Shown one piece after another: positions 1 through 64,000 of a stretch of DNA of 64,000 nt. Both the position numbers and the translations under genes were made by a program. The notes below the pieces were generated by a model. It had not been told where the DNA came from and did not search any database. It saw only the letters and a program-made list of their open reading frames with translations. Numbering within the stretch: position 1 is the first letter of the stretch; the number at the start of each line of letters is the position of its first letter. The stretch comes from Inmirania thermothiophila. Its GTDB lineage: Bacteria; Pseudomonadota; Gammaproteobacteria; DSM-100275. Location: positions 248,001 through 312,000 of the forward strand of contig NZ_RJVI01000002.1 in NCBI RefSeq assembly GCF_003751635.1, read 5' to 3'.

Positions 1-742
1 TGGTCGCCCCGGCGCTCGCCAGGATGCGGAAGTAGAGGATGAAGGCGAGGGCGGTGGAGAGCAGCGCGAGCCCCGCTACCGCGGCCCAGGCGGTCGCGGG
101 CGGCGCGGGGAGGGTCCAGGGCCGCTCGAGGACGAGGGCGAGGGGGGCGAGGAGCAGCGCCGAGGCGCTCACCTGACCCGCTGCGGCCGCCGCGGGGGCG
201 ATGCCGAGGCGGTGGAAGCGCCGCCCGAAGAGGCTCGCGAAGGCGTAGCAGAGGGAGGCGGCGAGGACCGCAAGCTCCCCCAGGAGATGGGCGTCGAGGC
301 CGCCCAGGGCCTCCGGGCCCACCACCAGCACCACCCCGAGGAAGCCCGCCGCCACGCCGGCGAGGCGGTGCGGGCGCAGCCGCTCGTCGCGGGTGAGCCG
401 ATGTGCCACCAGCACCCCGAAGAGGGGGGTGGTCGCGTTGAGGATGGAGGCGAGGCCGCCGGTGATCTGCGTCTGCCCCCAGACGATGAGGCTGAAGGGC
501 AGGGCGTTGTTGAGCAGACCCATGCCGAGGTAGGCGGCGAGGGCGCGCCGGTGGGCGGGCGGCGGCCGGCCCTGCAGGCGCAGCACCAGGTGGAGGGCGA
601 GGGCGGCGAGACCCACCCGCAGCACCACCAGCGTCAGCAGCGGGAAGGCGGCGAGCCCCACCTCCACGAAGAAGAAGGAGCCGCCCCAGAGCACGGAGAG
701 GAGCAGCAGCAGGCCCCACTGCCCGCCGGTCATGGACGGCAT
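1..742 (-). CDS. DMT/EamA-family transporter (partial, cut by window edge)
   Basis: Inner-membrane transporter of the drug/metabolite superfamily; substrate unknown. About 247 residues are visible, starting MPSMTGGQWGLLLLLSVLWG, with a run of hydrophobic helices and the typical EamA opening (LWGGSFFFVEVGL). The gene continues past base 1, so the last helices are missing. Two in-frame ATG codons (742 and 733) are possible; the outer one is used. It starts 18 bases after the stop of the upstream ThDP enzyme gene on the same strand, so the two are probably cotranscribed. The family call is firm, the substrate is not known. Confidence 0.8.
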   Translation of the reverse strand, partial: MPSMTGGQWGLLLLLSVLWGGSFFFVEVGLAAFPLLTLVVLRVGLAALALHLVLRLQGRPPPAHRRALAAYLGMGLLNNALPFSLIVWGQTQITGGLASILNATTPLFGVLVAHRLTRDERLRPHRLAGVAAGFLGVVLVVGPEALGGLDAHLLGELAVLAASLCYAFASLFGRRFHRLGIAPAAAAAGQVSASALLLAPLALVLERPWTLPAPPATAWAAVAGLALLSTALAFILYFRILASAGAT

Positions 743-760
743 GTCACGAACCCCGTCGGC

Positions 761-2437
761 TCAAGGTGTTGCATTGGGAAGTGCATCCTCCGGGTGAGGT
801 TGCGGCGCCGGGTCCTCGAGCCCGGGGGCGAGCACCTCGGGGGGCACGGGGACGTGGATGAGGCTGGGGCCCGGATGGGCGAGGGCGCGGCCCAGGGCGG
901 CGCGGAAGGTCTCGGCGTCGGTGGCGCGCTCGGCGCGGGCGCCGAAGGCCCGGGCCCAGGCCACGAAGTCGGGGTTGGCCAGCGTGGTGGCGAAGGGGGC
1001 GCCGCCGTAGCGGCGCATCTGGTGCATGCGGATGGTGCCGTAGCGGCCGTTGTCCACCACCACGACGACGAGGGCGAGGCGATGGCGCACCGCGGTGGCG
1101 AGCTCCTGGCCGGTCATGAGCAGGCAGCCGTCGCCGGCGAGGCAGAGCACCGCCCGCTCGGGGTGGGCGAGGCGCGCGGCGATGGCGGCGGGCAGTCCGT
1201 AGCCCATGGAGCCGCTGGCGGGGGCGAGCTGCGACGGGAAGGGCCCGTAGCGGTGGTGGCGGTGCAGCCAGATGGCGTAGTTGCCGGCGCCGTTGGTGAC
1301 GATGGCATCCGCGGGCAGGCACGCGCGCAGGGAGGCCATCATGGCGGCGAGGGTGCTGCCCGCCTCGCCCGCGGCCGGCACGGCGCGCCAGGCGAGGGCA
1401 TCGGCGCGGGCGGCTTCGCGCCAGGCGGCCCAGGGGCCGGGGCGCAGCGGCGCGCGGGCGAGGGCCTCGAGGAAGGGCTCCGGGTGGGCGCAGAGCGCGG
1501 GGTCGGCGTGGAAGACGCGGTTGAGGGCGGCGGGCTCCGGGAGCACGTGGATGAGGCGCGGGCGCGGCCGCGGCGGCTCCAGGAGGCGGAAGCCGGCGGT
1601 GGTGATGTCGTCGAGGCGGGCGCCGACGGCGAGGACGAGGTCGGACTCGGCGATGCGCCGGGCGAGCGCCGGATCCATTCCGAGGCCTGCGACCCCGGCG
1701 TAGCAGGGGTGGTCGTTGTCCAGGTGATGCTGGCAGCGGAACTCCACCACCACCGGGAGGTCGAGCCGCCCGGCGACCTCGGCCAGGCGTTCCGAGGCCC
1801 GCGCCGACCAGGCCTGGCCGCCCGCCAGCAGCAGCGGCCGGCGGGCGCGGGCGAGCGCGTCGAGCACCCGCCCCAGGGCGGCCTCATCCGGCCGCGCCGG
1901 CGCGGGGGCCGGCGCGGGCACCACCGCGGCGCGCGCTGGCGCCTCCAGTACGTCTTCCGGGAGCGCCAGCACCACCGGCCCGGGACGGCCGTTGCGGGCC
2001 ACGGCCCAGGCGCGGGCGAGCAGCTCCGGCAGCCGCTCGGGGTCGTCGGCCTCCGCGACCCACTTGGCGATGCCGCCGAAGAAGGCCGTATAGTCGAGCT
2101 CCTGGAACACCCCCCGGCCGCGGTGGCGGCGGGGCACCTGTCCCACCAGCAGGAGCATGGGGGTGCCGTCGTGGGTCGCGACGTAGACCCCGGAGGCGGC
2201 GTTGGTGGCGCCCGGGGCGCGGGTGACGATGCACACGCCGGGCTCGCCGGTGAGCCGCCCCCAGGCCTCGGCCATCATCGCCGCGCCGCCCTCCTGGCGG
2301 CAGACCACGGTCTCGATGCCGTCCTGGCGGCGCAGGCCCTCCAGCACCGGGAGGAAGGACTCTCCGGGGACGCAGAAGACGGCGCGGCAGCCGAAGGCCG
2401 CAAGCTGCTCCGCCACCAGGGTTCCGCCGTCGCGCAT
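761..2437 (-). CDS. Thiamine-diphosphate-dependent enzyme, acetolactate synthase-like
   Basis: 558-residue three-domain ThDP enzyme of the acetolactate synthase/benzoylformate decarboxylase superfamily. The N-terminal pyrimidine-binding domain carries the expected glutamate (E26 in CVPGESFLPVLEGL). The C-terminal domain has the ThDP/Mg motif, GDG at about 435 followed by N at about 463 (VVVDNGRYGTI). The open frame extends upstream to 2515, but the ATG at 2437 is preceded by a strong GGAGGAAGG site and matches where the conserved domain begins. No ilvN-like small subunit lies nearby, so this is probably not the anabolic enzyme. It could decarboxylate or carboligate a 2-oxo acid. Divergent from the glyoxalase gene across about 100 bases. 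The family is certain, the substrate is not. Confidence 0.85.
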   Translation of the reverse strand: MRDGGTLVAEQLAAFGCRAVFCVPGESFLPVLEGLRRQDGIETVVCRQEGGAAMMAEAWGRLTGEPGVCIVTRAPGATNAASGVYVATHDGTPMLLLVGQVPRRHRGRGVFQELDYTAFFGGIAKWVAEADDPERLPELLARAWAVARNGRPGPVVLALPEDVLEAPARAAVVPAPAPAPARPDEAALGRVLDALARARRPLLLAGGQAWSARASERLAEVAGRLDLPVVVEFRCQHHLDNDHPCYAGVAGLGMDPALARRIAESDLVLAVGARLDDITTAGFRLLEPPRPRPRLIHVLPEPAALNRVFHADPALCAHPEPFLEALARAPLRPGPWAAWREAARADALAWRAVPAAGEAGSTLAAMMASLRACLPADAIVTNGAGNYAIWLHRHHRYGPFPSQLAPASGSMGYGLPAAIAARLAHPERAVLCLAGDGCLLMTGQELATAVRHRLALVVVVVDNGRYGTIRMHQMRRYGGAPFATTLANPDFVAWARAFGARAERATDAETFRAALGRALAHPGPSLIHVPVPPEVLAPGLEDPAPQPHPEDALPNATP

Positions 2438-2538
2438 GGGGCCCTTCCTCCCGCTTTGTCGGGGGTGCGAACATAGCGGCCGCGGGGGGAGGCGCGCAAC
2501 GCCGGCGTCGGTCACCGAAAACGAGAGGAGGGCGGACG

Positions 2539-2925
2539 ATGCGCTACCTGCACACCATGATCCGGGTCGGTGATCTGGAGCGTTCCGTGAAGTTCTACAC
2601 GGAAGTGCTTGGTTTCAAAGAGGTGCGGCGGCGGGACTATCCGGAGGGGAAGTTCACCCTGGTGTTCCTGCGCGCGCCCGGCGAGGCCGAGGGCGGGCCC
2701 GAACTCGAGCTCACCTACAACTGGGGCGTGGAGCGCTACGAGCTCGGCAACGGCTACGGCCACATGGCCTTCGCGGTGGACTCCATCGACGCCATCGGGG
2801 AGCGGCTGCGCGCGCGGGGCCTGGACTTCAGCTGGGGACCTGGGCGGACGCCGGACGGGCGCACCGCCATGGCCTTCGTCAAGGATCCGGACGGCTACGC
2901 CATCGAATTGCTGGAGGGCCGCTGA
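2539..2925 (+). CDS. gloA: Lactoylglutathione lyase (glyoxalase I)
   Basis: 128-residue cytosolic metalloenzyme that isomerises the glutathione hemithioacetal of methylglyoxal to S-lactoylglutathione. It has two betaalphabetabetabeta modules and the four metal ligands expected from the E. coli-type Ni enzyme: H5 (YLHTMIRVGDLERS), E57 (ELELTYNWGV), H75 (GYGHMAF) and E123 (AIELLEG). The length is usual for the short bacterial form. The ATG follows GAGGAGGG at a good distance. The next gene begins two bases after the stop codon, so they form one transcript. Confidence 0.95.
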   Translation: MRYLHTMIRVGDLERSVKFYTEVLGFKEVRRRDYPEGKFTLVFLRAPGEAEGGPELELTYNWGVERYELGNGYGHMAFAVDSIDAIGERLRARGLDFSWGPGRTPDGRTAMAFVKDPDGYAIELLEGR

Positions 2926-2926
2926 G

Positions 2927-3388
2927 GTGGCGGGCCCGGCGGCGGACTTCGTGCGCCTGGCCGAGGAGGTCTTCGCCGAGCGTATCCCCTTCAACCGTCT
3001 GCTCGGCCTGCACGTGGTCGCGGTGGGCGAGGAGGCGGCGGAGCTGCGCTTCCGTATGCGCGAGGAGCTGGTGGGCAACATCCTCCGCGGGACCCTGCAC
3101 GGCGGGGTGATCTCGGCGACCCTGGACGTGGCGGGCGGGCTCGTGGCCTTCCTCGGCGCGCTGCGTCACATGGAGGGGCTGTCCGACGAGGAGCGCCTGG
3201 CGCGCTTCGCGCGGCTCGGCACCATCGACCTGCGGGTGGACTACCTCCGGCCGGGGCTCGGGGAGGTGTTCAGCGTGCGCGGCCACATCCTGCGCGCCGG
3301 GCGCCGCGTCGCCGTCACCCGCATGGAGCTCGGCAACGAGGCCGGCACCCTCATCGCCGTGGGCACCGGCACCTACATCGTGAGCTGA
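2927..3388 (+). CDS. Hotdog-fold thioesterase-like protein (PaaI/YigI type)
   Basis: 153-residue single hotdog domain, probably an acyl-CoA thioesterase. The signature region reads LHGGVISATLDVAGGL (about 57-72), with the HGG turn and an aspartate on the central helix as in PaaI-like thioesterases. The C-terminal strands (DYLRPGLGEVFSVRGHILR) fit as well. The start is taken as GTG 2927, one base after the gloA stop, with GGAGGG inside the end of gloA; there is no ATG near the domain start. The gene ends eight bases from the convergent Lrp-family gene. Acyl substrate unknown. A role in releasing CoA from the acyl or aryl intermediates of the neighbouring genes is only a guess. Confidence 0.8.
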   Translation: MAGPAADFVRLAEEVFAERIPFNRLLGLHVVAVGEEAAELRFRMREELVGNILRGTLHGGVISATLDVAGGLVAFLGALRHMEGLSDEERLARFARLGTIDLRVDYLRPGLGEVFSVRGHILRAGRRVAVTRMELGNEAGTLIAVGTGTYIVS

Positions 3389-3396
3389 CGCCGTCC

Positions 3397-3858
3397 TCAC
3401 AGGGGCATGGCGGTGGTGTACTTGACCTGCCGCAGGGCGAAGCCCGAGTCCATGCTCGCGACCCCGGGCAGGTGCATCAGCACCTCGCCGAGGAAGCGGT
3501 CGTAGGCGGCGATGTCGGAGGTCACCACCCGCAGCAGGTAGTCGGTGCCGCCGGTCATGCGGTAGCACTCCACGATCTCCGGCCGCGCCTGCACCGCGGC
3601 CTCGAAGGCCTGGACCACCTCCTCGCGGTGGCTCTCGATGCGCACCCGCACGAAGACGCTGACGTCGAGCCCCAGGGCGTGGGGGTCGAGGAGGGTGACG
3701 TAGGCGCGGATCAGTCCGCTCGCCTCCAGCCGCCGCACGCGCCGCCAGCAGGGCGAGGGCGAGAGGGCGACGCGCTCGGCCAGCTCGGCGTTGGTGATGC
3801 GGGCGTTGGCCTGGAGGAGGCGGAGGATGCGGCGGTCGGTCTCGTCGATGGGGGTCAT
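3397..3858 (-). CDS. Lrp/AsnC-family transcriptional regulator
   Basis: 153-residue regulator of the leucine-responsive/AsnC family. The N-terminal winged helix-turn-helix (about 4-62, DETDRRILRLLQANARITNAELA, LSPSPCWRRVRRLE) is followed by the ligand-binding RAM domain (about 68-150). The family forms octamers that respond to amino acids. The gene is divergent from the fused indolepyruvate oxidoreductase across 183 bases, which suggests it controls that operon in response to an amino acid. AAAGGA precedes the ATG. A 13-base imperfect inverted repeat lies in the shared upstream region. Confidence 0.93.
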   Translation of the reverse strand: MTPIDETDRRILRLLQANARITNAELAERVALSPSPCWRRVRRLEASGLIRAYVTLLDPHALGLDVSVFVRVRIESHREEVVQAFEAAVQARPEIVECYRMTGGTDYLLRVVTSDIAAYDRFLGEVLMHLPGVASMDSGFALRQVKYTTAMPL

Positions 3859-4041
3859 GGGGAAGATCCTTTCTCTGCACGGGGAGGAATGAAAACGGAT
3901 TTCTGAGATACCGCCCTGTGGCAGGAAAAGGAAAGCACATTTTGTGGGGACGCGGATAGCATCTCAGGATCCCGGCCCCGCGCGGGAGAAGAGCCGCAGG
4001 CCGGACCGCGGGGCCGGGCCCGGAGGAGGGAGGAGGCGATC
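3859..4041. promoter_or_regulatory. Divergent control region lrp-like / indolepyruvate oxidoreductase
   Basis: Intergenic stretch between two divergent genes and clearly less GC-rich than its surroundings at 3880-3945. It holds an imperfect inverted repeat, GAAAACGGATTTC at 3891-3903 (half sites GAAAnC and GnTTTC), close in size and symmetry to Lrp-family operators. A GGAGGGAGGAGG ribosome site lies just before the ATG at 4042. No clear -35/-10 pair could be chosen with confidence. Confidence 0.45.
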
Positions 4042-7000
4042 ATGGCGTCCGCAGACCCCCGCGCGGCCCGTCTCGAGGCCCTGTATCTCGCCGATTCCGG
4101 CACCGTCCACCTCACCGGCACCCAGGCCCTGGTGCGGCTGCTGCTGACCCAGCGGCGGCTGGACGAGGCGGCCGGGCTGGATACGGCGGGCTTCGTCGCC
4201 GGCTACCGCGGCTCGCCCCTGGGCGGGTTCGACCAGGCGCTGTGGGCGGCGGCACCGCTACTCGCGCGCCGGCGCATCCGTCATCTCGCCGCGGTCAACG
4301 AGGAGCTCGCGGCCACCGCCGTGACCGGCACGCAGCAGGCCGCCGTGCTGCCGCGCCCGCGCCACCGGGGCGTCTTCGGCATGTGGTACGGCAAGGGCCC
4401 CGGCCTCGACCGCGCAGGCGACGCCATCAAGCACGGCAACCACCTGGGCGCCTCGCCCCGCGGCGGGGTGCTGGTGGTGGTGGGCGACGACCACGGCGGG
4501 GTCTCCTCCTCCTACCCGCACCAGAGCGACCTCGCCTTCCAGTCGTTCCTGATGCCGGTGCTCCATCCGGCGGACGTCGGCGAGCTCATCGCCTGCGGGC
4601 TGTGGGGCTGGGCGCTGTCGCGCTTCGCCGGCTGCTGGGTCGGCATGAAGGCGGTCTCGGAGGTGGTGGAGAGCGCGGCGCCGGTGGACGTGGGGGCGCT
4701 GCCGCGGGCGTTCCGCCGCCCGGAGGGCTTCGAGCCGCCGCCGGGCGGGCTGCACATCGGGGCGCAGGACTTCGGCCCGCCGGTGGAGGCGCGGATGATG
4801 GCGCGGCTGCAGGCGGTGGCCGCCTTCGTCGCCGCCAATCCCATCGACCGGGTGGTGGTGGATGCGCCGGCGGCGCGACGGGGCATCGTCGTCGTGGGCA
4901 AGGCCTACGGCGCGCTGCGCGCGGCGCTCGAGGGGCTCGGGGTCGATCCGGAGCGGGCGCGGGCGCTGGGTCTGCGCATCCTCAAGGTGGCGATGCCGTG
5001 GCCGCTGGACGGCGCCGCCGCGCGGCGCTTCGCCGAGGGCCTGGAGGAGATCCTGGTGGTGGAGGAGAAGCAGCCCCTGGTGGAGGGGCAGCTGCGCGAC
5101 CTCCTCTACGACCTGCCGGCGGCGCGGCGCCCGCGCATCCTCGGCAAGCGCGACGCCGCCGGCCGCCCGCTCCTGCCCCGCCACGGGGAGCTGCCCGAGG
5201 AGCTGCTCGCGCCCGTGCTCGCGGACTGGCTGGGGATCGCGGGGGAGCCGATGGCGAGGGCCCGGCTGCAGGCCCTGCGCCAGGCCGCCGAGGCAGCGGC
5301 GCGCGTCGACGGTCCGCGCCGCACCCCCTTCTTCTGCCCGGGCTGCCCGCACAACCGCTCCACCTGCGTGCCCGAGGACGGCATCGGCCTCGCCGGGGTC
5401 GGCTGCCACTACCTCGCCGCCCGCATGCAGAGGCGCACCGTGGGGCTCACCGCCATGGGCTGCGAGGGCGCCAACTGGGTCGGCGCCGCCCCCTTCAGCG
5501 GGCTGCCCCACGCCTTCCAGAACATGGGCGAGGGGACCTACTACCACTCGGGGCTGCTCGCGATCCGGCAGGCAGTGGCGGCCGGGGTGACCATGACCTT
5601 CAAGCTGCTCTACAACGACGCCGTGGCCATGACCGGGGGCCAGCCGGTGGACGGCCCCCTGAGCGTGACCGCCCTCGTCGCCCAGCTCGAGGCCGAGGGG
5701 GTGGCGGCGGTGTCGGTGGTGGCGGAGGACCCCGCGGCCCTGCGCCGGGCCGAGCCGGGTCTGCGCGCTCGCGTCCTGGCGCGCGGGCGGCTCGCCGCCG
5801 AGCAGGCGCGGCTGCGCGCGGTGGAGGGCGTCACGGTCCTGGTCTACGTCCAGACCTGCGCCGCCGAGAAGCGCCGTCGTCGCCGCCGCGGCCGGCTCGA
5901 GACTTTCCCGCGGCGGGTCTTCATCCACCCCGACGTGTGCGAGGACTGCGGCGACTGCGTGGTCCAGAGCAACTGCATCGCGGTGGTGCCGGTGCGCGGC
6001 CCTCACGGCCGCCGCCACCGCGCCATCGACCAGTCGGCCTGCAACCGGGACTACACCTGCCTCGAGGGCCTCTGCCCCAGCCTCGTGACGGTGGAGGGGG
6101 TGCGCCCGCGGGTCGCCGGCCGCGACCACGACCCGGCGAAGGAGCTGCTGCCGGCCCCGGTGCGGGCGCCGGTGTCTGAGCCGGTGCGCATCCTGCTCGC
6201 CGGGGTCGGCGGCACCGGGGTCGTGACGGCGGCCTCCATCCTCGCCGAGGCCGCGGCCCACGACGGCCTCGTCGCCACCACCCTCGACTACACCGGCATG
6301 GCGCAGAAGGGCGGGGCGGTGCTGAGCCACGTCACCCTCGCCCCGGCGGGGCGCACGCCGCCCACGCCGCGCATCGGCGCGGCGCGGGCCGACCTCCTCA
6401 TCGGCTGCGACCTGGTGGTGGCGGCCTCGCCCGAGGCGGTGCGCACCGTGCGCGGCGACAGCACGCGCGCGGTGCTGAACCTGCACGAGGCGCAGACCGG
6501 CGCCTCGGTGGTGGATCCCGCGGTGCGGCTCGACGGCGAGGCCCTCCTCGCGCGGCTGCGGGGGGTGCTCGGGGTTGGGCTCCGGGGGGCGGTGGATGCC
6601 ACCGAGCTGGCGAGGCGCCTCGACGGCGAGACGGCGGTGGCCAACGTGCTGCTGCTCGGCTTCGCCTGGCAGCAGGGGCTCGTGCCGCTGAGCCTCGAGG
6701 CCGTGGAGCGGGCGCTGGCGGCGCTCGGGCCGGCCGCCGAGCGCAACCGGCGCGCCTTCCACTGGGGCCGCCTCGCCGCCCACGACCCTGAGCGTCTCGC
6801 GCGGCTGGCCGGGGTGCGGCCGCGGTCCGAGGCGGACCCCGAGGCCGAGGCGGCGGCCCGCGCCGAGGCGCTGGTGGGCTACCAGGGCGAGGCCCTCGCG
6901 CGGCGCTACCGGGCGCTGGTGGGCGCGGTGCGCGCGGCGGCGCGGGCGCGGGCGCCGGAGGCCGCGCCGCGGCTGGAGCGGGCGGTGGCGAGGACCTGGT

Positions 7001-7497
7001 TCCGGGTGCTCGCGCCCAAGGACGCCTACGAGGTGGCGCGCCTCTACACCGACGGGCGCCTGGAGGCCGCCCTGGCGGAGGTCTTCGAGGGCCGGCCGCG
7101 GGTCCGCTACCACTTCGCCTGGCCCCCGCTGGCCGGGCGCGACGCGGTCACGGGGCGGCCGCGCAAGCGGGCGTGGGGTCCCTGGGTCCGGCCGCTGCTT
7201 CGGCTTCTGGCGGCGATGCGGCGGCTGCGCGGCGGGGCGCTGGATCCGCTGCGCTGGACCCGGGAGGCGCGTGAGGCGCGGGCCCTTGCCGCCGAGTACG
7301 AGACCACCGTGCGCTGGGCCCTGGAGCGGCTCTCGCCGGACAACGCCGAGACGGTGGCCGAGCTCCTCGCGTATGCCGACCACGTGCGGGGCTTCGGGGC
7401 GGTGCGGCGGGCCCGTCTGGCCGAGGCGCGCCGCCGCCGCGAGGCGCTCATGGCGCGCCTGGGCGACCGTCCCGCCCCCGCGGCACGGGCGGCGTAA
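4042..7497 (+). CDS. Fused indolepyruvate:ferredoxin oxidoreductase (IorA-IorB type)
   Basis: 1151-residue single-chain 2-oxoacid:ferredoxin oxidoreductase. It would oxidatively decarboxylate an aryl-pyruvate (indolepyruvate, phenylpyruvate or hydroxyphenylpyruvate) to the aryl-acetyl-CoA while reducing ferredoxin. The N-terminal half has the ThDP-binding domains with a cysteine cluster FFCPGCPHNRSTC (from C432). Next comes a ferredoxin-like segment with DVCEDCGDCVVQSNC (from C633) and further cysteines to about 690. Then a gamma-type domain begins GVGGTGVVTAASILAE (about 720), followed by a long arginine-rich C-terminal domain seen in fused proteobacterial forms. The ATG has a GGAGG site. 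Divergent from an Lrp-type gene and followed by an aryl-CoA-ligase gene. The assignment is firm, the preferred keto acid is unknown. Confidence 0.92.
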   Translation: MASADPRAARLEALYLADSGTVHLTGTQALVRLLLTQRRLDEAAGLDTAGFVAGYRGSPLGGFDQALWAAAPLLARRRIRHLAAVNEELAATAVTGTQQAAVLPRPRHRGVFGMWYGKGPGLDRAGDAIKHGNHLGASPRGGVLVVVGDDHGGVSSSYPHQSDLAFQSFLMPVLHPADVGELIACGLWGWALSRFAGCWVGMKAVSEVVESAAPVDVGALPRAFRRPEGFEPPPGGLHIGAQDFGPPVEARMMARLQAVAAFVAANPIDRVVVDAPAARRGIVVVGKAYGALRAALEGLGVDPERARALGLRILKVAMPWPLDGAAARRFAEGLEEILVVEEKQPLVEGQLRDLLYDLPAARRPRILGKRDAAGRPLLPRHGELPEELLAPVLADWLGIAGEPMARARLQALRQAAEAAARVDGPRRTPFFCPGCPHNRSTCVPEDGIGLAGVGCHYLAARMQRRTVGLTAMGCEGANWVGAAPFSGLPHAFQNMGEGTYYHSGLLAIRQAVAAGVTMTFKLLYNDAVAMTGGQPVDGPLSVTALVAQLEAEGVAAVSVVAEDPAALRRAEPGLRARVLARGRLAAEQARLRAVEGVTVLVYVQTCAAEKRRRRRRGRLETFPRRVFIHPDVCEDCGDCVVQSNCIAVVPVRGPHGRRHRAIDQSACNRDYTCLEGLCPSLVTVEGVRPRVAGRDHDPAKELLPAPVRAPVSEPVRILLAGVGGTGVVTAASILAEAAAHDGLVATTLDYTGMAQKGGAVLSHVTLAPAGRTPPTPRIGAARADLLIGCDLVVAASPEAVRTVRGDSTRAVLNLHEAQTGASVVDPAVRLDGEALLARLRGVLGVGLRGAVDATELARRLDGETAVANVLLLGFAWQQGLVPLSLEAVERALAALGPAAERNRRAFHWGRLAAHDPERLARLAGVRPRSEADPEAEAAARAEALVGYQGEALARRYRALVGAVRAAARARAPEAAPRLERAVARTWFRVLAPKDAYEVARLYTDGRLEAALAEVFEGRPRVRYHFAWPPLAGRDAVTGRPRKRAWGPWVRPLLRLLAAMRRLRGGALDPLRWTREAREARALAAEYETTVRWALERLSPDNAETVAELLAYADHVRGFGAVRRARLAEARRRREALMARLGDRPAPAARAA

Positions 7498-7632
7498 CCG
7501 GCGCGCGGCGGGTTGACCTTCGGACTCGGCGCTGGCAGCTTGGCGTCGAGGGCGGGAGGCATCCCGCCGTGACCACGAGAAGGGGCGCGGCCGCGAGGGC
7601 GCAAGCGCCCCCGGAGGGTGGAGGCGCCGGCC

Positions 7633-9174
7633 GTGAACGCCGCCGAGGAGCTGTTGCGTCCGCCGCTGCGCGACGGGGCGGGCGGGCGCGCGGCGATCTG
7701 GTTCGAGGGCCGAACCGTGAGCTACGCGGAGCTGCACGAGGGCAGCCTCCGCTTCGCCGCGCTCTGGCGGCGCCACGGGGTGGGCCGCGGCGACCTCGTC
7801 CTGTTCCTCGGGCGGGACGGCCCCGCCCTCTATCAGGCCTACCTGGGCGCGATCCTGGCCGGGGCCGTCCCGGCGGCCCTGAGCCTGCGCATGACGGAGG
7901 AGGAGCTCGCGCCGCTGCTGGCCGGGTCCGGGGCACGGCTGCTGGTGGCCGACGCCGACCTGCTGGCGGGCGCGGCGGGGCGCGCCCTGCCCCCGGGGCT
8001 GCCGTGCATGGCGCTGGACCGCCCGGCGCGAGGGCTTCCCGCGGCGGTGGAGGCCGCGCGCACGACCGCACCCCGGCCGCCCGAGGACATGGGCGAGGAC
8101 GATCCCGCCTTCGCCATCTTCACCTCCGGCACCACGGGCCGGCCCAAGTGCGTGGTGCACGCCCACCGCGCGGTGCGCGCCGCCCGCCGCTTCATGGGCG
8201 AGATCCTCGGTGTGGGGGCGGGCGCGCGGGTGTTCTGCACCTCGAAGCTCTTCTTCGCCTATGCCCTGGGGCACGCCCTCTTCGCCACCCTGGCGGTGCG
8301 GGCCACGGCGGTGCTCGCGGCCGCCTGGCCCGAGCCGGAGGCGGTGACCGAGGTGGTGCGGGCGGCGGCCCCCGAGGTGGTCTTCAGCGTCCCGGCGCTC
8401 TATCGCAGCCTCCTGCGCGCGGGGCTTGCGGAGGATCCGGCCTGGCGTCGGGTGCGCCACTGCGTGGCCGCGGGCGAGCGGCTTCCGGAGCCGGTCTACA
8501 GGGGCTGGGCGGCGGCCACGGGGCGGGCGCCGGTGGAGGGCATCGGCGCCTCGGAGACGCTGTTCCTGTTCCTGGCGCAGCGGCCGGGGCGGACGCGGCC
8601 CGGGGTGACCGGGTGGCCGACGCCGGGCACGGAGGTGATGCTGCAAGGCGAGGACGGGGCGGCGGCCGGGGCCGGCCGACCCGGCGTGCTCTGGGTGCGC
8701 ATGCCCAGCGTGGCCCTCGGCTACCGCGGCGAGCCCGAGCGCGGCGCGGCGGTGCTGCGCGACGGCTGGTACTGCACCGGGGACATGTTCGTGCGCGAGG
8801 AGGACGGGGCCTTCCGCTACCTCGGACGGGCCGACGACATGCTCAAGATCTCGGGCCAGTGGGTGAGCCCGGAGGAGATCGAGGCGGCGGCCCAGGCCGC
8901 GCCGGGGGTGGCCGAGGCCGCCGCGGTGGGGGTGGAGGACGGCGACGGTCTGACCCGGCTCGCCCTGTTCGTGGTGCCGTCCGGCCGGGTGGACGACGAG
9001 GCCGCCTTCGCCGCCGGGCTCGTCGCCTGGATGGGGGCGCGTCTTGCGCGCTTCAAGTGCCCGCGCCGGATCGGGCTGCTCGAGGCGCTGCCGCGCACGG
9101 CCACGGGCAAGGTGCGGCGGGCGCTCCTTCGCGAGCGCGCGGCGCGGATGGAGCGGGAGCGCGGCTGGGCGTGA
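7633..9174 (+). CDS. Benzoate-CoA-ligase-family acyl/aryl-CoA synthetase
   Basis: 513-residue ANL-superfamily adenylating enzyme that activates a carboxylic acid to its CoA thioester using ATP. The AMP-binding loop is IFTSGTTGRPKCVVH (about 162-176). The segment TSKLFFAYALGHALF is characteristic of the benzoate-CoA ligase branch. The hinge and C-terminal domain read YLGRADDMLKISGQWVSPEE, and the catalytic lysine region is TATGKVRR. GTG 7633 is chosen because GGAGG lies at 7619-7623; an in-frame GTG at 7618 is also possible. It lies 135 bases downstream of the keto-acid oxidoreductase gene and is followed by a MarR gene. The acid may be benzoate, phenylacetate or a relative; sequence alone does not decide. 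Confidence 0.88.
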   Translation: MNAAEELLRPPLRDGAGGRAAIWFEGRTVSYAELHEGSLRFAALWRRHGVGRGDLVLFLGRDGPALYQAYLGAILAGAVPAALSLRMTEEELAPLLAGSGARLLVADADLLAGAAGRALPPGLPCMALDRPARGLPAAVEAARTTAPRPPEDMGEDDPAFAIFTSGTTGRPKCVVHAHRAVRAARRFMGEILGVGAGARVFCTSKLFFAYALGHALFATLAVRATAVLAAAWPEPEAVTEVVRAAAPEVVFSVPALYRSLLRAGLAEDPAWRRVRHCVAAGERLPEPVYRGWAAATGRAPVEGIGASETLFLFLAQRPGRTRPGVTGWPTPGTEVMLQGEDGAAAGAGRPGVLWVRMPSVALGYRGEPERGAAVLRDGWYCTGDMFVREEDGAFRYLGRADDMLKISGQWVSPEEIEAAAQAAPGVAEAAAVGVEDGDGLTRLALFVVPSGRVDDEAAFAAGLVAWMGARLARFKCPRRIGLLEALPRTATGKVRRALLRERAARMERERGWA

Positions 9175-9214
9175 GCGCCGGGTCAGGAGACGAGGGGGAG
9201 GGCACGCGTTGGAG

Positions 9215-9634
9215 ATGGACTTCGATCTGCTTCCGGAGCTGCTGGGCTATCACCTGCGCCGGGCCCAGGTGGCGGTGTTCAACGACTTCATGCGCAGCAT
9301 GGCGGAGTTCCAGATCACGCCCGGCCAGTTCGGCATCCTGGTCCTGATCGGCGCCAACGAGGGGCTGTCGCAGTCCGCCCTGGCGCGGGCGGTGGGGGTG
9401 GAGCGCTCCACCATGGTCTCGGTGATGGACAACCTGGAGCGGCGCGGGCTGGTGGCGCGGCGGCCCTCGCCGGCGGACCGCCGCTCCTATGCCCTGGAGC
9501 TCACCGCCCGCGGGCGCGCGCTGCTCGCGGAGCTCAAGCCGCGGGTGCGCGAGCACGAGGCGCGCATCGCCCGCCGCCTCGGCGGGCGCGACCCGGCAGA
9601 GCTGATCGAGCTTCTGCGCCGCATCGCCGGCTGA
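9215..9634 (+). CDS. MarR-family transcriptional regulator (first copy)
   Basis: 139-residue winged-helix regulator. The opening LLPELLGYHLRRAQ is the dimerisation helix. The HTH is LSQSALARAVGVERSTMVSVMDNLERRG, and the wing is RPSPADRRSYALELT. An in-frame TTG at 9209 sits at a better distance (six bases) from GGGGGAGGG and could be the true start, adding two residues. It is the last gene of the run that begins with the CoA ligase and converges on the TRAP permease gene. It closely resembles the second MarR gene at 16411-16893. It probably responds to an aromatic acid or its CoA ester, as do MarR proteins next to aryl-CoA ligases; this is inference. Confidence 0.9.
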   Translation: MDFDLLPELLGYHLRRAQVAVFNDFMRSMAEFQITPGQFGILVLIGANEGLSQSALARAVGVERSTMVSVMDNLERRGLVARRPSPADRRSYALELTARGRALLAELKPRVREHEARIARRLGGRDPAELIELLRRIAG

Positions 9635-9652
9635 GGCGCCGCGCCCCTCAGC
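9630..9652. terminator. Stem-loop between convergent marR and dctM ends
   Basis: Inverted repeat GCTGAGG...CCTCAGC with a nine-base GC loop. It covers the stop codons of both convergent genes. There is no U-tract on either side, so it may act as a weak bidirectional terminator or an RNA 3'-end stabiliser. Confidence 0.4.
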
Positions 9653-10970
9653 GGGCGAGGGCGTGCGGCAGCCACAGGGTCAGCGCTGGGAAGGCGACGA
9701 GCAGCAGCACCCGCAGGGCGTCGGAGAGCAGGAAGGGCACGACGCCGCGATAGATCTCGCCGAGGCGGACGTCGGGGGCCATGCCGTGGATGACGAAGAC
9801 GTTCATGCCCACCGGCGGCGTGATGAGCCCCACCTCCACCACCACGAGGGCGAGGATGCCGAACCAGATCTTGAGGTCCTCCACCGGCAGGCCGAAGTCC
9901 AGCGCCGCCACCACCGGCCAGAAGATGGGCACCGTGAGCAGGATCATGGACAGGGAGTCCATGACGCAGCCGAGGGCGAGGTAGAGGAGCAGCATCGCCG
10001 CCAGCACCAGGTGGGGCGGCAGGCCGCTGCCGCCGATGAGGCGCGCCGCCTCGGCGGGCAGGCGGGTGAGGGCGAGGAAGGCGTTGAGGACCTCGGCGCC
10101 GAGGAGGATGAGGTAGATCATGGCCGTCGCCGAGGCCGCGCCCAGCAGGCACGCGGCAAGGCCCCGCCGGTCGAGGCGCCCGCGCGCCAGCGCAAGGAGC
10201 GCCGTCGCCGCGGCGCCCACCGCGGCCCCCTCCGTGGGCGTGAACAGGCCCGCGTAGATGCCCCCGATCACGAGCAGGAAGATGGTGCCGACGGGCCACA
10301 CCTCCGCCAGGGTGCGCCAGCGTCGGCGGCGCAGGGCGGCGTCGGCGGGCGGCCCGGCCCCGGGATGGAGGCGCACGTAGAGCGAGACCGCGGCCATGTA
10401 GCCCAGGGCGGCGACGATCCCCGGGATCAGGGCGGCCTCGAACATGGTGACGATGTTGCCCTCGGTGAGGATGGCGTAGATCACCAGCACCACCGACGGC
10501 GGGATCAGGATGCCGAGGGTGCCGCCGGCGGCGAGCGCACCGGTGGCCAGCGCGGGGGCGTAGCGGTGGCGGCGCAGCTCCGGCAGCGCCACCTGGCCCA
10601 TGGTGGCGGCGGTGGCCAGCGACGAGCCGCAGATGGCGCCGAAGCCCGCGCAGGCACCGACGGCGGCCATGGCGAGCCCCCCGGGGCGCCGTCCCAGCCA
10701 GGCGCTGGCGGCGTCGAAGAGGGCCCGGCTCATGCCGGCGCGGGTGGCGAACTGGCCCATGAGCAGGAAGAGGGGGATCACCGAGAGGTCGTAGGTGCCG
10801 AAGCGCCAGTAGGCCGCGGTCTTGAGGTAGGCGAGCAGGGGCCCCCAGCCCGAGAGCGCGACGTAGCCGGCCATGCCCACGGCCATCATGGCGACGCCGA
10901 TGGGCATGCGGGCGGCGAGGAGCACGAGGAGGAGGCCGAGCATCGCGAGCCCGAAGGCGACCGGGCTCAT
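9648..10970 (-). CDS. dctM: TRAP transporter large permease (DctM type)
   Basis: 440-residue multi-helix inner-membrane protein, the large subunit of a tripartite ATP-independent periplasmic transporter that couples solute uptake to an ion gradient. Family features include an N-terminal hydrophobic helix, GQFATRAGMSRALFDAASAW, GSSLATAATMGQVALPE, GGTLGILIPPSV and LLTVPIFWPV. The frame is open further upstream, but ATG 10970 begins the conserved helix and its ATGA overlaps the dctQ stop codon. Last gene of the dctP-dctQ-dctM operon. Confidence 0.95.
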   Translation of the reverse strand: MSPVAFGLAMLGLLLVLLAARMPIGVAMMAVGMAGYVALSGWGPLLAYLKTAAYWRFGTYDLSVIPLFLLMGQFATRAGMSRALFDAASAWLGRRPGGLAMAAVGACAGFGAICGSSLATAATMGQVALPELRRHRYAPALATGALAAGGTLGILIPPSVVLVIYAILTEGNIVTMFEAALIPGIVAALGYMAAVSLYVRLHPGAGPPADAALRRRRWRTLAEVWPVGTIFLLVIGGIYAGLFTPTEGAAVGAAATALLALARGRLDRRGLAACLLGAASATAMIYLILLGAEVLNAFLALTRLPAEAARLIGGSGLPPHLVLAAMLLLYLALGCVMDSLSMILLTVPIFWPVVAALDFGLPVEDLKIWFGILALVVVEVGLITPPVGMNVFVIHGMAPDVRLGEIYRGVVPFLLSDALRVLLLVAFPALTLWLPHALAR

Positions 10971-11485
10971 CGGGACCCTCCGCGAAGATCGTGCCAGGCG
11001 GTGGCGAGGCAGGTCGCGGCGAGGAGCAGCAGGCTGGCGACGATGGGGATGAAGCCCCACCACAGGGGCACGCCGAGGACCATGGTCTGCTCGCCGTAGC
11101 GGCGCATGTCCAGGCCGCCGAGGGCCATGCGCCAGGCGAGCAGGAGGGCGAGGGCCCCGTAGAGCGCCGACCACAGGGCATCGAGGCGGGCGCGCAGCCG
11201 CCGCGGCGCGCGCAGCGTGAAGACGTCCACGAGGACGTTGCCGCGCTGGAGCTGACACCAGGGCAGGAAGGCGAAGACCGCCACCGCGCATGCGATCTCC
11301 ACCAGCTCGAAGTCCCCCGGGATCGGCCGGCCGAGGACGTAGCGGGTGCCGACGCTGACCACGGTGAGGGCGGCGGCGGCGAGGATCAGGACGCCGCCGG
11401 CGATGGCGAAGCCCCGGCACAGCCCGGCGAGCCAGCCGCCGGGGCCGGGTCCGCGGGCGGCAGGCGGCGCCGGCTCCCCGCCCAC
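10967..11485 (-). CDS. dctQ: TRAP transporter small permease (DctQ type)
   Basis: 172-residue inner-membrane protein with four predicted helices and family markers: VSVGTRYVLGRPIPGDFELVE, the polar LPWCQLQRGNVLVDVF loop, and a final helix before TAWHDLRGG. The start is GTG 11485, seven bases after the dctP stop; GAGGGG precedes it at rather short spacing, so a slightly later start is possible. It pairs with the DctM subunit, to whose gene it is joined by a 4-base overlap. Confidence 0.9.
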   Translation of the reverse strand: MGGEPAPPAARGPGPGGWLAGLCRGFAIAGGVLILAAAALTVVSVGTRYVLGRPIPGDFELVEIACAVAVFAFLPWCQLQRGNVLVDVFTLRAPRRLRARLDALWSALYGALALLLAWRMALGGLDMRRYGEQTMVLGVPLWWGFIPIVASLLLLAATCLATAWHDLRGGSR

Positions 11486-11492
11486 CGTCCCC

Positions 11493-12518
11493 TCAGCGGC
11501 TGTAGCGTTCGATGAGGGCGCGCGCCTCGCGCAGCATCGCCTCGCCGTCGAGGCCCATCGCGTTCATGCGCTCGACCCAGGCCCGCACCACCGGCCGCGT
11601 CGCCGCCTCCCAGCGCGCCACCTCCTCGGGCGGGAGCGCGTGGATGCGGTTGCCGCGCATCCGCGCCGCCTCGCGTCCCGGCGCCTCCGCGCGGTCCCAC
11701 ATCTCCCCGGCCTCGCGGGCGAGGGCCATGCCCGAGTGCTCGTCGATCACCCGGCGCAGGTCGGGGGGCAGGGCCTCGTAGCGCTGCCGGTTCATGGCGA
11801 GGAGGAAGACCGCGGTGTAGAGGCCGCGGGCGCCGCCCACCTCGGTGTGGCAGCAGACGAGCTCGTGGACCTTGAGCGGGCGCGTCACCTCGTAGGGCAG
11901 GAGCGCGCCGTCGATGACCCCGCGGGCGAGCGCCTGGGGCACCTGGGGCACCGGCATCCCCACGGGGGTGGCGCCGAGGGCGGCGAGGCCGTCGCGCATC
12001 GCCCGCGTGGGGGTGCGGATCTTGAGGCCCTGGAGATCCTCCAGCCGGCGCACGAGGCGGTCGCGCAGGTGGAACTGCCCCGGGGCGTGGACGTGGATGA
12101 GGAGCGGGTGCACGCCCCGGAACTCCTCGCGCATGTACCGCTCGTAGAAGGCCCAGGCCGCCTGGCTCGTGGCCTTCGCGCTCGCCGCCATGAAGGGCAG
12201 CTCGAAGACCTCGCTGATGGGGAAGCGACCGGGGGTGTAGCCGGTCAGGGTCCAGACCACGTCCACCACGCCCTCGCGCACCTGGTCGTAGAGCTGCGGC
12301 GGCTTGCCGCCGAGCTGCATCGCGGGGTAGATCTGGACCTCGATGCGCCCCCCCGAGGCCTGTTCGATCCGCTCGGCCCAGGGCTTGAGGAGCTTGCTGT
12401 GCGCGGTCGAGGGCGGCGGCAGGAAGTGGTGCAGCCTGAGCACCACCTCGGCGGCGCCGGCCGGGCCGACGGCGACGAGGAGGCCGAGCAGGAGGGCGAG
12501 AGGCCGGATCGGGCGCAT
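11493..12518 (-). CDS. dctP: TRAP transporter periplasmic solute-binding protein (DctP type)
   Basis: 341-residue extracytoplasmic binding protein. The signal peptide is [20 protein letters not shown], cleaved near AGA/AEV. The mature part starts LRLHHFLPPPSTAHSK, and ends with the usual long helix. The ligand-binding arginine region reads GLKIRTPTRAMRD. ATG 12518 is chosen over the longer frame because it begins the signal peptide and has GGAGGAG six to eight bases upstream. It is the first gene of the TRAP operon. The ligand is probably a carboxylate, and an aromatic or C4 acid would suit the neighbours, but the sequence does not prove it. Confidence 0.93.
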   Translation of the reverse strand: MRPIRPLALLLGLLVAVGPAGAAEVVLRLHHFLPPPSTAHSKLLKPWAERIEQASGGRIEVQIYPAMQLGGKPPQLYDQVREGVVDVVWTLTGYTPGRFPISEVFELPFMAASAKATSQAAWAFYERYMREEFRGVHPLLIHVHAPGQFHLRDRLVRRLEDLQGLKIRTPTRAMRDGLAALGATPVGMPVPQVPQALARGVIDGALLPYEVTRPLKVHELVCCHTEVGGARGLYTAVFLLAMNRQRYEALPPDLRRVIDEHSGMALAREAGEMWDRAEAPGREAARMRGNRIHALPPEEVARWEAATRPVVRAWVERMNAMGLDGEAMLREARALIERYSR

Positions 12519-12628
12519 GGCGGGCTCCTCCATCCGTGCCCCGGGGCGGGGCTTTTTGTTGTTATGGCGAACATCCGACCCCCGCGCGGCCGCAGTGGGA
12601 GGCCTGCGGGGCGAGGCTAGGCTATCAT

Positions 12629-12691
12629 GGGGCATGCCCCTCGCGAACCGCTGGCTTGACCCGGGCGGGGCCCTTTACCGACCGTGGTCGG
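12629..12691. promoter_or_regulatory. Palindromic sites upstream of the CsgG-like gene
   Basis: The 234-base gap between divergent dctP and the CsgG-like gene holds two short symmetrical elements: the perfect palindrome GGGGCATGCCCC at 12629-12640, and the inverted repeat CCGACC-GT-GGTCGG at 12678-12691. A TTGACC that could serve as a -35 box starts at 12656, without a convincing -10. Either element may be an operator or an RNA hairpin. Confidence 0.3.
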
Positions 12692-12752
12692 CACCGCGCA
12701 CCGGTGGGGCGGCGCGGGAGGGAACGCGAAGACGACGAAGGGAGGGGCGATC

Positions 12753-13952
12753 ATGCGATCCTGGCGCATGCGGGCGGGGATGGCGGCGGCGCTCACCGCG
12801 CTCGCCGTCACGGCGGCCGCGGACTACGTCGCCTACACGGTGGCGGACGGGCAGCGCGTGCCGCTTCCGGAGTCCATCGACGACCTCGACGTCGAGTACC
12901 TGCTTCGTCTGGAATGGGGCGCGTACCAGGGTCCCAAGGCGCGGGTCGCGGTGCTGCCGCTGGAGAACAACTCCAAGGCCTCCTCCATCACGATCCAGGG
13001 GCCCGGCGGCCGGGCCGTGACCTTCGAGGCCTTCGAGCGCGGCGGCGGAGGGGTCCCCGTGCAGGGGATCGAGGCCATGCTCACCGACGCCCTCCTCAAG
13101 ACCGGCCGCTTCCGGCTCGTGGAGCGCCAGCAGCTCGATGCCGCGCTGCGCGAGCAGGACCTCGGCGCCTCGGGCCGCGTGGCCAAGCCCTCGGCGGCGA
13201 AGATCGGCAAGGTGCTGGGGGCGGAGTACCTGATCCAGGCCGTGATCACCAACTACGAGTCCGGGGTCGAGCAGAAGGGCGGCGGGCTCGGCGGGATCGT
13301 GGGCGGCCCGGGCGGCGCGCTGCTCGGCGGGCTGAGCATCCGGTCGAGCAAGGGCGTCGTGGGCATGAACTTCCGTCTCATCGACGCCGCCACCACGGAG
13401 GTGGTGTTCAGCAAGCAGGTGGAGGTGGAGGTCAAGAAGTCGGGCCTGAGCTTCGGCGGGCTGGGGATCGGGGGCGGCGGCGCCCTCGGCGGCTTCCTCT
13501 CCAAGTACAGCCAGACCCCCATCGGCCAGGCGGTGATCGCGGCCATCCACAAGGGGGTCTACGAGCTGGTCAAGCAGGTGGGGGCCAAGCCGCCCACGGG
13601 CTCCGTGATCAAGGTCGCCGGCACCCGCGTCTACCTCAACCTCGGCGAGGGGGTGGTGCGGCCCGGGGACGAGCTCCGCGTGCTCTCCAAGGGCGAGGAG
13701 CTGGTCGATCCCGAGACCGGCATCTCGCTGGGCGCCGAGACCGAGGAGATCGGGCGGCTGCGCGTCGTCCAGGTGAAGAAGCGCTTCAGCATCGCCGAGG
13801 TGGCGGCAGGGGATTCGGCCGCCATCAAGCGGGGCGACATGGTGGTGGCCACGCGCGCGCCGGCGCCGCTTCAGTTCGCGGCCGCCTTCGAGCCGCCCCG
13901 GAAGAAGCGCGCGGCCTCGGCGGCGACGTTCGAGAACAGCGGCAACAACTGA
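12753..13952 (+). CDS. CsgG-like outer-membrane/periplasmic protein with C-terminal FlgT-like domain
   Basis: 399 residues. An N-terminal hydrophobic signal (about 1-27) is followed by a CsgG core (about 60-270: VAVLPLENNSKA, IEAMLTDALLKTGRFRLVER, LGAEYLIQAVITNYE). A glycine-rich stretch is at about 218-250. A C-terminal beta domain (about 285-375, VIKVAGTRVYLNLGEGVVRPGD) resembles the end of FlgT. Unlike curli CsgG, no cysteine follows the signal peptide, so it is not a lipoprotein, and no csgA, B, E or F genes are near. The ATG has GGGAGGGG. Such orphan CsgG proteins probably form periplasmic or outer-membrane rings of unknown purpose. Confidence 0.8.
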   Translation: MRSWRMRAGMAAALTALAVTAAADYVAYTVADGQRVPLPESIDDLDVEYLLRLEWGAYQGPKARVAVLPLENNSKASSITIQGPGGRAVTFEAFERGGGGVPVQGIEAMLTDALLKTGRFRLVERQQLDAALREQDLGASGRVAKPSAAKIGKVLGAEYLIQAVITNYESGVEQKGGGLGGIVGGPGGALLGGLSIRSSKGVVGMNFRLIDAATTEVVFSKQVEVEVKKSGLSFGGLGIGGGGALGGFLSKYSQTPIGQAVIAAIHKGVYELVKQVGAKPPTGSVIKVAGTRVYLNLGEGVVRPGDELRVLSKGEELVDPETGISLGAETEEIGRLRVVQVKKRFSIAEVAAGDSAAIKRGDMVVATRAPAPLQFAAAFEPPRKKRAASAATFENSGNN

Positions 13953-13956
13953 GCGC

Positions 13957-13979
13957 GGGCGGGGGCGCGCCCCCCGCCC
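13957..13979. terminator. GC stem-loop between convergent csgG-like and aor ends
   Basis: Perfect nine-base arms, GGGCGGGGG and CCCCCGCCC, around a five-base CGCGC loop. They fill the 30-base gap between two convergent stop codons. A U-tract is absent on both strands, so termination strength is uncertain. Confidence 0.5.
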
Positions 13980-13982
13980 CCC

Positions 13983-16307
13983 TCATCCCCCGCCGATCAT
14001 GGGCACCACGGTGAGCCGGTCGCCGCTCGAGAGGCGCAGGGCGCCGGTGCCGGACAGGTGCAGGTCGCCGTTGACGGCGAGGTTGGCGAGCTCGTCGTCG
14101 ACGAGCTCGGCCGCCTCGGGCAGGCGCCGGCGCAGGAACCGGCGCAGCTCCTCGACGTTGTCCACCGGCTCGTCCACCACCACCACGCCGTCCGGGGCGC
14201 CCGGCACCGGACGGGGCAGCTCCAGGCGCAGGGCGAAGCCGGTGGTGACCTGCGCCAGGCGCTCGGCCCAGTCGGGCTCGGGCACGCCCTCGGCGTTGAG
14301 GCCGGTGAGACGGTAGAAGCGCCGCTTGAGGGCCTCGAAGGCCTCGCGGTCGATGCGCTCGCCGCGGAAGGGTCCGGCGGTGTTGGGCTCCTCGAACCAG
14401 CGCTCCGGCAGGGTGTCGTCGCGCCCGCGCAGGCCGCGGCGGAAGTTGATCATGCGCTCGAGGCCGGTGATGTTGCGCCCGATCTCGTCGAGGGCGTCGG
14501 GGTCCAGCTCGATCCCCGTGAGGTTGCGGATCTGGGTCGCGAACTCCTCGTAGCCCGGCAGGGAGGGGGAGTTGAAGAGGCGGGTGTTGAAGCGGCACAT
14601 GCCCAGCGCGTCGCCCACGGCGAAGGTGTTCTCGCAGCGGCGCACGGCGTACTCCTTGCCCTCGTAGCTGTTGGGTTCGGGTGAGACCGGGCCGCCGTAG
14701 AGGGCGGTCTTGAAGGCGCGGTCGTCGTTGATGCGGGCGTTGATCTCGAGGGTGACCCGGTTGCGCAGGTGGTCCATGCCGCGCGTGGCCACCGCCAGGC
14801 CGAGGGCGAAGGCCTTGAGGATGCGCGCATCGTGCGGGTCGGACTGGAACAGCCCCTTGACCGCCATGCGGTAGCGCAGCGCCTCCGGGGGGTAGTGGCC
14901 GCGCTCGACGGCGCGCGCCGAGTCGGCGATCACGTTGCCGAAGCCCTCGCGCCGGGCGGTCATGAAGAGCAGCCGCTCCACCACCTCGAAGTTGCCCCAG
15001 GTGAGCTCCAGCCCGCCGGTGTCCTCGCGCGTGAGGATGCCGCGCTGGTAGAGCTCCATGGCCCAGGCGATGGCGCTGCCGGTGCTCGCCGAGTCGAGGC
15101 CGAGGTCGTTGAGGATGTTGTTCAGGCGCAGGACGTGCTCGACGCGCTCGATGCCGATGTCCGGCCCGAACTTGCCCAGGGTTACGTACTCGGGGCCGTC
15201 GCCCCGGTCGTAGCGGTCGTAGACGTCGTCGCCGTTGCGGCCGCGCCAGGTCTTGGGGCGCAGGTGCACCTGCTCGGCCTGGGCGGGGTCGTAGCTGGCG
15301 TTGCCGCGTAGCCCGCGCAGGGCCTGGCTGCCCCAGCCCCCCTTGCCCTCCGGGGTCATGTCGTTGCGGGCGCGGCAGTGGACCGGGCACTTGAAGCAGC
15401 CGTCCATGCCCGGGCGGTAGGGGTCGATGTTGTCGGCGTCGAGGGCGTCGGTCCAGGTGGTCTCCTGGTGGTTCTTGGTGCCCATGGCGCCCAGCACGCG
15501 GCTCGGCTTGTAGAGGAAGGGCGTGCCCACCTGCTTGAGGGCGTTGCGGATGACGCTGGTGGAGAGGATCTTCCTGCCGATGGCCTTGTTGGCGAGCTTG
15601 GACTCGCGATCCAGCGCGGGCTCGGGGGGCGCGCCCTGGACGACGATGGCCTTGAGCCGAAGCGACCCCATCTTGGCCCCGGGGCCGCCGCGCGCCCAGA
15701 TGGACTTGGGCCCGCCCATGATCCCGGCGCACAGGACCTCGTTCTCGCCCGCGGTGGTGATCCGGGCCATGGCGAGGTCCTTGCGCTCGGTGCCGCCGAG
15801 GTCGCGCTCGAGGGCGGCGGTCAGGTCGATGTTGTCCAGGCCGACGTAGGGGGCGGCGTCGAGGAAGTCCACCTCGGGGCCGCGGATGCGCAGCAGGGTC
15901 CACCGCGGGGCGCGCCCGTAGAGGACGAGATGGTCGTAGCCGTGGCGGCGGACGAAGGAGGGGAAGTAGTCTCCGGCGCTGGAGTCCATGAGGGCGTCGC
16001 TGTCCGGGGAGAGGCTGGTGAAGTTGCCCCGGGTGGCGCCGGGGACGTGGCCAGTGAGGAGGCCGACGCCGAAGATCAGCGGGATCTCCGGATCGAGCGC
16101 CTCCCGCCCGTCCTCCATCAGGTTGTAGAGCAGGTACATGTTGGCGCCGCGGCCGCCGAGGAAGGTGGTGAAGACCTCGCGCGGCAGGTAGGCGCGGCGG
16201 GTCTGCGCCCGCTCCAGGTCGACGAAGAGGACCGCCCCCTGGCCCGGGTACTGGGGCTGGTCGTGCATCCGGTCCAGAAGCCGTGCGACGCGCTCGCGGA
16301 TGCCCAT
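13983..16307 (-). CDS. Aldehyde:ferredoxin oxidoreductase fused to a C-terminal MoaD/ThiS-like domain
   Basis: 774-residue W- or Mo-bis-pterin enzyme that oxidises aldehydes to acids with ferredoxin as acceptor. The [4Fe-4S] cysteines are C304, C307 and C311 (CFKCPVHC) and C571 (GDALGMC). The N-terminal pterin domain includes FTTFLGGRGANMYLLYNL. After the family's usual end (about 690) there is a further 80-residue beta-grasp segment, with NVEELRRFLRRRLPEA, LAVNGD and SGDRLTVVPMIGGG. This is the pattern of MoaD/ThiS sulfur carriers, including the Gly-Gly tail. ATG 16307 has GGAGGTGG. A MarR gene lies 103 bases upstream. No AorA- or AorC-like subunits are adjacent. Metal and substrate are unknown. 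Confidence 0.92.
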   Translation of the reverse strand: MGIRERVARLLDRMHDQPQYPGQGAVLFVDLERAQTRRAYLPREVFTTFLGGRGANMYLLYNLMEDGREALDPEIPLIFGVGLLTGHVPGATRGNFTSLSPDSDALMDSSAGDYFPSFVRRHGYDHLVLYGRAPRWTLLRIRGPEVDFLDAAPYVGLDNIDLTAALERDLGGTERKDLAMARITTAGENEVLCAGIMGGPKSIWARGGPGAKMGSLRLKAIVVQGAPPEPALDRESKLANKAIGRKILSTSVIRNALKQVGTPFLYKPSRVLGAMGTKNHQETTWTDALDADNIDPYRPGMDGCFKCPVHCRARNDMTPEGKGGWGSQALRGLRGNASYDPAQAEQVHLRPKTWRGRNGDDVYDRYDRGDGPEYVTLGKFGPDIGIERVEHVLRLNNILNDLGLDSASTGSAIAWAMELYQRGILTREDTGGLELTWGNFEVVERLLFMTARREGFGNVIADSARAVERGHYPPEALRYRMAVKGLFQSDPHDARILKAFALGLAVATRGMDHLRNRVTLEINARINDDRAFKTALYGGPVSPEPNSYEGKEYAVRRCENTFAVGDALGMCRFNTRLFNSPSLPGYEEFATQIRNLTGIELDPDALDEIGRNITGLERMINFRRGLRGRDDTLPERWFEEPNTAGPFRGERIDREAFEALKRRFYRLTGLNAEGVPEPDWAERLAQVTTGFALRLELPRPVPGAPDGVVVVDEPVDNVEELRRFLRRRLPEAAELVDDELANLAVNGDLHLSGTGALRLSSGDRLTVVPMIGGG

Positions 16308-16410
16308 GGGCCACCTCCACCACGATCTTCGGTTCCCTGCGGATGGTAGGGTAGCAAAATGGTGGAGATCAAACAATAGGCGCCGAAGTTCTCCCCGCCC
16401 GCTGCGGGCC
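16308..16410 (-). promoter_or_regulatory. Putative aor promoter/operator region
   Basis: AT-richer gap between the end of the MarR gene and the aor start, on the minus strand. A weak promoter can be read as TTGTTT, 17 bases, TACCCT (about 16347-16375). The nearby MarR protein is the obvious candidate binder. No strict inverted repeat was found. Confidence 0.3.
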
Positions 16411-16893
16411 TCAGCGGCGGTCCGGGAAGATCCGTCCCAGCAGGTCGCGCAGCCGGGCCTGCTCGTCGGCGCCCAGGTGCGCCGTGAGGCGCGCCTCGTG
16501 CTCGGCGACCCGGCGCTTGAACTCGGGCAGGATGCGACGGCCGGCGGCGGTGAGCTCGATGGCGTTGGAGCGGCGGTCGGTGGCCGCACGGCGGCGGCGA
16601 ACCCAGCCCTCGCGCTCGAGGCGGTCGATGATGGAGACCATGGTGGAGCGGTCGAGGCCGAGGGTGCGCGCAAGCTCCGACTGCTTGGCCCCGGGGTTGG
16701 CCTCGACGAGCACCAGGGCGCCGAAGAGGGTGGGGGTCAGGCCGAGGTCGGCGAAGGTCTCGAGGAAGTCGCGGAAGGTGGCGAGCTGGGCCATGCGGAG
16801 CTGGAAGCCCAGCAGGTCTGGGAGCATACCGAGGGAGAGCGTGCCGGGCGCGTGGGCCTCCTCGGCGACGGCTGTCTGGGTCGGCTTGGCCAT
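16411..16893 (-). CDS. MarR-family transcriptional regulator (second copy)
   Basis: 160-residue winged-helix regulator with a polar N-terminal extension. It then follows the same plan as the regulator at 9215-9634: LPDLLGFQLRMAQ, the HTH AKQSELARTLGLDRSTMVSIIDRLEREG, and the wing RRRAATDRRSNAIEL. ATG 16893 begins MAKPTQTAVAEEA; the open frame extends further but without conserved sequence. It lies upstream of, and on the same strand as, the aldehyde oxidoreductase gene and may regulate it. Ligand unknown; an aromatic acid would suit the setting. Confidence 0.9.
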   Translation of the reverse strand: MAKPTQTAVAEEAHAPGTLSLGMLPDLLGFQLRMAQLATFRDFLETFADLGLTPTLFGALVLVEANPGAKQSELARTLGLDRSTMVSIIDRLEREGWVRRRRAATDRRSNAIELTAAGRRILPEFKRRVAEHEARLTAHLGADEQARLRDLLGRIFPDRR

Positions 16894-16937
16894 GGGGCGG
16901 CATTGTAGCGGCGCCCGGGGCCGCGGTCGATCCAGGC

Positions 16938-17852
16938 TCAGTCGGCTGCCCGGGCTGCGGCGTCGTCCCCGGCGGGTGGGGCGGCGCCGAGGCCGATGCG
17001 CGCCTCCGGCAGGGCGAGGCGGATCTCGCGCCCGCTGAGGGGGCAGCGGAAGGCGAGGCCGTAGGCCACGAGGCGCATGCCCGGCGCCGCCGGCGCACCG
17101 GCGCCGTAGCGGGAGTCCCCCACCACGGGGTGGCCGAGGGCCGCGAAGTGGCGCCGGATCTGGTGCAGCCGGCCGGTGGTGATGAGGACGTCGACGAGGG
17201 TGCGGTCGTGCTCGGCGTCGTGGTCCAGGACCTCGTAGTCGGTGACCGCGGGCTTGCCGTCGAGGGGCAGGTCGATGCGCCCACGGGCGCCGTGGGCGGC
17301 GGCGAGATCGCCGTGGAGGAGGGCGCGGTAGCGCTTCTCGATGCGCTGCTGCTGGAAGAGGCGGGACAGCCCCGCCGCCGCCCGCCGCGAATGGGCCACC
17401 AGCATGAGCCCGGCGGCCTCGCGGTCCAGGCGGTGGACGAGGAAGACCGGGCGCCGTGTGGCCTTCTCCACCTGCCGCAGGAGGGCGCAGTGGTCGCCGT
17501 AGTCGGTGCCCTGGGCGAGAAGCCCCGCCGGCTTGTACCAGACGCCGTACTCGCCGAGGTCCTGGAACAGACGGGCCCGCGGCGGCTCGAGGGCGAGCAC
17601 CGCGGGGTCGTAGAAGAGCTCGAGGCGGTCGCCGACCCGGAGCTCGGTCTTGGCCCGGCGCAGCCGCCGGCGCGGCCCGAGTCCGTCCCGGCGGGCCCTG
17701 CGGAGCCATGCCGCGCCCTTGGACATGGCCTCTTTGACCGCGCTCTTGGACAGGCCGGTGTGGCGCGCGAGGAAGGTGCAGGCCTCGCGCGGGTCGTCGC
17801 GGCCGACCTCGCGCTTGAGCACGATGCGCTGTTCCGGACGGAGCGGGGCCAT
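16938..17852 (-). CDS. RluA-family rRNA/tRNA pseudouridine synthase
   Basis: 304-residue RNA-modifying enzyme. The catalytic motif HRLDREAAGLML carries the aspartate that attacks uridine. Family blocks include VWYKPAGLLAQGT before it and TGRLHQIRRHFAALGHPVVGD after it. An N-terminal segment of about 75 residues is S4-like (SAVKEAMSKGAAWL). ATG 17852 is the first start that fits the domain. It is divergent from gltX over 123 bases. The target uridine cannot be told from sequence. Confidence 0.9.
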   Translation of the reverse strand: MAPLRPEQRIVLKREVGRDDPREACTFLARHTGLSKSAVKEAMSKGAAWLRRARRDGLGPRRRLRRAKTELRVGDRLELFYDPAVLALEPPRARLFQDLGEYGVWYKPAGLLAQGTDYGDHCALLRQVEKATRRPVFLVHRLDREAAGLMLVAHSRRAAAGLSRLFQQQRIEKRYRALLHGDLAAAHGARGRIDLPLDGKPAVTDYEVLDHDAEHDRTLVDVLITTGRLHQIRRHFAALGHPVVGDSRYGAGAPAAPGMRLVAYGLAFRCPLSGREIRLALPEARIGLGAAPPAGDDAAARAAD

Positions 17853-17975
17853 GAGGGCTGGCGCTGCCTCGCGGGTTGCGTGGGGCGCGAAGGCTAGCGC
17901 GCGCCGCGCGGGCAGGCAAGGGGCGGGGGCGGGTGCTAGAATCCGCGCCTTTCGAGAGCACCGCGAGGACAGCCC

Positions 17976-19388
17976 ATGACGGTCCGTACCCGCTTCGCGC
18001 CCAGCCCGACGGGCTATCTGCACGTGGGCGGGGCCCGCACCGCGCTCTTCTCCTGGCTCTACGCGCGGCGCCACGGCGGCACCTTCATCCTGCGTATCGA
18101 GGACACCGACCTCGAGCGCTCCACCGCCGAGTCGGTCAACGCCATCCTCGAGGGCATGGCCTGGCTCGGCCTGGAGTGGGACGAGGGCCCCTTCTTCCAG
18201 ACCCGCAGGATGGAGCGCTACCGCGAGGTCATCGAGCGCCTCCTCGCCGAGGGCAAGGCCTACCGCTGCTACTGCTCCAGGGAGCGGCTGGAGGCGCTCC
18301 GGGCCGAGCAGCTCGCGCGCAAGGAGAAGCCGCGCTACGACGGGCTCTGCCGCGATCGCACCGACCACCCGGAGGGGCAGGCCTACGTGGTGCGCTTCCG
18401 CAACCCGCGCGAGGGCGCGGTGGTGGTGGAGGACCTGGTGCGCGGGCGGGTGGTGTTCGACAACCGCGAGCTCGACGACCTCATCATCGCCCGCTCCGAC
18501 GGCACCCCCACGTACAACTTCACGGTGGTGGTGGACGACCTCGACATGGCCATCACCCACGTCATCCGCGGCGACGACCACCTCGCCAACACCCCGCGCC
18601 AGATCAACATCCTGCGCGCGCTGGGGGCGACGCCGCCGGCCTACGCCCACGTCCCCATGATCCTCGGTCCGGACGGGCAGCGCCTGTCCAAGCGCCACGG
18701 CGCGGTGAGCGTCATGGAGTACCGCGAGCGGGGCTACCTGCCCGAGGCGCTGCTCAACTACCTGGTGCGCCTCGGCTGGTCCCACGGCGACCAGGAGATC
18801 TTCTCCCTCGACGAGATGATCCGGCTCTTCGACATCGCCGACGTCAACAAGGCGCCCTCGAGCTTCAACGAGGAGAAGCTCCTCTGGCTCAATCACCACT
18901 ACATCAAGGCCCTGGACCCGCAGCACGTGGCCCATCACCTGAGCTGGCACATGGGGCGGCTCGGCATCGACCCCGCCGCGGGGCCGGAGCTCGCCGACGT
19001 GGTGCTGGCGCAGCGCGAGCGCACCAAGACGCTGCGCGAGATGGCCGAGCGCAGCGCCTTCTTCTACCGCGAGCCCGCGGGCTACGACGAGAAGGCGGCG
19101 GCCAAGCACCTCACCGCCGAGGCGGCGCCGGTGCTCGAGGCGGTGCGCGTCCGGCTCGCCGGGCTCTCGCCCTGGACCCCGGAGCGCATCCACGAGCAGG
19201 TGGTGGCCACCGCCGAGGCGCTGGGCCTGAAGCTCGGGAAGGTGGCGCAGCCGATCCGGGTCGCGGTGACGGGGACCGCGGTCTCCCCGCCCATCGACCA
19301 GACCCTGGCCCTGCTCGGGCGGGAGCGGACGCTTGCGCGCATCGAGCGGGCGCTGGGCTGGATCGCGGGGCAGACGCAGGCGGGTTGA
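17976..19388 (+). CDS. gltX: Glutamate-tRNA ligase
   Basis: 470-residue class I aminoacyl-tRNA synthetase that charges tRNA-Glu. The HIGH-type motif is [13 protein letters not shown] at 6-18, and the KMSKS-type motif is RLSKRHG at about 240. The discriminating core contains [19 protein letters not shown], and the C-terminal anticodon-binding helical domain ends [19 protein letters not shown]. Length is normal for the bacterial enzyme. GAGGACAG precedes the ATG. tRNA-Ala and tRNA-Glu genes follow directly, so enzyme and substrate genes are clustered. Confidence 0.97.
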
Positions 19389-19429
19389 CAGCCCGGGCAG
19401 GTTTGCGTAGATTTCCGCGCTCACACGAC

Positions 19430-19505
<76 letters not shown>

Positions 19506-19513
19506 GCCACGCC

Positions 19514-19540
19514 GGGGGGCTGATGCATCAGCCCCCTTCG
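19514..19540 (+). terminator. Hairpin between tRNA-Ala and tRNA-Glu
   Basis: A perfect 22-base palindrome at 19515-19536 (GGGGGCTGAT and its complement). It can form a nine-pair stem with a TGCA loop and is followed by TTCGTT. It lies nine bases after the tRNA-Ala CCA end. It may terminate the gltX/tRNA-Ala transcript or mark a processing site; the U-tract is poor. Confidence 0.5.
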
Positions 19541-19561
19541 TTCATCCGGCGCCCGGTCTTC

Positions 19562-19638
19562 GTCCCCATCGTCTAGCCGGCCTAGGACCCAGCCCTTTCA
19601 AGGCTGTAACAGGGGTTCGAATCCCCTTGGGGACGCCA
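19562..19638 (+). tRNA. tRNA-Glu (TTC)
   Basis: Complete cloverleaf with acceptor GTCCCCA/TGGGGAC, discriminator G and encoded CCA. The anticodon stem is CAGCC/GGCTG with loop CTTTCAA (anticodon TTC), and the T arm is GGGGTTCGAATCCCC. It lies 56 bases after tRNA-Ala, beyond the hairpin, and close to gltX, whose product charges it. Confidence 0.97.
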
Positions 19639-19654
19639 TTCGCCCGTGTCCGGG

Positions 19655-20320
19655 TCAGTGGGCGGTGGGCAGGTTGGCGCGCGCCTCCCGCGCGATGTCC
19701 CGGACCTGCGGATCGGGGTCCTCGAGAAGGGCCTCCACCGGCCCCACCGCGGCCGGGGAGCCGGTGAGCCCGAGGTAGTGGGCGGCGTCGGCGCGGCGGG
19801 CCGGGCCCTCGCCCCGGGCGAGCTCCGCCAGGGCCTCGATCCATCCCTCCAGCAGCCCCTCCCGCGCCAGCATCTCCAGCAGCGCGTCGAGGCCGAGGCG
19901 GACCTTGAGGTCCAGGTCCTCCCGCGCCAGCAGGTGCAGCAGCGCCGGGGTCCAGCGGCCGGGGGCCTGGAGCACGCGCCGCTCCATGAGGCTCAGGCGG
20001 CCGCCGGCGAGCTCGCTTCGCACGTATTCGGCGTGACCTTCCACCGTGCCCGTGCGCTCGATCCAACGGCGCAGGGCATCGGGTCCGTGCAGGCCCTCGA
20101 GCTCAAAGGGGCCGAGGCGCAGCCACGGCACGCCGCGCAGGCCGAGGGCCTCGGCCCGTTCGGGGTGGCGGGCGAGGTCCACCACCTCCAGGCGCGCGAT
20201 CAGGCCCTCGCGCTGCAGCGCGGTCAGGAGGCGCTCCATGTGGGCGCAGTGGGGGCAGCCCGGGGCCACCAGGAGCTCGGCGGTGGGGGGCGGGGTGGGA
20301 TGCCGGCTGCTCGCGTGCAT
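19655..20320 (-). CDS. Thioredoxin-like protein with C-terminal HEAT repeats
   Basis: 221 residues. The N-terminal half has a thioredoxin/glutaredoxin-like fold with the redox pair C22-P-H-C25 (VAPGCPHCAHM) and a cis-proline site GVPWLRLG at about 60-67. From about 125 to the end come helical HEAT-type repeats (ADAAHYLGLTGSPAAVGPVEALLEDPDPQVRDIAREA). There is no signal peptide, so it is probably cytosolic. The start ATG 20320 has a weak ribosome site and could be a little later. The fold call is good. The partner is unknown; the repeats suggest protein binding. Confidence 0.75.
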   Translation of the reverse strand: MHASSRHPTPPPTAELLVAPGCPHCAHMERLLTALQREGLIARLEVVDLARHPERAEALGLRGVPWLRLGPFELEGLHGPDALRRWIERTGTVEGHAEYVRSELAGGRLSLMERRVLQAPGRWTPALLHLLAREDLDLKVRLGLDALLEMLAREGLLEGWIEALAELARGEGPARRADAAHYLGLTGSPAAVGPVEALLEDPDPQVRDIAREARANLPTAH

Positions 20321-20434
20321 GCTGCCAGCATGGACGCCGCGTGGGGTCCTGGCAATCTCCCTTCGGCGATAGTTGAGCAGGGCGCTCGGGAAAAGGGTCC
20401 GCCCGCGACGCGGCCCTGCCCCCCCGGGGCGGCC

Positions 20435-20914
20435 TCAGAAGAGCCCCAGGGCATCGCCGACGATGGACTCCACGAGGGCGTCCACGTCGGCCAGGGCCTT
20501 CCCGGAGCCCGGCGGCGCGAGGGGGGCGAGGCGCCAGTAGGCCACATGGACGAGGCCGGGGCGGTCGGCCAGCTCGTAGAGGGCGATGCGGTAGGGGCAG
20601 AAGGCGAGGTTGCGCGGGTCGGCCTCCACCATGGCGCGCGAGTAGCGCGCGGAGCAGAACTGGTAGACCTCGGCGCGACGGTAGACCTTGCGGGTGGCGC
20701 CGACGTCGCCTGCGGTGCGCGCCAGCATCTCGCCCACCCGCGAGATGTTGTCGATCACGAGCCCCTTGCCCTGGATGGCCTCCTGCAGGAAGGCGGCCAC
20801 CTCGTCGAAGGAGGCCTGCACCGTGCGCACCACCAGCGTCTCGCCGGCGGCGGCGCGGTCGGCGGCAAGGGCCAGAAGCAGGGCGGCGAGGGCGGCAACG
20901 AAGGCTCGAGGCAT
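20435..20914 (-). CDS. DUF302-domain exported protein
   Basis: 159 residues with an N-terminal signal peptide (MPRAFVAALAALLLALAADR, likely cleaved after AAAG). It then has the DUF302 pattern: VQASFDEVAAFLQEAIQGKGLVIDNISRV (cut here by function, positions about 33-61), CPYRIALYEL near 107-116 and a C-terminal helix. DUF302 proteins are small, often periplasmic, and of unknown function; some accompany sulfur or heme metabolism genes. GGAGGAGC lies before the ATG. The next gene downstream on this strand is the thioredoxin/HEAT protein. Confidence 0.82.
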   Translation of the reverse strand: MPRAFVAALAALLLALAADRAAAGETLVVRTVQASFDEVAAFLQEAIQGKGLVIDNISRVGEMLARTAGDVGATRKVYRRAEVYQFCSARYSRAMVEADPRNLAFCPYRIALYELADRPGLVHVAYWRLAPLAPPGSGKALADVDALVESIVGDALGLF

Positions 20915-20994
20915 GGCCTGGCTCCTCCATCGGGTTGACGTGGGTATGCCGGAAGGGTAGTCGAGTCGAGGGCGATCCGCGCGTCCGGGCAGGG

Positions 20995-21693
20995 GTGAAG
21001 GACCAGTACGTCGGCGACGTCAACGACTACCTCAAGTACGGGCTGCTGCGGGCGGCCGCCCGGGCGGGAACGCGCCTGCTGGTGGCGTGGATGCGCACCC
21101 CGCCGGACGGGGGCACGCACGGGCGGCGGCGCGGCTATCTGAGGCGCCCCGAGGCTTGGCGCGACGCCGACCCGCCGCTCTTCGACGCCCTGGCCGCCGC
21201 CACCGCGCCGTCCCTCGCGTGGGTCGAGGGCTCGGGGCTGCTGCCCGGCGCCCGCTTCTTCGGCGACGCGGTCCCGGCGGGGCGGGCGGCGCGGGCCGCC
21301 TGGCGCAGGCGGCTGCTCGCGGCCGCGGCGGATGCCGACCTCGTCTTCCTCGATCCCGACAACGGCCTCGCCGTCCCCTCGGTGCCGCCCGGGCGCGCGG
21401 CCTCCGCGCGCTACGTCTACCCGGAGACCGTGGCCGGGCTGTGGGCGGCGGGGCGGGCGGTGCTCGTGTTCCAGCACTTCGCGCGGCGGCGACGGGAGGT
21501 GGAGATCGCGCGGCGGTCGGCGCAGATCCAGGCGCTGACCCCGGGCGGCGACCACCTGGTCTTTGCCGGTGCGCACGCCTTCTTCCTGCTCGCCGCCCCG
21601 CGGGCGCAGGCCGTGCGGTGGGCGGCGGTGACCCGGGAGGTGGCGGGGCGCTGGGGTGAGCGGCTGGCGGTGGTGCGGGCGCGGCGGCCCTGA
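20995..21693 (+). CDS. Hypothetical protein, DYLKYGLLR/DPDNGL family
   Basis: 232 residues, function not recognised. It opens KDQYVGDVNDYLKYGLLR and has VFLDPDNGLAVPSV in the middle and LVFQHFARRRREVE after it. The order (aromatic-rich N-terminus, acidic DPDNG loop after a beta strand, FQH) recalls a Rossmann-type nucleotide or methyltransferase fold, but no AdoMet glycine loop is visible. GTG 20995 is chosen because the conserved-looking start follows it at once; a TTG at 20935 would add 20 unlikely residues. Divergent from the DUF302 gene. Codon use is like its neighbours, so it is real. Confidence 0.65.
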   Translation: MKDQYVGDVNDYLKYGLLRAAARAGTRLLVAWMRTPPDGGTHGRRRGYLRRPEAWRDADPPLFDALAAATAPSLAWVEGSGLLPGARFFGDAVPAGRAARAAWRRRLLAAAADADLVFLDPDNGLAVPSVPPGRAASARYVYPETVAGLWAAGRAVLVFQHFARRRREVEIARRSAQIQALTPGGDHLVFAGAHAFFLLAAPRAQAVRWAAVTREVAGRWGERLAVVRARRP

Positions 21694-21709
21694 GGGGTGG
21701 CGCGCCCGT

Positions 21710-22291
21710 TCAGGCCGGCAGCAGCCAGGCGCGGGCGAGGGCGGCCAGCCCGAAGACGGCGAAGAGGGCGGCCGCACCCCGATGCATCCAGCCCGGCGGA
21801 AGGCGGCGCAGCAGCGTGCCGCCGACGGCGATGCCGAGGCCGGAGACCGCCCACAGGGCGAGGGTGCCGCCGGTGAAGACGGCCGCGGGGTCGCCGCCGC
21901 CTGCGGCGAGGGCCACCATGGCGAGCTGGGTCTTGTCGCCAAGCTCCGCGAGCAGGATGAGGCCGAAGCTGGCGAGGAAGGCGCTGCGCGCGGCGGTGCC
22001 GGCGGGCCGCTCCGCCCCGTCCCCGCCCGCCTCGCGCCAGGTGCGCCAGGCGAAGACCAAAAAGAGCAGGCCCGCGGCGGTGAGCACCGCCCGTTCGGGG
22101 AGGAGGCGGTCGAGGGCGGCGCCTGCGAGCACGGCCAGGGCGTTGAGGACGGCGAAGGCGGCGAAGACCCCGGCGAGCACCGGCCGCACCGGGTAGCGGT
22201 GGGCGAGCGCCATCGCCATGAGCTGGGTCTTGTCCCCCATCTCGGCGGCGAAGATCAGGGCGAAGGAGGAAAGGGCCAGGGTCGGATCCAT
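21710..22291 (-). CDS. GDT1/TMEM165 family cation exchanger
   Basis: 193-residue inner-membrane protein of the UPF0016 (GDT1/MneA) family, which exports Mn2+ or Ca2+ in exchange for protons. It has two homologous halves, each with the signature E-x-G-D-K-T: AAEMGDKTQLMAMALA and LAELGDKTQLAMVALA. They are separated by a polar loop, as is typical. ATG 22291 begins MDPTLALSSFALIFAAEMGD; the longer frame adds only polar sequence. It converges on the unknown gene upstream of it. Manganese efflux is the likeliest role by family. Confidence 0.9.
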   Translation of the reverse strand: MDPTLALSSFALIFAAEMGDKTQLMAMALAHRYPVRPVLAGVFAAFAVLNALAVLAGAALDRLLPERAVLTAAGLLFLVFAWRTWREAGGDGAERPAGTAARSAFLASFGLILLAELGDKTQLAMVALAAGGGDPAAVFTGGTLALWAVSGLGIAVGGTLLRRLPPGWMHRGAAALFAVFGLAALARAWLLPA

Positions 22292-22470
22292 GGCGGTGCG
22301 GCTCCCGGGACGGCGGCGGGCAAGGGTAGCCGCGTCGGGAAGGGCGGGCAAGGCGGGCACCCCGGGGCGGTGTCGCTGGTCCATACTGGCGGAGGCTGTC
22401 GGCACGAGGAGCGGACGATGCACGAGCGGCCGGGCGGAGCACCGCAGCCACGGGCGACGGGAGGGCGCTG

Positions 22471-23124
22471 ATGGACCTCGCCTCTCTTCAGGAGACCCTG
22501 CAGCAGATCTACGACGTCGATCCCGGGCACGACGTGCGCCGCTTCGTGATCACCGACGCGCGTCTCGCCCGGATCCTCGGTGGCGGGCGCGAGTCGCCGG
22601 AGCGGCTGCTGGTGCGCTGCGAGGCGGGTGAGGTGGCGCTGTCGCTCTACATCGACGAGGCCGTGCTCGCCCGGCTGCGGCGCGACGATCCGCTCCGCGA
22701 GCTGCACCCCGGCAACCTCGCCGACTTCTGTACCGCCCTCGAGGGGGTGAGCCATTTCGTCTACCTGGCCTTCCACGCCGGCCACGACCGGCCGGTGACG
22801 CGCCTGGAGCTGGAGCTGCAGGCCGAGGTGGACAAGTACGTGACCGCGGCGGCGCTCATGGTGCGCCAGCGCCGCCGGCTGCCGCCCCGGGCCCTGCGCC
22901 GGCGCCTGTTCCATCACGTGCGCTTCGCCGCCGGGATGCCGGCGGAGGAGCTGCGCCGCTACTGGTGGGCCAACCGCTACGCCGATCTCTACTGTGCCGG
23001 GATCGAGCGGGTGCTCCGGCAGGGGCCGCGGCTGCCGCCCCTCGCCAACGAGCTGCGCCGCTTCTACCGCCTGCCGCAGGCGGGCAAGATCGCCCGCGCC
23101 CGGCGCTTCGCCGCAGGCCCCTGA
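22471..23124 (+). CDS. Conserved hypothetical protein
   Basis: 217 residues, no domain recognised. It opens MDLASLQETLQQIYDVDPGHDV and has an acidic/hydrophobic middle (SLYIDEAVLARLRRDD, FCTALEGVSHFVYLAFHA). The C-terminal third is basic and helical (RQRRRLPPRALRRRLFHHV, YWWANRYADLYC), and could bind nucleic acid. It has no membrane segments and no signal peptide. GGGAGGGCGC precedes the ATG. It is convergent with the short gene beside dapE. Coding potential is supported by codon pattern and the ribosome site. Confidence 0.7.
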   Translation: MDLASLQETLQQIYDVDPGHDVRRFVITDARLARILGGGRESPERLLVRCEAGEVALSLYIDEAVLARLRRDDPLRELHPGNLADFCTALEGVSHFVYLAFHAGHDRPVTRLELELQAEVDKYVTAAALMVRQRRRLPPRALRRRLFHHVRFAAGMPAEELRRYWWANRYADLYCAGIERVLRQGPRLPPLANELRRFYRLPQAGKIARARRFAAGP

Positions 23125-23133
23125 GCGGCGGGC

Positions 23134-23442
23134 TCAGGACGCCGGCGCCGCGAGCATCTCCTCGAGCCAGGCGCGCACGCGGCGGCGGCAGACCACGGGG
23201 TCGCAGCCCGGGCGAAGCCGGGGCGCAAGCAGGGTGCGCAGGGTCTCCTCCTCGACGTCGAGCAGCGCCACCAGCGCCACCAGCGTGCGCTCGCGCTCGT
23301 TGCGCGCCGCCTGCAACAGCTCAACGGTGGAGCGGCCCTCCAGATGGCGGCGGCGCAGGACCTCCCGCAGGGCCGCCGCCTCCACCTCGCAGAAGCAGCG
23401 CGCGGGTCTTGCCGTCGCGTCGAGCCTCTTCGTCGCCTCCAT
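23134..23442 (-). CDS. Small hypothetical protein downstream of dapE
   Basis: 102 residues, not recognised. The sequence is mostly helical (EVEAAALREVLRRRHLEG, TLVALVALLDVEEETLRTLL) with three cysteines (FCEV, GCDPVVC). ATG 23442 is preceded by GCAGGGGA. It lies 67 bases after the dapE stop on the same strand and probably shares its transcript. The open frame extends far upstream through dapE, but only this last segment has coding character of its own. Confidence 0.6.
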   Translation of the reverse strand: MEATKRLDATARPARCFCEVEAAALREVLRRRHLEGRSTVELLQAARNERERTLVALVALLDVEEETLRTLLAPRLRPGCDPVVCRRRVRAWLEEMLAAPAS

Positions 23443-23509
23443 GGTGGCGTCCCCTGCCTTCGCGCTGCTGTGATCTTCGACCCCCCGCGGCGCGGCCGGT
23501 TCGGCCGCC

Positions 23510-24643
23510 TCAGCCGGGGGCGAGCAGGGTCTCGATGATGCGCCCGTAGACCTCGGCCAGGCGCTCGAGATCCGCCACCGCCACGCGCTCGTCCACCTGA
23601 TGGATGGTGGCGTTGAGCGGGCCGAGCTCCACGACCTGGGCCCCGGCCGCGGCGAGGAAGCGCCCGTCCGAGGTGCCGCCCCCGGTGGAGCAGCGCGGGC
23701 GCAGGCCGCAGACCGCCTCCACCGCGTCCAGCACCGCCGCGAGCAAGGGCCCGCCGCGGGTGATGAAGGGCTGCGACGGCGGATCCCAGGCGAGGCGGTA
23801 GCGCAGGCGGTGGCGGTCGAGGATCGCGCGCACAGCGCGCTCCAGGGAGGCCGGATCCTGGCCGGGGGCGTAGCGGAAGTTGAAGCGCACCGTGAGCTCC
23901 CCCGGGATGACGTTGTCGGCGCCGGTGCCGGCGTGCAGGTTGGAGATCTGGAAGCTGGTGGGCGGGAAGTCCTCGTCGCCCTCGTCCCAGCGGGCGGCGC
24001 AGAGCTCGGCCAGCGCGGGCGCCGCCCGGTGCACGGGGTTGTCGGCGCGCTCGGGGTAGGCGACATGGCCCTGGACGCCGACAACGGTGAGGGTGCCGTT
24101 GAGGGAGCCGCGCCGCCCGTGCTTGACCACGTCGCCGAGGCGCTGCTCGCTGCTCGGCTCGCCCACCAGGCACCAGTCGACGGCCTCGCCGCGCGCCCGC
24201 AGCGTCTCCACTACGCGGGCGGTGCCGTCCACCGCCGGCCCCTCCTCGTCGCTGGTGAGCAGCAGCGCCAGCGAGCCCGCAGGGCGGGGGTGGCGGGCGG
24301 CGAAGCGCTCGGCGGCCACCACCATCGCCGCCACCGCGCCCTTCATGTCCGCGGCCCCGCGCCCGTGCAGGAAGCCGTCGCGCACCGTGGGCTCGAAGGG
24401 CGGGGTGTGCCAGGCCGCGGCGGGTCCCGGGGGCACCACGTCGGTGTGGCCGGCGAGCACCAGGAGCGGGCGGCGCGCGCCGAGGCGCGCCCAGAGGTTG
24501 GCCACGGGCCCGTGGGGGTGGTGCTCGATGGCGAAGCCGGCCGCCGCCAGGCGCTCGGCGACGAGGGCCTGGCAGCCGGCGTCCTCCGGCGTGACCGAGG
24601 GGCGCCGGATCAGCTCGCAGGCGAGGTCGAGGACCGCCGACAC
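23510..24643 (-). CDS. dapE: Succinyl-diaminopimelate desuccinylase
   Basis: 377-residue di-zinc M20-family hydrolase that removes succinate from N-succinyl-LL-diaminopimelate in lysine and peptidoglycan synthesis. Metal and catalytic sites are visible: [11 protein letters not shown] (His-Asp), [14 protein letters not shown] (bridging Asp), TSDEEGPA (general-base Glu pair), and [11 protein letters not shown] near the C-terminus. Length is normal. It starts four bases after the dapD stop, so the dap genes are one unit. Confidence 0.96.
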
Positions 24644-24647
24644 CGGC

Positions 24648-25472
24648 TCAGTCCACGTCCCGCAGCAGCTCGTTGATGCCCACCTTGGCGCGCGTCTGGG
24701 CGTCCACCTGCTTGACGATGACGGCGCAGTAGAGGGCGTAGCGGCCGTCCTTGGAGGGCAGGCTCCCGGGGACCACCACCGAGCCCGCGGGCACGCGGCC
24801 GTAGCTGATCTCGCCGGTGAGGCGGTTGTAGATCTTGGTGCTCTGGCCGATGTAGACGCCCATGGAGATCACCGAGCCGCGCTCGACGATGACGCCCTCG
24901 ACGATCTCGGAGCGGGCGCCGATGAAGCAGTCGTCCTCGATGATGGTGGGGCGGGCCTGGAGCGGCTCGAGGACGCCGCCGATGCCGACGCCGCCGGAGA
25001 GGTGGACGTTCTTGCCGATCTGGGCGCAGGAGCCGACGGTGGCCCAGGTGTCCACCATGGTGCCGCTGTCGACGTAGGCGCCGATGTTGACGTAGCTCGG
25101 CATGAGCACGCAGTTGGGGGCGACGTAGGCGCCGCGCCGCACGGTCGCCGGCGGCACCACGCGCACCCCCTCGGCGGCGAAGCGCTCGGCGTCGTAGCCC
25201 GCGTGCTTGAGGGGGACCTTGTCGTAGAAGCGGGTGTGGCCGCCCTCGATGACCTGGTTGGGGTAGAGGCGGAAGGAGAGCAGCACCGCCTTCTTGAGCC
25301 ACTCGTGCACCACCCAGGCGCCGTCGATGCGCTCAGCCACGCGCAGCTCGCCGCGGTCGAGGCGGTCGAGGACCTCGTCGACGGCCTCGCGGAACAGCTC
25401 CGGGGCCTTGTCCGGGCCGAGCTCGGCGCGCGCCGCCCAGGCCTCCTCGATGGTCTGCTGCAGGTCGTACAT
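24648..25472 (-). CDS. dapD: Tetrahydrodipicolinate N-succinyltransferase
   Basis: 274-residue left-handed beta-helix enzyme that transfers succinate from succinyl-CoA to tetrahydrodipicolinate in the DAP pathway. Many hexapeptide repeats run from about 100 to 220 ([35 protein letters not shown]). The N-terminal helical domain is [15 protein letters not shown] 25472 has a perfect AGGAGG eight bases upstream; the frame is open further, but that sequence belongs to dapC in another frame. Confidence 0.97.
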
Positions 25473-25488
25473 GGCGATCCTCCTGGTG

Positions 25489-26685
25489 CTAGCGTCCTTC
25501 GGCGAGGCACGCGCGGATGCGGCGCGCGGCCTCGAGGCATGCCTCGCGCGTGCCCACGAGGGCGATGCGCACGCGGCCGGCGCCCGGGTTGCCGGCGGCC
25601 GTCTCGCGCGAGAGGTAGCGGCCGGGCAGGAGCCGAACATTGTATCGGGCGTAGAGCCGGCGCACGAAGGCCTCGTCGTCGCCCACCCGCGGCCAGAGGT
25701 AGAAGCCGGCGGGGGGGCGCTCGAGGGGCAGCACCGGCGCGAGCTCGGCGAGCACGGCGTCGAACTTGGCCCGGTAGGCGGCGCGGTTTGCGGCCACGTG
25801 CGCCTCGTCGCCCCAGGCGGCGAGGCTCGCCGCCTGCACCGGCGGCGGCATCGCGCAGCCGTGGTAGGTGCGGTAGCGCAGGAAGCGGGCGAGGATCTCG
25901 GCATCTCCCGCGACGAAGCCCGAGCGCAGCCCCGGCAGGTTGGAGCGCTTGGACAGGCTGTGGAAGACGACGCAGCGGCGGAAGGCCTCGTTGCCCGCCG
26001 CGTGGGCGGCCTGGAGGAGGCCCGGCGGGGGGCGGTCCTCGTCGAGGTAGATCTCGGAGTAGCACTCGTCGGCCGCGATGACGAAGTCGTGCCGCTCGGC
26101 GAGCTCCAGCGCCCGGTGCAGGTAGGCGGCATCGGCCACCGCGCCCGCGGGGTTGGCGGGCGAGCAGAGGTAGAGGAGCTGGCAGCGCCGCCACACCGGC
26201 TCCGGCACGGCGTCGAGGTCCGGCAGGTGGCCGCTGGCCTCGGTGGCGTCCAGGTAGTAGGGCTCGGCGCCGGCGAGAAGTGCCGCCCCCTCGTAGATCT
26301 GGTAAAAGGGGTTCGGCATCGCCACCAGGGGGCGGGCGGTGCGGTCCACCACGGCCTGGGCGAAGGCGAAGAGGGCCTCCCGGGTGCCGTTGACGGGGAG
26401 CACGTGGGTCTCGGGGTCCACGGCACCCGCCGGCAGGCCGAAGCGACGCTCGAGCCAGGCGGCGATGGCCTGCCGCAGCGGCGCCTCGCCGCGGGTCGCC
26501 GGGTAGCGGCCGAGGCCCTCGAGGGCGGCACCGAGCGCCTCGAGGACGAAGGGGGGCGGCGGGTGGCGCGGCTCGCCGATGGCCAGATCCAAGGGCGGCA
26601 GCCCGGCCGGCGGCGCGCAGCCGGCGAGCAGCGCCCGCAGCCGCTCGAAGGGGTAGGGGTGGAGGCGGTCGAGATCGGGATTCAC
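25489..26685 (-). CDS. dapC: Succinyldiaminopimelate transaminase
   Basis: 398-residue PLP-dependent class I/II aminotransferase giving N-succinyl-LL-diaminopimelate. The PLP lysine is in [15 protein letters not shown] (about 243-257). The substrate/PLP region is SPANPAGAV, and the aspartate is in [13 protein letters not shown]. The start is GTG 26685 ([16 protein letters not shown]), the usual DapC opening. Adjacent dapD and dapE make this assignment more specific than the fold alone. Its start lies only 22 bases from the start of the divergent EamA gene, so the promoters must overlap the coding ends. Confidence 0.93.
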
Positions 26686-26707
26686 CGGGGCTTCCGTGGA
26701 GGCCGGG

Positions 26708-27586
26708 ATGGGGGAGTATAAACCGGCGCGGGCGCCCGGCGAGGGGGCCGCGGTGGCGGCGCTGCTGCTCGGCGCCACCCTCTGGGGGGTGCTCTGGTAC
26801 CCGCTGCGCCTGCTGGAGGCGCGGGGGGTCGCGGGGCTGTGGTCGACGCTGCTCATCTACGCCGCGGCGCTGGCGATCCTCGCCGCCCCGGCGGTGCGCG
26901 CCCTGCGCAGGGGCGCGGGCGGGCGCTGGGGGCTGCTCATGGCGCTCGCCGCCGGCTGGACCAACGTCGCCTTCGTCCTCGCCGTGCTGGAGGGCACGGT
27001 GATGCGGGTGCTCCTCCTCTTCTATCTCTCGCCGGTGTGGGCGGTGGTGCTGGCGCGGCTGCTGCTGGGCGAGCCGGTGACCCGGGGGGCGCTCGCGGTG
27101 CTCGCCCTCGCCATGGCCGGGGCCGGGGCCATGCTGTGGTCGCCCGAGCTCGGCATGCCCTGGCCCGCGGGGCGGGCGGACTGGCTGGCCCTGACCTCGG
27201 GGATGGCCTTCGCCGTCACCAACGTCGCCGTGCGCCGGCTCCAGGCGATGCCGCTGGCGGCCAAGACGGCCCTCTCCTGGGTGGGGGTGCTGGCGGTGGC
27301 GGCGGCGATGCTTGCCGTCGAGGGCGCCCCCGCCCCGGCCGACCCCGTCGGCATCGCCGGCGCCCTCGCCGTGGGGGCGCTGCTGATGACGGTGATGACC
27401 CTCTCGGTCCAGTACGGGGTGACGCGCCTGCCGGTGGGCCGCTCGGCGGTGATCCTGCTCTTCGAGCTGGTGGCGGGGGCGGTCTCGTCCTACCTCCTCG
27501 CCGGCGAGGCGCTGCGGCCCGCGGAGTGGGCGGGCGGGGGCCTCATCGTCGCCGCCGCCGTGGCGGCCGCGCGCCGCGGCGGCTGA
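26708..27586 (+). CDS. DMT/EamA-family transporter
   Basis: 292-residue inner-membrane protein with about ten predicted helices in two EamA repeats (LLLGATLWGVLWYPLRL; LALTSGMAFAVTNVAVRRL). ATG 26708 is preceded by GGAGG at six bases; GTG 26696 is less likely. Substrate unknown; related proteins export amino acids or metabolites. It sits between glnD and dapC, which are often adjacent in gammaproteobacteria, and points against both, so it looks like a local insertion. Confidence 0.88.
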   Translation: MGEYKPARAPGEGAAVAALLLGATLWGVLWYPLRLLEARGVAGLWSTLLIYAAALAILAAPAVRALRRGAGGRWGLLMALAAGWTNVAFVLAVLEGTVMRVLLLFYLSPVWAVVLARLLLGEPVTRGALAVLALAMAGAGAMLWSPELGMPWPAGRADWLALTSGMAFAVTNVAVRRLQAMPLAAKTALSWVGVLAVAAAMLAVEGAPAPADPVGIAGALAVGALLMTVMTLSVQYGVTRLPVGRSAVILLFELVAGAVSSYLLAGEALRPAEWAGGGLIVAAAVAAARRGG

Positions 27587-27598
27587 GCCGCGGCGGGT

Positions 27599-30328
27599 TC
27601 AGCCGCTCTCCAGGTAGCGCAGGAGGGCCTCGCGCACGCAGGCCTGCCGCTCGGGCGCATCCAGCGGACGCCCCTCGCGGTCGGTGACGTAGAAGAAGTC
27701 CTCGGCGCGCTCGCCCACCGTGGCCACCTTGGCGTTGCGCAGCCGCACCCCGCAGTCGGCGAAGGCGCGCCCGACCCGCGAGAGCAGGCCCGGGCGGTCG
27801 GCGCAGACGAGCCCCACCACGGTGCGCCCGTTGCGCTCGTCTTGGGAGAACTCCACCACCGTGGGCACGCGGAAGTGGCGCAGCTGCCGTGAGGCCCGCC
27901 GCGGGGTGAGGGGGATCGGCCGCGGCGGCGAGCGCAGGGCCTCGAGCAGCGCCATCCGGACCTCCTCCTCGCGCCCCGCCTCGGCCACCGGCCCGCCGTC
28001 GTCCTCCAGCACCAGATAGACGTCCACGGTGTGGCCGTCGAGGGTGGGGATGATGCGCGCGTCGGCGACGTTGAGCCCCAGGCGGTCCAGCATCGAGGTG
28101 GTGAGCGCGAAGACGTGCTCCTCGTCGCGGCAGTAGACGAGGACGGCGGTGCCGGCGTGGCCGCGGTGGCGGCGCAGCGCGACCACGGGCGGCGTGCCGG
28201 CGTGGATCACGGTCTCGGTGTGCCAGGCCACCTCGTCGGGTGCGGTGCGCAGGAAGTACTCCTCCGGGAGGGTGCGCCAGAGGGCTTCGACGGCCTCGGC
28301 GGGCAGGCCGCGCAGGCGCAGCTGGGCCCGCGCCAGCGCGCGCACGCCGCGCACCCGCTCGGCGCGGTCCACCGGGTTTTCGAGGCCGCGGCGCAGGGCA
28401 CGCCGGGCCAGCGCGTAGAGCTCGTGGAAGAGGGCGTCCTTCCAGGAGTTCCAGATCGCCGGGTTGGTGGCGCGCACGTCGGCGACGGTGAGGAGGTAGA
28501 GATAGTCGAGGCGGGTCTGGTCGCCCACCCGGCGGGCGAACTCGTTGACCACCTCGGGGTCGCCGATGTCGCGCCGCTGGGCGGTGGTGGACAGCAGCAG
28601 GTGGTGGCGCACGAGCCAGGTCACCAGCTCGGTGTCGTAGGCGCTCAGCAGGTGCTCGCGGCAGAAGCGCTCCGCCTCCTCCGCCCCGATCTCGCTGTGG
28701 TCGCCGCCGCGCCCCTTGCCGATGTCGTGGAACAGCGCCGCCAGGTAGAGCAGCTCCAGCTTCGGGATGCGCTCGATGATCTCGCTGCAGTGGGGGAACT
28801 CGTGGCGGTGCTCGGGCACGGTGAAGCGGCGCAGGTTGCGCAGCACGAACAGCGTGTGCTCGTCCACGGTGTAGACGTGGAAGAGGTCGTACTGCATCTG
28901 GCCGACGATGCGGCCGAAGGCGGGGATGTAGGCGGCGAGCACGCCGTAGCGGTTCATCCGCCGCAGCACCTTGGTGATGCCCTGGGGCTGGCGCAGGATC
29001 TCCATGAAGAGCGCCCGGTTGCGCAGATCGCGGCGGAAGGCGCCGTCGATGAGGTGGCGGTGGGCGCGGATGAGGCGGATGGTGGTGGCGCGCACGCCCT
29101 TGAGCTCGGGGTGCTGCGCGAGCAGGAGGAAGATCTCCAGCAGGGCGAAGGGATAGCGGCGGAAGATCTCCTCCGAGACCGCCTCGATGTAGCCGTGGCG
29201 GGCCTGGAAGCGGCGGTTGAGGGGCACGGGCTCGCCCGGCTCGTCGGCGTGCAGGATGCGCTCGGAGAAGAGCTGCAGGAGCATCTCGGTCAGCCGCTGC
29301 AGCTCCATCACCGTGCGGTAGTAGCGCTTCATGAACTTCTCCACCGCCAGGCGCTGGTCGTCGTCGCGGAAGCCGAAGGCGCGGGCGAGCGCCTGCTGGT
29401 GGTCGAGAAGGAGCCGGTCCTCGCGGCGGCCGGCGTGGAGGTGGAGGGCGAAGCGCACGTCCCACAGGAAGCCCTGGGCGGCGACGAGGTCGTGGTGCTC
29501 GTCCTCGGTGAGAAAGCCCCGCGCCACGAGGTCGTGGAGGTCGCGGGCGCGGAAGTGCCGCTTGGCCACCCAGGCCACGGTCTGCAGATCGCGCAGGCCG
29601 CCCGGGCCCTCCTTGACGTTGGGTTCGAGGTTGTAGGCGGTGTCGTGGAACTTGGCGTGGCGGGCCTGCTGCTCGGCGAGCTTGGCCTCGAAGAAGGCGC
29701 GGCTGGGCCACATCCGGTCCGGCCCCACGGCCTCGGCCATGCGCTCGAACAGCGGCCGCGGCCCGGCCAGCAGCCGCGCCTCCATGAGGCTGGTGGCCAC
29801 CGTGATGTCGGCGCGGGCGAGCTCGGCGCAGGCCTCCACCGTGCGCACGCTCTGGCCCACCTCCAGGCCGATGTCCCAGAGGAAGGCGAGGAAGGACTCG
29901 ATGACGCCCCGCTGGCAGGGGTCGGGCTCGGCCTCGAGGAGGATCAGGAGGTCGATGTCGGAGTGCGGGTGGAGCTCGCCGCGGCCGTAGCCGCCCACCG
30001 CCACCAGGGCCATGGTGGCACCGGCCTCGGCCGCCACGAGCCGATCCCAGGCGCGGCGCAGCAGCTGGTCGATGAGGCGCGCCCGCTCCCCCACCAGCAT
30101 CGCCGCGGGCACCCCGCTGCGGAAGCGCTCGGCGAGGGCGTCGGTCCCCTCGGCGAGGGCGCGCCGGAAGGCCTCGAGGGGATCGGCGCCGGCGGCGAGG
30201 GCCTGGTCGAGGGCGGCGGGGTCCAGGAGCGGGCCGGCGGGCCGCGGCGGGCCGCTGCGGGTGCGCACGGGGCCGGGGTCCCGCACCACCCGCCGGCTGC
30301 GCATCCCCGGCGGCGGAGTGGCGTCCAT
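27599..30328 (-). CDS. glnD: Bifunctional uridylyltransferase/uridylyl-removing enzyme (PII regulator)
   Basis: 909-residue nitrogen-status sensor that uridylylates and deuridylylates PII proteins in response to glutamine. The nucleotidyltransferase motif is GGYGRGELHPHSDIDLLIL (about 110-128). The HD hydrolase domain has LYLAALFHDIGKGRGGDHSE (about 530-549). Two C-terminal ACT domains begin near ALTTSMLDRLGLNVADARI and VGLVCADRPGLLSRVGRAF. ATG 30328 lies five bases after the map stop, so map and glnD are cotranscribed, as in E. coli and relatives. Length is typical. Confidence 0.97.
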   Translation of the reverse strand: MDATPPPGMRSRRVVRDPGPVRTRSGPPRPAGPLLDPAALDQALAAGADPLEAFRRALAEGTDALAERFRSGVPAAMLVGERARLIDQLLRRAWDRLVAAEAGATMALVAVGGYGRGELHPHSDIDLLILLEAEPDPCQRGVIESFLAFLWDIGLEVGQSVRTVEACAELARADITVATSLMEARLLAGPRPLFERMAEAVGPDRMWPSRAFFEAKLAEQQARHAKFHDTAYNLEPNVKEGPGGLRDLQTVAWVAKRHFRARDLHDLVARGFLTEDEHHDLVAAQGFLWDVRFALHLHAGRREDRLLLDHQQALARAFGFRDDDQRLAVEKFMKRYYRTVMELQRLTEMLLQLFSERILHADEPGEPVPLNRRFQARHGYIEAVSEEIFRRYPFALLEIFLLLAQHPELKGVRATTIRLIRAHRHLIDGAFRRDLRNRALFMEILRQPQGITKVLRRMNRYGVLAAYIPAFGRIVGQMQYDLFHVYTVDEHTLFVLRNLRRFTVPEHRHEFPHCSEIIERIPKLELLYLAALFHDIGKGRGGDHSEIGAEEAERFCREHLLSAYDTELVTWLVRHHLLLSTTAQRRDIGDPEVVNEFARRVGDQTRLDYLYLLTVADVRATNPAIWNSWKDALFHELYALARRALRRGLENPVDRAERVRGVRALARAQLRLRGLPAEAVEALWRTLPEEYFLRTAPDEVAWHTETVIHAGTPPVVALRRHRGHAGTAVLVYCRDEEHVFALTTSMLDRLGLNVADARIIPTLDGHTVDVYLVLEDDGGPVAEAGREEEVRMALLEALRSPPRPIPLTPRRASRQLRHFRVPTVVEFSQDERNGRTVVGLVCADRPGLLSRVGRAFADCGVRLRNAKVATVGERAEDFFYVTDREGRPLDAPERQACVREALLRYLESG

Positions 30329-30333
30329 GGCGG

Positions 30334-31101
30334 TCAGGTGCCGTGGCGCGGGCTCAGCGTGAGCACCTCGTGGCCGTCCTCGGTCACGAGCACCGTGTGC
30401 TCCCACTGGGCCGAGAGGCTGCGGTCCTTGGTGACCACGGTCCAGCCGTCGCCGAGCACCTTCACGTGCCGCCGCCCGGCGTTGACCATGGGTTCGATGG
30501 TGAAGGTCATGCCCGGGGCGAGCACGAGCCCGGTGCCCGGGGCGCCGTAGTGCAGCACCTGCGGCTCCTCGTGGAAGCGCCGCCCGATGCCGTGGCCGCA
30601 GTACTCGCGCACCACCGAGTAGCCGTGGCGCTCGGCGTGGCGCTGGATGGCGTGGCCGATGTCGCCGAGGCGGGCGCCGGGGCGCACCAGGGAGATGCCG
30701 ATCTCGAGGCACTCGCGGGCGACGCGCACGAGGCGGCGGGCGAGCACCGACGGCTCGCCCACGAAGAACATGCGGCTGGTGTCGCCGTGGTAGCCGTCCT
30801 TGATGACGGTGACGTCGATGTTGACGATGTCGCCGTCGCGCAGCTTCCGCGGGCCCGGGATGCCGTGGCAGACGACGTGGTTGACCGAGGTGCAGATGGA
30901 TTTGGGGAAGCCGTGGTAGTTGAGGGGGGCGGGGACGGCGCCCTGGACCTCCACGATGTAGTCGTGGCAGATGCGGTCGAGCTGCTCGGTGGTGACCCCC
31001 GGGCGGACGTGCTCCTCGATCATGTCGAGGACCTCCGCGGCGAGCCGCCCGGCCACGCGCATCTTCTCGATCTCCTCCGGGGTCTTGATGATCACGGACA
31101 T
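30334..31101 (-). CDS. map: Methionine aminopeptidase type I
   Basis: 255-residue dinuclear metalloprotease that removes the initiator methionine from nascent proteins. Metal ligands sit in NIDVTVIKDGYHGDTSRMF (two aspartates), REYCGHGIGRRFHEEP (histidine), FTIEPMVNAG (glutamate) and QWEHTVLVTEDG (glutamate). The start MSVIIKTPEEIEKMR is typical. Divergent from rpsB over 199 bases, the standard arrangement in gammaproteobacteria. Confidence 0.97.
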   Translation of the reverse strand: MSVIIKTPEEIEKMRVAGRLAAEVLDMIEEHVRPGVTTEQLDRICHDYIVEVQGAVPAPLNYHGFPKSICTSVNHVVCHGIPGPRKLRDGDIVNIDVTVIKDGYHGDTSRMFFVGEPSVLARRLVRVARECLEIGISLVRPGARLGDIGHAIQRHAERHGYSVVREYCGHGIGRRFHEEPQVLHYGAPGTGLVLAPGMTFTIEPMVNAGRRHVKVLGDGWTVVTKDRSLSAQWEHTVLVTEDGHEVLTLSPRHGT

Positions 31102-31133
31102 GAGCACGGCTCGCCTCGCCTCCCGCCCCCGCC

Positions 31134-31162
31134 TTGGTGGGGGTCGCCGATTGTGGTATAAA
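31134..31162 (+). promoter_or_regulatory. Predicted sigma-70 promoter for rpsB-tsf
   Basis: -35 TTGGTG at 31134-31139, a 17-base spacer, and an extended -10 TGGTATAAA with TATAAA at 31157-31162. It is the best promoter match in the window, oriented toward rpsB. It would leave a leader of about 130 bases. Confidence 0.7.
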
Positions 31163-31169
31163 GCGCCCG

Positions 31170-31300
31170 CCCAAAGACGCGGCCCGGCCGCGAAATCCGC
31201 ACATGCGCCGTCACATGCGGCAGGGTGCCCGCCCGCGAGGGCGGGTTTCCGTATGGGGCGCATGGAGGCTCAACCCTGACGAGGAAGGAGGCTTCCCGAT
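31170..31300 (+). promoter_or_regulatory. Probable rpsB 5' leader with hairpin
   Basis: Untranslated leader between the predicted start site and rpsB. It contains a stem-loop at 31228-31245 (CCCGCCC, GCGA loop, GGGCGGG) followed by TTT, then a purine-rich stretch with GAGGAAGGAGG before the ATG. In gammaproteobacteria the rpsB leader is a known target of autogenous repression by S2. That role here is inference from position. Confidence 0.45.
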
Positions 31301-32104
31301 ATGCCGAGCGTTTCGATGCGCCAGATGCTCGAGGCGGGCGTCCACTTCGGGCATCAGACCCGCTACTGGAACCCGAAGATGGAACCATACATCTTCGGGG
31401 CCCGCAACCGGATCCACATCATCAACCTCGAGAAGACCCTGCCCCTGTTCGAGGAGGCGATGGGCTTCATCAGCCGCATCGCCGCCGACCGCGGCACCGT
31501 CCTCTTCGTGGGCACCAAGCGCGCCGCCCAGGACATCGTCCGGGAGCAGGCCGAGCGCTGCGGCATGCCCTATGTCAACTACCGCTGGCTCGGCGGCATG
31601 CTCACCAACTACCGCACCATCCGCCGCTCCATCCAGCGCCTCAAGGAGCTGGAGGCGATGGAGCAGGAGGGCGGCTTCGAGCGCTTCAGCAAGAAGGAGG
31701 TGCTGCGGCTGCGCCGCGAGATGGCCAAGCTCGAGCGCGCCCTCGGGGGCATCAAGGACATGGACGGGCTGCCCGACGCCCTGTTCGTGATCGACGTCGG
31801 CCACGAGGACATCGCCGTCAAGGAGGCCAACAAGCTGCGCATCCCGGTGGTGGGGGTGGTGGACACCAACAACTCGCCCGAGGGGGTCGACTACCCGATC
31901 CCGGGCAACGACGACGCCATGCGGGCGATCCGTCTCTACTGTTCGGCGGCCGCCGACGCCGTGCTCGAGGGGCGCCTCAGCCGGGCCGAGGCCACCGGGG
32001 GCGAGGACGAGTTCGTGCCGGTGGACGAGGTGCCGGAGGCCGCCGCGGTGGTGGCGGACGGGGACACGCCGGCGGGTGGGGATCAGGGCGCCGCGGCCGA
32101 GTGA
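31301..32104 (+). CDS. rpsB: 30S ribosomal protein S2
   Basis: 267-residue ribosomal protein of the small-subunit body, where it helps bind S1. It shows the family opening [22 protein letters not shown] and the block [20 protein letters not shown]. The C-terminal tail of about 35 residues is acidic and slightly longer than in E. coli. The ATG has AAGGAGG. tsf follows 30 bases later. Confidence 0.98.
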
Positions 32105-32134
32105 GGCCGCGCCCGTGACGGGAGAGCGAGACCG

Positions 32135-33007
32135 ATGCAGATCACAGCCGCACTGGTGAAGGAGCTTCGCGAGCGCACCGGCGCCGGGATGATGGAGTGC
32201 AAGAAGGCGCTGGTGGAGACCGGCGGGGACATCGAGGCCGCCATCGAGCTGATGCGCAAGAGCGGCCAGGCCAAGGCCGACAAGAAGGCCGGGCGGGTGG
32301 CCGCGGAGGGCATCATCGCCGTCGCCCGCGACGGCGGCGCCGTGGCGCTGGTGGAGGTCAACAGCGAGACCGACTTCGTGGCCAAGGACGAGCACTTCGT
32401 GCGCTTCGCCGAGGCCGTGGCGCAGGCGGCGCTGGAGAAGGCGCCCGCGGATCTCGAGGCGCTCCTGGCCCTGCCCCTGGACGGGGGCAGCGTCGAGGAG
32501 GCCCGCCGCGAGCTGGTGGCCAAGGTGGGGGAGAACATCCAGGTGCGCCGCTTCGCCCGCATCGACAGCGACGGCGTGCTCGGCGTCTACCGCCACGGCA
32601 CCCGCATCGGGGTCGTGGTGGAGCTCGCCGGCGGCGACGAGACGCTGGCGCGGGATCTCGCCATGCACGTGGCCGCCAGCCGTCCGCAGTGGGTGCGCGA
32701 CGAGGAGGTGCCGGAGGCCGTGCTGGCCAAGGAGCGCGAGATCTATGCCGCCCAGGCCGCCGACAGCGGCAAGCCGGCGCACATCGTCGAGAAGATGGTG
32801 GAGGGGCGGCTGCGCAAGTGGCTGGCGGAGGTCACCCTGCTCGGCCAGCCCTTCGTCAAGGATCCCGACCAGACGGTGGGCGAGCTGGTGCGCAAGGCCG
32901 GTGCCGAGGTCCGCCGCTTCGTCCGCCTGGAGGTGGGCGAGGGGATCGAGAAGAGGCAGGAGGACTTCGCGGCCGAGGTCATGGCCCAGGCCCGCGGCCA
33001 GGGCTGA
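32135..33007 (+). CDS. tsf: Translation elongation factor Ts
   Basis: 290-residue nucleotide-exchange factor for EF-Tu. The N-terminal UBA-like domain has [20 protein letters not shown]. The TDFV motif that inserts into EF-Tu reads [13 protein letters not shown]. The C-terminal dimerisation domain ends near [10 protein letters not shown]. It follows rpsB as in nearly all bacteria; GGGAGAGCG precedes the ATG. Confidence 0.98.
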
Positions 33008-33011
33008 GGCC

Positions 33012-33755
33012 GTGGCGGGGTCCGAGCCCGGCGGGCCCGCCCCGCGGCGGGTCCTGCTCAAGCTGAGCGGCGAGGCTCTCGCGGGCGGGGGCGGGGTCGG
33101 CATCGACCCGGCCGAGCTCTCCCGCCTCGCGGGGGAGATCGCGGCGGTGGCCCGCCTGGGGGCCCAGGTGGGGGTGGTGGTCGGCGGCGGCAACCTCCTG
33201 CGGGGGGCGGGGCTGGAGGCCGCCGGTCTCGCGGCGGCGGGGGTCGACCGCGTCACGGGCGACCACATGGGCATGCTCGCCACGGTGATGAACGCCCTCG
33301 CCATGCGCGCGGCGCTGCGCCGCCACGGCGTCGAGGGGCGGGTGCTGTCGGCCCTCCAGGTGGAGCACCTGACCGAACCCGCCAGCCCCGACCGCGCCCT
33401 GCGGCACCTCGCCAAGGGCCGGGTGGTCTTCTTCGCCGCCGGCACCGGCAACCCGTTCTTCACCACGGACTCGGCGGCGGCGCTGCGGGCGATCGAGATC
33501 TCGGCCGGGCTGCTGCTGAAGGCGACCAAGGTCGATGGGGTATACTCCGACGATCCCGTGCGCAACCCGCAGGCGCGCCGCTACGAGCGGCTCGGCTTCG
33601 ACGAGGCCCTCGAGCGGCGCCTCGGGGTCATGGACCTCACCGCCATGGAGCTGTGCCGGCAGCACGGGATGCCGGTGCGCGTCTTCGACGTGACCGTGCC
33701 CGGGAATCTGGAGCGGGTGATGCGGGGCGAGCCGCTGGGGACCCTGGTGGAGTAG
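33012..33755 (+). CDS. pyrH: Uridylate kinase
   Basis: 247-residue hexameric UMP kinase making UDP, regulated by GTP and UTP in the family. Motifs are [12 protein letters not shown] (phosphate-binding Lys), [29 protein letters not shown] and [21 protein letters not shown]. The start is GTG 33012, four bases after the tsf stop; the nine-residue leader before [10 protein letters not shown] is typical. It sits in the order rpsB-tsf-pyrH-frr. Confidence 0.97.
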
Positions 33756-33765
33756 GGGGCGAGCG

Positions 33766-34323
33766 ATGATCGAGGACATCCGGAAGGACGCGCAGTCGCG
33801 CATGAAGAAGAGCGTCGAGGCCCTGAGGCAGGAGCTTGCGAAGCTGCGCACCGGGCGCGCCCACACCAGCCTCCTCGACCACATCCGGGTGACCTACTAC
33901 GGCACCGAGGTGCCCATCAACCAGGTGGCCAACGTCGCGGTGGAGGACGCCCGCACCCTCACCGTGACGCCGTGGGAGCGCAACATGGTGCCGGTGGTGG
34001 AGAAGGCCATCCGCGAGTCCGACCTCGGGCTCAACCCGGCCACCGCGGGCAACGTCATCCGCGTGCCGCTGCCGCCGCTGACCGAGGAGCGGCGCAAGGA
34101 GCTGGTGCGTGTCGTGCGCCAAGAGGCCGAGCAGGCGCGGGTGGCGATCCGCAACATCCGCCGCGACGCCAACCACCATCTCAAGGAGCTGGTCAAGGAG
34201 AAGGAGATCTCGCAGGACGAGGAGCGGCGCGCCGAGGAGGAGATCCAGAAGCTCACCGACCGCTTCATCGCCCAGGTGGACGAGATCCTCGAGGCCAAGG
34301 AGAAGGAGCTCCTCAGCGTCTGA
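33766..34323 (+). CDS. frr: Ribosome recycling factor
   Basis: 185-residue tRNA-mimicking factor that, with EF-G, splits the post-termination ribosome. It shows the family pattern [27 protein letters not shown] and [15 protein letters not shown], with a long helical bundle to the C-terminus. Length is exactly that of the family. The gene begins 10 bases after pyrH. Confidence 0.98.
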
Positions 34324-34342
34324 GGGCCGGGGAGGCATCGCC

Positions 34343-35092
34343 ATGGGGGCCGGCGCGCGGCTGCCGCGACACATCGCCATCGTCATGGACGGCAACGGCC
34401 GCTGGGCGCAGCGCCGGGGGCTGCCGCGCACGGCGGGCCACCGCGCCGGTGTCGAGGCCGTGCGCCGCACGGTGGAGGGCTGCCGCCGCCGCGGCATCGC
34501 GGTGCTGACCCTCTTCGCCTTCTCCAGCGAGAACTGGCGGCGCCCGCGCGCCGAGGTGCGGGTGCTGATGGACCTCTTCACGCAGACCCTCGGCAGCGAG
34601 GTGGCGCGGCTGCACGAGCACGGGATCCGCGTCCGCTTCGTCGGCGAGCGGCGCGACTTCGGCCCCGCCCTGCACCGGCGCATGGCCGAGGCGGAGGAGC
34701 TGACGCGGGACAACCGGGCCATGGACCTGGTGCTGGCGGTGGGCTACGGTGGGCGCTGGGACATCGCCCAGGCGGCGCGGCGCATCGCCGCCGAGGCCGC
34801 CGACGGGCGGCTCGATCCGTCCGCGGTGGACGAGGAGGCGGTGGCGGGGCGGCTGTCGCTGGCCGGGCTGCCGGACCCGGATCTCTTCATCCGCACCGGG
34901 GGGGAGCGCCGGATCAGCAACTTCCTCCTCTGGCACCTGGCCTACACCGAGCTCCACTTCACGGACACCCTCTGGCCCGACTTCGACGAGGGCGACCTCG
35001 AGGCGGCCCTCGCCGACTACGCCGGCAGGCAGCGGCGCTTCGGGCGCACCGGCGAGCAGGCCGAGGCGCTGGAGAAGGCGCAGGGTGCCTAG
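34343..35092 (+). CDS. uppS: Undecaprenyl diphosphate synthase
   Basis: 249-residue cis-prenyltransferase that extends farnesyl diphosphate to the C55 lipid carrier for cell-wall synthesis. The catalytic motif is HIAIVMDGNGRWAQRRG (Asp at about 17), followed by LFAFSSENWRRP and RTGGERRISNFLLWHLAYTE. ATG 34343 follows GGGGAGG. It links the isoprenoid genes of the window (dxr, ispD, ispF) to envelope synthesis. Confidence 0.97.
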   Translation: MGAGARLPRHIAIVMDGNGRWAQRRGLPRTAGHRAGVEAVRRTVEGCRRRGIAVLTLFAFSSENWRRPRAEVRVLMDLFTQTLGSEVARLHEHGIRVRFVGERRDFGPALHRRMAEAEELTRDNRAMDLVLAVGYGGRWDIAQAARRIAAEAADGRLDPSAVDEEAVAGRLSLAGLPDPDLFIRTGGERRISNFLLWHLAYTELHFTDTLWPDFDEGDLEAALADYAGRQRRFGRTGEQAEALEKAQGA

Positions 35093-35145
35093 CGGGGCGC
35101 CGGGGGCGGGGGGCTGAGGCGGCCTCGGCCGCCGCACCCGGGGCC

Positions 35146-35946
35146 ATGCTGCGACGCCTGCTGACCGCCGCCGTCCTGCTCCCACTGACGGTCGCCGCCA
35201 TCCTGGGGCTGCCCACGGTCTGGCTCGCGCTGCCCTTCGTCCTCGTGACCGCGGGTGCGGGCTGGGAGTGGGCGCGCCTGACGGGGCTCGCCGGGGCCGC
35301 CGCGGCGGCCTACGCGGCGGCGGTGGCGGCGGGGGTGGCGGCGCTGCTCGTCGCCGGCGAGGGGGCGGTGCGGCTCGTGGCCTGGCTCGCCCTGGCATGG
35401 TGGCTTGCGGCGGCGGTGCTCGTGGTGCGCTATCCGGGGCCGGGGCGGATGCGCCGGGCGGTGTGGGGCTGGCGCGCGGCCGGTCTGCTGGTGCTGGTGC
35501 CGGCCTGCGCCGCGGCCCTCGCCGTGCACGGCCGCCCCGGCGGTGCGGGGTTGCTGCTCTACCTCCTCGTGGTGGTGTGGGCGGCGGACAGCGGGGCCTA
35601 TCTCGTCGGCCGGCGCTGGGGTCGGCACCGCCTCATCCCGCGGGTGAGCCCGGGCAAGACCTGGGAGGGGCTCGCGGGGGGGGTGCTGGCGGCGATGGCG
35701 GCGGCGCTCGCGGCCGCCGCCGCGGGGCTTGGCGGCGGTCCGTCCTGGTTTGCCCTCACCCTCGCCGTCGCCCTATCCTCGGTGGTCGGCGATCTGCTCG
35801 AGAGTCTCGTCAAGCGGGAGCGCGGCGTGAAGGACAGCGGCGGACTGCTGCCCGGACACGGCGGGCTGTTGGACCGGATCGACAGCATCACGGCGGCGGC
35901 GCCGGTCTATCTCGTGGGGCTCGGCGCGGCGGGGGGCGGGGCGTGA
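35146..35946 (+). CDS. cdsA: Phosphatidate cytidylyltransferase
   Basis: 266-residue membrane enzyme making CDP-diacylglycerol from phosphatidate and CTP. It has about seven hydrophobic helices. The family signature near the C-terminus includes [20 protein letters not shown] followed by [12 protein letters not shown]. The last base pairs overlap the dxr start (GTGA). The position after uppS is conserved. Confidence 0.96.
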
Positions 35947-37115
35947 TCGGGCTCGCCGTGCTGGGGGCCACGGGCTCCATCGGGCGCAGTACCCTGGACG
36001 TGGCCGCGCGCCATCCCGACCGCTTCCGCGTCGTCGCCCTGGCCGGCGCGCGCGACGTCGAGGGGATGCGGGCGCTGTGCGGGCGCTTCCGCCCGGCGGT
36101 GGTGGCCATGGCCGAGCCCGCCGCGGCGCGCCGCCTGGCGCAGGGCCTGCGCGAGGAGGGCCTGGGGATCGAGGTCCTCGCCGGCGCCGAGGGCGTCGAG
36201 GCGGTGGCGGCGCTGCCCGAGGCCGCCTTCGTCATGGCGGCCATCGTCGGTGCGGCGGGGCTGCGCCCGGCGCTCGCGGCGGCGCGCGCGGGCAAGCGCG
36301 TGCTGCTGGCGAACAAGGAGTCGCTGGTGATGGCCGGCGCCCTGTTCATGGAGGCGGTGCGCGAGGGGGGGGCGGAGCTCGTCCCCATCGACAGCGAGCA
36401 CAACGCCGTCTTCCAGTGCCTGCCGCCGGGCAGCCGGCCGGGGCAGGCCCCGGCCGGCGTGCGGCGGATCATCCTCACCGCCTCCGGCGGGCCGTTCCGC
36501 GACGCGCCGCTGGAGCGGCTGGCGGCGGTCACGCCCGAGGAGGCCTGCGCCCATCCCAACTGGTCCATGGGGCGCAAGATCTCGGTGGACTCGGCGACCA
36601 TGATGAACAAGGGCCTGGAAGTGATGGAGGCCTGCTGGCTCTTCGGGCTGCCGGCGGAGCGCGTGGAGGTGGTGCTGCACCCGCAGAGCATCGTCCACTC
36701 CCTGGTGGAGTACGTGGACGGCTCGGTGCTGGCGCAGCTCGGCAATCCGGACATGCGCACGCCCATCGCCCAGGCCCTGGGCTGGCCGGAGCGGATCGAG
36801 GCGGGCGTCGAGGCGTTGGATCTGGTGCGCGCCGGCCGGCTCGACTTCCGCGCCCCCGACCCTGGGCGCTATCCCTGCCTGGGCCTCGCCTACGCGGCCC
36901 AGCGCGCGGGGGGGACGGCGCCGGCGATCCTCAACGCCGCCAACGAGGTGGCGGTGGCGGCCTTCCTCGGCGGGCGGCTGCCCTTTACGGCCATCGCCGA
37001 GGTGATCGAGGACACCCTGGCGGCAGTGCCGGCGGGGCCGGCCGACAGCCTCGAGGCGGTGCTCGAGGCCGACCGCCGGGCACGAGAGCACGCCGCGCGG
37101 CGGGCGGCGGCCTGA
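35943..37115 (+). CDS. dxr: 1-deoxy-D-xylulose 5-phosphate reductoisomerase
   Basis: 390-residue NADPH enzyme turning DXP into 2-C-methylerythritol 4-phosphate, the committed step of the MEP isoprenoid pathway. It shows [14 protein letters not shown] (NADPH loop), [25 protein letters not shown] (metal-binding acids) and [24 protein letters not shown] 35943 overlaps the cdsA stop by four bases. It would be the consumer of any DXP made by the RuBisCO-like/cupin protein at 59897. Confidence 0.97.
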
Positions 37116-37118
37116 GCC

Positions 37119-38471
37119 ATGGGCGGGATCCTCTTCACGCTGGCCTCCTTCACGGTCGCCCTCGCGATCCTCATCGCCGTGCACGAGTTCGGCCATTTCT
37201 GGGTCGCACGCAGGCTCGGGGTGCGGGTCCTGCGCTTCTCCATCGGCTTCGGCCGCCCGCTGTGGCGGCGGCAGGGCGCCGACGGCACCGAGTACGTGGT
37301 GGCGGTTCTGCCCCTCGGCGGCTACGTCAAGATGCTCGACGAGCACGAGGGGCCGGTGCCGCCGGCCGAGCGCCACCGCGCCTTCAACAACCAGCCCCTG
37401 TGGCGGCGCAGCGCCATCGTCCTCGCCGGGCCCGTCTTCAATCTGCTCTTCGCCCTCGTCGCCTACTGGGTCATCCACATGGCGGGGGTGACGGGGCTGC
37501 GGCCGGTGCTGGGGCCGGTGCCGGAGGGCACGCCGGCGGCGCAGGCGGGGCTGGCCGAGGGCGACGAGATCGTCGCCGTGGGGGGGCGGCGGACCCCGAC
37601 CTGGGACGCGGCCATGCTGGCGCTGCTGGATCGCGCCCTCGCGGGTGAGGCGGTGCGGCTCAGGGTGCGGCGGGCCGGCGGCGGCGAGACGGCGCTGGAG
37701 CTGGCGCTGCCGGGGCTCGCGGGGGCGGCCGAGGGGGAGCTCGATCCCGCCACCCTGGGCCTCGTGCCGTGGCAGCCGCGGATGGCGCCGGTGATCGACC
37801 GCGTGGTCCCGGGCGGGGCGGCCGAGGCCGCGGGGCTCGAGCCCGGCGACGAGGTGCTGGCCGCCGACGGCGTCCCCATGCCCACCTGGCAGGCCTGGGT
37901 GGACTACGTGCGCGCCCGGCCCGGGCAGCCGATCCGCGTCCGGGTGCGCCGGGGCGAGGCGGTGGTGGAGCTGGAGGTGACGCCGGAGGCGGGGGAGGAC
38001 GGCGTCGGGCGCATCGGGGCCTATGTGCGCATCCCGGAGGGCGTCTTCGAGGCCATGCGGGTGGAGGTGCGCTACGGCCCCGTGGCGGCGGCGCGGGAGG
38101 CGGCGGCCAAGACCGGCCGCATGATCGGGCTCATGGTGCGGCTGCTCGGGCGGATGGCGCTGGGACAGGCCTCGGTGGAGAACCTCAGCGGCCCCATCAG
38201 CATCGCCCAGTACGCGGGCCAGTCGGCGGCGGTGGGGCTGGTGCCCTTCCTGTCCTTCCTCGCCGTGGTGAGCATCAGTCTGGGTATAATCAACCTCGCG
38301 CCGATCCCGCTGCTCGACGGGGGGCATCTCCTCTACTACCTCATCGAGGCGGTCAAGGGCAGCCCGCTCTCGGAGCAGGCGCAGATGCTCGGGCAGCGCG
38401 TGGGGATCGCCGTGCTGCTGGCCCTTATGGGGCTGGCGTTCTACAACGATCTCGCCAGGCTCCTCGGCTGA
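37119..38471 (+). CDS. rseP: Site-2 RIP metalloprotease RseP
   Basis: 450-residue intramembrane zinc protease that cleaves anti-sigma factor RseA in the sigma-E envelope stress response. The zinc motif HEFGH is at 22-26 in the first helix. Two PDZ domains are seen at about 125-205 and 220-295. The C-terminal motif is NLAPIPLLDGGHLLYYLIE, with the third zinc ligand Asp. It starts four bases after dxr and precedes bamA, the usual order. Confidence 0.97.
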   Translation: MGGILFTLASFTVALAILIAVHEFGHFWVARRLGVRVLRFSIGFGRPLWRRQGADGTEYVVAVLPLGGYVKMLDEHEGPVPPAERHRAFNNQPLWRRSAIVLAGPVFNLLFALVAYWVIHMAGVTGLRPVLGPVPEGTPAAQAGLAEGDEIVAVGGRRTPTWDAAMLALLDRALAGEAVRLRVRRAGGGETALELALPGLAGAAEGELDPATLGLVPWQPRMAPVIDRVVPGGAAEAAGLEPGDEVLAADGVPMPTWQAWVDYVRARPGQPIRVRVRRGEAVVELEVTPEAGEDGVGRIGAYVRIPEGVFEAMRVEVRYGPVAAAREAAAKTGRMIGLMVRLLGRMALGQASVENLSGPISIAQYAGQSAAVGLVPFLSFLAVVSISLGIINLAPIPLLDGGHLLYYLIEAVKGSPLSEQAQMLGQRVGIAVLLALMGLAFYNDLARLLG

Positions 38472-38541
38472 AGGGCCGCTGCCGGGGGCGTGCCGCCCGG
38501 CGGGGCCGTGCTGCGGCCGGGAGGAGGGTCAGGGGGCGCCG

Positions 38542-40854
38542 ATGCAGGGTATGCGGGGGGGGAGCATCCGCCGGTCGCTCGGCTGGCTCGCCGCGGTGGT
38601 GCTGCTCGTTGCGAGTGCGGCGGCCGGCGCCTTCGAGCCCTTCCGCGTCGAGGCCATCCGCGTCGAGGGCAACGTCCGCATCACCGAGGGCACGGTCTTC
38701 AGCTACCTCCCCGTGCAGGTGGGGGACCGCCTCGACGAGGAGGCGGCCGCGGGTGCAATCCGCGCCCTCTTCCGCACGGGCTTCTTCGAGGACGTGCGCC
38801 TCGAGCGCGACGGTGCGACCCTGGTCGTGGTGGTGCGGGAACGCCCGGCCATCGGCGCGGTGGAGATCGAGGGCAACCGGGCGATCCCCACCGACGAGCT
38901 GAAGAAGTCGCTGAAGGATCTGGGGCTCGCCGAGGGCCGGGTGTTCGACCGCTCGCTGCTCGAGCGCATCCGGCGCGAGCTGGAGCGGCAGTACCTCAGC
39001 CAGGGCAAGTACGCGGCGCGGATCGAGACCGAGGTCGAGCCGCTGGAGCGCAACCGCGTCGCGGTGCGGCTCAGGATCCGCGAGGGCGAGGCGGCGCGCA
39101 TCCGGGCCATCCGCATCCTCGGCAACCGGGCGTTCACGGACGAGGCGCTCCTGGACCGCTTCCAGCTCGGCCCCAAGGGGCCCTTCGCGTGGTTCTCCAA
39201 GCGCGACCAGTACTCGCGCCAGCGCCTCGCCGGCGATCTCGAGACCTTGCGCGCCTACTACATGGACCGGGGCTACGTGGAGTTCGCCGTGGACTCCACC
39301 GTGGTCACCCTGACCCCGGACCGGGGCTCGGTCTTCATCACCATCCGCGTCCGCGAGGGCGGACGCTACCGGGTCGGCCGCGTACGGGTGGTGGGCGAGA
39401 CGGTGGTGCCGCGCGAGGAGCTCGAGGCCCTGCTCACGGTGGCCCAGGGCGAGGTCTTCTCCCAACGCGCGGTGACGGAGAGCGCCGACGCCATCGCCGA
39501 GCGGCTGGGGGTCGAGGGGTTCGCCTTCGCCAATGTCAACCCCGTGCCGGAGCTGCACCGCGAGGCCGGCACCGTGGACCTGACCTTCTTCGTCGACCCG
39601 GGCAAGCGCGTCTACGTGCGCCGGGTGGAGATCTCCGGCAACACCCTCACCCGCGACGCCGTCATCCGGCGCGAGCTGCGCCAGCCCGAGGGGGCGCCGC
39701 TGTCGACGGAGGCGGTGCGGCTGTCGCGCACGCGCCTGCAGCGCCTCGGCTTCTTCGAGGAGGTCAACGTCGAGACGCCGCGCGTGCCCGGCTCGCCCGA
39801 CCTCGTGGACGTGCGCCTGACGGTGAAGGAGCGCCCCACCGGCAACCTCATCGCCAGCGTCGGCTACTCCGACACCCAGGGGGTGATCTTCTCGGGCAGC
39901 GTCTCCGAGGACAACCTCTTCGGGCGCGGCACGCGCCTGAAGCTGCAGATCGACAACAGCAGCTCCAACCGCATCTACAGCCTGGCCTACGACAACCCCT
40001 ACTACACCCTGGACGGCGTCAGCCGCGGCTTCAGCCTCAACTCGCGGCGCACCGACGCCGCCGAGGCCAACGTCTCCGACTACAGCACCGACGTCGACGG
40101 CGCGGAGATCCACTGGGGGGTCCCGGTGACCGAGGAGGACCGCCTCCGGTTCGGCATCGGCGCCGAGGCGACGCGGCTGCACACCTTCTCCACCAGCCCC
40201 CAGGAGATCCTCGACTTCGCCGCCGCCACGGGCTCGTCCTTCACCACCTACCGGCTGGAGCTGGCCTGGACCCACGACAGCCGCGACCGGGCCTTCTTCG
40301 CCACCACGGGACTCTACCAGCGGGTGGGGCTGGAGCTGGCGGTGCCGGGCAGCGATCTCACCTTCTACAAGCTCGCCTACGACCTGCGCTGGTACCGTCC
40401 GCTGACGCGGCAGCTGACCTTCGTGGGCAAGCTGGGGGTCGCCTTCGGCGACGGCTACGGGGACACCGCCTCGCTGCCGTTCTTCGAGCACTTCTTCGCC
40501 GGCGGCGTGCGCTCCGTGCGGGGCTTCGACGGCAACTCCCTCGGCCCGCGCGACAGCACCGGCGACCCCTTCGGCGGCAACCTGCGCGTAGTGACCAACC
40601 TCGAGCTGGTGCTGCCCCTGCCGGGGATGGCGGACAACGACGCCGTGCGCGTGGCGGGCTTCGTCGATGTGGGCAACGTCTTCGACACCGACGGCGCCGG
40701 CTTCGACCCCGACGCGCTGCGCGCCTCGGCCGGTGTGGCCCTGAACTGGTTCTCGCCCATCGGTCCGCTGATCTTCAGCTGGGCGACGCCGCTGCGCTCC
40801 GAGCCCGGGGACGAGACGCAGAGCTTCCAGTTCTCCCTCGGCTTCGCCTTCTGA
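38542..40854 (+). CDS. bamA: Outer-membrane protein assembly factor BamA
   Basis: 770-residue Omp85 protein that inserts beta-barrel proteins into the outer membrane. It has a signal peptide (about 1-34), five POTRA domains (about 35-425: VEAIRVEGNVRITE, IGAVEIEGNRAIPTDE and so on), and a 16-strand barrel. The barrel has the loop-6 motif VRGFDGNSLGPRD and ends in a C-terminal phenylalanine (QFSLGFAF). ATG 38542 is used; a second ATG three codons later is possible. Confidence 0.97.
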   Translation: MQGMRGGSIRRSLGWLAAVVLLVASAAAGAFEPFRVEAIRVEGNVRITEGTVFSYLPVQVGDRLDEEAAAGAIRALFRTGFFEDVRLERDGATLVVVVRERPAIGAVEIEGNRAIPTDELKKSLKDLGLAEGRVFDRSLLERIRRELERQYLSQGKYAARIETEVEPLERNRVAVRLRIREGEAARIRAIRILGNRAFTDEALLDRFQLGPKGPFAWFSKRDQYSRQRLAGDLETLRAYYMDRGYVEFAVDSTVVTLTPDRGSVFITIRVREGGRYRVGRVRVVGETVVPREELEALLTVAQGEVFSQRAVTESADAIAERLGVEGFAFANVNPVPELHREAGTVDLTFFVDPGKRVYVRRVEISGNTLTRDAVIRRELRQPEGAPLSTEAVRLSRTRLQRLGFFEEVNVETPRVPGSPDLVDVRLTVKERPTGNLIASVGYSDTQGVIFSGSVSEDNLFGRGTRLKLQIDNSSSNRIYSLAYDNPYYTLDGVSRGFSLNSRRTDAAEANVSDYSTDVDGAEIHWGVPVTEEDRLRFGIGAEATRLHTFSTSPQEILDFAAATGSSFTTYRLELAWTHDSRDRAFFATTGLYQRVGLELAVPGSDLTFYKLAYDLRWYRPLTRQLTFVGKLGVAFGDGYGDTASLPFFEHFFAGGVRSVRGFDGNSLGPRDSTGDPFGGNLRVVTNLELVLPLPGMADNDAVRVAGFVDVGNVFDTDGAGFDPDALRASAGVALNWFSPIGPLIFSWATPLRSEPGDETQSFQFSLGFAF

Positions 40855-40918
40855 GGAGCGGGGGCGCGTGCTAAGCTGTGCGCCGGCCTGGCATCGGGCG
40901 AGGAGAGAAGGGGTCACG

Positions 40919-41449
40919 ATGAGCCGCCGTTTCCTTGGCGTGGCGGCGTGGGTCCTGGCGGCGTTGCTCGCCGCGGGGGGCGCCGGCGCCGCCGAGCTTC
41001 GCATCGGATACGTCAACCCGGCCAAGGTGCTGGAGGCGGCGCCGCAGCGCGCCGCCGCCGAGGCCCGGCTCGAGGAGGAGTTCTCGCCGCGCCAGCGCGA
41101 GCTGGTGGCGAAGCAGAAGGAGCTGCGGGGGCTGGAGGAGCGCCTGGCGCGCGACGGGGCGATCATGAGCGAGGCCGAGCGCGGCCGCCTCGAGCAGGAG
41201 ATCCGCAGCCGCCAGCGCGAGCTCAAGCGCGAGGGCGACGAGTTCCGCGAGGACCTCAACATCCGCCGCAACGAGGAGCTCGCCAAGCTGCAGCGGCTGG
41301 TGGCCGAGACCATCCGCCGTCTCGCCGCCGAGGGCGGCTACGACCTCGTCCTCACCGACGGGGTCCTCTACGCCAGCGAGCGCGTCGATCTCACCGCCCG
41401 CGTCATCGAGGCGCTCAAGGCCCGGCAGCGGCCCGACGCCGGGCGCTAG
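40919..41449 (+). CDS. skp: Periplasmic chaperone Skp/OmpH
   Basis: 176-residue outer-membrane protein chaperone. The signal peptide is MSRRFLGVAAWVLAALLAAG, cleaved near AGA/AEL. The mature part starts LRIGYVNPAKVLEAAPQ, then a long charged coiled coil (about 50-135) forms the tentacle, and the sequence closes YDLVLTDGVLYASERVDLT. ATG 40919 follows GAGGAGAGAAGG. It lies between bamA and lpxD, as is usual. Confidence 0.95.
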   Translation: MSRRFLGVAAWVLAALLAAGGAGAAELRIGYVNPAKVLEAAPQRAAAEARLEEEFSPRQRELVAKQKELRGLEERLARDGAIMSEAERGRLEQEIRSRQRELKREGDEFREDLNIRRNEELAKLQRLVAETIRRLAAEGGYDLVLTDGVLYASERVDLTARVIEALKARQRPDAGR

Positions 41450-41452
41450 CCC

Positions 41453-42481
41453 GTGGCGGGGCGGACCCTCGGCGAGCTGGCGGCGCACGTCGGGGCCGAG
41501 CTTCGCGGCGACCCGGGGCGGCGCGTGGAGGCCGCCGCGCCGCTGGACCGGGCGGGTCCGCGGGACCTGGCCTTCCTGGGCCACCCGCGCTTCCGCCGCC
41601 ACCTGGCGGCGACCCGGGCCGCGGCGGTGATCCTCGCCCCCGAGCACGCCGGCGACTGCCCGGTGGCGGCGCTGCTCACCGCCAACCCCTACCTCGCCTG
41701 GGCGCGGGCGCTGGCGCTGCTGCATCCGGAGCCGCCGCCGCGGCCCGGCGTGCACCCGCGGGCGGTGGTGGCCGAGGGGGCGCGCCTCGGTGCCGGCGTC
41801 TCCGTGGGGCCGTGTGCGGTGGTGGAGGCGGGGGCGGAGCTCGGCGACGGCGTGGTGGTGGGCCCCGGCTGCGTGGTGGGGCGCGAGGCGCGCATCGGTC
41901 CCGGCAGCCGCCTGGTCGCCAACGTCACCCTCGGGCCGGGGGTGATCCTCGGGGCGCGGGTGCTGGTCCATCCGGGGGCGGTGATCGGCGCCGACGGCTT
42001 CGGTTTCGCCCGGGACGGCGAGCGCTGGGTGCGCATCCCGCAGCTCGGCACGGTGCGCATCGGCGACGACGTGGAGATCGGCGCCAACACCACCATCGAC
42101 CGCGGCGCCCTCGAGGACACGGTGATCGAGGAGGGGTGCAAGCTGGACAACCAGATCCAGGTGGCGCACAACTGCCACATCGGCGCCCACACCGCCATCG
42201 CCGGCTGCGTCGGCATCGCGGGCAGCACCCGCATCGGGCGGCGCTGCCGCATCGGCGGCGGGGTCGGCATCACCGGCCACCTGGAGATCGCCGACGACGT
42301 CCAGATCACCGCCATGTCCATGGTCACGGGGAGCATCCGCGAGCCCGGGGTCTACTCCTCGGGCACGCCGCTCGAGGCCAACCCGCGCTGGCGGCGCAAC
42401 GCCGCCCGTTTCACCCGCCTCGACGAGCTGGCGCGGCGCGTGCAGGCGCTGGAGCGGGCGCTGGGCGGGCGCCGGCGCTAG
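41453..42481 (+). CDS. lpxD: UDP-3-O-(3-hydroxyacyl)glucosamine N-acyltransferase
   Basis: 342-residue left-handed beta-helix acyltransferase, third step of lipid A synthesis. The N-terminal uridine-binding domain (about 1-100) is followed by hexapeptide repeats (about 105-310). The catalytic histidine region is NQIQVAHNCHIGAHTAIAGC, and the C-terminal helix is RLDELARRVQALERAL. GTG 41453 lies three bases after skp. Confidence 0.97.
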   Translation: MAGRTLGELAAHVGAELRGDPGRRVEAAAPLDRAGPRDLAFLGHPRFRRHLAATRAAAVILAPEHAGDCPVAALLTANPYLAWARALALLHPEPPPRPGVHPRAVVAEGARLGAGVSVGPCAVVEAGAELGDGVVVGPGCVVGREARIGPGSRLVANVTLGPGVILGARVLVHPGAVIGADGFGFARDGERWVRIPQLGTVRIGDDVEIGANTTIDRGALEDTVIEEGCKLDNQIQVAHNCHIGAHTAIAGCVGIAGSTRIGRRCRIGGGVGITGHLEIADDVQITAMSMVTGSIREPGVYSSGTPLEANPRWRRNAARFTRLDELARRVQALERALGGRRR

Positions 42482-42519
42482 GGCGAGGTTCGTTTCCGCT
42501 CGGCAACGGGGAGAGCATC

Positions 42520-42966
42520 GTGGAGACCGGATTCGGCATCGAGGAGATCCAGCGGCTGCTGCCGCACCGCTACCCCTTCCTGCTCATCGACCGGGTGCTC
42601 GAGTGCGTGCCCGGCGAGCGCATCCTGGCCCTGAAGAACGTCACCGTGAACGAGCCGTTCTTCCCCGGCCACTTCCCCGGCCGGCCGGTGATGCCGGGGG
42701 TCATGATGGTGGAGGCCATGGCCCAGGCCACGGCCCTGCTCGCCTTCCGCACGCGCCCGCAGGCGGTGGGCTCGATCTTCTACTTCGTGGGCATGGACAA
42801 GGTGCGCTTCCGCCGGCCGGTGGGCCCGGGCGACCAGGTGCGCATCGAGGCGCGCATCCTGCGTGCGGTGCGCGGGATCTGGCGCTTCGCGGTGGAGGCG
42901 CGGGTGGGCGAGGAGGTGGTGGCCGAGGGCGAGCTCATGGCCACGGCGGAGACGGAGCGCGCATGA
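42520..42966 (+). CDS. fabZ: 3-hydroxyacyl-ACP dehydratase FabZ
   Basis: 148-residue hotdog-fold dehydratase of fatty-acid elongation. Catalytic residues lie in [23 protein letters not shown] (His and Glu). The opening is [23 protein letters not shown] 42520 is chosen for its GGGGAG site at six bases and because it gives the family's normal length; no ATG precedes the domain. The ATGA at its end is the start of lpxA. Confidence 0.96.
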
Positions 42967-43733
42967 TCGACCCGCGCGCGGTGGTGGATCCGGCGGCGCG
43001 GCTCGCCGCGGACGTGGAAGTGGGCCCGTTCGCGGTGATCGGGCCGGAGGTGGAGATCGGCGCCGGCTGCGTGATCGGGCCCCACGCGGTGATCGAGGGG
43101 CCGACCCGGATCGGGCGGCGCAACCGCATCCACGCCTTCGCCGCCCTCGGGGGCGCCCCCCAGGACAAGGGCTACGGCGGCGAGGAGACGCGCCTCGAGA
43201 TCGGCGACGACAACGTCATCCGCGAGTACGTCACCATCCATCGCGGCACCGCCGCCGGCGGCGGCGTCACCCGCATCGGCAGCGGCAACTTCATCATGGC
43301 CTACGCCCACATCGCCCACGACTGCCAGGTGGGCGACGGCACCGTCTTCGCCAACGGCGCCTCCCTCGCCGGCCACGTCGTGGTGGAGGACCACGTGGTC
43401 TTCGGCGGCTTCGCCCTCGTCCACCAGTTCTGCCGCATCGGGCGCCACGCCTTTCTCGCCATGGGCTGCGGCGTAGCCAAGGACGTCCCGCCCTTCGTGC
43501 GCGTGGCCGGCAATCCGGCGCGCCCCTACGGGCTCAACACCCCGGGCCTGCGGCGGCGCGGCTTCGCCCCCGCGACCCTGGAGGGCCTGCGCCGCGCCTA
43601 CAAGGTCCTCTACAAGGAGGGGCTGACGCTGGCGCAGGCCCAGGCGCGGCTTCAGGCCATGGCCGCCGAGCTGCCGGAGGCGGGGGTGATGGCCGCCTTC
43701 ATCGCCGGCGCGCGGCGCAGCATCGTGCGCTGA
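42963..43733 (+). CDS. lpxA: UDP-N-acetylglucosamine acyltransferase
   Basis: 256-residue trimeric beta-helix enzyme that starts lipid A synthesis. Hexapeptide repeats run from about 1 to 185. The catalytic histidine is in [15 protein letters not shown], with further family blocks [15 protein letters not shown] and [12 protein letters not shown]. The C-terminal helices begin near [10 protein letters not shown]. It overlaps fabZ by four bases. Confidence 0.97.
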
Positions 43734-43742
43734 CGGCGCCCG

Positions 43743-44891
43743 ATGCGGATCGGCATCGTCGCCGGCGAGGCCTCCGGGGACCTGCTCGCGGCAGGCCTGA
43801 TGCGGGCCCTGGCCGAGCGCCTGCCCGGGGTGCGCTTCGAGGGGGTGGCCGGCCCCCTGATGCGGGAGGCGGGCTGCGAGGCCCTCGCCGACGCCGAGGA
43901 GCTGGGGCTGATCGGTCTCGCCGAGGTGGTGCGCCACCTGCCGCGGCTGCTGCGGCTGCGCCGGCGGCTCGCCCGGCACTTCCTCGCCCGGCCGCCGGCG
44001 CTCTTCATCGGGGTCGATGCCCCGGACTTCAACCTCGGCCTGGAGGCCCGCCTGCGCGCCGCGGGGATCCCCACCGTGCACTACGTCAGTCCCACGGTGT
44101 GGGCCTGGCGGCGGGGACGGGTGCGCAGGATCGCCGCCGCGGTGGATCTCATGCTCACCCTCTTCCCCTTCGAGGCCCGCTTCTACGAGGCCCACGGGGT
44201 GTCGGTGCGCTTCGTCGGCCACCCCCTCGCCGACCGCGTGCCGCTGGTGCCCGACCGCCTCGCCGCCCGCCGCCGGCTGGGGCTCGCCGCCGAGGGGGAG
44301 CTGGTGGCGCTGCTGCCGGGTTCGCGCCCGAGCGAGGTGCGAAGCCTCGCCGGACCCTTCCTGGATGCGCTACGCTGGTGCGCGGCGCGCCGGCCGGGGC
44401 TTCGCGCCGCGGTGCCGCTGGCGAGCGCGGCCACCCGCGCCCTTTTCGAGGAGGCGCGGCGGCTGCGCGGGGCGGGGCTGGCGTTGACCCTGGTGGAGGG
44501 GCGGTCGCGGGAGGTGATGGAGGCGGCGGACGTGGTCCTCACGGCCTCGGGGACGGCGACCCTGGAGGCGCTGCTCCTCAAGCGGCCGATGGTGGTCGCC
44601 TACCGGCTCTCGCGCGCAAGCTACTGGCTCGTGCGCCGGCTCATGGAGGTGCCGCACTTCTCGCTCCCCAACCTCCTCGCCGGGCGGGCGCTGGTGCCGG
44701 AGCTGGCCCAGGAGGCGGTGACGGGGGAGCGGCTGGGGCGCGCGCTCCTGGCCTATCTGGAGGACCCCGAGGCCGGGGCGCGCCTGCAGGAGACCTTCGC
44801 CGAGATCCACTACGCCCTGCGCTGCGGCGCCGACGAGCGGGCCGCGGAGGCGGTGGCGTCGCTGCTGGCCGCCCGGGGGGCGCCGTCGTGA
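43743..44891 (+). CDS. lpxB: Lipid-A-disaccharide synthase
   Basis: 382-residue GT19 glycosyltransferase joining UDP-diacylglucosamine and lipid X. It shows [16 protein letters not shown] at the N-terminus, [27 protein letters not shown] and [20 protein letters not shown]. It starts nine bases after lpxA and overlaps rnhB at GTGA. Confidence 0.97.
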
Positions 44892-45472
44892 CCGCCGCGG
44901 TGGAGCGCGTCGCCGGGGTGGACGAGGCCGGCCGCGGGCCGCTGGCCGGTCCGGTGGTGGCGGCGGCGGTGATCCTCGATCCGGCCCGTCCGGTGGACGG
45001 GCTCGCCGACTCCAAGACCCTCGCGGCGCGGCGGCGCGAGGCGCTGGCGGCGCGGATCCGCGAGCGCGCGCTGGCGTGGGCGGTGGCCGAGGCGGGGGTG
45101 GAGGAGATCGAGCGGCTCAACATCCTCGGCGCCACGCTGCTCGCCATGCGCCGGGCGGTGGAGGCGCTGGCGGTGGCGCCTGAGGCGGTCCTCGTGGACG
45201 GCGACCGCTGTCCGCCGCTGGCGGTGCCGGCGCGGGCGGTGGTGCGGGGCGATCGCACCGTGGCGGCCATCGCCGCGGCCTCGATCCTCGCCAAGGTGGC
45301 CCGTGACGCGCACATGCAGGAGCTGGAGCGGTGCTACCCCGGCTACGGCTTCGCCCGCCACAAGGGCTATCCCACCCGCGAGCATCTGGAGGCCCTGGCG
45401 CGCCTCGGCCCGTGCCCGCAGCACCGGCGCGGCTTCGCGCCCGTGGCGCGGCTCCTGGGGGCAGGACGGTGA
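44888..45472 (+). CDS. rnhB: Ribonuclease HII
   Basis: 194-residue nuclease that removes ribonucleotides from DNA. The motif [20 protein letters not shown] holds the first two acidic residues. Others lie in [10 protein letters not shown] and [12 protein letters not shown]. The C-terminal segment is [22 protein letters not shown] 44888 overlaps lpxB by four bases; its own stop overlaps the dnaE start. Confidence 0.96.
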
Positions 45473-48400
45473 AGGCGCCGGCGACCTTCGTGCACCTGCG
45501 CGTGCACAGCGAGTACTCGCTGGTGGACGGCATCGTGCGCATCCCGCAGCTGGTGGCGCGGGCGGCGGAGCTGGGGATGCCGGCGGTGGCGGTCACCGAC
45601 CAGTGCAACCTCTTCGCGATGGTGAAGTTCTACCGCGCGGCGCTGGCGCGGGGGGTCAAGCCGGTGGTGGGCGTGGACGCCTGGCTCGCCGACCCCGCGG
45701 GGGAGCCCGGGCGGGTGGTGCTGCTGTGCCAGGACGGCGCCGGCTACCGCAATCTGACGCGGCTGGTCTCGCGCAGCTACATCGAGGGTCAGCACGGCGG
45801 GCGGCCGGTGCTGGAGCCGGCCTGGCTGGAGGAGGCCTCGGGCGGGCTCATCGCGCTCTCGGGAGGGGCCGAGGGGGTGCTCGGGCGCGCCCTGCTGCAG
45901 GAGCGCGCCGACGAGGCGGAGCGCTGGCTCGGGTTCTTCGGTCGCTGCTTCCCGGGGCGGTTCTACCTCGAGGTGCACCGGCTCGGGCGCCCCCACGACG
46001 AGGCGCACCTCCACGCCGCGGTGGGCTTCGCGGCCGCGCACGGGCTGCCGGTGGTGGCCACCAACGACGTGCGCTTCCTGCTGCGCGAGGACTTCGAGGC
46101 CCACGAGGCGCGGGTCTGCATCCACGAGGGGCGGACGCTGGACGATCCCGCGCGGCCGCGCCGCTACACCGAGGCGCAGTACCTGCGCGGGCCGCAGGAG
46201 ATGGCCGAGCTCTTCGCCGACCTGCCCGAGGCCCTGGCCAACGCGGTGGAGATCGCGCGCCGCTGCAACCTGGAGCTGACCCTCGGCCGTTCGGTGCTGC
46301 CCGACTTCCCACTGCCGCCGGGGGAGGACGCGCCGGGCTTCCTCGCCCGGCAGGCCCGCGAGGGGCTGGCGCGGCGGCTCGCCGCCCACGGGCCGGCGCC
46401 GGGCCACGACGAGGCGGCGTACCGGGAACGGCTCGAGCGCGAGCTCGAGGTCATCACCGGCATGGGCTTTGCCGGCTACTTCCTGATCGTCGCCGACTTC
46501 ATCCGCTGGGCGCGCGAGCACGGGGTCCCGGTGGGCCCGGGGCGCGGCTCCGGAGCGGGCTCCCTGGTGGCCTACGCCCTCGGGATCACCAATTTGGATC
46601 CAATACGTTACGACCTGCTCTTCGAGCGTTTTCTCAATCCGGAGCGGGTCTCGATGCCGGACTTCGACATCGACTTCTGCATGGAGCGGCGCGACCGCGT
46701 CATCGAGTACGTGGCCGAGCGCTACGGGCGCGACCGCGTCTCCCAGATCATCACCTACGGCAGCATGGCGGCGCGCGCGGTGGTGCGCGACGTCGGCCGC
46801 GTCCTCGGCCATCCCTACGGCTTCGTGGACAAGCTGGCGAAGCTGATCCCCTTCGAGGTGGGGATGACGCTGGAGAAGGCCCTCGCCGAGAGCGAGGAGC
46901 TGCGTGCCCGCTACGAGCAGGAGGAGGAGGTCCGCGCCATCCTCGACCTCGCCCGCGCCCTGGAGGGGCTCGCGCGCAACCCGGGCAAGCATGCCGGCGG
47001 CGTGGTCATCGCCCCCGCGCCGCTCACGGACTTCACCCCGCTCTACTGCGAGCCGGGCGGCGAGGGCCTGGTGACGCAGTTCGACAAGGACGACGTGGAG
47101 GCGGTGGGGCTGGTCAAGTTCGATTTCCTGGGGCTGCGCACCCTGACCATCATCGACTGGGCGCTGCGCACCATCAACGCCGAGCGCGCCGGCCGCGGCG
47201 AGCCGCCGCTGGACATCGACGCCATCCCCCTCGACGACCCCGCCACCTACGACCTGCTCAAGCGCTGCCAGACCACGGCCGTCTTCCAGCTGGAGTCGCG
47301 GGGCATGAAGGACCTCATCCGCAGGCTCCAGCCCGACTGCTTCGAGGACATCGTGGCCCTGGTGGCGCTGTTCCGCCCGGGGCCGCTGCAGTCGGGCATG
47401 GTGGACGACTTCATCAACCGCAAGCACGGGCGCGCCCGGGTGGAGTACCCGCACCCGGACCTCGAGCCCATCCTCCGGCCCACCTACGGCGTCATCCTCT
47501 ACCAGGAACAGGTGATGCAGATCGCCCAGGTGCTGGCGGGCTACACCCTGGGCGGGGCCGACCTGCTGCGCCGGGCCATGGGCAAGAAGAAGCCCGAGGA
47601 GATGGCGAAGCAGCGCGAGATCTTCCTGCGCGGGGCGCGGGAGCGGGGGGTGGAGGAGGGGCTGGCGAACCACATCTTCGACCTCATGGAGAAGTTCGCC
47701 GGCTACGGCTTCAACAAGTCGCACTCGGCCGCCTACGCCCTCGTCTCCTACCAGACCGCCTGGCTCAAGGCCCATCATCCGGCGGCCTTCATGGCCGCGG
47801 TGCTCTCCTCCGACATGGACAACACCGACAAGGTGGTGGAGTTCATCGAGGAGGCGCGCCAGCTCGGGATCGAGGTCCTGCCGCCCGACATCAACCAGTC
47901 GGACTACGCCTTCACGGTGTGCGGCGAGGCGGCGATCCGCTACGGGCTCGGCGCGGTGAAGGGGGTGGGGCGCTCGGCCCTCGACGCCGTGCTGGGCGAG
48001 CGCGAGGCCGCCGGGCCCTTCCGGGATCTCGCCGAGTTCTGCCGCCGGGTGGACCTGCGGCGGGTCAACCGCCGCGTCATCGAGGCCCTGATCCGCGCCG
48101 GGGCGATGGACGCCCTGGGGCCCAACCGCGCCACCCTCATGGCGCAGCTGCCGCACGCGCTGGCGGCGGCCGAGCAGCACTCGGCGATGCAGGCGGCGGG
48201 CCAGCACGACCTCTTCGGCCTCGGCGGCGGCGAGGTGAGCGCGCCGGCGGCGCCCGTGCTCGCGGCGGTGGAGCCGGAGTGGGACGAGGAGACGCGCCTG
48301 ACCGGCGAGAAGGAGACCCTCGGGCTCTATCTCACGGGGCATCCCATCGAGCGTTTCCTGCCCGAGCTCGGGCAGTTCACGAGCGGGCGCATCGGCCAGT

Positions 48401-48960
48401 TCGCCGGCGAGGCGGAGGGGCGGGGCGAGCAGAAGGTGGTGCTCGCCGGGCTCGTGGTGGGGCTACGCACCAAGGCCAGCCAGCGCGGCGGGCGCATGGC
48501 CTTCGTCCTCCTCGACGACCGCTCCGGGCGGATCGAGGCCACCCTCTTCCCGGAGGTCTACGAGCCGGCGCGGGAGCTGGTGGTGCGCGACCGGGTGCTG
48601 GTGGTGGAGGGCAGCCTCGGGGTCGACGACTACACCGGGCGGATGCGGCTGGTGGCGGAGCGGGTCATGGACATGGCGGCGGCGCGCGCCGCCTACGCCC
48701 GCGCGGTGGAGATCGAGGCCGGGCCCGGGCTCGAGCCCGCCGCCCTGGCGGCGGTGCTGGAGGCCTTCCGCGGCGGCGGCTGCCGCGTGCGGGTGCGCTA
48801 CCGCAACCGCCGCGCCGAGGCCGCCCTCGTCCTCGGCGAGGCCTGGCGGGTGCGCCCGGAGGAGGCGCTGCTTGCGCGGCTGCGCGCCCTGGCGGGCTGC
48901 GCCGGCTGCACCGTGCGCTACGCCGCCGGCCGTGACAACGCCGCGGCGAGGGCGGGATAA
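45469..48960 (+). CDS. dnaE: DNA polymerase III alpha subunit
   Basis: 1163-residue replicative polymerase. The PHP domain opens [19 protein letters not shown]. The palm catalytic aspartates are in PDFDID (D398, D400, D402), preceded by [18 protein letters not shown]. The fingers contain [15 protein letters not shown] and [14 protein letters not shown], and the OB fold is near [23 protein letters not shown] 45469 overlaps the rnhB stop by four bases. An unusual patch of A/T-ending codons lies just upstream of the catalytic motif (46591-46638). Confidence 0.97.
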
Positions 48961-48994
48961 TGCCCGTCCCTCGCAACCGCGGCGGACCGGCGCG

Positions 48995-49951
48995 ATGACC
49001 CGCAACTTCCTGGACTTCGAACAGCCCATCGCCGAGCTCGAGGCCAAGATCGAGGAGCTGCGCTACGTCGGCAGCGACGCCGAGCTCAACATCAGCGACG
49101 AGATCGCGCGCCTCGAGGCCAAGAGCCGCAGCCTCACCGAGTCCATCTTCTCCTCGCTCACCCCGTGGCAGGTGGCGCAGGTGGCGCGGCACCCGGACCG
49201 CCCCTACACCCTCGACTACGTGGCGCGCATCTTCACCGACTTCCAGGAGCTGCACGGCGACCGCGCCTTCGCCGACGACCCCGCCATCGTCGGGGGGCTG
49301 GCCCGCCTGGAGGGCCGGCCGGTGCTGGTCCTCGGCCACCAGAAGGGGCGCGACACCAAGGAGAAGCTGCGCCGCAACTTCGGCATGCCGCGTCCCGAGG
49401 GCTACCGCAAGGCGCGCCGGCTCATGGGCCTGGCGGAGAAGTTCGGCCTGCCGGTGCTCACCTTCATCGACACCCCCGGGGCCTATCCCGGGATCGACGC
49501 CGAGGAGCGCGGCCAGAGCGAGGCCATCGCCGGCAACCTGATGCGGATGGCCGGGCTGCGCGTGCCCATCCTCTGCACCGTCATCGGCGAGGGCGGCTCC
49601 GGGGGGGCGCTGGCCATCGGCGTCGGCGACCGCCTCCTCATGCTCCAGTACGCCACCTATTCGGTCATCTCCCCCGAGGGCTGCGCCTCCATCCTCTGGC
49701 GCAGCGCCGAGAAGGCGCCGGAGGCGGCCGAGGCGATGGGGATCACGGCCGCGCGCCTGCACGCCCTCGGGCTCGTCGACGAGGTGGTCCCCGAGCCCCT
49801 CGGCGGCGCCCACCGCGACCCCGACGCCATGGCGGCGACCCTCAAGGCGCGCCTGGTGGAGGCCCTCGAGGCGCTCTGCGCCGAGCCCGTGGACGCCCTC
49901 GTGGAGGCGCGCTACCGCCGCCTGCGCGCCATCGGCCGCTTCCGCGAGTAG
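48995..49951 (+). CDS. accA: Acetyl-CoA carboxylase carboxyltransferase subunit alpha
   Basis: 318-residue carboxyltransferase subunit making malonyl-CoA. The N-terminal helical segment is [19 protein letters not shown]. The crotonase core includes [37 protein letters not shown] and [19 protein letters not shown] 48995 is the normal start and lies 34 bases after dnaE. Confidence 0.97.
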
Positions 49952-49982
49952 CGCCGGGCCCCGGCGCGGCAGGGGCAGCCAC

Positions 49983-51341
49983 GTGAGGGCCTTCTCCCCG
50001 CCCGCCCTCGCCGCCGTGCTGGAGGGCCTGCCCGGCGACGGCCGGCTCTGGATCGCCTTCAGCGGCGGCCTCGACTCCACCGTGCTGCTGCATGCGGCGG
50101 CGCGGCTGCGCCCGCGCCGCGGGCTGGCGGCGGTCCACGTCCACCACGGTCTGCGGCCCGAGGCCGAGCGCTGGGCGGCGCACTGCGCCGCGCGCTGCGG
50201 GGCGCTCGGCGTCCCCTTCGAGCTGCTGCGGGTGGCGGTGCAGGGGCGGGCGGGCGGCGTCGAGGCCGCCGCGCGCAGGGCGCGGCGGGCGGCGCTGGCG
50301 GCTCGGCTCGGCCCGGGCGAGGTGCTGCTCACCGCCCACCATGCCGACGACCAGCTGGAGACGGTGCTGATGCAGCTGCTGCGCGGGGCGGGGGTGCGGG
50401 GGCTTGCGGCGATGGCGCCGCTCGCCCCCCTCGGCGCGGGCTGGCAGGCGCGGCCGCTGCTGGCGTGGAGTCGGGCCGAGCTTGCGGCGTGGGCGGAGGC
50501 GGAGGGGCTGAGCTGGGTCGCCGACCCCATGAACGAGGATGCGCGCTTCGACCGCGCCTGGCTGCGCCGACACCTGCTGCCGGTGCTCGCCGGGCGCTGG
50601 CCGCGGGCGGCGCAGGCCGCGGTGCGAAGCGCCGGGCGGTGCGCGCGGGCGCTCTCGCTCCTGGATGCGCTCGCCGACCTGGACGGGGCGGAGGCTTACC
50701 GGGGGCGGCCGCTTCCGGTGTCGCGCCTGGCCGCGCTGCCCCCTGCGCGGGGCGCCAACCTGCTGCGGCGCTGGCTCGGCGATCTCGGTCTGCGCCCCCC
50801 CGACGAGGCGCGCCTGGAGGCGGCCCTGGCCGCCCTCTGCGGGGCGGCGCGGGACCGGCTGCCCGAGCTTCGCTGGGCCGGCGGCGAGCTTCGCCGCTGG
50901 CGCGACGCCCTGTACGCGGGTCCGGCGCTTTCGCCGCCGCCGCGCCGTCCGCTGTCCTGGGACGGGCGGGGGACGCTGACGCTGCCGGCCGGGTGCGGCC
51001 GGCTGCGCCTCGTGCCGGCGGCGGTGGGGATCGATCCGGCGCGGCTCGCGGGGGGGCTCGAGGTGCGCTGGCGCGTGGGCGGCGAGCGGCTGCGGCCGGC
51101 CGGCGCGGGGCGGCGGCGCAGCCTCAAGGCGCTGCTGCAGGAGGCGGGGGTGCCGCCATGGGTGCGGGCGCGGGCGCCGCTGCTCTATGCCGCAGGGGGG
51201 CTGGTGGCGGTGGGCGGCTGGTGGACGGCGGCCGAGGCCACGGCGGCGGGGGGCCTTGCGCCGGTGTGGGAGGCGCCGCGGCTTGCGGCCTGGAGCGGGT
51301 GCGCGCCGTTGTTCGCCCCCGGGGGCTCTGGTACCCTTTAG
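49983..51341 (+). CDS. tilS: tRNA(Ile)-lysidine synthase
   Basis: 452-residue enzyme that converts C34 of tRNA-Ile(CAU) to lysidine using ATP. The PP-loop [14 protein letters not shown] is at about 24-37. A second block is [22 protein letters not shown]-terminal tRNA-recognition domain contains [23 protein letters not shown] 49983 is the only suitable start. It lies between accA and pyrG, as is common. Confidence 0.95.
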
Positions 51342-53860
<2,519 letters not shown>

Positions 53861-53874
53861 GAAAGGCAACGTAA

Positions 53875-55185
<1,311 letters not shown>

Positions 55186-55191
55186 GCGCGG

Positions 55192-55482
55192 GTGCGCTGG
55201 CTGCTGCTCCTCCTCGCCGTCCTGCTGGCGGTGCTGCAGTACCGCCTGTGGCTGGGGGAGGGCGGGCTGCGCAGCGTGGCCGCGCTGCAGCGGGCGATCG
55301 CCGCGCAGGCGGAGGAGAACGCGCGCCTGGCCGAGCGCAACCGCCGCCTCGCCGCCGAGGTCATGGATCTCAAGGAGGGGGTGGAGGCGATCGAGGAGCG
55401 GGCGCGCAGCGAGCTGGGCATGATCGGGCCCGGCGAGACCTTCTTCCAGGTGGTGGCGCCGGAGGCGGAGGATGGCCGCTGA
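55192..55482 (+). CDS. ftsB: Cell division protein FtsB
   Basis: 96-residue bitopic membrane protein of the divisome (with FtsL and FtsQ). The single N-terminal helix is MRWLLLLLAVLLAVLQYRLW. A periplasmic coiled coil follows (AEENARLAERNRRLAAEVMDL), then the conserved end ERARSELGMIGPGETFFQ. GTG 55192 starts it, six bases after eno; the end overlaps ispD by 11 bases. Confidence 0.95.
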   Translation: MRWLLLLLAVLLAVLQYRLWLGEGGLRSVAALQRAIAAQAEENARLAERNRRLAAEVMDLKEGVEAIEERARSELGMIGPGETFFQVVAPEAEDGR

Positions 55483-56173
55483 GCGGCTGTGGGTGGTGGT
55501 GCCGGCGGCGGGGCGCGGCACCCGCATGGGGGCGGACCGGCCCAAGCAGTACCTGCGCCTGGCGGGGCGGCCCGTGCTCGAGCACGCGCTGCATCGGGCC
55601 TGCGCCCACCCGGCGGCGGCGGGCGCGGTGGTGGCGCTGGCCGCGGACGACGGCGGCTGGGGCGAGGTGCGGCCGCCGGAGGGGGTCGCGGTGGCCACCG
55701 TGACCGGCGGTGCCGAGCGCTGCGATTCCGTGCGGGCGGCGCTCGCCGCCCTCGCGGGACGGGCCCGGGCGGAGGACCTCGTGGCGGTGCACGACGCGGC
55801 GCGCCCGTGCCTGCCGCGGCGGGACCTGGAGGCGGTGGTGGCGGCGGCCGCCGCCGACGCGGACGGCGCGCTGCTCGCGCTGCCGGTGGGCGACACCCTC
55901 AAGCGCGAGGCCGAGGGCCGGGTCGCGGAGACGGTGCCGCGGGAGGGGCTGTGGCGCGCGCTCACGCCGCAGGTCTTCCGCTACGGGCTCCTGCGCGAGG
56001 CCCTCGAGGGCGCCGCCGGGGCGCCGGTCACCGACGAGGCGGCGGCGGTGGAGCGGCTCGGGCGGCGGCCGCGGCTGGTGGCGGGCAGCCCCCTCAATCT
56101 CAAGATCACCCATCCGGGCGACCTGGCGCTGGCGGCGGCGGCCCTGCGCCTGCTGGAGGAGGAGGGGGCATGA
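55472..56173 (+). CDS. ispD: 2-C-methyl-D-erythritol 4-phosphate cytidylyltransferase
   Basis: 233-residue MEP-pathway enzyme using CTP. The nucleotide-binding opening is [19 protein letters not shown]. Further motifs are [19 protein letters not shown] and [12 protein letters not shown]. It overlaps both ftsB upstream and ispF downstream (ATGA), a tight coupling usual in the class. Confidence 0.96.
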
Positions 56174-56652
56174 TCCCGCGCATCGGCCACGGCTTCGACG
56201 TCCACCGCTTCGGGCCCGGCGACGGCGTGGTGCTGGGCGGCGTGCGCATCCCGCACACCCACGGGCTCATCGCCCACTCCGACGGCGACGTCGTCATCCA
56301 CGCCCTCTGCGACGCCCTCCTCGGGGCCGCCGCCCTCGGCGACATCGGCCGCCACTTCCCCGACCGCGATCCGGCGTGGGCGGGGGCCGACAGCCGCGTG
56401 CTCCTGCGCGAGGTGGTGGCGAGGGTGGCGGCGGCGGGGCTGAGGCCCGGCAACGCCGACGTCACCGTCATCGCCCAGGCCCCGCGGCTCGCCCCCCACG
56501 TCGAGGTCATGCGCGCCCGCCTCGCCGCCGACCTCGGCGTCGAGGTGGGGGCGGTGAGCATCAAGGCCACCACCTCCGAGGGGCTCGGTGCCGTGGGCCG
56601 CGGGGAGGGCATCGCCGCCCACGCCGTGGTCCTGCTCCTGCCCCGTGGCTGA
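56170..56652 (+). CDS. ispF: 2-C-methyl-D-erythritol 2,4-cyclodiphosphate synthase
   Basis: 160-residue zinc enzyme of the MEP pathway. The metal site is [13 protein letters not shown] (Asp and His). The second block is [21 protein letters not shown], and the C-terminal block is [19 protein letters not shown]. Length is standard. It overlaps ispD by four bases and the truD start by about eight. Confidence 0.97.
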
Positions 56653-57715
56653 GGAGGGCGTGGCGCCGGGCGCCGTGGGGGATCCCCTGGCGGCGATCCC
56701 TTTCGCCCACGGGGGGCCGGTGGGGCGCGGGCGGCTGCGGGTGCGGCCCGAGGACTTCGTGGTCGAGGAGGTCCTGCGCTTCGCCCCAGAAGGCCGCGGC
56801 GAGCACGTCTACCTGCAGGTGGAGAAGGTGGATGCGGACACCGCGTGGGTGGCGCAGCGGCTCGCGCGGGCCGCCGGCATGGGCGCGGCGCGGGTGGCCT
56901 GGGCCGGCCTCAAGGACCGCCGCGCCGTCGCCCGCCAGTGGTTCTCCGTCCACCTGCCGCGTGCGCTGCCGGTGGACTGGGAACGGCACGCCGAGGGCCG
57001 TTTCCGCGTCCTCGCCGAGACCCGGCACCGGCGCGCGCTGCGCCGGGGCGGGCTCGCCGGCAACCGCTTCCGCCTCGTGGTGCGGGAGCTGAGCGCCGAT
57101 CCGCGGGCGCTCGCCGCGCGTCTCGGGCGCATCGCCGAGGCGGGGGTGCCGAACCTCTTCGGGCCGCAGCGCTTCGGGCAGGGGGGGAGCAACCTGGAGG
57201 CCGCCGCGGTCTGGTTCGGCGGCGGCCCCGCCCCCACCGGGCGCTTCCGGCGCGGCATGGTGCTCTCGGCCGCCCGCGCCCACCTCTTCAACCGGGTGGC
57301 GGCGGCGCGCATCGCCGACGGCTCCTGGGCGCGGCTGCTGCCGGGGGAGGCGGTGGCGCTCGCCGGCTCGCGCTCGGTCTTCGCCGCGCCGCAGGCGGAC
57401 GAGGCCCTGGCGCGGCGCTGCCGGCGCGGCGACCTCCACCCGAGCGGCCCCCTCTGGGGTGCCGGGCCGTCGCTGGCCTGCGGCGCCTGCGCCGCCCTCG
57501 AGGCGGCGGTGCTGGCGCCGTGGGCGGCCTGGTGCCGGGGCCTCGAGGCGGCAGGGCTCGCCCACGAGCGGCGGGCGCTGCGGGTGCTGCCACAGGGGCT
57601 GCGCTGGCGCCTGGAGGGCGACGCGCTGGTGCTGCGCTTCGCCCTGCCGTCCGGGGCCTATGCCACCGCCCTGGTACGCGAGCTGCTGGCATGCCCGCAG
57701 GACGCATGTGGTTAA
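56645..57715 (+). CDS. truD: tRNA pseudouridine(13) synthase
   Basis: 356-residue pseudouridine synthase acting on U13 of tRNA-Glu. The catalytic aspartate is in [20 protein letters not shown]. The opening [19 protein letters not shown] and the TRUD insertion domain follow the family pattern, with [21 protein letters not shown] 56645, overlapping ispF, is taken as the start; GTG 56660 and GTG 56675 are alternatives and differ only in a non-conserved lead. The order ispD-ispF-truD is conserved; surE, the usual next gene, is displaced by 4.4 kb. Confidence 0.94.
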
Positions 57716-57727
57716 CGTGGCATTAAC
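57712..57727 (+). promoter_or_regulatory. TTAAC-N6-TTAAC direct repeat, probable response-regulator box
   Basis: Two TTAAC half sites 11 bases apart, 67 bases before the response-regulator start and overlapping the truD stop codon. Two tandem TTAA elements at one helical turn match the binding pattern of PmrA/QseB-type OmpR regulators. TTAA is rare in this GC-rich DNA, which makes chance less likely. Confidence 0.5.
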
Positions 57728-57793
57728 CCCGCATGGGCTACGCTTCGCGCTGGAGGCCCGGCGGCGAGGAGGCGGGGCAGAGGGAACACGGCG

Positions 57794-58456
57794 ATGCGGG
57801 TGCTGCTGGTGGAGGACGATCATCCGCTGGGGGAGGGCGTGGCCGAGGGGCTCCGCCTGCAGGGCTACGTGGTGGACTGGGTCACGGGCGGCCGCGAGGC
57901 GCGGGGCATGCTGGAGGCCGGCGGCTACGACGCCGTCGTCCTCGACCTCCTGCTGCCGCCGCCGGACGGGTGGACGCTGCTGCGGGAGATGCGCCGGCGC
58001 GGGGACGACACGCCGGTGCTGGTGCTGACGGCGTGCGACGCGGTGGAGGCGCGGGTGCGGGGGCTCGACGAGGGGGCCGACGACTACCTCGTCAAGCCCT
58101 TCGACCTCGACGAGCTGTGCGCGCGCCTGCGGGCGATCCGGCGGCGGCGGGCGGGGCAGGTGGGGGCGCTCCTGCGCCACGGGGAGATCGCGGTGGACAC
58201 GGCGGCGCACCGGGTCTGGCGGGACGGCGAGCCGGTACCGCTCACCCCGCGGGAGTTCGAGATCCTGGTCCTGCTCCTGGAGCATCGCGGGCGCGTGCTC
58301 TCGCGCAGCCGGCTCGAGCGCAGCCTCTACGACGACGCCGACCGGATCGAGAGCAACGCCGTCGAGGTCCACATCCATCACCTGCGGCGCAAGCTCGGCA
58401 GCGGGCTCATCCGCACCGTGCGCGGCGTCGGCTACGTCATCGACGCGCCGGCATGA
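57794..58456 (+). CDS. OmpR-family response regulator (QseB/PmrA-like)
   Basis: 220-residue DNA-binding response regulator. The receiver domain has the acidic pair in LLVEDDH, phospho-acceptor D51 (AVVLDLLLPPPDGW), the threonine in LVLTA and the lysine in DDYLVKPFDLDEL. The C-terminal winged helix (about 125-220) contains LTPREFEILVLLLEHRGRVL and a VEVHIHHLRRKLG recognition helix. GAGGGAACACGGCG precedes the ATG. Its stop overlaps the kinase start by four bases. A TTAAC direct repeat upstream suggests autoregulation. Confidence 0.95.
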   Translation: MRVLLVEDDHPLGEGVAEGLRLQGYVVDWVTGGREARGMLEAGGYDAVVLDLLLPPPDGWTLLREMRRRGDDTPVLVLTACDAVEARVRGLDEGADDYLVKPFDLDELCARLRAIRRRRAGQVGALLRHGEIAVDTAAHRVWRDGEPVPLTPREFEILVLLLEHRGRVLSRSRLERSLYDDADRIESNAVEVHIHHLRRKLGSGLIRTVRGVGYVIDAPA

Positions 58457-59871
58457 AGGGTTCGCTGCGGGCGCGGCTGCTGCTGCCCCTGCTCGGCGGC
58501 ACGCTGCTGCTGTGGGGTGTCGGGGCTGCGTTCAGCTACTGGCGCGCCACCCGCGAGGTGGCGGCCTTCCACGACGCGCAACTGGCGCAGACGGCGCGGG
58601 TGCTGCTCTCGTTGAGTCACCACGAGCTGGGCGAGGAGCTCGCCTTCCAGTCCGGGGCGGCGCCGTCGCCGGACTCGCTCCTGGCGCACCCGCGCGTCCT
58701 CGACTTGCCCATGGTGCACGACTACGAGGCCCCCGTGGCCTTCCAGGTCTGGGTCCTCGGCGACCGTCTCGTGCTGCGCTCGCCCAACGCGCCGGCGGGC
58801 GCACGGCTGGCGGAGGTGGCCGGCTTCTCGGAGCGGGAGATCGGCGGCGCGCGCTGGCGCGTCTACGCGGTGGTCCATCCGGCGGGCGAGATCGAGGCCC
58901 AGGTGGCCGAGCGGCTGGACCTGCGCGGCGGCCTGGCGCGCCAGGTGGCCTGGGGCATGCTGGCGCCCAGCATTGTGCTGGTGCCGGTGCTGGGGCTCTT
59001 CATCTGGTGGTGGGTGGGGGTCGGGCTCCGCCCCCTCAGGGCGCTGCAGGGTCAGCTCGCCCGGCGTGCCCCGGACCGGCTCGATGCGCTGGAGCCCGAG
59101 GGCCTGCCGGCGGAGGTCCGGCCGCTGGTGGAGGCCCTCAACGCCCTGCTGGTGCGGCTGCGTCTGGCGCTCGAGCGCGAGCGGCGCTTCACCGCCGACG
59201 CGGCCCACGAGCTGCGCACGCCGCTGGCGGCGCTGCGCACGCAGGCGCAGGTGGCGATGCGGGCCCGGGAGGGCGGCGACCGCCAGCGTGCGCTGCGGCG
59301 GGTGGTGGAGGGGGTCGACCGCATGACCCACCTGGTGGGCCAGCTCCTGACCCTGGCGCGCATGGAGCCGGGGCAGACCGCGGGGGGCGGCCGCGCCGAC
59401 CTCGCGCAGGTGGTGGAGGAGGTGACGGCGCAGCTCGCCCCGCTCGCCATCGCCCGCGGCATCGACCTCTCCTTGGAGGCGGTGCCGGCGCCGGTGGAGG
59501 CGGGCGAGGAGACCCTCGCCGTCCTCACCCGCAACCTCGTCGACAACGCCGTGCGGTACACGCCCGCGGGCGGGCGGGTGGCGGTGCGGGTGGCGGTGGC
59601 GGAGCGGGGGGCTGCGGTGCTCACGGTGGAGGACAGCGGCCCGGGGATCCCGCCGGAGGAGCGGCAGCGCGTCTTCGAGCGCTTCTACCGCCGGCCGGGC
59701 AGCGCCGGCGCGGGCTGCGGCCTGGGCCTTTCCATCGTGCGGCGCATCGCCGAGCTGCACGGCGCCCGCATCCGGCTCGAGGAGTCCCGCTATAATGGCC
59801 TGCGCGTCGAGGTCCGCTGGCCGGCACCGGAGCCGGCGCCGCCGGCGCGCGGGGTGGCGGACCACGCCTGA
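58453..59871 (+). CDS. Sensor histidine kinase (QseC-like)
   Basis: 472-residue membrane sensor kinase. TM1 is at about 8-28 and TM2 at about 166-188. A periplasmic domain of about 135 residues lies between them, with FQVWVLGDRLVLRSPNAP, a pattern typical of QseC/PmrB-like sensors. The phospho-acceptor H252 is in FTADAAHELRTPLAAL. The ATPase blocks are LVDNAVRYTP, VEDSGPGIPPEE and GCGLGLSIVRRIA. The ligand is unknown. The RuBisCO-like gene begins 25 bases after its stop, so kinase and metabolic gene may be one transcript. Confidence 0.93.
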   Translation: MKGSLRARLLLPLLGGTLLLWGVGAAFSYWRATREVAAFHDAQLAQTARVLLSLSHHELGEELAFQSGAAPSPDSLLAHPRVLDLPMVHDYEAPVAFQVWVLGDRLVLRSPNAPAGARLAEVAGFSEREIGGARWRVYAVVHPAGEIEAQVAERLDLRGGLARQVAWGMLAPSIVLVPVLGLFIWWWVGVGLRPLRALQGQLARRAPDRLDALEPEGLPAEVRPLVEALNALLVRLRLALERERRFTADAAHELRTPLAALRTQAQVAMRAREGGDRQRALRRVVEGVDRMTHLVGQLLTLARMEPGQTAGGGRADLAQVVEEVTAQLAPLAIARGIDLSLEAVPAPVEAGEETLAVLTRNLVDNAVRYTPAGGRVAVRVAVAERGAAVLTVEDSGPGIPPEERQRVFERFYRRPGSAGAGCGLGLSIVRRIAELHGARIRLEESRYNGLRVEVRWPAPEPAPPARGVADHA

Positions 59872-59896
59872 GATCCTGCATCTTCCGGGAAATCCG

Positions 59897-61492
59897 TTGT
59901 CGAGAGAGATCCTCGTCACCTACGAGCTCGCCGCCGGGGACGCGGAGGAGGCGGCGGCGCGGGCGGACGCCATCGCCCACGAGCAGACCGTGGAGCTCTC
60001 GCCGCGGGTGCTGGGGCGCTTCCCCGCGGCGCGCGGGATGGTGGGCGGCCGCGTCGACGGGCCGCATGCGGCGGGCCCGGGGCGCTGGCGGGTCACCGTC
60101 GCCTACCCGGCGGAGGTGGTGGGCTCGGATCCGCCCCAGCTCCTCAACCTCCTGTGGGGCAACGTCTCGCTCCTGGAGGGCGTGGTGCTGGCGGGGCTCG
60201 CGCTGCCGGAGGGGGTTCTGCGGGGGCTCGGCGGGCCCCGCTACGGCATCGAGGGGCTGCGCCAGCTCACCGGCGTGTACGGCCGCCCCCTCGCCGCCAC
60301 CGCCCTCAAGCCCGTGGGGCTCGACGCGGTGTCGCTGGCGGCGATCGCCGAGGCCTTCGTGGAGGGCGGTGGCGACCTGGTCAAGGACGACCACGGCCTG
60401 GCCGACCAGGCCACGGCGCCCTTCGAGGAGCGCGTGGCGCGCTGCCAGGAGGCGGTGGAGCGGGCGGCGGCCCGCACCGGCCGGCGCGCCCTCTACCTTC
60501 CGGCCATCAACGCCGCGGGGACGCGCTTGGAGGCACAGCTGGAGTACGCGGTGCGGGCCGGGGTGCGCGGCGTCCTGGTCTCGCCCGCGATCCTGGGGCT
60601 CGAGCGCATGCGCTGGATCGCCGCCAGCTTCCCCCTCGTGGTCCTGGCCCATCCGGCCATGACCGGGGGCTGGCTGGCGCGGGCGGGGCACGGCATCGAG
60701 CACGGTCTCCTCCTCGGGACGCTGTTCCGGCTCTTCGGCGCCGATGCCGCCGTCTTCCCCGACGCCGGGGGGCGCTTCGGGTTCACGCCGGCCCAGTGCG
60801 AGCGCATCGCCGGGGCCCTGCGCGAGCCGCTGGGTCCGGTGCGTGCGGCGATGCCGGTGCCGGCCGGGGGCATGGCGCTGGAGGACGTGCCGGCGCTCGT
60901 GCGGCGCTACGGCGAGGACGCGATCCTGCTCATCGGCGGTGCGGTGCTGGGGAGCCCGGACGAGGTGCGCCGCAGCGCCGCCCGCTTCGCCGAGGCCCTG
61001 GGGGCGCAGGCGGCGGCGGGCGGCGCCCGGACCCCGTCACCGGCGCCTTCCCGCGGCGGTGCGGCGCCGGCGGGGGCGTTCCTCGCCCAGGAGGCGCCCT
61101 TCCGCTGGGCGGCGCGGCGCGCACGCCGCTACAAGGAGGACGGCCAGGGGCGCTTCCGCGACGTGCAGCGTTTCGAGCTCGTGGGCCAGCACGGCGAGTC
61201 CACCGCCTTCGAGCTGCGCTACTTCGAGATCGGTCCCGGTGGCTACACGACCCTGGAGGCGCACGTGCACGAGCATGCCATCATCGGCGCCCGCGGCCGG
61301 GGCCGGGTGCGCATCGGGGAGGAGGAGTTCGAGATCGGGCCCCACGACGTGGCCTACGTGGCCCCGCTGGGGGCGCACCAGCTGCGCAACGAGGGCGGCG
61401 AGCCCTTCGGCTTCTACTGCATCGTCGACCGCCGGCGGGACCGGCCGCGCCCGCTGGATCCCGCCGCTCAGCCGCCGCGCAGGAGGACGTAG
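59897..61492 (+). CDS. RuBisCO-like protein (form IV) fused to a cupin domain
   Basis: 531 residues. Residues 1-370 are a RuBisCO large-chain fold: ATALKP (K138, the position of RuBisCO K175), GGDLVKDDHGLADQ (K163, D165, with H166 where RuBisCO has the metal-binding glutamate) and AHPAMTGGW (H252). Loop 6 reads AMPVPAGGMALEDVP and lacks the catalytic lysine, so carboxylation is not expected. After a Pro/Ala/Gly linker (about 370-395), residues 400-511 are a cupin with HVHEH (456-460) and PLGAHQLRN (H494). In R. rubrum an RLP and a separate cupin carry out the methylthioribulose-phosphate to DXP branch of methylthioadenosine salvage. TTG 59897 is the only start fitting the domain. Confidence 0.85.
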   Translation: MSREILVTYELAAGDAEEAAARADAIAHEQTVELSPRVLGRFPAARGMVGGRVDGPHAAGPGRWRVTVAYPAEVVGSDPPQLLNLLWGNVSLLEGVVLAGLALPEGVLRGLGGPRYGIEGLRQLTGVYGRPLAATALKPVGLDAVSLAAIAEAFVEGGGDLVKDDHGLADQATAPFEERVARCQEAVERAAARTGRRALYLPAINAAGTRLEAQLEYAVRAGVRGVLVSPAILGLERMRWIAASFPLVVLAHPAMTGGWLARAGHGIEHGLLLGTLFRLFGADAAVFPDAGGRFGFTPAQCERIAGALREPLGPVRAAMPVPAGGMALEDVPALVRRYGEDAILLIGGAVLGSPDEVRRSAARFAEALGAQAAAGGARTPSPAPSRGGAAPAGAFLAQEAPFRWAARRARRYKEDGQGRFRDVQRFELVGQHGESTAFELRYFEIGPGGYTTLEAHVHEHAIIGARGRGRVRIGEEEFEIGPHDVAYVAPLGAHQLRNEGGEPFGFYCIVDRRRDRPRPLDPAAQPPRRRT

Positions 61493-61998
61493 AGGGCGCC
61501 GAGGCCGCCGTCGGCGGGCGGCGCCGAACAGAAGGCCAGGACCTCGTCGCGGCGGGCGAGCCAGCGCGGGACGGCGCGGCGAAGCACCGGCTCGCCGCCG
61601 GGCGAGCGCAGCCCCTTGCCGTGGATCACCCGCACGCAGCGCACGCCGCGTCCGAGCGAGCGGCGGAGGAAGGCGGCGAGGGCCTCGCGGGCCTCGTCCG
61701 CGCGCAGCCCGTGGAGGTCGATCTGGTCGCCCACGGCGTAGTGGCCGCGGCGCAGGCGGCGCAGGATGCGCCGGTCGAGCCCCGGCCGCAGGAAGACCAC
61801 CTCCTCGCCGGTCTCCACCTCGAGGGCGAGGGGCGAGTGCGAGAGCGAGGCGCGCAGCACCGCCTCGCGCTCGGCGGCGCTCTGCAGGGCGCGCGGCGGC
61901 GGGCGCGGTCCGCGCACCTCCGCCCGCTCGGGGGTGAGGCGGCGGGCGCCGCGGACGGCGCGGCGGAACAGCGCACGGTCCTCGTCGTCGACGGGCAT
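61468..61998 (-). CDS. Smr-domain protein
   Basis: 176 residues. A charged N-terminal region (about 1-85) is followed by a C-terminal Smr domain. The domain shows [19 protein letters not shown] (the DLHG motif) and [19 protein letters not shown] (HGKG), the signatures of MutS2-type and SmrA/SmrB nucleases. SmrB-like proteins cleave mRNA at collided ribosomes, and others nick DNA; which applies here is not known. It converges on the RuBisCO-like gene and the two coding ends overlap by 25 bases. Confidence 0.9.
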
Positions 61999-62087
61999 GG
62001 CGGCCCCCGGGATCTCGCGCCGCCAGTATAGCCCGGGGGCGGTGGCGCCTTCGGGTATAGTTACGCGGCAACGCTGCCGGAGGACCC

Positions 62088-62840
62088 ATGCGCATCCTCG
62101 TGACCAACGACGACGGCTACCGCGCGCCCGGGCTGCAGGTGCTCGCCGATGCGCTGGCGACGCTCGGCGAGGTGACGGTGGTCGCCCCCGAGCGCAACCG
62201 CAGCGGCGCCAGCAACTCGCTCACCCTCGACCGTCCGTTGCGCGCGCACCGCGCCGACAACGGCTACATCTACGTGGACGGCACCCCCACCGACTGCGTC
62301 CATCTCGCCATCACGGGGCTGCTGGAGCGGGAGCCCGACATGGTGGTCTCGGGCATCAACGCCGGCGCCAACCTCGGCGACGACGTCCTCTACTCGGGGA
62401 CGGTGGCGGCGGCGATGGAAGGGCGCTTCCTCGGCTACCCGGCGGTGGCGGTGTCGCTGGCCGCCCACGACCCGCAGCACTTCCCCACCGCGGCGCGGGT
62501 GGCACGGGCCATCGTCGAGCGGCTGCTGAGCGACCCCCTGCCGCCGGACACCATCCTCAACGTCAACGTCCCCGACCTGCCCATGGAGGCCGTGGCGGGG
62601 ATCGAGGTCACCCGCCTCGGGCACCGCCACCGCGCCGAGCCGGTGGTGCGCACCACCGATCCCCGCGGGCGCCCCATCTACTGGATCGGGCCGGCGGGGC
62701 CGGAGGAGGACGCCGGCCCCGGCACCGACTTCCACGCCGTCGCCGCGGGGCGGGTGGCGCTGACGCCGATCCACGTCGACCTCACCCACCACGAGGCGCT
62801 GGGTCGGCTGCGGGCGTGGGCGGAGGCGCTGCGCCCGTGA
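62088..62840 (+). CDS. surE: 5'/3'-nucleotidase SurE
   Basis: 250-residue survival-protein nucleotidase acting on nucleoside monophosphates and polyphosphate in the family. The metal site is [19 protein letters not shown]. Further blocks are [38 protein letters not shown] and [25 protein letters not shown] lies before the ATG. It overlaps pcm by one base. Confidence 0.97.
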
Positions 62841-63508
62841 TGGACCTGCGGCTTCGGCGTGGTGTCGGCATGACCTCGCCGCGGGTGCGCGAGCGCATGG
62901 TGGAGCGGCTGCGCGCGGCGGGGATCCGGGCGCCGGCGGTGCTCGCGGCGATGCGCGAGGTGCCGCGCCATCTCTTCGTGGACGAGGCCCTCGCGAGCCG
63001 GGCCTACGAGGACACGGCCCTGCCCATCGGCTTCGGCCAGACCATCTCGCAGCCCTGGGTGGTGGCGCGGCTCGCGGAGGCGGTGCTGGAGGTGGTCGCG
63101 CGCCCGCAGCGGGTGCTCGAGATCGGCACCGGATCGGGCTACCAGGCGGCGGTGCTGGCGGCGGTCGCGGGGCAGGTCTTCTCGGTGGAGCGGATCGGCG
63201 CCCTGGCCGCCCGCGCCCGCCAGCGCCTGCGCGAGGCGGGGGTCGGCAACGTCGTCGTCCGCCACGGCGACGGCGCCCACGGCTGGCCCGACCGCGCCCC
63301 CTTCGACGCCATCGTGCTCACCGCGGCGCCCGAGGAGATCCCGCCGGCGCTGCCGGGCCAGCTCGCCGCCGCCGGCTGCATCGTCGGGCCGGTGGGGCCG
63401 CCGGGGGGCGGGCAGGTGCTGGTGCGGCTGCGGCGCGAGGGCGGCGGCTGGGTGCGCGAGGCCCTGGCCGAGGTCAGCTTCGTGCCCTTCCAGGCGGGGC
63501 GGGGCTGA
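62840..63508 (+). CDS. pcm: Protein-L-isoaspartate O-methyltransferase
   Basis: 222-residue AdoMet enzyme that repairs isoaspartyl residues in aged proteins. It shows [24 protein letters not shown] (family block at about 43-66), [15 protein letters not shown], the AdoMet loop [16 protein letters not shown] and [16 protein letters not shown] 62840 shares a base with the surE stop (TGATG). The order surE-pcm-yqaA is conserved in gammaproteobacteria. Confidence 0.97.
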
Positions 63509-63510
63509 GG

Positions 63511-64000
63511 ATGCGCCCCTTCCGCCGGCTCTACGCCCGCGTCATGGCCTGGTCGCGCCACCCGCGCGCGCCGTGGCTGCTGGGGCTGCTGAGCTTCGCC
63601 GAATCGTCCTTCTTCCCGGTGCCGCCGGACGTGATGCTGGCGCCGATGGCGCTGGCGCGCCCGCAGCGGGCCTGGCGGCTTGCGGCGCTCACCACCGCGG
63701 CCTCGGTCGCCGGCGGGATCGCGGGCTACGCCATCGGTGCGCTCGCCTTCGACCTCGTGGCGCCGTGGCTCGAGCGGGCCGGCTACTGGGAGGCCTACCT
63801 GCAGGCGCGGACCTGGTTCGCGCGCCACGGCCTGTGGGTGATCCTGCTGGCCGGGTTCTCCCCCATCCCGTACAAGGTCTTCACCATCGCCGCGGGCGTG
63901 GCCGGGATGCCGCTGGTGCCCTTCGTCGCCGGCTCCGTCGCCGGTCGCGGCGGCCGCTTCTTCCTCGTCGCCGGCCTCATGCGCCTCGGCGGGGCGCGCA
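63511..64000 (+). CDS. yqaA: YqaA/DedA-family membrane protein (partial, runs off window)
   Basis: The first 163 residues are visible. It is an inner-membrane protein of the SNARE-associated/VTT (DedA-like) family. Markers are LLGLLSFAESSFFPVPPDVM near the start, the glycine-rich GGIAGYAIGALAFD, and LAGFSPIPYKVFTIAAG. The gene begins two bases after pcm and is cut by the right edge; nlpD and rpoS would be expected beyond. Proteins of this family are linked to lipid scrambling and membrane homeostasis. Confidence 0.92.
   Translation, partial: MRPFRRLYARVMAWSRHPRAPWLLGLLSFAESSFFPVPPDVMLAPMALARPQRAWRLAALTTAASVAGGIAGYAIGALAFDLVAPWLERAGYWEAYLQARTWFARHGLWVILLAGFSPIPYKVFTIAAGVAGMPLVPFVAGSVAGRGGRFFLVAGLMRLGGAR

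Follow-up and report, generated by a model that had tools for sequence, protein, structure and literature searches.

The gene at positions 59897-61492 on the forward strand of the window, a 64,000-nucleotide stretch of the Inmirania thermothiophila genome, encodes a RuBisCO-like protein (RLP) and a cupin in a single chain, and is very probably a bifunctional enzyme of the methylthioadenosine (MTA)-isoprenoid shunt, in which a 5-methylthioribulose-1-phosphate isomerase is predicted to be joined to a methylsulfurylase. Elsewhere, two separate bacterial enzymes turn this by-product of polyamine synthesis into an isoprenoid building block.

The fusion gene was identified from its open reading frame, Pfam matches, relatives and an AlphaFold model. 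It is one intact frame of 531 amino acids with no internal stop, lies within a stop-free frame spanning 59795 to 61492, and probably starts at the TTG at 59897, with a possible ribosome binding site (GGGAAA, 59887..59892, +) 4 bases ahead of it. Both domains were detected on the single chain by Pfam (RuBisCO_large, E 8.9e-24; Cupin_2, E 1.4e-8), and the third-position GC content was high (0.95-0.97) across both halves. In the AlphaFold model (mean pLDDT 89), two confident domains are separated by a disordered stretch at residues 384-393. The chain was divided into a RuBisCO-like domain of the DeepYkr type (residues 1-372; 59897..61012, +), delimited by profile, tree and fold comparison, a flexible Ala/Gly/Pro linker of 23 residues (373-395; 61013..61081, +), seen in the alignment and the AlphaFold model, and a cupin domain resembling the 1-methylthioxylulose 5-phosphate (MTXu-5P) methylsulfurylases (396-531; 61082..61489, +), assigned from structural relatives, alignment and tree. 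A preliminary description had read the gene as an RLP and a cupin in one chain, and this was borne out; since 27 other genomes carry the same one-frame architecture, a frame or assembly artefact was ruled out.

The three solved structures closest to the cupin half, with E values of about 1e-26 to 1e-24, were 3ibm, 3kgz and 3jzv. The last is Rru_A2000, the methylsulfurylase of Rhodospirillum rubrum (E 1.8e-24), and the next match after these three fell to 1.7e-6. In living R. rubrum, the acceptor of the methylthio group is glutathione (PMC4334135). H456, H458, H460, H494 and C508 were identical in the three structures and in every one of the 49 cupins listed, of which 28 are fused and 21 adjacent. 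By alignment, C508 (61418..61420, +) is the counterpart of an invariant cysteine in Rru_A2000 and its relatives, and is missing from cupins of the 6a54 type; Warlick is said to have found in 2012 that this active-site cysteine of the methylsulfurylase attacks the methylthio group. The residues named in the preliminary description (K138, K163, H252, the HVHEH at 456-460, and H494) are all at the positions given there, but the description had overlooked C508, on which catalysis by the cupin probably depends. The cupin groups with the MTXu-5P methylsulfurylases and not with unrelated cupins, as judged from both structural relatives and the tree. Elsewhere in the collection, two stand-alone cupins of the methylsulfurylase kind in Elusimicrobiota (L129:1459-1956 and L130:1411-1893) adjoin ATP synthase genes and end in a CxxC motif (CHIC and CRIC).

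The window cupin shares the metal histidines, the conserved cysteine and an RD[RK]P tail with Rru_A2000. In contrast to that stand-alone protein, the listed fused cupins form a well supported clade of their own (support 100/99), with the tested stand-alone enzymes across that branch of the unrooted tree, and carry the private residues E427, L496, N498 and F504, so the reducing thiol or the substrate could differ. It is accordingly conceivable, though unlikely, that the isomerase half acts as described and the fused cupin uses another thiol partner or another 1-substituted xylulose phosphate. Glutathione synthetase scored above the cut-off in only 7 of the 28 listed fusion genomes, all of them Gammaproteobacteria; most of those outside this class gave no such match, which favours this reading, and the remaining ones would depend on a different thiol. 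However, every metal histidine and the cysteine are kept, gshB occurs in the genome of the window, and some fusions adjoin mtnA or speD-speE. About equally improbable is that the main substrate is 5-deoxyribulose 1-phosphate derived from 5'-deoxyadenosine, which would be isomerised straight to DXP, the cupin serving the methylthio form alone. Such chemistry would follow from the reaction type, and the spermidine synthase matches in the four listed Acidobacteriota fusion genomes were either weak (three, in very long frames) or lacking (one), but the invariant cupin cysteine in all listed fusions favours a methylthio substrate.

The isomerase activity predicted for the RLP half is supported by its family placement. 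Among solved structures, its best relative was 3qfw from Rhodopseudomonas palustris (269 bits, versus 141 for MtnW and at most 117 for RuBisCOs), which was also its closest fold (TM 0.92, 42% identity), and Pfam, the AlphaFold model and the fold comparison all point to the RuBisCO-superfamily fold. 3qfw is an R. palustris RLP distinct from the one named rlp2, and is taken to be RLP1, for which deletion, metabolite and enzyme work established 5-methylthioribulose-1-phosphate isomerase function in vivo (PMC5893883). A 92-sequence tree placed the window RLP inside the DeepYkr group that holds 3qfw (support 99), separate from the MtnW group (support 96) and the RuBisCOs; its long branch and the lack of support for its nearest relative count against the predicted function. 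The Photo and NonPhoto types were compared with it by score and fold alone. K138, K163, D164, D165, H252, R293 and F294 are kept in all listed fusions and in 3qfw. The segment K163-D164-D165-H166 (60383..60394, +) is the counterpart of the KDDE metal site of RuBisCO; its first three residues are invariant, and H, Q or N stands at the place of the final E. The protein is like R. rubrum Rru_A1998 and R. palustris RLP1 (RPA2169) in fold, in identity (42%), in the KDDH motif and in the active-site set; unlike the window RLP, those are stand-alone proteins, and the R. palustris cupin bears the neighbouring locus tag RPA2170.

Score, tree and fold thus agreed on DeepYkr and not YkrW as the RLP subfamily. 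That the protein is instead MtnW, the diketo-methylthiopentyl-phosphate enolase of classical methionine salvage, with an accessory cupin is very improbable: the NCBIfam MtnW models do match, but with 191 and 146 bits stay under their cut-offs of 409 and 514 bits, the tree sets the protein apart, MtnW has other residues in place of P139, H166, R293 and F294, and a profile search of the Inmirania genome found no acireductone dioxygenase of the mtnD type, so that a YkrW/MtnW enolase was rejected. A carboxylating RuBisCO with a regulatory cupin attached, suggested by the Pfam RuBisCO_large match, is the least credible reading of all and was dismissed, as the protein has KDDH instead of KDDE, P253 in place of the RuBisCO R and R293-F294 in place of K-L, and lies away from the RuBisCO clade.

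The other parts of the predicted pathway were found in the same genome as the fusion. Its mtnP scored above the cut-offs for both MTA phosphorylase and methylthioinosine phosphorylase and adjoins hpt; mtnA adjoins a gene for an MTA-deaminase-like hydrolase; and speE, gshB, dxs and dxr are all present. Profile searches of this genome found no HMG-CoA reductase. With mtnP, mtnA, speE, gshB and dxr present and mtnD not found, the parts of the shunt are in place and the dioxygenase of classical salvage is not. The search for mtnP and mtnA advised at the outset recovered both genes. Since dxs is present, Inmirania can do without the shunt as a DXP source and probably uses it for salvage. In R. rubrum, dxs expression was lowered upon MTA feeding (PMC4334135).

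The initial interpretation as a fused methylthioadenosine-to-DXP enzyme is thus supported by the placement of both halves, by the pathway genes and by the genes linked to the fusion in some relatives, and from these and the conserved residues we infer the following sequence of reactions. S-adenosylmethionine spent on spermidine by way of speE would leave MTA, which may be deaminated first to methylthioinosine, and MtnP and MtnA would convert MTA to 5-methylthioribulose 1-phosphate. A 1,3-isomerisation by the RLP half would then shift the carbonyl, yielding 1-methylthioxylulose 5-phosphate. In the cupin half, C508, placed beside the histidine-bound metal, would attack the methylthio group; DXP would be set free, and the remaining methyl disulfide would be resolved by a thiol, presumably glutathione in Inmirania. 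Dxr would use the DXP, and methionine synthesis the methanethiol. By tethering the two halves, the linker may make the intermediate, which the isomerase forms as a 3:1 mixture, locally more concentrated and drive the isomerisation onward; because the linker is predicted to be disordered, such tethering appears more likely than a tunnel.

The preliminary description had also pointed to isoprenoid genes in the same window. The DXP-using gene dxr (35952..37109, +; profile match, converted from G000:C2:283952-285109), ispD (55472..56173, +; homology search) and ispF (56173..56652, +; translation, start approximate, with a homologue in the gammaproteobacterium G014) are indeed there, followed by truD (56588..57715, +; homology search). 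Between truD and the fusion lies a QseBC-like two-component system (57794-59871), made up of an OmpR-type response regulator nearest to QseB/PmrA by homology search (57794..58456, +) and a sensor histidine kinase nearest to QseC (58456..59871, +), whose end is separated from the fusion start by 25 bases; in G014 (L004), the interval from truD to the RLP showed no such system. Downstream, homology searches identified an Smr-domain gene on the opposite strand (61468..61998, -), which shares 25 bases with the end of the fusion gene, and surE (62088..62840, +). As functional evidence, however, the closeness to ispD and ispF is weak, because the order eno-ispD-ispF-truD-surE is common to G014, and a linkage specific to the fusion was therefore not upheld. 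In the truD-surE context of G014 the RLP is unfused, and a cupin of the stand-alone type is found elsewhere in that genome.

A scan of the genome collection, from which the best 80 loci were taken together with the genome of the window and its relative G044, revealed at least 28 single-frame fusions across at least 8 phyla. The fusion first noticed in Inmirania is therefore widespread and not a one-off. Among the matches listed, 8 fusions came from Gammaproteobacteria, 7 from Planctomycetota, 5 from Nitrospirota and 4 from Acidobacteriota, with one each from Firestoneibacteriota, KSB1, FCPU426 and Fibrobacterota; their linkers are 19-44 residues long. In at least 21 relatives, the cupin is a separate gene directly downstream of the RLP. 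The RLP halves of all listed fusions except that of the window formed one clade, and placing the window RLP inside this clade gave a log-likelihood 14.6 higher than that of the quick tree (p-AU 0.76). With this higher likelihood and the cupins forming one clade, a second, separate fusion event for the window gene was not supported, and the simplest reading would be one ancient fusion followed by later transfer and some splitting. Among the best matches listed from plasmid records, no relative exceeded about 41% identity. Besides the fusions, the scan recovered a DeepYkr RLP clade with no linked cupin (25 rows, including L005, L062-L068, L073, L074, L079, L088, L093 and L098). A search of 16 genomes of this clade yielded no methylsulfurylase-type cupin match in 11 and weaker, partial matches in 5; mtnA lies nearby at five loci and mtnP at one. 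These RLPs might form DXP straight from 5-deoxyribulose 1-phosphate.

Inmirania keeps dxs, and 7 of the 28 fusion genomes among the matches listed had no match at a plausible dxs level, with dxr above the cut-off in all 7; HMG-CoA reductase was not found in any of the seven by profile search. One of them, G044, is a closed gammaproteobacterial genome (a single contig of 2.4 Mb, 99% completeness), in which all dxs-like matches fall within a single frame of 707 residues, the size of a transketolase. The other six are metagenome bins, in which genes can be missed, though dxs was lacking from all four listed Acidobacteriota fusion genomes; among the six is also a KSB1 bin with dxr in which speD, speE, the fusion and a DinB/thiol-transferase-like gene follow one another (L026:4515-8130). 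In two of the Acidobacteriota (L040 and L044), mtnA lies about 1.1 kb upstream of the fusion. At L040, a class II aldolase gene (L040:7653-8471) adjoins the fusion and may belong to the competing DHAP shunt.

In these dxs-less genomes, most DXP could come from the fusion. It is possible, with the balance tipped slightly against it, that the fused enzyme replaced Dxs in some bacteria, whose isoprenoids would then start from by-products of S-adenosylmethionine. Among the matches listed, dxs was lacking from 7 of 28 fusion genomes versus 3 of 44 unfused ones (Fisher p 0.04), but because 4 of the 7 cases belong to one Acidobacteriota clade, an association of the fusion with dxs loss is merely suggestive. 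The lack of a clear spermidine synthase in the Acidobacteriota would count against Dxs replacement, as does the L042 fusion, which is the sister of the G044 fusion and occurs in a genome with a partial dxs. Three Chloroflexota with an unfused RLP (G100, G110 and G125; L097, L066 and L088) had no dxs match either. PMC10663253 already proposes the shunt as a possible Dxs replacement and gives both proteins in 5 of 181 species missing Dxs alone; its passages on Dxs-less MEP candidates mention no fusion, and the fused genes, the closed genome and the speD-speE cluster are added here.

A literature search, covering few subscription journals, returned no description of an RLP-cupin fusion, and the published shunt descriptions found concern two separate proteins. 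The MtnBD and MtnAK fusions of Tetrahymena (PMC3698126, PMC6302742) likewise unite salvage enzymes in one chain, but they join other enzymes, of the classical dioxygenase pathway. Each half of the Inmirania protein is thus of a known kind, and what appears to be new is the joined form and its spread. Kept over at least 8 phyla, the fusion provides gene-fusion evidence linking the two steps and flags genomes with a probably active shunt, and any channelling of the intermediate could be measured on a single protein. Furthermore, the dxs-less fusion genomes make the source of the first intermediate in such MEP pathways directly testable.
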